Part shown: positions 1 to 20,015 of the stretch, in pieces
Numbering within the stretch: position 1 is the first letter of the stretch
How the letters are laid out: each line of letters begins with the position of its first letter
DNA from: a virus
Direction: 5' to 3' (one strand)
DNA length: 20,015 nt
Virus record (IMG/VR): IMGVR_UViG_3300018481_000091
Span: 1-20,015 of that record
Notes under the pieces: model-generated
What the model was told of the DNA's origin: nothing
The model's database searches: none
The model's input: the letters and a program-made list of their open reading frames with translations, nothing else
Translations under genes and position numbers: made by a program

Positions 1-141
1 GGGCACGATGAAGGCGGGTCGTAGCTGGCCGTCCTCCACCAGTTGGACGGTGAGGTACCCGATGGCCTTCAGGGCGTGGACATCAGAGATGTACCAGCCC
101 GGTTCTTCCTCTGGCGTCGGCGTGTCAGGGTCGAGGCTCAT
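1..141 (-). CDS. Partial small hypothetical protein, last gene of the minus-strand operon
   Basis: The reading frame is open from an ATG at 141 to the window edge, so only the first 47 residues are seen (MSLDPDTPTPEEEPGWYISD then a hydrophobic stretch and VEDGQLRPAFIVP). The start codon overlaps the stop of the next upstream gene as ATGA, the coupling used throughout this phage, which supports the start. The N terminus is acidic and proline-rich. No family is recognised. It is the fourth gene of an operon that includes an Acb2-like protein. Confidence 0.7.
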   Translation of the reverse strand, partial: MSLDPDTPTPEEEPGWYISDVHALKAIGYLTVQLVEDGQLRPAFIVP

Positions 142-329
142 GAGCGCAGCAACTCGGCGTAGGTGTCGGCAGCGGCAACCACCTTCTGGAAGGCTGCGAC
201 CTGTCTGGCCGTGAGCGGTGCCTTCGGGCGCTCCACGATGACGGTCACCGAGATCACATCGGTGATGTAAGCCTTGTCCGACGACAAGGTCACCGTCTGT
301 TCGTGCTTGATCAGCCCAGAGCCGCTCAC
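138..329 (-). CDS. Small hypothetical protein (63 aa) in the Acb2-like operon
   Basis: I chose the GTG at 329 because it overlaps the TGA of the upstream gene as GTGA. A longer frame from 389 would run far into that gene. The protein has a strand-rich first half (KHEQTVTLSSDKAYITDVISVTVIVERP) and a helical second half (LTARQVAAFQKVVAAADTYAELLRS). No cysteines, membrane segment or catalytic motif are visible and no family is recognised. Its place directly after an anti-CBASS-like gene makes an anti-defence or host-takeover role possible, but that is inference. Confidence 0.7.
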   Translation of the reverse strand: MSGSGLIKHEQTVTLSSDKAYITDVISVTVIVERPKAPLTARQVAAFQKVVAAADTYAELLRS

Positions 330-544
330 TGGTTCCTGACCACCGCAGCGATGGCGTACTGGCAGGCGTCCTCCAGCGCAGTGAAGCACTGGGCCTTCTC
401 ACGACCGTCTGGGAGGTTCGGGTCGATCTCGACGGCGAGGATCTGGAACGCCTCCCGCACAGCGTCCAAGCGGTCCACCACCTCTTCGTCCCGCGGCGGG
501 TGGAGGGTCAGGTTGTGGAGGGTCTGGTCCAGTTGCTTACTCAT
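326..544 (-). CDS. Acb2/Tad1 hairpin-domain protein, putative cyclic-nucleotide sponge against CBASS/Thoeris
   Basis: This 72-aa protein has the pattern I associate with the Acb2/Tad1 hairpin family. It has LTLHPP at residues 12-17, then a helix (VVDRLDAVREAFQILA), the loop LPDGREK at 44-50, and a second helix with TALEDA (55-60) ending in AAVVRN (66-71). Family members bind signalling cyclic oligonucleotides made by CBASS or Thoeris systems, so that the effector is not switched on. The usual LEEA..WANAAIARN ending is altered here to LEDACQYAIAAVVRN. The start ATG at 544 overlaps the upstream stop by 8 nt. Family membership is read from the sequence and memory; ligand and activity are inferred. 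Confidence 0.8.
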   Translation of the reverse strand: MSKQLDQTLHNLTLHPPRDEEVVDRLDAVREAFQILAVEIDPNLPDGREKAQCFTALEDACQYAIAAVVRNQ

Positions 545-776
545 GGTGAGTGCTTAGCACCCGGATGACGAAATCCCAGTCGATCGCCTCGTAGGCGTCG
601 TCGTCACCGTTCTCGTGCCAGATGGCGATGTGCTGGGCCTGCTTCTGGGCGTGGGTGGTGTCGTGGCCGAAGACCTTCTCCAGCCGGGTGACGAGCTTGT
701 CCAGCCGGTCGACGGGGCTGGTGCCGTAGACGATGGTGATGTTGGGGTCGCTCGGGGTGATGCTGGGGTCGGTCAT
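537..776 (-). CDS. Small hypothetical protein (79 aa), first gene of the minus-strand operon
   Basis: The ATG at 776 heads the minus-strand operon. It has no Shine-Dalgarno (SD) at a usable distance; instead a -10-like TAGATT ends 6 nt before it, suggesting a leaderless mRNA. The protein has an N-terminal strand (NITIVYG, 12-18), an amphipathic helix (PVDRLDKLVTRLEKVFG, 21-37) and an acidic patch (GDDDAYEAIDWDF). No family is recognised. It is translated just ahead of the Acb2-like gene. Confidence 0.7.
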   Translation of the reverse strand: MTDPSITPSDPNITIVYGTSPVDRLDKLVTRLEKVFGHDTTHAQKQAQHIAIWHENGDDDAYEAIDWDFVIRVLSTHHE

Positions 777-908
777 GGGCCGAATCTACTTGATTCCTCA
801 GGTGTACCCACGGTACGTTCCCGTCAGAAGTGCCCGCCGGTCCGTAGCCCTGTGCCCTCCAAAGCCTTTGCCTCGGACCGGCGGTCATTTCCCAGTTACA
901 ATCGACAT
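777..908. promoter_or_regulatory. Divergent intergenic promoter region
   Basis: No gene was found in these 132 bp between the minus operon (start 776) and the plus operon (start 909). On the minus strand TAGATT (788 to 783) ends 6 nt before the ATG at 776. On the plus strand TACAAT (897-902) ends 6 nt before the ATG at 909. Both fit the actinobacterial -10 pattern TAnnnT and would put the transcription start at the start codon. Neither start has a properly spaced SD. No convincing -35 hexamer was seen on either strand. Confidence 0.5.
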
Positions 909-1043
909 ATGTGCGATTGCCCCCGATGTGACGCTCAGAAGAAGGTGTTGGGAGATGCGGGCGAGGGCACGGGCGCAGGGTCGGCGTTGAGCAGCGGGCA
1001 GTTCGAACGCAAGGTGGTCCGCGACAAACCGAAGGGGAGCTGA
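909..1043 (+). CDS. Small Cys-rich hypothetical protein (44 aa)
   Basis: The protein begins MCDCPRCDAQKK, giving a CxCxxC...  cluster at residues 2, 4 and 7, then a Gly/Ala-rich stretch and a basic tail (ERKVVRDKPKGS). The cluster could hold zinc or another metal, but it is incomplete for a full ribbon in a monomer. The ATG at 909 lies 6 nt after a -10-like TACAAT with no SD, so a leaderless start is likely. Its stop overlaps the next start as TGATG, which supports the frame. No family is recognised. Confidence 0.6.
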   Translation: MCDCPRCDAQKKVLGDAGEGTGAGSALSSGQFERKVVRDKPKGS

Positions 1044-1327
1044 TGGACTGGGTGAACACCGAGTCGGAATCCATGAACGAGCTGGAGATCTCGGTCGGGG
1101 TGGCTCAGGACGCCGAGGATCATGCCCTGCCGGTGATCGTCGTTCAGGTCAACGAGGTCGTGGTGGAGATCCCCGATCTGGAGATGGCGACCGCCATCGC
1201 CATGAACCTGCTGGAGGCCGTCGGCTTCGCAGCCACGGTGGTCGAAGAGGCTCCCGACCACACCCCGGCGTCGATCTTCGCCGCCATGCAGTTGGTGCAG
1301 TCCCGCGCCGGTCGGAAGATGAACTGA
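1043..1327 (+). CDS. Acidic hypothetical protein (94 aa)
   Basis: The ATG at 1043 shares TGATG with the previous stop, so the two are probably translationally coupled. The protein is strongly acidic, with strands (LPVIVVQVNEVVVEIPD, 29-45) followed by an Ala-rich helix (MATAIAMNLLEAVGFAATVV) and a basic C-terminal tip (SRAGRKMN). This strand-helix layout suggests a compact single domain. No motif or family is recognised. Confidence 0.7.
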   Translation: MDWVNTESESMNELEISVGVAQDAEDHALPVIVVQVNEVVVEIPDLEMATAIAMNLLEAVGFAATVVEEAPDHTPASIFAAMQLVQSRAGRKMN

Positions 1328-1334
1328 GGGACCC

Positions 1335-1853
1335 ATGGCCGAAGATGTGATGGCGAAGCTCCATCGTGTGGCGGCAGCGGATCGGGCGAAGCAGGCGGCA
1401 GCGGCCAAGAAGGCGGCTACCCGGTCAACGAGGACGACGGCGAGGCAGCAGTCCAAGCCGGTCACGGTCCGACCCAGCGGCACGACCGGTGGAGCAGGAG
1501 GCAGCGGTGGAACCCAAGCCGGAACCGGATACTCCTCCAACCACGACTGCGGCCCATGGATCGAAGCAAGCTCTTCACGAGTTGCTGAGTATCGCTATGA
1601 CTATGGAAATGGGCAGCTTCAGGTCCGCTGGACCAACAGCCGAGGGAAGCACGGTGATCAGACGATCTACCAGTGCGGTGATGAAGACACGGGCAAGGGC
1701 GGTACCAACGTCTACCGGGCCTTCGCCCAAGCAGTTTCGAAGGGGAAGTACGTCAACTCGACCCTGAACGGCATCCCCTTCTGGCCCGGTGACGATGCCA
1801 GCTTCGATGCTCCCAGTAACCCGAATCGCAACGAGGTACGTCACAAGTTGTAA
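1335..1853 (+). CDS. KTSC-domain protein with a basic Ala-rich N-terminal tail
   Basis: Residues 1-50 are Ala/Lys/Arg-rich (helical, possibly nucleic-acid binding) and 51-65 are a Gly-rich linker. From about 79 to 147 the sequence follows the KTSC fold pattern: SSRVAEYRYD, then a strand (QLQVRWTN), a Tyr-containing strand, VYRAFAQA and SKGKYVNSTLNG. KTSC domains are short modules also found at the C terminus of some lysyl-tRNA synthetases; their role in phages is not established. A 24-residue tail follows. The ATG at 1335 lies 7 nt after the previous stop. The domain call is from pattern memory. Confidence 0.65.
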   Translation: MAEDVMAKLHRVAAADRAKQAAAAKKAATRSTRTTARQQSKPVTVRPSGTTGGAGGSGGTQAGTGYSSNHDCGPWIEASSSRVAEYRYDYGNGQLQVRWTNSRGKHGDQTIYQCGDEDTGKGGTNVYRAFAQAVSKGKYVNSTLNGIPFWPGDDASFDAPSNPNRNEVRHKL

Positions 1854-1864
1854 AGGCTTGCGAG

Positions 1865-1920
1865 TATGATACACTCCGTGGTATCTTGAGAACTCAAGAC
1901 GCCATCTACCTACGGAGTAC
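1865..1920 (+). promoter_or_regulatory. Promoter and structured leader of the 1924 gene
   Basis: TATGAT (1865-1870) is a good -10 candidate, without a clear -35. Downstream, TCTTGAG (1884-1890) and CTCAAGA (1893-1899) form a perfect inverted repeat around AA. An outer pair, ACTCCGT (1873-1879) with ACGGAGT (1912-1918), and GGTA (1880-1883) with TACC (1907-1910), would close a larger hairpin. The SD GGAG (1914-1917), spaced 6 nt from the ATG, lies inside the right arm. The element could be an operator, an RNA switch, or both. Confidence 0.5.
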
Positions 1921-1923
1921 CAA

Positions 1924-2778
1924 ATGTCGAAGCGCAAGTACCGGGGTCCCCGGACGTACGAGAAGGGCCAGTCCTTCCCACCAGCACCGAAGCTCCCGCA
2001 CAAGCCCATGAGCGATGCGGGGCTGTTGACCCACCTGAACGTGATCAAGGTCATCGCGGCCTTCCCCGACACGGTCATGACGGCGGGCCAGATCAAGGAT
2101 TTCGTCGTCCTCGACGGCGGCGAGGTCATTCGGAACTCGGTCAACCAGTCCCTGCACCACCTGTGCAAGCTGTCGGTCCGAGAGAACGGCGAGCCTGCTT
2201 CCGGCCACCGGTCCCGCCTCGATGACTACGAGGAGTTCCACGACGTGCTCGGCATGGGCGTCCTCTACCGGACCACCACCGGCACTTTCGTCCTCGACAC
2301 GGAGGCGTCATGGCAGGGAGAGTGGCATCGGAATGCCCGAGGCATTCAGGTGCGACGCCTGCGCCTCGTCGGCAACCGGTGGCCGCACCTTCCCTACAAG
2401 GGCGAGACGAGGGTCATCCCGGCCAACAAGGCCAAGGCTCCCGATGTCCCGCCCGCCGAGAAGGTGGTGGAGTCCGTGCTGGACGAGATCGACAACCCCA
2501 AGCCGGTCGCCGAGATGACCGTCGAGGAGTACGTCGGCCCGGACGACGTGTTCGTCCCCACCCCCGAGGCCGACAAGGCCGAGTTGGCTGCGTACCATGA
2601 CGAGCCGGTCAAGGTCGGTACGAACGGGTCGAATCCAGAGTCGGTCAAGGACTCAGGTTTCGAACTGCTCTCCATGCCGACCAAGATCATCACCGGCTCC
2701 GAGATGGTTCTCCGGGTCGACAACGAGATCGTCATCGCCACGGTCCTCAAGCGGTACCCACTCGCTGGGAGATCGTGA
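1924..2778 (+). CDS. Hypothetical protein (284 aa) with a possible winged-helix domain
   Basis: Residues 33-86 read as a helical DNA-binding-like module: LLTHLNVIKVIAAFP, then TAGQIKDFV and a likely recognition helix VIRNSVNQSLHHLCKL. They are followed by a hairpin-like segment (GVLYRTTTGTFVLD, 112-125) that could be the wing. The first 30 residues are basic. The middle and C-terminal parts (about 165-250) are acidic and Pro-rich, so probably flexible, before a short strand-rich end. The gene has its own promoter and structured leader and a clear SD, which suits a regulator. No specific family is recognised, so transcriptional regulator is inference. It overlaps the next gene as TGATG. Confidence 0.65.
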   Translation: MSKRKYRGPRTYEKGQSFPPAPKLPHKPMSDAGLLTHLNVIKVIAAFPDTVMTAGQIKDFVVLDGGEVIRNSVNQSLHHLCKLSVRENGEPASGHRSRLDDYEEFHDVLGMGVLYRTTTGTFVLDTEASWQGEWHRNARGIQVRRLRLVGNRWPHLPYKGETRVIPANKAKAPDVPPAEKVVESVLDEIDNPKPVAEMTVEEYVGPDDVFVPTPEADKAELAAYHDEPVKVGTNGSNPESVKDSGFELLSMPTKIITGSEMVLRVDNEIVIATVLKRYPLAGRS

Positions 2779-3200
2779 TGTCCGGCGGGACGCTGGGGAC
2801 CTCCGGGGAGCATCAAGCTCCCCGGAGGGTCACCACCCACGACGCTGAATGCACGCTCTGTCAGACCGCTGACCGAGAGGGCTGGTGGGGTTCCTCCGAG
2901 GTGACCCACTGCCGGGAGTGTGGTGCGACGTGGCCCATGGCGACGAAGACCGCCCACTGCTGCCGGTGCCACCGGACCTTCTCCAGCCACGGAGTCTCGG
3001 ACCGCCATCAGAGCGGTGGCGAGTGCCACAACCCGGCCACCATGACCAACGAGAAGACGGGCGAGAAGATCTACGGCTTCCCGCCCCGACCCAACAAGTA
3101 CGGCACGCCGATCTGGCGTGGCCCCGCATCAGAACTCCCCTTCAAGAAGGAGGCGGAAAATGACGAAGTTGAGAGCACGCCTCAAGGTGGAGGCGGCTGA
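2778..3200 (+). CDS. Phage zinc-finger protein (140 aa)
   Basis: Three metal-binding pairs are visible: C25/C28, C45/C48 (HCRECGATW) and a C2HC-like finger, C61-x2-C64 ... H77 ... C83, in the form HCCRCHRTFSS...DRHQSGGEC. Such CHRTF...DRH...C fingers are familiar from actinophage proteins of unknown role, probably binding DNA or protein. The ATG at 2778 overlaps the previous stop (TGATG). Codons 8-17 coincide with a perfect 12-bp hairpin, and no later start keeps the first Cys pair. The C-terminal 40 residues are Pro- and charge-rich. Confidence 0.7.
   Translation: MSGGTLGTSGEHQAPRRVTTHDAECTLCQTADREGWWGSSEVTHCRECGATWPMATKTAHCCRCHRTFSSHGVSDRHQSGGECHNPATMTNEKTGEKIYGFPPRPNKYGTPIWRGPASELPFKKEAENDEVESTPQGGGG
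2800..2828 (+). terminator. Perfect 12-bp hairpin inside the start of the zinc-finger gene
   Basis: CCTCCGGGGAGC (2800-2811) and GCTCCCCGGAGG (2817-2828) are exact reverse complements around the 5-nt loop ATCAA. No T-run follows. It sits 22 nt after the stop of the possible regulator gene, so it may act as a leaky terminator or attenuator, or as a translation brake within the next gene. Confidence 0.4.
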
Positions 3201-3339
3201 CGGACAGCCCTTCGATGACGGCGGGATCGATGATCTCGTCGGCCAGTGGACGACCTTCGACGGTCGCCCCGCTCAGGTGATACAGGCGAACCTGCTCAAG
3301 CGCGGTGACCTTCACCTGACCTTGGAGTACGAACGATGA
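3160..3339 (+). CDS. Small hypothetical protein (59 aa)
   Basis: I chose the ATG at 3160 because AAGGAGG (3147-3153) is an excellent SD 6 nt before it. This gives a 41-nt overlap with the previous gene, the largest in this block. The protein begins with a basic strand (MTKLRARLKVEA) and ends with LKRGDLHLTLEYER, and looks like a small all-beta domain (GQWTTFDGRPAQVIQANLL). No family is recognised. Its stop overlaps the next start (ATGA). Confidence 0.65.
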   Translation: MTKLRARLKVEAADGQPFDDGGIDDLVGQWTTFDGRPAQVIQANLLKRGDLHLTLEYER

Positions 3340-3554
3340 GCCTCACCTCACCCGAACAGACCTCTCTACTCGTTGACTCCCTCAGGAGCACCGCCGAGAT
3401 CCTCCGGGGTCGAGGCGACGAGCCGATCGACAACCCCTCCATGGCTGCCCTGCTGGACGAGGCAGCCGACGAGTTGATGGTCCTGTACCACGAAGTCCTC
3501 AAGGACCAAATCGACATCCTCAACGAGATCAAGAAGCGGAGAAACATCCAATGA
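3336..3554 (+). CDS. Small all-helical hypothetical protein (72 aa)
   Basis: The sequence is almost entirely helical: TSLLVDSLRSTAEILRGR, a short turn with DNP, then MAALLDEAADELMVLYHEVLKDQIDILNEIKKRR. The segment LLVDSLR..AEIL..R......NP....L recurs in the protein at 3807, pointing to a shared domain. It is coupled on both sides by ATGA overlaps. No family is recognised; a role through dimerisation is only a guess. Confidence 0.7.
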   Translation: MSLTSPEQTSLLVDSLRSTAEILRGRGDEPIDNPSMAALLDEAADELMVLYHEVLKDQIDILNEIKKRRNIQ

Positions 3555-3814
3555 GCAATACCGAAGAGTTCGACATCCCGGCCTGTTCCCTCTGCGGGGG
3601 ACCCGTCGAAGGGTACGGCCACAACCCCGCGCCGCTCGCCGATCGTGAGATCGACGGCCCCTGCTGCCAGACCTGCAACGACACGAGGGTCATCCCGGCC
3701 CGACTGGTGAACATGGGCGTCCCCTTGAAGGTGGCGAACGAGGTGGGACTGGTGAGCGGCGGCTTCGGTCAGGGCAAGACCGGCCTCGTACAGGAGCCTC
3801 CGACCGATGGGTGA
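3551..3814 (+). CDS. Zinc-ribbon protein of the YGHNP type (87 aa)
   Basis: A first pair C12/C15 (CSLCGGPVEGYGHNPAPL) and a second pair C39/C42 (CCQTCNDTRVIPARL) form a classic four-Cys ribbon. The wording CxxCG.PVEGYGHNP.PL...G.CC..CN..VI..RL is familiar from many small phage proteins of unknown function. The C-terminal 30 residues are probably disordered. The start overlaps the previous stop as ATGA. A role in host takeover through protein or nucleic-acid binding is possible but unproven. Confidence 0.75.
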   Translation: MSNTEEFDIPACSLCGGPVEGYGHNPAPLADREIDGPCCQTCNDTRVIPARLVNMGVPLKVANEVGLVSGGFGQGKTGLVQEPPTDG

Positions 3815-4157
3815 GATGCTCGTCACCATCGCCCCCGACTGCGGGAAGGCCACCGGCTCGGTGTGGCACTCGACCCCTGAGTGCTACATGTTGAGCAACC
3901 ACGGCTCAGCCTTCCGTGAGATCACCGAGGAGATGGTCGAGATACTCGGGTTCTCCAAGTGCAAGCACTGCGCTCGGTTCGACCTGTTGTCCGAGGACAC
4001 CGCGCTGGTGCTGTTGGTCGACTCCCTGCGGAAGGCCGAGATCCTCAACCAGCGCCACAACATCAACAACCCGGACACCCTGAGCCTCGCCAACAAGTTC
4101 CGCAACATGCTGGCGGCGAACGGACTGCACCTCGTTCTGGTGGAGGAGGAAACGTGA
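3807..4157 (+). CDS. Hypothetical metal-binding protein (116 aa)
   Basis: H21, C26, C52 and C55 (VWHSTPECYML ... GFSKCKHC) are spaced as a likely zinc site. The C-terminal half is helical and carries LLVDSLRKAEILNQRHNINNPDTLSLA, which matches the protein at 3336. So this gene looks like a zinc module fused to that helical module. The first of two in-frame ATGs (3807) gives an 8-nt overlap with the previous gene; the ATG at 3816 is an alternative. No named family. Confidence 0.65.
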   Translation: MGEMLVTIAPDCGKATGSVWHSTPECYMLSNHGSAFREITEEMVEILGFSKCKHCARFDLLSEDTALVLLVDSLRKAEILNQRHNINNPDTLSLANKFRNMLAANGLHLVLVEEET

Positions 4158-4522
4158 AGGATCCAGTAGTTCACGACCACGCTCTCAACGAGGCGTTCCG
4201 GTCAGAGATCCCCCGTAAACCTGAGCCGACCTCGGACTCAGTAAAACTCAACTGGGTCGAGGTGGTCCCGAAGTTCAACCGGGTCCGGGGGGTGCAGGTC
4301 ACCAAGGAGAACCTCGATGACATCGCCCGACTCCACGGCTACGACGTGTTCACGCCAACCACGGACAGCGGCGACCACACCAGTTACCTGATCGTGCCCG
4401 GTACGACCGGTGACGTGCGGGCGTTCATCAACGATTGGATCCTCGTGGCCGACAACAACTGGGACCTCGTCACGGTGTGTTCGGCGGCGGCGTTCACCCG
4501 CAACTACGAGGTGGAGACATGA
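4154..4522 (+). CDS. Hypothetical phage protein (122 aa)
   Basis: The GTG at 4154 overlaps the previous stop as GTGA and has GGAGGAGG shortly upstream. The N terminus is charged. From about residue 60 the sequence (FTPTTDSGDHTSYLIVPGTTGDVRAFINDWILV...VCSAAAFTRNYEV) resembles the small beta-rich domain of many phage proteins that end in F..NYE. Those proteins have no proven function. The next gene starts within its stop (ATGA). Confidence 0.65.
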   Translation: MKDPVVHDHALNEAFRSEIPRKPEPTSDSVKLNWVEVVPKFNRVRGVQVTKENLDDIARLHGYDVFTPTTDSGDHTSYLIVPGTTGDVRAFINDWILVADNNWDLVTVCSAAAFTRNYEVET

Positions 4523-4863
4523 AGTACCGGATCTCATTCGAAATCACGCAGGAGACGCTGGACGAGATCGATCGGTGTCCCGGCGGGATCACCAAGACCC
4601 CGCTGGAGCGCATCGGTTCGGTGCTGGCCCACGCCGTGGACAACGCCCGCCACTGGCAGGGCGGACAGGAGCACGCCGTGATGGAACAGGTGCTGGGTCC
4701 CGAGGACAAGTACGACCCCGTCGTCTCCCGTGTGGCGTCGCTGGAACGGTCCCAGCACAACACCGACACCGTCAACGCCGAGATCCTGCGGCGGCTGGCC
4801 GAGGTCGAGAAGCGGCTCGACGTGCAGGGCACGAAGATGATCTGGAAGCAGGACGTGACGTGA
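4519..4863 (+). CDS. Coiled-coil hypothetical protein (114 aa)
   Basis: An N-terminal strand (KYRISFEITQETLDEID) leads into a helical body, and residues 66-103 (YDPVVSRVASLERSQHNTDT...EILRRLAEVEKRL) have heptad-like Leu/Val spacing typical of a coiled coil. The ATG at 4519 overlaps the previous stop as ATGA. Oligomerisation is likely. The partner and role are unknown. Confidence 0.65.
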   Translation: MKYRISFEITQETLDEIDRCPGGITKTPLERIGSVLAHAVDNARHWQGGQEHAVMEQVLGPEDKYDPVVSRVASLERSQHNTDTVNAEILRRLAEVEKRLDVQGTKMIWKQDVT

Positions 4864-5237
4864 TCTGCGGTGCGCCCAACGACAAGCTCCTCGCTGACGG
4901 CATCTCCACCGAGGCGTACTTCTGCCAGCGTGAGCGTGGTCACCTCCATGCTCACTGGAGCAAGGGCTACCCGGAGTGGTGGGACGACTCCTACCACGAG
5001 GTGAACGACTACACGGCTCCCTCTGGTATCGCTGCGCTGGCTGACCACCCTCACCTGAATCCGGGCAAGTCCGATCTCGCCACCCGAGCGCTCAAGGCGA
5101 TGCTGCCTCCTGACGCCGCTGACGTGGCCTACACGCTGGAGAACGGTCCTGATCCTGACGACTCTCCTGAGGAGCAGGCCGAGACTTTCGAACGGGCCAA
5201 GGCCCGTGCCATCGACATCCTGCGCGGGGAACCGTGA
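4860..5237 (+). CDS. Hypothetical protein (125 aa) with an N-terminal Cys/His motif
   Basis: The GTG at 4860 overlaps the previous stop as GTGA. The N-terminal 40 residues (ICGAPN ... YFCQRERGHLHAHWSKG) hold C3, C22, H27 and H31. That pattern recurs in actinophage proteins and could be a metal site. The C-terminal half is acidic and helical (PDDSPEEQAETFERAKARAIDIL). No name can be given. Confidence 0.65.
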   Translation: MICGAPNDKLLADGISTEAYFCQRERGHLHAHWSKGYPEWWDDSYHEVNDYTAPSGIAALADHPHLNPGKSDLATRALKAMLPPDAADVAYTLENGPDPDDSPEEQAETFERAKARAIDILRGEP

Positions 5238-5584
5238 CCTTCATCGCCGAGGAGCACAACGAGAAGATCGAGCATCTCGACGGCGTACCGTGGTTCTCCG
5301 CTCCGGTGCCGCCTCGGGAGCACGAGTGCTGGGCACAGACCCGCGGCTACCTCTACCAGTCGCTTGTCATTGTCGAACGCTGCGCTTGTGGAGGCATCCA
5401 CAACACCAACTACGACGGTTGGCTGGAGAAGAACAGCAGGGCGGTCCCTGAGGAGGTCGAGGCGCAGATGGACGCTCTTGAGGACCGGCTCGTCTGGCTC
5501 CAGCGCACCCAGAGCCTCTGTCTCGGTGTCCTCATCGCGATCGGGTTCATCCTCCTCTTCTGGGCGCTCGCCGAGGTCTTCTGA
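5234..5584 (+). CDS. Cys-motif protein with one C-terminal membrane helix (116 aa)
   Basis: Residues 31-70 read ECWAQTRGYLY...VERCACGGIHNTNYDGWLEKNSR. This C...CxCG..GWLEKN pattern is familiar from small actinophage proteins. A coiled stretch (EEVEAQMDALEDRLVWLQRTQ) follows, then a clear membrane helix (about 94-114). The layout suggests a tail-anchored cytoplasmic domain. The GTG at 5234 overlaps the previous stop. Function unknown; membrane anchoring is inferred from hydrophobicity. Confidence 0.7.
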   Translation: MTFIAEEHNEKIEHLDGVPWFSAPVPPREHECWAQTRGYLYQSLVIVERCACGGIHNTNYDGWLEKNSRAVPEEVEAQMDALEDRLVWLQRTQSLCLGVLIAIGFILLFWALAEVF

Positions 5585-5832
5585 TGGCCGTTGACAAGCA
5601 CACCTTCATCCCGATCGCAGAGGCTCAGACGCCCAGAGACGGTCGGTGCATGGTCGACCGTTGGTGGATCATCACCGACAACCAAGAGATCATCCTGTGG
5701 CGTGGGTTCTCCCCGCAGTGCAACCAGAACGAGGCCATCGCCCGAGATCTCCAAGAGCAGGTGTGGCCGGACGGCGACGTGATGCATCTACCAGTTGTTT
5801 ATCTACGACATCGACAGGAGTGGTACGAGTGA
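5584..5832 (+). CDS. Small hypothetical protein (82 aa)
   Basis: The ATG at 5584 shares TGATG with the previous stop. The sequence alternates strands (HTFIPIAEA, DRWWIITDNQEIILWRGF) with one helix (NEAIARDLQEQVW). The phrase RWWIITDNQEIILWRGFSPQCN followed by a helix is a compact alpha/beta pattern, but no family is recognised. It overlaps the next gene through GTGA. Confidence 0.7.
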   Translation: MAVDKHTFIPIAEAQTPRDGRCMVDRWWIITDNQEIILWRGFSPQCNQNEAIARDLQEQVWPDGDVMHLPVVYLRHRQEWYE

Positions 5833-6167
5833 GCCGACGGATCTTGAAGTGGCAACTACCGGTGGACGACGAGTGGCACCGGCTACCCGGTCCGTTCGAC
5901 CACTGCGAGGTCGATGTCTACGACCCCGGCATCATGTGGCTGTGGGCCGTGGAGATGCCCCACACGGTCATGTGGGACATGCGGGCGTACGGCACCGGCC
6001 ATGACCTTCCCGATGTCGGGAACTGGGTGGGAACGGCCCGTCACGACGGGACCGGACTGGTGTGGCATGTGCTGGCTCGTCCGATTCCCGAGGAGATGCA
6101 TTCCGAGCACGAAGCCACCCCTGACGAGTTGTCGTTCGTAGAACGCATCGGGCCGGACGAGGCGTGA
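5829..6167 (+). CDS. DUF7352-like phage protein (112 aa)
   Basis: The N terminus (SRRILKWQLPVDDEWHRLPG) and the later block YGTGHDLPD...NWVGTARHDGTGLVWHVLARP match the pattern I recall for DUF7352. These are small beta-rich actinophage proteins with no proven function. The GTG at 5829 overlaps the previous stop as GTGA. Residues 97-112 form an acidic tail. The family call is from memory and needs a profile search. Confidence 0.7.
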   Translation: MSRRILKWQLPVDDEWHRLPGPFDHCEVDVYDPGIMWLWAVEMPHTVMWDMRAYGTGHDLPDVGNWVGTARHDGTGLVWHVLARPIPEEMHSEHEATPDELSFVERIGPDEA

Positions 6168-6382
6168 ACGTCAACGAGGTGATCGACTACCTCAAGAGGT
6201 ACGTCCATGCCGGGATGGGCGAGCTTCCGGTCCACATCCTGAACATGGAGGACGATTTACCTGATGGGGACCTCCGCTCAGGAATCGTGAGCCACGTCGA
6301 ACTCGACATGTTCGATGTGGAACAGGGTCAGGTCGTCAGCCTGATGAGCTGGCCGAATCGGGAAGCGGATCAGAAGGCATGA
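6164..6382 (+). CDS. Small acidic hypothetical protein (72 aa)
   Basis: The GTG at 6164 overlaps the previous stop as GTGA, and its own stop overlaps the next start as ATGA. It starts with a helix (VNEVIDYLKRYVHAG) and continues as strands (SHVELDMFDVEQGQVVSLMSW). The make-up resembles small host-takeover proteins, but no family is recognised. Confidence 0.65.
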   Translation: MNVNEVIDYLKRYVHAGMGELPVHILNMEDDLPDGDLRSGIVSHVELDMFDVEQGQVVSLMSWPNREADQKA

Positions 6383-6546
6383 GCATCCTCCTCGCGGTAG
6401 CGCTGCTGTGGCCGATGTCGGCAGCCCAAGATCCGACCCCACCGACGACGACCATCGTGTTCTACATGCCAGCCGACGACGACCCGGTCGCACCGCAGGG
6501 TGTTCGCGAAGAAGCCGTGGTGGCTGATCTCGGGATCACGGGTTGA
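6379..6546 (+). CDS. Small exported protein with a signal peptide (55 aa)
   Basis: The protein begins MSILLAVALLWPMSAAQDPT, a short hydrophobic core ending in an A-x-A-like cleavage site (about residue 16 or 17). It continues with a Thr/Pro and acidic mature part of about 38 residues. The start overlaps the previous stop (ATGA) and the stop overlaps the next start (TGATG), which supports a real gene despite its size. A secreted or cell-surface mini-protein is inferred; uncleaved membrane insertion is also possible. Confidence 0.6.
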   Translation: MSILLAVALLWPMSAAQDPTPPTTTIVFYMPADDDPVAPQGVREEAVVADLGITG

Positions 6547-6806
6547 TGAGTGACTTCCCCATGCTCACCACACGGGGCGAGATCTTCGTCGTCAAGAACA
6601 CCGTCGATGTCCGTGACTACATCTACGGCAGGGAGCCGCTGATGGAGGACTTCCTCCAGTTCAACGCCGTCCACGCCGTCCCTCTGGACTTCCTGCGGAT
6701 GGCCCCCAGCCCCGAGCACGCCATCAAGTACGAGCGGGACGGCATCGCCTTCAAGATGGCCCGAGCCATCGTTGAGCACGACGGTGTCATGAGGTGGTCG
6801 TCGTGA
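6546..6806 (+). CDS. Small hypothetical protein (86 aa)
   Basis: I chose the ATG at 6546 because it shares TGATG with the previous stop. The sequence is mixed alpha/beta (GEIFVVKNTVDVRDYIYGREPLMEDF...) and ends with a helix (AFKMARAIVEHDGVM). No cysteines or known motif are seen. It overlaps the next gene by 4 nt (GTGA). Confidence 0.65.
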   Translation: MSDFPMLTTRGEIFVVKNTVDVRDYIYGREPLMEDFLQFNAVHAVPLDFLRMAPSPEHAIKYERDGIAFKMARAIVEHDGVMRWSS

Positions 6807-7063
6807 GCGATCCGATCCCCGGCAGGGACATCGTCACGCGGCTCCGGTCCGAGAACGACTTCTCCCTTGAGCGCATGGCCGACGGCGAGCGGTCGCTGGT
6901 GATGATGTCGGAGAAGCAGCGGCGGGACGATGCTGCCGACCTCTTCGCCAAGGTCATCAGCGGCATGGAGGCACACCTGAACATGTGCGACTACGGCGAC
7001 TGTGAAGGCTGTGAAGTGGCCCACTGGGTCCTCGACAAGATTGACCCTCGACATGAATCCTGA
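6803..7063 (+). CDS. Small helical protein with a C-terminal Cys cluster (86 aa)
   Basis: I chose the GTG at 6803 for its GTGA overlap; another GTG at 6794 is possible. The body is helical and charged. Near the end, C62, C67, C70 and H74 (MCDYGDCEGCEVAHWVL) form a likely zinc site. It belongs to the series of small metal-binding proteins in this block. Role unknown. Confidence 0.65.
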   Translation: MSDPIPGRDIVTRLRSENDFSLERMADGERSLVMMSEKQRRDDAADLFAKVISGMEAHLNMCDYGDCEGCEVAHWVLDKIDPRHES

Positions 7064-7349
7064 GCCACGAGATCCTCTGGTAAATCTACTGGATGCGGTA
7101 GGCGACCAAGGACGGATCATGTCTCGACAGATCACGGAGATAGAGACGCTGCGGAACATCATCGAGGCGGCGATCCTTGAGCTGGACGCCGAGCACCGCC
7201 CGCAGTGGGTGAAGGAGGGCGGCGCTGGCTACACGGAGGTCCCTCGGGAAGACGGTCTTGATCCTGTCGGCTGCGTCATGTGCTACCCGCAGGACGGCGA
7301 CTGGCCGTGCGTCACCCGGATGATCACGGACGACCTCAGAATCCCGTGA
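7053..7349 (+). CDS. CxxC...WPC-motif protein (98 aa)
   Basis: The ATG at 7053 gives an 11-nt overlap with the previous gene. The first half is helical with a coiled-coil look (DQGRIMSRQITEIETLRNIIEAAILELDAEHR). The end carries C74-x2-C77...WPC86 followed by VTRMITDDL. Similar C..C....WPC.T....L tails occur in the proteins at 11007 and 11364 and are common in actinophages. The Cys set probably binds zinc. Function unknown. Confidence 0.7.
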   Translation: MNPEPRDPLVNLLDAVGDQGRIMSRQITEIETLRNIIEAAILELDAEHRPQWVKEGGAGYTEVPREDGLDPVGCVMCYPQDGDWPCVTRMITDDLRIP

Positions 7350-7588
7350 AGATCACCCGGCACGATGTGCTCACCTGCCCTGTCTGCCACTACGAGATGG
7401 ACTCCTCGACCGATCCGCTCGGCAACGACACTCCGAACCCCGGCGACATCACGATCTGCATCGAATGCGGGTCGGTGCTCGTCTATGGCGAGGGTCTACG
7501 TCTGGTCCAGACATGGGACCCCGAGATACTGGAGCACCCCAATGTGGTCCGCTTTACTGACGCATGGCTGCGGTTACATGGAGAATGA
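7346..7588 (+). CDS. Zinc-ribbon protein (80 aa)
   Basis: The GTG at 7346 overlaps the previous stop as GTGA. C11-PV-C14 and C38-IE-C41-G make a clear four-Cys ribbon, with a loop containing NTPNPGD-like sequence (NDTPNPGDITICIECGSVLVY). Such ribbons occur in phage proteins of unknown function. The C-terminal part is a helix (PNVVRFTDAWLRLHGE). It is followed by the Cro-like gene through ATGA. Confidence 0.75.
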   Translation: MKITRHDVLTCPVCHYEMDSSTDPLGNDTPNPGDITICIECGSVLVYGEGLRLVQTWDPEILEHPNVVRFTDAWLRLHGE

Positions 7589-7809
7589 CCGTTGTTCACG
7601 TCGCTGCCGCCATTGACGAGGCTCTGACCAAGCTGGGTCACGGTTCCGTCGTGAGCCTCGCCGATATCTGCGAAGTAGCACATTCCACCGTGGGTACATG
7701 GCGCTCCGGCTCTCGTCTGCCTCGGCCCCAGCGATGGGCCTGTATCGAGGACTTCCTGCTGCTGGAGCGCGGGACCATCTACGAGCTACTGGCAGAAGAC
7801 GACGAGTAG
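7585..7809 (+). CDS. Cro/C1-type helix-turn-helix protein (74 aa)
   Basis: Residues about 9-68 fit the XRE fold: a first helix (AAIDEALTKLG), LADICEVAHSTVGTWRSGSRLP as the turn and recognition helices (25-46), then helices RWACIEDFLLL and TIYELLAE. The S-T-V..W..G..P pattern is typical of Cro/C1 repressors. The length is right for a single-domain DNA binder. It is the last gene of the first block and lies just ahead of an inverted repeat before the glycosidase gene, which it might control (inference). I chose the ATG at 7585 for the ATGA overlap. Confidence 0.75.
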   Translation: MTVVHVAAAIDEALTKLGHGSVVSLADICEVAHSTVGTWRSGSRLPRPQRWACIEDFLLLERGTIYELLAEDDE

Positions 7810-7817
7810 TGACGCTG

Positions 7818-7842
7818 CCACCACATTCAGTGGTGGTAAACA
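7818..7842 (+). promoter_or_regulatory. Inverted repeat and possible promoter before the glycosidase gene
   Basis: CCACCAC (7818-7824) and GTGGTGG (7830-7836) are exact inverted repeats around ATTCA. The hexamer TAAACA (7837-7842) abuts the repeat and ends 6 nt before the ATG at 7849, the spacing seen at other leaderless starts here, but it lacks the final T of TAnnnT. The repeat could be an operator, possibly for the adjacent HTH protein, or a terminator without a T-run. Confidence 0.4.
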
Positions 7843-7848
7843 TTGTTC

Positions 7849-8880
7849 ATGGCAGAGCCGGTGAGCCGACGCCAATTGCTGACGGCGGGTGCTCTGGGAG
7901 TCATCGGCGTAGCTGCCTGCGCTACAAGGGCGGCTGCGGTACCTCCGGGTGGATATCCGCCGGGACACCCCCGTTATGTGCCGCCAACTACTAGTTCGAC
8001 ATCAACTAGTACTTCGTTAGTAGGAACGTCGAGCACCACGTCGACCACCAGCACCACGACGGTGCCGACGGATCAGCTCTTCTGGGGTGCGGCCTACGGT
8101 GGCAACACCGAACCGGGTAGCAGGTACGGCTCACCCGGTATCGGCCTCGGTCGGACGTACTGGAACATGTCGAACGCTGGGTCTTCTGTCATCCGCGCAG
8201 CGAGCGATGCCTCCAAGGGCAGGCTCCCGTGGGTGTCATACAAGGTGGGTGGATGGGCGGCGTTCGCCAACGGAGGTCAGGACGCCGCCTTCCGCTCACT
8301 CCTCACCCAGCTCAACGGGATCGGCACGGCTGTCTGGCTGACCGTCCACCATGAGCCGGAAGGCTCGGGCCGATACGGGACCGACGAGAGCACGCCCTCT
8401 GACAACTCCTCCATAAACGACTGGAAGAACGCCCAGCGGCATGTCCGTGACCTCATGGAGGAGGTCGGCACCCAGAACATCGCCTTCGCCCCCGTGCTCA
8501 TGGGATGGACGTGGGACGAGCGGTCGAACCGGGTCCCGGCGTCGTGGATCGACGGCATGGCCGGTGTCTGGGACTTCTTCGGGATCGACTGCTACAACGA
8601 CACCACGAACCCGGCGGTCCAGAAGTTCGAAGACATGGCGATGTGGCGGGACTGCACCGCCGATCTCACGGCACGCGGCTACCAGATCGGCATCGGGGAG
8701 TGGGGCACCAGAGGGTCCGGTGCGGACATCGCCGCCCAGCACGCTGACTTCCTCGACAAGGGCATCATCGGTGCTGCGTACTTCGACTCCGACCTGAACA
8801 GCCCGACCGGCGGATGGTCGTTGACCAGCGCTCAACTACCGGTCTTCAACACCTTCTGCCTGACTTCGTCACGGGTCTAG
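7849..8880 (+). CDS. Tat-exported lipoprotein, glycoside hydrolase of TIM-barrel type
   Basis: The 343-aa protein starts with a twin-arginine signal (SRRQLL, R7/R8) and a hydrophobic stretch ending in the lipobox-like VAAC (C24). A Pro-rich and Ser/Thr-rich linker runs to about 74. The rest reads as a clan GH-A-like barrel with WLTVHHEPEG (E169, likely acid/base) and IGIGEWGT (E284, likely nucleophile), about 115 residues apart. It resembles bacterial GH26-like beta-mannanases, but the substrate cannot be read. It would fold before export, then be tethered outside the membrane and trim envelope glycans. The ATG at 7849 is preferred; TTG 7843 and GTG 7861 (starting at SRRQ) are alternatives. 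Confidence 0.75.
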   Translation: MAEPVSRRQLLTAGALGVIGVAACATRAAAVPPGGYPPGHPRYVPPTTSSTSTSTSLVGTSSTTSTTSTTTVPTDQLFWGAAYGGNTEPGSRYGSPGIGLGRTYWNMSNAGSSVIRAASDASKGRLPWVSYKVGGWAAFANGGQDAAFRSLLTQLNGIGTAVWLTVHHEPEGSGRYGTDESTPSDNSSINDWKNAQRHVRDLMEEVGTQNIAFAPVLMGWTWDERSNRVPASWIDGMAGVWDFFGIDCYNDTTNPAVQKFEDMAMWRDCTADLTARGYQIGIGEWGTRGSGADIAAQHADFLDKGIIGAAYFDSDLNSPTGGWSLTSAQLPVFNTFCLTSSRV

Positions 8881-8885
8881 CCCTG

Positions 8886-8912
8886 TAAACTCGCCCTCTT
8901 TGAAGAGGCGAG
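8886..8912 (+). promoter_or_regulatory. Hairpin after the glycosidase gene, overlapping a possible RBS
   Basis: CTCGCC (8890-8895), a bulged C, TCTT, loop TG, AAGA and GGCGAG (8907-8912) form a 10-bp hairpin just after the glycosidase stop. No T-run follows. The right arm AAGAGGCGAG would be the SD of the GTG at 8914. A TAAACT (8886-8891) could be a -10. It may act as a terminator or as an RBS lock. Confidence 0.4.
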
Positions 8913-8913
8913 A

Positions 8914-9063
8914 GTGTCGAGGAAACGGCGGGAGCGGGGCTGGGTGGAGGAGGCGATGCGGAGTCTCTTCTTCCTGCTGCTGTGGTTCACCTGCATCATC
9001 TTCGGCTTCATCGGCTGCATGGTCGTGATCTTCTGGCTGGCGTTCGGACACGTTCCGGTCTAG
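8914..9063 (+). CDS. Small single-span membrane protein (49 aa)
   Basis: From the GTG at 8914 the protein has a basic head (SRKRRERGWVEEAM) followed by one strongly hydrophobic span (SLFFLLLWFTCIIFGFIGCMVVIFWLAF) and a short tail. An in-frame ATG at 8956 has a strong SD (GGAGGAGG, 8946-8953) and would give 35 residues, so the start is uncertain. The basic head favours an N-in topology. Next to an envelope glycosidase it could be a holin-like or regulatory membrane peptide; this is inference. Its TAG overlaps the stop of the antisense gene. Confidence 0.55.
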   Translation: MSRKRRERGWVEEAMRSLFFLLLWFTCIIFGFIGCMVVIFWLAFGHVPV

Positions 9064-9164
9064 TCGTCATCGTTTCGATCGATCCCGTCCAGTACAATCA
9101 CCAGAGCCAGTAGTGTCACCAGCACCACGATGGTGGCGACGACGGACAAGACACTTGCGAACAC
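9060..9164 (-). CDS. Tiny antisense membrane protein (34 aa)
   Basis: The GTG at 9164 has GGAGG upstream at 9 nt. The protein is one hydrophobic span (FASVLSVVATIVVLVTLLALVIVL) with an acidic tail (DGIDRNDDD). It converges with the membrane protein at 8914, and both stops lie in the palindrome CTAG (9060-9063). Charge distribution suggests an acidic end opposite in character to its neighbour's basic head. Very short, so confidence is moderate. No family is recognised. Confidence 0.45.
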   Translation of the reverse strand: MFASVLSVVATIVVLVTLLALVIVLDGIDRNDDD

Positions 9165-9258
9165 GGCGGGGACCCTCCAACAGCAACCACCACGATAATC
9201 CTGAATGGTGTCCCGCCTCAGGAATGAGTAGCTACATCAACGGCTGAGGTGACTGGGT
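9165..9258. promoter_or_regulatory. Divergent gap with an inverted repeat
   Basis: No gene was found between the antisense peptide (start 9164) and the plus-strand gene at 9259. TCCTGA (9199-9204) and TCAGGA (9218-9223) form a 6-bp inverted repeat with a 13-nt gap, a possible operator. GAGGTG (9246-9251) is the SD for the ATG at 9259, at 7 nt. Confidence 0.35.
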
Positions 9259-9432
9259 ATGGAGTTCTGTGAGAAGTGCGGTGCGGGGAGTGATCAGATA
9301 GCCGGGGTCGAGGTACGAGGTATCTACGACGGCGTCTGTTACTGGGCCTGCATGAAATGCAACCACAAGTGGCATCGCTTCGAAGAGGGCAGCGCCCGTC
9401 GTCAGCGGGTCGAGGACTACTGGGCCTCGTGA
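9259..9432 (+). CDS. Small zinc-ribbon protein (57 aa)
   Basis: C4-EK-C7 and C31-MK-C34 frame a compact ribbon, with YDGVCYWACMKCNHKWHRFEEG typical of phage zinc ribbons that resemble the DGV.YW.C..CGHRWHRF pattern. GAGGTG gives a good SD. Its stop overlaps the next start as GTGA. A nucleic-acid or protein-binding role is likely from the fold but unproven. Confidence 0.7.
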   Translation: MEFCEKCGAGSDQIAGVEVRGIYDGVCYWACMKCNHKWHRFEEGSARRQRVEDYWAS

Positions 9433-9755
9433 TCCGCTTTACCCGTGCCGGACGCAAGCGGTGGGTGTACTGGGGGTCGCTCCAGCAGCACACGATCGGC
9501 GACAGTCGACTCCAACAGTTCTGGTTCCGGCTGGACGACGAGCCGTACTGGCTCGGCAGCGGCAACCGGTTCCGGGTCTGGAACGATCGGTGGCTCCACC
9601 TCGGGTGGGCCAGTCGGGCCGAGTCCCATGAAGAGGTTCTGGGTGGCAGGGTCCTGCTGTTCACACCGAGAGAGGTAGGTGATTGGGGTGCTGAAGAGGA
9701 AGCCGAAACCGGTTTCACCGGAGGAGCTGAACGAGCGCCTTCTGAAGATCCCTGA
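9429..9755 (+). CDS. Trp-rich hypothetical protein (108 aa)
   Basis: The GTG at 9429 overlaps the previous stop as GTGA. The first 70 residues look like a beta-rich domain with many aromatics (RKRWVYWGSLQQHT ... FWFRLDDEPYWLGSGNRFRVWNDRWLHLGWA). The last 30 are acidic, Gly-rich and overlap the next gene by 77 nt, so the real protein may be shorter in function. A long antisense frame here reads as Pro-rich, the expected shadow of Trp codons. No family is recognised. Confidence 0.55.
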   Translation: MIRFTRAGRKRWVYWGSLQQHTIGDSRLQQFWFRLDDEPYWLGSGNRFRVWNDRWLHLGWASRAESHEEVLGGRVLLFTPREVGDWGAEEEAETGFTGGAERAPSEDP

Positions 9756-9933
9756 AGAGGATCTTCGGGCCTTCATCGAGGCGACGCTCGGCGTCGCCTC
9801 CACCACCTACCAGTCCGTCATGACCCGGTCGGTAGATCAGCAGGCGGGACTCCAGTACGCGATCGAGAACTGTCGGTTCGCCGCTCAGGGGATGCTCGTC
9901 TATCTACATCGGTTGGAGGAGAGGAATGGATGA
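9679..9933 (+). CDS. Small helical hypothetical protein (84 aa)
   Basis: The frame starts at GTG 9679; a second GTG at 9688 has a better-spaced SD (AGGTGAT, 9677-9683) and is a strong alternative giving 81 aa. The protein has a basic head (KRKPKPVSPEE) and long helices (ELNERLLKIPEEDLRAFIEATLG ... GLQYAIENCRFAAQGMLVYLHRLEE). No motif is recognised. It overlaps the next start by 8 nt. Confidence 0.65.
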   Translation: MIGVLKRKPKPVSPEELNERLLKIPEEDLRAFIEATLGVASTTYQSVMTRSVDQQAGLQYAIENCRFAAQGMLVYLHRLEERNG

Positions 9934-10252
9934 ACTCAGCCTCGCGCTGGAAATCGGGCTGATCAGGGACCGGCTGGAGGCTCTGGAATCTCGGATCATC
10001 CAGCAGGATCTCCAGATCGGTGAACTGGTGGCGATCTCCAAGATCAGGGACCGGCCCGTGAAGGCGTCGGCCATCAACATCTGTGCTCTCGATGAGACTC
10101 GGGACTCGGCGGAGTGCCCGGACGCCACCGTCTATCGGCACCAGCAGGGCTGCCGGGGCGTGGCCTGTGTCCGTAGATATACGGATTATTACTCGGATTA
10201 TCGGAAACGGCAGCAGGAGGTTGTCGCTACCGAGGAAGATACGGTAGGGTAA
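9926..10252 (+). CDS. Coiled-coil protein with a GCRG..C..Y...YR zinc motif (108 aa)
   Basis: GGAGGAGAGGA precedes the ATG at 9926. Residues 1-40 form a likely coiled coil (LALEIGLIRDRLEALESRIIQQDLQIGELVAI). C64, H72, C76 and C81 follow the pattern CPDATVYRHQQGCRGVACVRRYTDYYSDYRK. Phage proteins often carry this C...H..GCR...C......Y...YR motif, probably for binding nucleic acid. No specific role can be given. Confidence 0.7.
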   Translation: MDELSLALEIGLIRDRLEALESRIIQQDLQIGELVAISKIRDRPVKASAINICALDETRDSAECPDATVYRHQQGCRGVACVRRYTDYYSDYRKRQQEVVATEEDTVG

Positions 10253-10274
10253 TCACACCATCTACCCCACGGAG
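10221..10274 (+). promoter_or_regulatory. Promoter and leader of the 10281 gene
   Basis: TTGTCG (10221-10226) and TAGGGT (10245-10250) are spaced 18 nt. CTACCG (10227-10232) and CGGTAG (10242-10247) form an inverted repeat between and over them. The leader CCATCTACCCCACGGAGG holds the SD (GGAGG) and closely matches the leader at 1902-1917. The -35 overlaps the end of the previous gene. Confidence 0.5.
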
Positions 10275-10280
10275 GAAACC

Positions 10281-10697
10281 ATGGGACATCAACTGGACCC
10301 CCAACCGACCAAGCAGATCGCAGGCGGGCACTTGCAGTACACGCTGCCCCTCTACACGTCGAAGGCGCTACAGGGCTATCACCTCGTCGTGGTGATGGAG
10401 GACGGGCACCTGATCCGTCAGCCCTTCGGCCTCGACTCGTTCTTCAATTCCTACGCCGAGTTCACCGACTCGGGCGTCCTGCCTCACCTCATCCAGATCC
10501 TCGACATCGTCTACGAGGTGGAACCGGCGGGTGCCGAGAAGTCGGTCTGGGCGCAACTGGAGAAGAACCCCGACGCCGAGGTGGGTGAACTGCACCCGAC
10601 CTTCTGGCTGGCGATGAACCCGGTGAACCGAGAGTTCGATCGTCCGTGGTTCATCCGTCTCTACTACGGGACGGAAACTGTCTGCCGGTCAGTCTGA
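10281..10697 (+). CDS. Hypothetical protein (138 aa)
   Basis: The ATG at 10281 follows ACGGAGGAAACC, a good SD. The sequence is mixed alpha/beta and rich in aromatics (QYTLPLYTSKALQGYHLVVVMEDGHLIRQPFGLDSFFNSYAEF). It has a long middle helix (VLPHLIQILDIVYEVE) and a C-terminal strand (PWFIRLYYGTETVCRSV). It has its own promoter, so it starts a transcription unit in front of the packaging genes. It is not recognised. A small terminase subunit would be expected nearby, but nothing here supports that name. Confidence 0.7.
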   Translation: MGHQLDPQPTKQIAGGHLQYTLPLYTSKALQGYHLVVVMEDGHLIRQPFGLDSFFNSYAEFTDSGVLPHLIQILDIVYEVEPAGAEKSVWAQLEKNPDAEVGELHPTFWLAMNPVNREFDRPWFIRLYYGTETVCRSV

Positions 10698-11014
10698 TGA
10701 GCACCGACGAGGAGTGGCTGGCAGAGATCCGCGATGCGGTCGCTGCCGAGAAGGACTGGCGTCGGAACCGGGTCTACGAAGAGACGTACAGGTGGCGGGA
10801 CGCAACGACCTTTCTCCTTGAGCGACTCAACGCCATCGACCATGTCCATGTCGTGACCACCCGCACCAACTGGGGTGTCACCACCGAGGTCTGCCTGTTC
10901 GATGACGAGGTGTGGCCGTGCTGGCACCACCGGCAGATCCATCCCGACGATTCGGCCACCCAGCAGTACGTCGAGAAGGTCCAACAGGAGATGGAGGAAC
11001 TGTCTCATGAGTGA
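10697..11014 (+). CDS. Helical hypothetical protein with a WPC motif (105 aa)
   Basis: The ATG at 10697 shares TGATG with the previous stop. Long charged helices (DEEWLAEIRDAVAAEKDWRRNRVYEETYRWRDATTFLLERLNAI) precede a strand pair and the segment VCLFDDEVWPCWHHRQIH, a looser version of the WPC motif in the next two genes. The C-terminal helix is acidic. No family is recognised. Confidence 0.7.
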   Translation: MSTDEEWLAEIRDAVAAEKDWRRNRVYEETYRWRDATTFLLERLNAIDHVHVVTTRTNWGVTTEVCLFDDEVWPCWHHRQIHPDDSATQQYVEKVQQEMEELSHE

Positions 11015-11330
11015 CCTGACCGAACGCCTGTGGTACGCCTCCGAGCGTGTCTCGCCGTCCGACATCACGATGGGACCACCGCCACGCGGCTCCTTGAAGT
11101 GGGTGGAGATCCAGTGCGCCGAAGCCGCCAAGCTCATCGACGCCATCGACGCCCTGCACGTCCCGAGCAGGTTCGACCTCGCAGAGCGGTGTGAAGGATG
11201 CGAGTTGCCGTGGCCGTGCCGGACGCATCTCCTGATCTACCCACGTCCTTCGCTGGAAACACTTCTGGCGGGTACGGAGTTTGAAGGCTGGCTTGATCCC
11301 GCCAAAGGCGAGGAGGCGAACGATGGTTAG
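11007..11330 (+). CDS. CxxC...WPC-motif protein, first of a tandem paralogue pair (107 aa)
   Basis: The ATG at 11007 overlaps the previous stop by 8 nt. It has MSDLTERLWY at the start, EAAKLIDAIDALH at 39-51, then C62-EG-C65-ELPWPC71-RTHLLIYP. The same parts recur in the same order in the protein at 11364. The Cys set likely binds zinc. The extra C-terminal 30 residues (SLETLLAGTEFEGWLDPAKGEE) are absent from the paralogue. Confidence 0.7.
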   Translation: MSDLTERLWYASERVSPSDITMGPPPRGSLKWVEIQCAEAAKLIDAIDALHVPSRFDLAERCEGCELPWPCRTHLLIYPRPSLETLLAGTEFEGWLDPAKGEEANDG

Positions 11331-11458
11331 CCACCGGTATCCGGCCGATTCCGAGGCCGTCGCATGAGCGACCTGACTGACCGACTGCGGTACCTCTACC
11401 CGAGTTCTGCTCATGTGAGTGTCAACGATGCCGCCAAGCTCATCGACGCCATCGACGC
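11124..11458 (+). repeat. Direct repeat in the tandem paralogues (29 nt at 11124-11152 and 11430-11458)
   Basis: Both copies read GCCGCCAAGCTCATCGACGC and then CATCGACGC, identical over 29 nt. They encode AAKLIDAIDA in both proteins. The perfect match, against divergent flanks, points to duplication with later divergence or to local gene conversion. Confidence 0.7.
11323..11367 (+). CDS. Possible 14-aa coupling ORF
   Basis: ATG at 11323 has GAGGAGG upstream, encodes MVSHRYPADSEAVA, and ends in a TGA that overlaps the ATG at 11364. It overlaps the previous stop too. It may be a real micro-ORF that passes ribosomes to the next gene, which lacks its own SD, or chance. Confidence 0.3.
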   Translation: MVSHRYPADSEAVA

Positions 11459-11576
11459 TCTCCACGAACGACACATGGTGACGCTCACTGGTCCCGGTTC
11501 GAAAGAAGCGCCGTACTGCACTTGCGGTGACCCGTGGCCGTGCCAGACCCATCTCCTCATCCACCCGGAGGGGTAA
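11364..11576 (+). CDS. CxxC-like...WPC-motif protein, second of the tandem pair (70 aa)
   Basis: It starts MSDLTDRLRYLYP, repeats NDAAKLIDAIDALHERH, and ends YCTCGDPWPCQTHLLIHPEG (C52, C54, C60). Relative to its neighbour at 11007 the first Cys pair is spaced C-x-C rather than C-x2-C, and the C-terminal extension is missing. No clear SD is seen; it may rely on the 14-codon ORF in front. Gene duplication is the simplest explanation. Confidence 0.7.
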   Translation: MSDLTDRLRYLYPSSAHVSVNDAAKLIDAIDALHERHMVTLTGPGSKEAPYCTCGDPWPCQTHLLIHPEG

Positions 11577-11599
11577 TACACTCCATCTTCTTCACTGCC

Positions 11600-11634
11600 A
11601 CGGGCGGGGAGCGGCTTCGGCCCTCCCCGCCCGT
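11600..11634 (+). terminator. Strong terminator hairpin before the terminase gene
   Basis: ACGGGCGGGGAG (11600-11611) pairs fully with CTCCCCGCCCGT (11623-11634). Inside, after one bulged C, GGC and GCC close a TTCG tetraloop, giving 15 bp in all. TTGTATGTT follows as a weak T-rich tail. It ends the small-gene block. Confidence 0.75.
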
Positions 11635-11636
11635 TG

Positions 11637-11642
11637 TATGTT
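11637..11642 (+). promoter_or_regulatory. -10 element for the terminase gene
   Basis: TATGTT fits TAnnnT and ends 7 nt before the ATG at 11650, with no SD present. This suggests a leaderless terminase mRNA starting straight after the terminator. The -35 position would fall inside the hairpin and shows no clear hexamer. Confidence 0.4.
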
Positions 11643-11649
11643 CGTGCAT

Positions 11650-13251
11650 ATGGCGTTGTACGAGGATCTCGGTCCTGACCTTGACGATCTCGCTCCCCCG
11701 GAGGTGGAGGAGGACCGTTTTCCTGAGGACGAGGATGATCTGGAACCTGAGTTGTCCGAGGAGGACAGCGAGTTCCTCGACCAGATCGTGATCAGGACGC
11801 TGGTGTTCTCCGAGAAGCTGTCGGGGATGACGCTGCGCCCGTACCAGCGGGAGTTGGCATATCGAATTGTCGAATCCGTGATTCTCGCCGACGGTGAGGA
11901 GATCACGGCGGTCCAGTCCCGCCAGTCCGGCAAGAGCGAGTGCTGCGCCATCGTGGTGTCGGGGATGATGCTGCTGTTCCCCAAGCTGGCGAAGGCGTTC
12001 GCGATATTCGAACGGTTCGAACGGGGACTGATGGTCGGCCTCTTCGCCCCGGTCGACGGCCAGAGCGAGCTGATCTACCAGAAGGTCATCGGAATCCTGA
12101 ATTCCCAGCGGGCGAAGGATATGTACGACGACCCGGAGCTGGACGAGAAGGTCGTGCCGGGGGCCAAGATGGCCGTGCTCCGGTCAGGCTCGTTCTGCCG
12201 CCGCCAGACCGCCCACCCCAAGGCGAAGATCGAAGGCTCCTCGTACCATCTCGTGATTCTCGATGAGTCTCAGGACATGGATGAGACGATCATCCGCAAG
12301 TCGATCATGCCCATGCTCGCCGCCTACGCCGGGACCGCCGTGAAGATCGGGACGCCCAGCTACCACAAGGGCGACTTCTACAAGGCCATCCAGTTCAACA
12401 AGCGGCGGCAGACCCAGCGGGGAGCCAAGCGGAACCATTTCGAGTACGACTACAAGGTCGTCTCCAAATACAACCCGTATTACGAGAAGTTCATAAAGAA
12501 GGAGAAGCTCCGCATCGGCGAGGACTCCGACGAGTTCATGCTCTCCTACGCCCTCAAGTGGCTCCTCGACCGAGGGATGCTCATCACCGAGGACGTGATG
12601 GACTACCTCGCCGACACGTCGATGCAGATGGTCCGTGGCTGGTCCCGTTCACCGGTCGTGGTGGGGATCGATCCGGCCCGTGTGCAGGACTCCACCGTCG
12701 TCACCGTCATGTGGGTGGACTGGGAGCACCCGGACCCGGCTGGATATCGGGAGCATCGGATTCTCAATTGGCTGGAGATCAACAACGCCGAGTGGGAAGA
12801 CCAGTACTACCAGATATATGAGTTTCTGGAGCCGTACGACGTGGCCCGCATCGGGGTCGACGCTCAGGGCATGGGTGGTCCCATCGCCGAACGGCTGGAC
12901 CGGATCCTCGGGCATCGGTGTGAGGTCGTGCCCTGCTTCTCCGACGCCAAGAACCAGTCGGAGCGCTGGAAGCACTTCATCCAGATCCTCCAGCGGCGGC
13001 TGCTCGTCTACCCCGGTCACTCCAAGGCGAGGCGCACCCGGAACTGGAAGCGCTTCCGGCAGCAGATGGAGGATGCCGAGAAGCAGATGAAGGGGAACTA
13101 CCTACTGGTCGCCGCTCCCACCGAAGGCCCGGTGGGCGGCAAGTACGCGAATGACGACTTTGTAGATTCGGCGGCGCTTGCCTGCTACATGTCGCACTAC
13201 GACACGGCACCTGAAGCGGAGTCAGTCACCGCTCCGTGGTACCGGTCCTGA
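11650..13251 (+). CDS. terL: Terminase large subunit (TerL)
   Basis: This is the ATP-driven DNA packaging motor with headful or site-specific nuclease activity, docking on the portal. In the 533-aa protein the Walker A-like SRQSGKS is at 90-96, Walker B LVILDES at 201-207 and the coupling-type motif GTPS at 234-237. The RNase H-like nuclease domain has GIDPAR (D341), GVDAQG (D404) and an Asp cluster NDDFVD (D502, D503, D506). The length fits the family. The N-terminal 45 residues are unusually acidic. I chose ATG 11650 for the -10 spacing; ATG 11638 lies in the hairpin tail. No small subunit gene is recognised beside it. Confidence 0.95.
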   Translation: MALYEDLGPDLDDLAPPEVEEDRFPEDEDDLEPELSEEDSEFLDQIVIRTLVFSEKLSGMTLRPYQRELAYRIVESVILADGEEITAVQSRQSGKSECCAIVVSGMMLLFPKLAKAFAIFERFERGLMVGLFAPVDGQSELIYQKVIGILNSQRAKDMYDDPELDEKVVPGAKMAVLRSGSFCRRQTAHPKAKIEGSSYHLVILDESQDMDETIIRKSIMPMLAAYAGTAVKIGTPSYHKGDFYKAIQFNKRRQTQRGAKRNHFEYDYKVVSKYNPYYEKFIKKEKLRIGEDSDEFMLSYALKWLLDRGMLITEDVMDYLADTSMQMVRGWSRSPVVVGIDPARVQDSTVVTVMWVDWEHPDPAGYREHRILNWLEINNAEWEDQYYQIYEFLEPYDVARIGVDAQGMGGPIAERLDRILGHRCEVVPCFSDAKNQSERWKHFIQILQRRLLVYPGHSKARRTRNWKRFRQQMEDAEKQMKGNYLLVAAPTEGPVGGKYANDDFVDSAALACYMSHYDTAPEAESVTAPWYRS

Positions 13252-13419
13252 TCACTCCTTGCCGGGGCGATCGACTCGCGGCTGGTCGTCCGGCTCGGCC
13301 TCGGGTTCCGGCTGCGTCGGGTACTGCGTCGGGTCGGGGCCGTCGGGCACGTTCGACGGGGCTGGCTCCGTCGGGTCGTTTGGTTCCGGCTCTGCTGGGG
13401 CTTCCTTGGGATCGGACAT
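13252..13419 (-). CDS. Antisense Pro/acid-rich hypothetical protein (55 aa)
   Basis: The ATG at 13419 has GAGGAG (13433 to 13428) 8 nt upstream, which supports a real gene. The protein has low complexity and many Pro, Glu and Asp (SDPKEAPAEPEPNDPTEPAP ... EPEAEPDDQPRVDRPGKE), so it is probably disordered. It is the only minus gene in the packaging module, and its stop abuts the terminase stop in TGATCA. No family is recognised. Confidence 0.6.
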   Translation of the reverse strand: MSDPKEAPAEPEPNDPTEPAPSNVPDGPDPTQYPTQPEPEAEPDDQPRVDRPGKE

Positions 13420-13448
13420 AGCAATATCTCCTCAATGACAGTGTTTTA

Positions 13449-13471
13449 GGGCCAGCTACCGTAGCTGTCCC
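13449..13471. promoter_or_regulatory. Near-perfect palindrome between divergent genes
   Basis: GGGCCAGCTAC (13449-13459) and GTAGCTGTCCC (13461-13471) pair with one mismatch. The site lies between the minus gene (start 13419) and the plus gene (start 13516), suiting an operator. On the minus strand TAAAAC (13448 to 13443) is a -10 candidate; on the plus strand no T-run follows. The 96-bp gap holds no other gene. Confidence 0.5.
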
Positions 13472-13503
13472 TGAAGATCTATCTTCCCATGAGCCAGTGG
13501 TGA

Positions 13504-13509
13504 GATACT
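13504..13509 (+). promoter_or_regulatory. -10 element before the 13516 gene
   Basis: GATACT ends 6 nt before the ATG at 13516, the spacing seen at other candidate leaderless starts in this window. Only a weak, distant GGTGAG could act as an SD. Confidence 0.35.
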
Positions 13510-13515
13510 TACTTC

Positions 13516-13908
13516 ATGCCACGAGGACGAGATACCCGAGGAGATCCTTCTCGACAGGTAAGTCGAGAACGGTCCATCGCCGAACACGACGACACCTTCC
13601 GGCAGCAGCCCGGTTGGGCCATGTGGCACGGTGGCGACGGCGTGACCGCTCCCGGTGACCCCTACGACCAGTCGTCCTACGAGTACTACCCCAACATGGG
13701 GGCGGCGGAAGGGGCGATGAAGGACCGGTACTACAACCGGGGCGGCGACACCCCGGCGGTCGGGCACGATCAGGAGATGCAGTGGCACATCGGCTCCGAG
13801 CCGTGGAACGCCTCGGAGCCATATCCAGACGCCCGTATCTACCAGAACCAGTTCGAAGACCCGACGAGCGTCACCGAGGAACCGACCTACGGCTGGGAAC
13901 GCACCTGA
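13516..13908 (+). CDS. Head-module protein with N-terminal RG-x-DTR motif, copy 1 (130 aa)
   Basis: It begins MPRGRDTRGDPSRQVSR, a motif shared with the proteins at 14320 and 14534. The rest is rich in Tyr, Gly, Asp and Pro (YDQSSYEYYPNMGAA ... YYNRGGDTPAV) and looks largely disordered. It lies between terminase and portal, so a minor capsid, internal or packaging-related role is possible. The function is not recognised. Confidence 0.7.
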   Translation: MPRGRDTRGDPSRQVSRERSIAEHDDTFRQQPGWAMWHGGDGVTAPGDPYDQSSYEYYPNMGAAEGAMKDRYYNRGGDTPAVGHDQEMQWHIGSEPWNASEPYPDARIYQNQFEDPTSVTEEPTYGWERT

Positions 13909-13929
13909 ATCAAGAGTCAGGTGTATGCT
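13902..13929 (+). promoter_or_regulatory. Inverted repeat and -10 element before the 13963 gene
   Basis: CACCTGA (13902-13908) and TCAGGTG (13917-13923) are exact inverted repeats around ATCAAGAG, overlapping the previous stop. TATGCT (13924-13929) abuts the repeat and could be a -10. GGAGG lies 7 nt before the ATG at 13963. Confidence 0.4.
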
Positions 13930-13962
13930 CAGGAAATTCCACCCTGATCAGGAGGACAATCA

Positions 13963-14316
13963 ATGGGATATCCCGATCCCGAGGTGCAGTACGAGCGGGC
14001 CTACGCCCCTTCCATTCCGATGAACAAGGGGCCACTCCGGTTCGAAGAGGGCGTGGTCACCGACACCGACGTTCCTTTCGAGTTCGGACGCGGTGCCTAC
14101 TACGACGGTGAGGGTTCGGTGAACACCGGCACCCCCATCAAGGACCCCGCCGAGACGATGCGTGAGCGCGCCCACGTCGGCAGTGCTTCGTGGATCGAAG
14201 CGCCGACCGAACTCGCCGACTTCATGCAGGGTGCCTTCGCCGACCATCCCTCCTACGAGCGGGTGATCGGATCCGAGGCCCGCCTCTACCGGTGGAACCC
14301 GTCACGAGTCGGCTGA
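13963..14316 (+). CDS. Hypothetical head-module protein (117 aa)
   Basis: A strong SD (GGAGG, 7 nt) precedes the ATG. The sequence is Pro/Gly/Tyr-rich with short segments (GPLRFEEGVVTDTDVPFEFGRGAYYDGEGS) and one clear helix (PTELADFMQGAFADHPSYERVIG). It lacks the RG-x-DTR motif of its neighbours. No family is recognised. Position suggests a structural or packaging accessory. Confidence 0.7.
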   Translation: MGYPDPEVQYERAYAPSIPMNKGPLRFEEGVVTDTDVPFEFGRGAYYDGEGSVNTGTPIKDPAETMRERAHVGSASWIEAPTELADFMQGAFADHPSYERVIGSEARLYRWNPSRVG

Positions 14317-14319
14317 CCC

Positions 14320-14529
14320 ATGGCCCGAGGTGAGGACACTCGGTATCACCCCTCTCGCGGGGTGAGCAAGGAGTCGCTCGGCCTGACCCGTGCCGGTCGT
14401 GATCCCAACGCCATCCGCCACGTCAATCCCGCAGCGGGACTGGTGATGACGGAGAGCGGTTCCACGCTGGGTGCCGGTACCCCGGAGTGGAAGGCTGCGA
14501 TGGAGAAGCACCCCGAGGGTCTGGACTGA
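14320..14529 (+). CDS. Small protein with N-terminal RG-x-DTR motif, copy 2 (69 aa)
   Basis: It begins MARGEDTRYHPSRGVSK, matching copy 1 at ten or so positions. The remainder (GRDPNAIRHVNPAAGLVMTESGSTLGAGTPEWKAAMEKHPEGLD) is not related to copies 1 or 3. It starts 3 nt after the previous gene. Function unknown; the shared tip suggests a common targeting or docking signal. Confidence 0.65.
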   Translation: MARGEDTRYHPSRGVSKESLGLTRAGRDPNAIRHVNPAAGLVMTESGSTLGAGTPEWKAAMEKHPEGLD

Positions 14530-14533
14530 CCCC

Positions 14534-14809
14534 GTGCCCAGAGGACGGGACACTCGATCAGACCCAGCTCGGCAGGTAGGCCGACAGGTTCCGCAGTTGA
14601 CGGAGTCCTACCGGCGCTTTGCTGGCGTCAACCAGAACCCCGTTCCCGGTGACACGATGGCCGAGGTGTCGATGGAGGGGGCGTTCAACCTCATGGATCA
14701 GGGGAACTCCCGGCTCGACGCATGGAGCCGCACGCTCCAGACCTTCGGTGCCGGAGAGGCTCTCAACGCCTTCACCCAGATACAGAACTCTCAAATCGCT
14801 GGACGCTGA
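14534..14809 (+). CDS. Protein with N-terminal RG-x-DTR motif, copy 3 (91 aa)
   Basis: I chose the GTG at 14534, 4 nt after the previous stop, because it gives MPRGRDTRSDPARQVGR, nearly identical to copy 1. A helical body follows (LTESYRRFAGV ... MAEVSMEGAFNLMDQGNSRLDAWSRTLQTFGAGEALNAFTQI). An upstream in-frame ATG (14471) would bury the motif. No family is recognised. Confidence 0.7.
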   Translation: MPRGRDTRSDPARQVGRQVPQLTESYRRFAGVNQNPVPGDTMAEVSMEGAFNLMDQGNSRLDAWSRTLQTFGAGEALNAFTQIQNSQIAGR

Positions 14810-14811
14810 TT

Positions 14812-15195
14812 ATGGATCCCATCGCTGGAGTGCTCGCCACCAATCCCAAGAACCCGGCTCCGAACAACCTCCCCGGTCTGCCGACCCTCCCCGGCCTCGG
14901 TGCGGCGACGGGATCTGCGGCAACCGGTGGTCGGCCCCCCAAGATCAAGCCGGTGTTTCTCGCTTACAACCCGGACTCAGAAACTGCCACCCATGACTGG
15001 GTGGCGAACCAGATCAACCCGCAGGTGCTCAAGAACGTCCATCAGCGGTATATGAAGGCACCGTCCAGCTTGCCAGATGGGCTATCTCCGCAGGCGGCGA
15101 AGTACACCAACAACATCACCAAGAACGCTGACACCATGAGAGGCCGAGCTATCTCCAAGGGTGGTATGCCCTCGATCGCGAAGAAGCTCCGCTGA
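14812..15195 (+). CDS. Hypothetical protein (127 aa), Pro-rich N terminus
   Basis: The ATG at 14812 follows the previous stop by 2 nt. The first 50 residues are Pro/Gly/Ala-rich (NPKNPAPNNLPGLPTLPGLG). From about 52 it turns basic and helical (KPVFLAYNPDSETATHDWVANQINPQVLKNVHQRYM ... AKYTNNITKNADTMRGRAIS). The C-terminal tip is KKLR. Overlaps the next start by TGATG. A structural accessory role is inferred from position. Confidence 0.7.
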   Translation: MDPIAGVLATNPKNPAPNNLPGLPTLPGLGAATGSAATGGRPPKIKPVFLAYNPDSETATHDWVANQINPQVLKNVHQRYMKAPSSLPDGLSPQAAKYTNNITKNADTMRGRAISKGGMPSIAKKLR

Positions 15196-16595
15196 TGCCC
15201 GCCAAGAAGAGTCTCCCTTCTCCGCCCGAGGGATCTCCGCCGAACCAAGTCCCCACCGACCGGGGACTCCAGTGGGGTGACCTCTCGGAGTGGACTGCGG
15301 GAGAGGTGGAGGGGAAGCTCCACGAGATCGGTCAGGTCGCTACGAACCTTCCCGGCATCCGGGCGAAGGTGGTGGCGGGCAATCCCAACACCGAGAAGGG
15401 CGTCCACAAGAAGGAACAGGCGATCGCACGGCTGGATCGTGTGAAGCCATATGTTCAGGATGTCGATATGACCCTCGACTCCATGATGGCGGGTCGGATC
15501 AAGCACTTCATGGGCGGTGTCGTCCAGAACGCCGCCGACAAGGAACGAGGCATCGACACCGGGGATCCCCACTGGTATCTCGGCCACGGCAGTGACATCG
15601 CCAACATCGTCAAGGAACACGGTCGAGGGGCGTTCCCGTTGGAGACGGCGGTCAACGCCTCGGTGGTCATGAGTCAGGGGAACGAGCCTCCCAGTGAGAA
15701 GAAGGCGCTGGAGCACCTGCTGGATTCCGAGGCCAGTCGAGCACTGGGTGACGAGGGACCCGGAGTCGCACTCCAGCAGTCGCGCTCCCGACAGGCGGCG
15801 GCGTCACACAGCGGTACCGAGCGGAACCTCAACAACGCCACTGGCGTTCTCCGAGGTGAGCGTGGCATCGACCTGTTCACCTCCCCGAAGTTTGAGGCGT
15901 ACCGGTCGGGCATCCAAGACGCCGCTGCGGCCACCGAAGGTCAGAAGGGCGAGTACCGCCAGCGGGTGGGCCACGTCAGTGACGTGCTGCTCGGTAAGCA
16001 GATAGCCGGACAGGAGTATCTCGACCTCACCGGGTACAAGGACTCCAAGGCGGGCATCCTCGACCCTCATCACAACACCGCCGAAGACTCATGGATGAGT
16101 GCGATCAGCATGGGTCAGGACATCGAGGGGACGGTGGGCGGTCACACCAACGTCGCCAAGGCGATGGCCGACACCGACAACATCTTGAAGCAGGGCAAGG
16201 GGAATATGTTCCCCGAGCATCCTGACGTGTCGTTCCGCACCCTGTACCACGCCGCCAACAACGAGGCCACCATCCGTGCCTCCGACATGATCGGTCAGGC
16301 CACCGGACTGGTGAACGAAGCTGGCGAGTCGATGATGCCGTCGATGGCCGTGCAGGAGGGGCCGTGGATGCAGGTCCGTCGGATCGGCAACAAGGACTCC
16401 GACTACAACGCCGAAGTGCGTCGGGTGGAAGGTATCGAGAAGGCCGAGGCGTCGAGGCAGACTCAGGTCGACCGTCGCCTCGGCGGGAAGCCGTGGACCG
16501 AAACCCGCACCGAGCATCGGGGTGCCCAAGGCCAGCAGTTGAAGCGTCCGAAGCAGGTAACCGAGACGTTCCAGCAGCTTGGACTTGGTCTATAA
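15195..16595 (+). CDS. Large hypothetical head-module protein (466 aa)
   Basis: The ATG at 15195 is coupled to the previous gene (TGATG). Parts include KEQAIARLDRVKPYVQDVD, GRIKHFMGGVV, AVNASVVMSQGNEPPSEKKALEHLL and HNTAEDSWMSAISMG. These loosely recall a helical family (DUF7178) in some actinophages, but I would not name it on this. The C-terminal 50 residues are basic. Its place just before the portal gene, and its length, suit a minor capsid or internal virion protein, as in phages with a large protein beside the portal. Enzyme activity cannot be excluded. Confidence 0.65.
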   Translation: MPAKKSLPSPPEGSPPNQVPTDRGLQWGDLSEWTAGEVEGKLHEIGQVATNLPGIRAKVVAGNPNTEKGVHKKEQAIARLDRVKPYVQDVDMTLDSMMAGRIKHFMGGVVQNAADKERGIDTGDPHWYLGHGSDIANIVKEHGRGAFPLETAVNASVVMSQGNEPPSEKKALEHLLDSEASRALGDEGPGVALQQSRSRQAAASHSGTERNLNNATGVLRGERGIDLFTSPKFEAYRSGIQDAAAATEGQKGEYRQRVGHVSDVLLGKQIAGQEYLDLTGYKDSKAGILDPHHNTAEDSWMSAISMGQDIEGTVGGHTNVAKAMADTDNILKQGKGNMFPEHPDVSFRTLYHAANNEATIRASDMIGQATGLVNEAGESMMPSMAVQEGPWMQVRRIGNKDSDYNAEVRRVEGIEKAEASRQTQVDRRLGGKPWTETRTEHRGAQGQQLKRPKQVTETFQQLGLGL

Positions 16596-16598
16596 ACA

Positions 16599-18263
16599 AT
16601 GAACTTCTTCCCTCCTAGTTATCGAGCGGCAGCTTCTGACCTGACCGTGGCGGTATCTCCGCTCGGTCTGGTTGAGCTTGCCGACGAGGAGTTCGAAGTA
16701 CACGGACCTCGTTTGTCGAGATACGCCTCCAACTGGGCGTGGTACCTCGGACACCACTGGGCGTCGAAGCGTGAGATCGGTGAGCCGCAGCTCACGTTCA
16801 ACTACTCCCGTGCCCTCGTGGACTACGGGGTGAACTTCGCCTTCAACAAGCCGCCCCACTTTGGGTCCCCCGAGGCCACCGAGGTGATCACTCCCCACAT
16901 CCTCAAAAGGGTTTGGGAAGTCGACAACGACAAGGACTCCCTCATATGGGATCTCGGCCTGATGGGAGCGGTGTCGGGCGACGTGTTCGTGAAGGTCGCC
17001 TACGAGCCGCCAGTCGAAAACCCACTGACCGGCGAGGTGTCTCCCGGTCGGGTGCGGATCTTGCCGATCAACCCGGCGTTCGCCTTCCCCGAATGGCACC
17101 CGCACGACAAAGACCGCGTCATCAAGTTCAAGATGAAGTACAAGTTCTGGGGTGTGGGTGCGGACGGCACCCGGATGATCCACACCTACACGGAGTTGAT
17201 GACTGACACCTCCATCGAGGAGTACATCAACGACGAGATGATCGATCAGCGGCCCAACCCGCTCGGTCGGATCCCCGTCGTCTACGTCCAGAACTTCCCG
17301 GTCGTGTCCTCCCCGTGGGGACTCTCCGACATCCAAGACCTCATCCCGCTGAACCGGGAGTACAACGAGAAGGCCACCGAGGTCAGCGACATCGTCAACT
17401 ACCACAGTGCTCCGATCACCGTGGTGCTGGGTGCCAAGGCGGGCAACCTTGAGCGTGGACCCAAGAAGATTTGGGCGATTCCCAACAAGGATGCGTCGAT
17501 TCAAAACCTCCAGTTGGAGGGCAACCTCTCCGGTCCGATCGGGTATCTGGAGCTGATCAAGACCGCCATGCACGAGATGGCCGGTGTCCCGGTCACGGCC
17601 CTCGGGCAGATGCAGCCGGTGTCCAACACCTCTGGTGTGGCCCTGCACATGACGTATCTCCCGCTCATGCAGAAGTACGAGCACAAGAAGACCCAGTACA
17701 CGAAGCTCTTCAAGCGGATCAACGACCTCGTCATCCGGCACATCGCCATATATGAGCCAGAGATGATGATGTTCAGCCCGTTCGTCTCGGCGGTGAAGCC
17801 GGGACCGACGCAGTACCTCCAGTTGGATCCGAACGACCCGGTCACCTACGAGTCCACGGTGGAGTGGCCTTCGCCGCTGCCGCTCGACGTGCTGCTCACC
17901 CTCAACGAGGTGCAGGCCGAGATGTCACTGGGCATGGAGTCGAAGCGGGGTGCCCTGAAGAAGATGGGCACGGCGTTCCCCGACCAGAAGATCCAAGAGG
18001 TCTTCGAAGAGACGGTCGAGGACACGAAGCGTCAGGGTGCGCTCAACCTCATCAACGCCCAAGTCGCCCAGTTCACGATTCAGGCGACCGGCATGACACC
18101 GGACGGACAGCCGCTCATCCTGCCCGGTGTCACCCAGACCGACGAGGAAGGAAACCCGGTCGGCATGGCTCCGACCGTGGATCCGTATCTTGCTCAGGAA
18201 ATACTGATGCTCGCCTATGAGTACCAGCCAGCGGCTAGAACAGAGTTTGATGAAGACGGGTAA
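16599..18263 (+). CDS. Portal protein
   Basis: The portal is a 12-subunit ring at one capsid corner through which DNA passes and on which terminase docks. The 554-aa sequence has the SPP1-gp6-like layout: FNYSRALVDYGVNFAFNKPP near 66-85, a stretch of strands (GDVFVKVAYEPP), VVYVQNFPVVSSPWGLSDI and DLIPLNREYNEKATEVSDIVNYHSAPITVV in the middle, and long helices to 430 (MAGVPVTALGQM ... YLPLMQKYEHKK). The C-terminal part is acidic. It has no good SD; TATAAA lies just before the ATG. It sits between the 466-aa protein and the scaffold, the usual order. Confidence 0.9.
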   Translation: MNFFPPSYRAAASDLTVAVSPLGLVELADEEFEVHGPRLSRYASNWAWYLGHHWASKREIGEPQLTFNYSRALVDYGVNFAFNKPPHFGSPEATEVITPHILKRVWEVDNDKDSLIWDLGLMGAVSGDVFVKVAYEPPVENPLTGEVSPGRVRILPINPAFAFPEWHPHDKDRVIKFKMKYKFWGVGADGTRMIHTYTELMTDTSIEEYINDEMIDQRPNPLGRIPVVYVQNFPVVSSPWGLSDIQDLIPLNREYNEKATEVSDIVNYHSAPITVVLGAKAGNLERGPKKIWAIPNKDASIQNLQLEGNLSGPIGYLELIKTAMHEMAGVPVTALGQMQPVSNTSGVALHMTYLPLMQKYEHKKTQYTKLFKRINDLVIRHIAIYEPEMMMFSPFVSAVKPGPTQYLQLDPNDPVTYESTVEWPSPLPLDVLLTLNEVQAEMSLGMESKRGALKKMGTAFPDQKIQEVFEETVEDTKRQGALNLINAQVAQFTIQATGMTPDGQPLILPGVTQTDEEGNPVGMAPTVDPYLAQEILMLAYEYQPAARTEFDEDG

Positions 18264-18266
18264 TTG

Positions 18267-18296
18267 TTGATTCTCGTCGGAATCAGGATTTAGGGT
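18267..18296 (+). promoter_or_regulatory. Promoter before the scaffold and capsid genes
   Basis: TTGATT (18267-18272) and TAGGGT (18291-18296) are spaced 18 nt. TGATTC (18268-18273) and GAATCA (18280-18285) form an inverted repeat around TCGTCG inside the spacer. The same -10, TAGGGT with 18-nt spacing, is seen at 10221-10250. The gap 18264-18334 holds no other gene. Confidence 0.5.
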
Positions 18297-18334
18297 GAAC
18301 TCCACCGGAGCACAAACAAACGAGGAATACGAAT

Positions 18335-19204
18335 ATGTCGATTCAGGCAGATACCCCAGACGGCTTCATCGCAGGGGTAGACCCCCGTCAGCCACGGCTT
18401 CCGATTGACCAGATGCCCGCTCAGGACTCTGAGGTGGCTCAGTCACGGGCTGAGGATCAGCGGCAGCAGCAGGCTCCCGCCGATGATCAGACGATCATCA
18501 TCACCGACGACCGTCAGTCCCCGCCGACCGAAGGCGGCTCCGCCCCCTCCCGCATCTTCGATGAGCAGGACGTGGCGCGGATCCGCACCGAGGAGAAGGA
18601 GAAGCTCTACGGGCGGCTCTCCACGCAGGAAGAAGAGCTGAAGACGCTCCGGGCGGAGCGCGAAGAGCGGGTCAAGTCCGAGAAGGCGGCGGAGAACGCT
18701 CGGCAGGCCGAGATCAAGGCCAAGGAAGAGGAGGAGATGGAACTGCGGGATCTCCTCGACCGCCGTGAGCAGGAGTGGGAGCAGAAGTTCGACGGCCTAC
18801 GGGGTCAGTACGACACCGACCGTTCGATCTTCGAACAGGAGCGGCGCTTCCAAGCCCTCTCCGAGTACCGGCGTGATCTGCTGGAGAAGCACGCAGATTC
18901 GATCATGCCCGAACTTCGGGATCTCGTCACCGGAAACACCGAGGAAGAGATTCTGGTATCCATCGAGCAGATGCAACAAAGGACATCTGCTATCATGCAG
19001 AATGTCTCTGACGGTGTGGCAGCACAGCGTCAGACCATGAGGGGATCAGCACCAACGTCTCCCCCCGTGGGGCCAATGGAGAACGAAGAGGCAAACCTAC
19101 AGTTGACGCCCGAGAAAATCGCGGCGATGGATCAATCAACCTACGCCAGATACCGTGAACGGCTTTTGCAAGCTGCTGGACAGGCATACAGGCAGGGTGG
19201 CTAA
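18335..19204 (+). CDS. Putative capsid scaffolding protein
   Basis: The 289-aa protein has a disordered N-terminal quarter rich in Pro/Gln/Asp, then a long charged helix (about 80-180: DVARIRTEEKEKLYGRLSTQ ... EEEEMELRDLLDRREQEWEQKF), and a shorter helical end. This is the usual build of phage scaffolds, which guide capsid protein assembly and then leave. It directly precedes the major capsid gene, the expected order. GAGGA at 8 nt is the SD. No protease domain is seen. The call rests on composition and position. Confidence 0.75.
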   Translation: MSIQADTPDGFIAGVDPRQPRLPIDQMPAQDSEVAQSRAEDQRQQQAPADDQTIIITDDRQSPPTEGGSAPSRIFDEQDVARIRTEEKEKLYGRLSTQEEELKTLRAEREERVKSEKAAENARQAEIKAKEEEEMELRDLLDRREQEWEQKFDGLRGQYDTDRSIFEQERRFQALSEYRRDLLEKHADSIMPELRDLVTGNTEEEILVSIEQMQQRTSAIMQNVSDGVAAQRQTMRGSAPTSPPVGPMENEEANLQLTPEKIAAMDQSTYARYRERLLQAAGQAYRQGG

Positions 19205-19249
19205 TCCGGTCACCCCCCTTCCACAACAGGTATCTGGAGGTACTACCCC

Positions 19250-20015
19250 ATGGCACTGAACATGCCGCCCGGTTCCGGCATCACCGGTACCGGAAGAATC
19301 CAGACGGGTGTCGCAGGTTCTGCCATGGCCCCCGCCGCCGATGTCTCCGTTCCGGGGAGCATCAACGTCGTCGGTTATGGGAGCACTCCCGCGACCGGCA
19401 CGACGCTGCTCTCCCCGGCGATCCAGACCATCTGGTCGAAGGAGATCCTCTTCCAGTCGATGCCGGTTCTCCGGTTCGAACAGTTCGCCGTGAAGAAGAC
19501 CGAGCTGGGTGTCCAGCCGGGACTTTCGGTGAACTTCATGCGCTACAACAACCTGCCCATCCCTGACGGGCCACTGGTTGAAGGCATCCGCATGAAGACC
19601 CACGGGATCTCGGCCCAGCAGTACCGGATCACCGTGGCGGAGCAGGGCTTCGCAGTGGCTGTTTCCGAACTGCTCCTGAACGCGTCGTTCGATGACATCA
19701 TGGCGTCGGCGTCGCGACTCCTCGGGCGCAACATGGCGCTCTACATGGATCAGCAGGCCAAGGAGATGCTCCTGTCGGCTTCGTCGGTCGTCTACGGACG
19801 CACCGCCGCCGCGGATCTCACCACCGGCTACGGCATCTACAACGCTGGCGCTCCCGGCGTGGACGGTGCCGGTACCCGTGGCGTGCTCCACACCCACACC
19901 GTGAAGGACGCCGTTCTGGAGCTGGCCTCCAAGAACGTGCCCCGGCTCGGCGAGGTGTACGTCTGCTTCATCCACCCAGCGCAGTCCCGCCAGATCCGTG
20001 ACGTGCCGGAGTTCA
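19250..20015 (+). CDS. Major capsid protein, N4-gp56-like, partial at window end
   Basis: About 255 residues are present; the C terminus lies past the window. After a Gly/Pro-rich start, LLSPAIQTIWSKEILFQSMP, RFEQFAVKKTELGVQPGLSV, FMRYNNLPIPDGPLVEGI, and YRITVAEQGFAVAVSELLLNASFDDI follow the N4-gp56/P22-coat-like pattern, with MALYMDQQAKEMLL and VYVCFIHPAQSRQIRD later. These proteins adopt the HK97 fold and form the icosahedral shell. The ATG at 19250 has GGAGG at about 9 nt. It follows the scaffold gene by 45 nt with no visible terminator between, so the two are probably co-transcribed. Confidence 0.85.
   Translation, partial: MALNMPPGSGITGTGRIQTGVAGSAMAPAADVSVPGSINVVGYGSTPATGTTLLSPAIQTIWSKEILFQSMPVLRFEQFAVKKTELGVQPGLSVNFMRYNNLPIPDGPLVEGIRMKTHGISAQQYRITVAEQGFAVAVSELLLNASFDDIMASASRLLGRNMALYMDQQAKEMLLSASSVVYGRTAAADLTTGYGIYNAGAPGVDGAGTRGVLHTHTVKDAVLELASKNVPRLGEVYVCFIHPAQSRQIRDVPEF

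Follow-up and report, generated by a model that had tools for sequence, protein, structure and literature searches.

A phage-encoded GH26-like protein with a predicted Tat-type export signal

The window analyzed here is an IMG/VR record of 20,015 bases, taken at its full length. It contains an intact open reading frame (ORF) for a putative exported glycosidase, located ahead of the terminase gene, in a variable region away from the tail module (Table 1). Few of the small ORFs that fill this region were found in related contigs, and we regard it as a variable accessory region. The placement of the gene in an early region, as previously proposed from the sequence, was not confirmed. The head genes downstream are all on the + strand. 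The portal protein is 53–54% identical to those of the Streptomyces phages BRock, Alone3, GiJojo, and others, which are its nearest isolated relatives. The window probably derives from a tailed phage, whose host, judging from these portal relatives, would be an actinobacterium. Tail sheath and tube genes are annotated in phage Alone3, and the published description of BRock is that of a virulent myovirus without predicted lysogeny genes (PMC7453282). Relatives of the portal are encoded in 128 IMG/VR stretches, 80 of which were compared, and the glycosidase gene was present in none of these 80 portal-matched contigs.

Table 1. Positions of the glycosidase gene, its parts, and the neighboring features in the window
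Feature	Position	Strand	Basis
Upstream ORF with weak helix-turn-helix similarity	7564..7809	+	phrog_35 repressor, E = 8.5e-4; Pfam CI-repressor HTH, E = 0.018, below cut-off
9-bp hairpin immediately upstream of the glycosidase gene	7816..7838	+	fold z-score −2.45
Putative exported GH26-like glycosidase gene	7849..8880	+	intact ORF, 343 aa
Twin-arginine motif S6-R7-R8-Q9-L10-L11	7864..7881	+	sequence
Lipobox V21-A22-A23-C24, closing the hydrophobic stretch	7909..7920	+	sequence and pattern scan
Ser/Thr/Pro linker, residues 45-74 (30 residues), 87% S/T/P	7981..8070	+	composition
GH26-like (beta/alpha)8 catalytic domain, residues 76-343 (268 residues)	8074..8877	+	family profile and Foldseek on model
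E169, predicted acid/base, in HHEPEG (VHHEPEG)	8353..8355	+	invariant in 11/11; aligned to CtLic26A E109
E284, predicted nucleophile, in IGEWG	8698..8700	+	invariant in 11/11; aligned to CtLic26A E222
Hairpin directly past the stop codon	8890..8912	+	fold z-score −1.4, not significant alone
Small ORF, 49 aa, one transmembrane-like segment, directly downstream	8914..9063	+	translation
Terminase large subunit	11644-13251	+	Pfam/PHROGs search
Portal	16599-18263	+	Pfam/PHROGs search
Scaffold-like gene	18335-19204	+	named from position, as in phage Alone3

In GC3 and codon usage, the glycosidase gene follows the structural genes of the phage (r = 0.93), and it lies on the same strand as its neighbors; on both counts, an assembly chimera is unlikely. 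No canonical promoter or terminator for the glycosidase gene was found around it. The 3′ arm of the upstream hairpin overlaps the GGTGG that precedes the start codons; the hairpin has no T-run and thus is not a canonical terminator, and it could possibly function as an attenuator, an operator, or the end of an upstream transcript. The hairpin past the stop codon, which also has no T-run, is a weak terminator candidate. The 49-aa ORF can be assigned to the cassette only by position. A possible 34-aa single-transmembrane ORF (VFASVLSVVATIVVLVTLLALVIVLDGIDRNDDD; 9062-9164, − strand), whose GTG is preceded by GGAGGG, is oriented towards this 49-aa membrane ORF.

Some other ORFs of the window, all on the + strand, deserve mention. 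Three of them, located between the terminase and the portal (13516-13908, 14320-14529, and from about 14534 onwards), present a common N-terminal (P/A)RG(R/E)DTRxxP(S/A)R(Q/G)V motif; it was absent from the 83 other phage loci scanned and is possibly a common sorting signal. Two tandem paralogous small ORFs (10998-11330 and 11364-11576) both read MSDLT(E/D)RL...AAKLIDAIDALH, and the ORF at 2775-3200 encodes a phage FDXHR zinc-binding domain (Pfam, E = 5.2e-9).

When searched as a single protein, the glycosidase had no match in Pfam, PHROGs, and NCBIfam, and nothing significant was found among PDB sequences, isolated phages, plasmids, and IMG/VR. Weak matches (coat protein, adiponectin, and also leucyl-tRNA ligase) were dismissed as chance. 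Profiles built on its family gave a different picture: the six-member profile matched the GH26 lichenase CtLic26A with E = 1.4e-5 and the eleven-member profile with E = 4.7e-13, over positions 12-269 of 275, i.e., nearly the whole barrel. The eleven-member profile also matched further GH26 chains, with E values up to 2e-5. The Pfam GH26 model matched none of the 11 family members at E values up to 10 (HMMER filters applied), and thus the group is best called GH26-like; the GH5 “Cellulase” Pfam model matched 4 of the 11, all below cut-off. This is a divergent GH26-like group, so far unnamed, which lies beyond the reach of the Pfam GH26 model.

The two AlphaFold models, for which the window and the fetched sequences were the only input, were of moderate confidence (pLDDT 57.6 then 63.8; pTM 0.68 then 0.73), and the predicted structures present the alternating strands and helices of a (beta/alpha)8 barrel. 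In the Foldseek comparison with the PDB, GH26 lichenases were the top matches of both models (for the second, E = 7.4e-10 and TM 0.69); among these is 6zpl_C, presumably a lichenase fused to a transporter. Considering profiles and models together, we are highly confident that the domain is a clan GH-A glycoside hydrolase, with GH26 as its nearest family. The sequence-only reading had spoken of a GH-A-like barrel: the barrel was recovered, and the assignment can be made more specific, namely GH26-like. That reading had also stated beforehand that the absence of a barrel or of a catalytic Glu pair would count against it; both were looked for, and both were found.

Indeed, the two spaced Glu motifs that it had pointed out coincide with E109 and E222 of CtLic26A (numbers counted from the printed profile alignment), which we take to be the acid/base and the nucleophile of that enzyme. 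The acid/base Glu follows strand 4 and the nucleophile Glu lies at the end of strand 7, so that both GH26 positions are occupied. Also invariant in all 11 members are the His that precedes the acid/base, a Tyr (residue 249 of the window protein), and the Gly two positions after the nucleophile. CtLic26A (endoglucanase H, a lichenase; PDB 2bv9, 2v3g, 2cip) thus has the fold in common with the group, with the His-Glu acid/base and the Glu nucleophile equally placed, but the identity is about 16–20%, and a C-terminal YFDSxLNSPxGxW motif is seen within the new group. GH26 enzymes include beta-mannanases, lichenase, and beta-1,3-xylanases, and given this breadth of activities the sequence does not reveal the substrate. 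In GH26 mannanases, two Glu residues serve as acid/base and nucleophile (PMC6556568).

The 11 domains of the family come from the window protein, Saccharibacteria genomes, and other phage contigs. The first relative, found by a genome scan, is encoded by two tandem genes of Ca. Saccharibacteria UBA1050, 32–35% identical to the window protein over the domain. The same genome carries a third copy, another genome encodes a protein with two GH26-like domains, and true members were present in 2 of the 380 genomes drawn from the Saccharibacteria phylum. A further protein (G285/L088, E = 1e-5) was rejected as an ordinary GH5-like cellulase with the nucleophile region in common. Tandem or multi-domain GH26-like surface proteins occur in Saccharibacteria at L003 3657-6918 and at L087/L089. 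All four longer bacterial proteins examined start with a hydrophobic membrane segment, and the three scanned against Pfam contain Ig-like domains. These cellular proteins have HHExEG, GEWGTR, and FDSxLNSPxGxW in common with the window protein, as well as the succession of anchor, spacer, and barrel; they differ in having a membrane segment and an Ig-like spacer (in those scanned) where the window protein has a Tat signal and a Ser/Thr linker.

Profile-guided scans of IMG/VR returned five phage relatives on four contigs: L091, L092 (two genes), L094, and L096. They are mostly within tail or lysis modules. The first L092 copy is near a tape measure gene and the second directly after an amidase; the L094 member lies close to a holin-like ORF and an Rv2525c-like hydrolase, in what resembles a lysis cassette, and that of L091 is upstream of an ORF resembling a terminase by eye. 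In both L092 15998-16927, the copy following the amidase, and L096 7608-8513, an N-terminal coiled-coil-like segment precedes the GH26-like barrel; in L096, a capsid-like ORF, judged by eye, lies upstream. As in the window protein, the catalytic HE and ExG are invariant in these phage proteins, but they have Ig-like, coiled-coil, or Pro-rich partners, and none of the five has an N-terminal export segment. This agrees with the earlier remark that tail-associated enzymes lack such signals. The window protein is 27–35% identical to the bacterial members and 17–23% to the phage members without signal. In the tree, its placement is poorly supported (support 40), and the term “bacterial cell-surface type” therefore refers here only to identity and architecture. 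By these, the window protein looks like a cell-surface type of enzyme carried in a phage.

The 343-aa protein begins with MAEPVSRRQLLTAGALGVIGVAACATRAAAVPPGG..., in which the twin-arginine motif is followed by a hydrophobic stretch (L10-C24, mean Kyte-Doolittle 2.14). Alternative in-frame starts exist (TTG 7843 and GTG 7861), and the RR motif is retained from every start. The twin-arginine motif, the lipobox-like Cys, and the Ser/Thr linker listed in the sequence-only reading are thus all present. We scanned the stop-to-stop ORFs of 100 aa or more on both strands of the window and of 83 other phage loci for a twin-arginine motif, a hydrophobic stretch, and a lipobox combined. The pattern occurred in 1 of 3886 ORFs, the glycosidase gene itself, and twice among the residue-shuffled versions of those ORFs: it is rare, but a chance occurrence is not impossible. 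A chance signal is made unlikely by its location, at the N-terminus of an intact gene and ahead of a linker and of a domain whose bacterial relatives are membrane-anchored. On its motif pattern, this N-terminus is very likely a Tat-type export signal. In Streptomyces lividans TK24, 157 Tat substrates are predicted (PMC5853079); with so large a Tat route in Streptomyces, such a signal would be usable in this kind of host.

An alternative signal peptidase I site (A28-A29-A30/V31, 7930-7941) lies six residues beyond the lipobox C24, and cleavage there, in place of C24 lipidation, would favor secretion. The long Ser/Thr/Pro linker, which leads to no second domain, reads best as a tether. Coherently, the bacterial anchor, spacer, and barrel are repeated by other means in the Tat signal, linker, and barrel of the window protein, which supports a surface tether. 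The glycosidase is probably tethered rather than freely secreted, with C24 as a putative lipidation site. The protein could instead be a virion-associated depolymerase with an N-terminal hydrophobic stretch that is merely signal-like, as the tail or lysis modules of most other phage members would suggest. We consider this highly improbable: those members have no such N-terminus, the gene is upstream of the terminase and away from the tail module, and the combined Tat and lipobox pattern was found in a single ORF.

On balance, the best explanation overall is, by a modest preference, a surface-tethered beta-glycanase that aids release or spread. From the computed motifs, family, fold, catalytic pair, and genomic setting, we infer export in vivo, anchoring, substrate, and purpose as follows. 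The Tat system of the infected cell would export a folded retaining glycoside hydrolase, and its N-terminus would anchor the enzyme, most likely by a lipid on C24 and less likely by an uncleaved signal, or with release after A30. The linker would hold the barrel away from the membrane, within or beyond the wall. There, E169 would protonate the glycosidic oxygen and E284 would form the covalent intermediate, so that the enzyme could cut a beta-linked glycan of the cell’s own wall or extracellular matrix during infection. The most likely outcome would be an easier exit and spread of the progeny. That the target is a host surface or matrix glycan, and not an outside food polymer, is fairly likely; that the purpose is release or dispersal, and not the exclusion of other phages, has in our view even chances.

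Superinfection exclusion, in which the tethered enzyme would trim a host receptor glycan and so block the adsorption of further phages, is an unlikely alternative. It finds a precedent in Ltp of Streptococcus thermophilus phage TP-J34, a phage surface lipoprotein that blocks superinfection (PMC3952083); like Ltp, the window protein would be a phage-encoded, exported lipoprotein placed on the infected cell. However, Ltp is small, its expression belongs to lysogeny, and its described action is to prevent DNA injection and not to cut glycans, while the window protein beyond its signal and linker is a GH26-like barrel. The helix-turn-helix-like ORF is directly upstream of the gene, as with some lysogeny-expressed accessory genes, but neither an integrase nor a clear repressor was found within the 20-kb fragment. 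Release or spread was ranked first since BRock, the best-described relative, is virulent; its lack of predicted lysogeny genes makes superinfection exclusion by lysogenic conversion less likely than release.

Phage glycosidases are usually seen as virion depolymerases, endolysins, or metabolic genes. As an auxiliary metabolic gene, the exported enzyme would digest environmental hemicellulose or glucan and feed the infected cell. Soil and mangrove viromes are reported to contain CAZymes, among them GH26 named by annotation (PMC10127799, PMC6460857), and a GH5 endomannanase encoded by a virus of thawing permafrost proved active (PMC6786970). Nevertheless, this is a lone gene, which neither uptake genes nor downstream sugar genes accompany on the fragment, and its anchor and long linker make the enzyme a less obvious fit for bulk polymer. 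We consider a metabolic role quite unlikely. The endomannanase, a chitosanase (PMC9485262), and three GH32 enzymes of Bacillus phages (PMC4595243) are, like the window protein, phage-encoded glycosidases; unlike it, these GH32 enzymes lack a signal peptide (PMC4595243).

Lastly, the barrel could cut a wall polymer during host lysis, as an exported endolysin-like enzyme. No endolysin was seen on the 20-kb fragment, which leaves room for a lysis role; furthermore, export signals are known on some endolysins, and both the L094 relative and the second L092 copy have lysis-type neighbors, as described above. Against this, we know of no GH26 enzyme that cuts peptidoglycan, and no recognizable holin adjoins the gene, only the 49-aa ORF with its single transmembrane segment. 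We therefore regard this role as very unlikely. Of the sequence-only interpretation as a whole, one part stood, namely that a phage encodes a glycoside hydrolase barrel preceded by an export-type signal; the surface-change roles it had suggested (a block on superinfection, or help in release) are putative.

Taken in full, our tentative proposal is that a virulent phage has the infected cell display a membrane-tethered glycosidase through the host Tat system, remodeling the cell’s own glycans during lytic infection. The enzyme would belong to an unnamed GH26-like group common to phages and Saccharibacteria, with a Tat lipoprotein signal and a linker replacing, in the phage version, the membrane segment and the Ig spacer. 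We found no report of a phage Tat-type lipoprotein glycosidase in the open-access library searched. If the proposal is true, the phage would be using its host cell, infected but still alive, for the display of an enzyme. The GH26-like enzymes are extended to a group missed by the Pfam model, whose closest bacterial members found here are in Saccharibacteria. Many Saccharibacteria live on actinobacterial surfaces, and gene exchange between phages and epibionts with common hosts is a testable idea, although not one demonstrated by these data.
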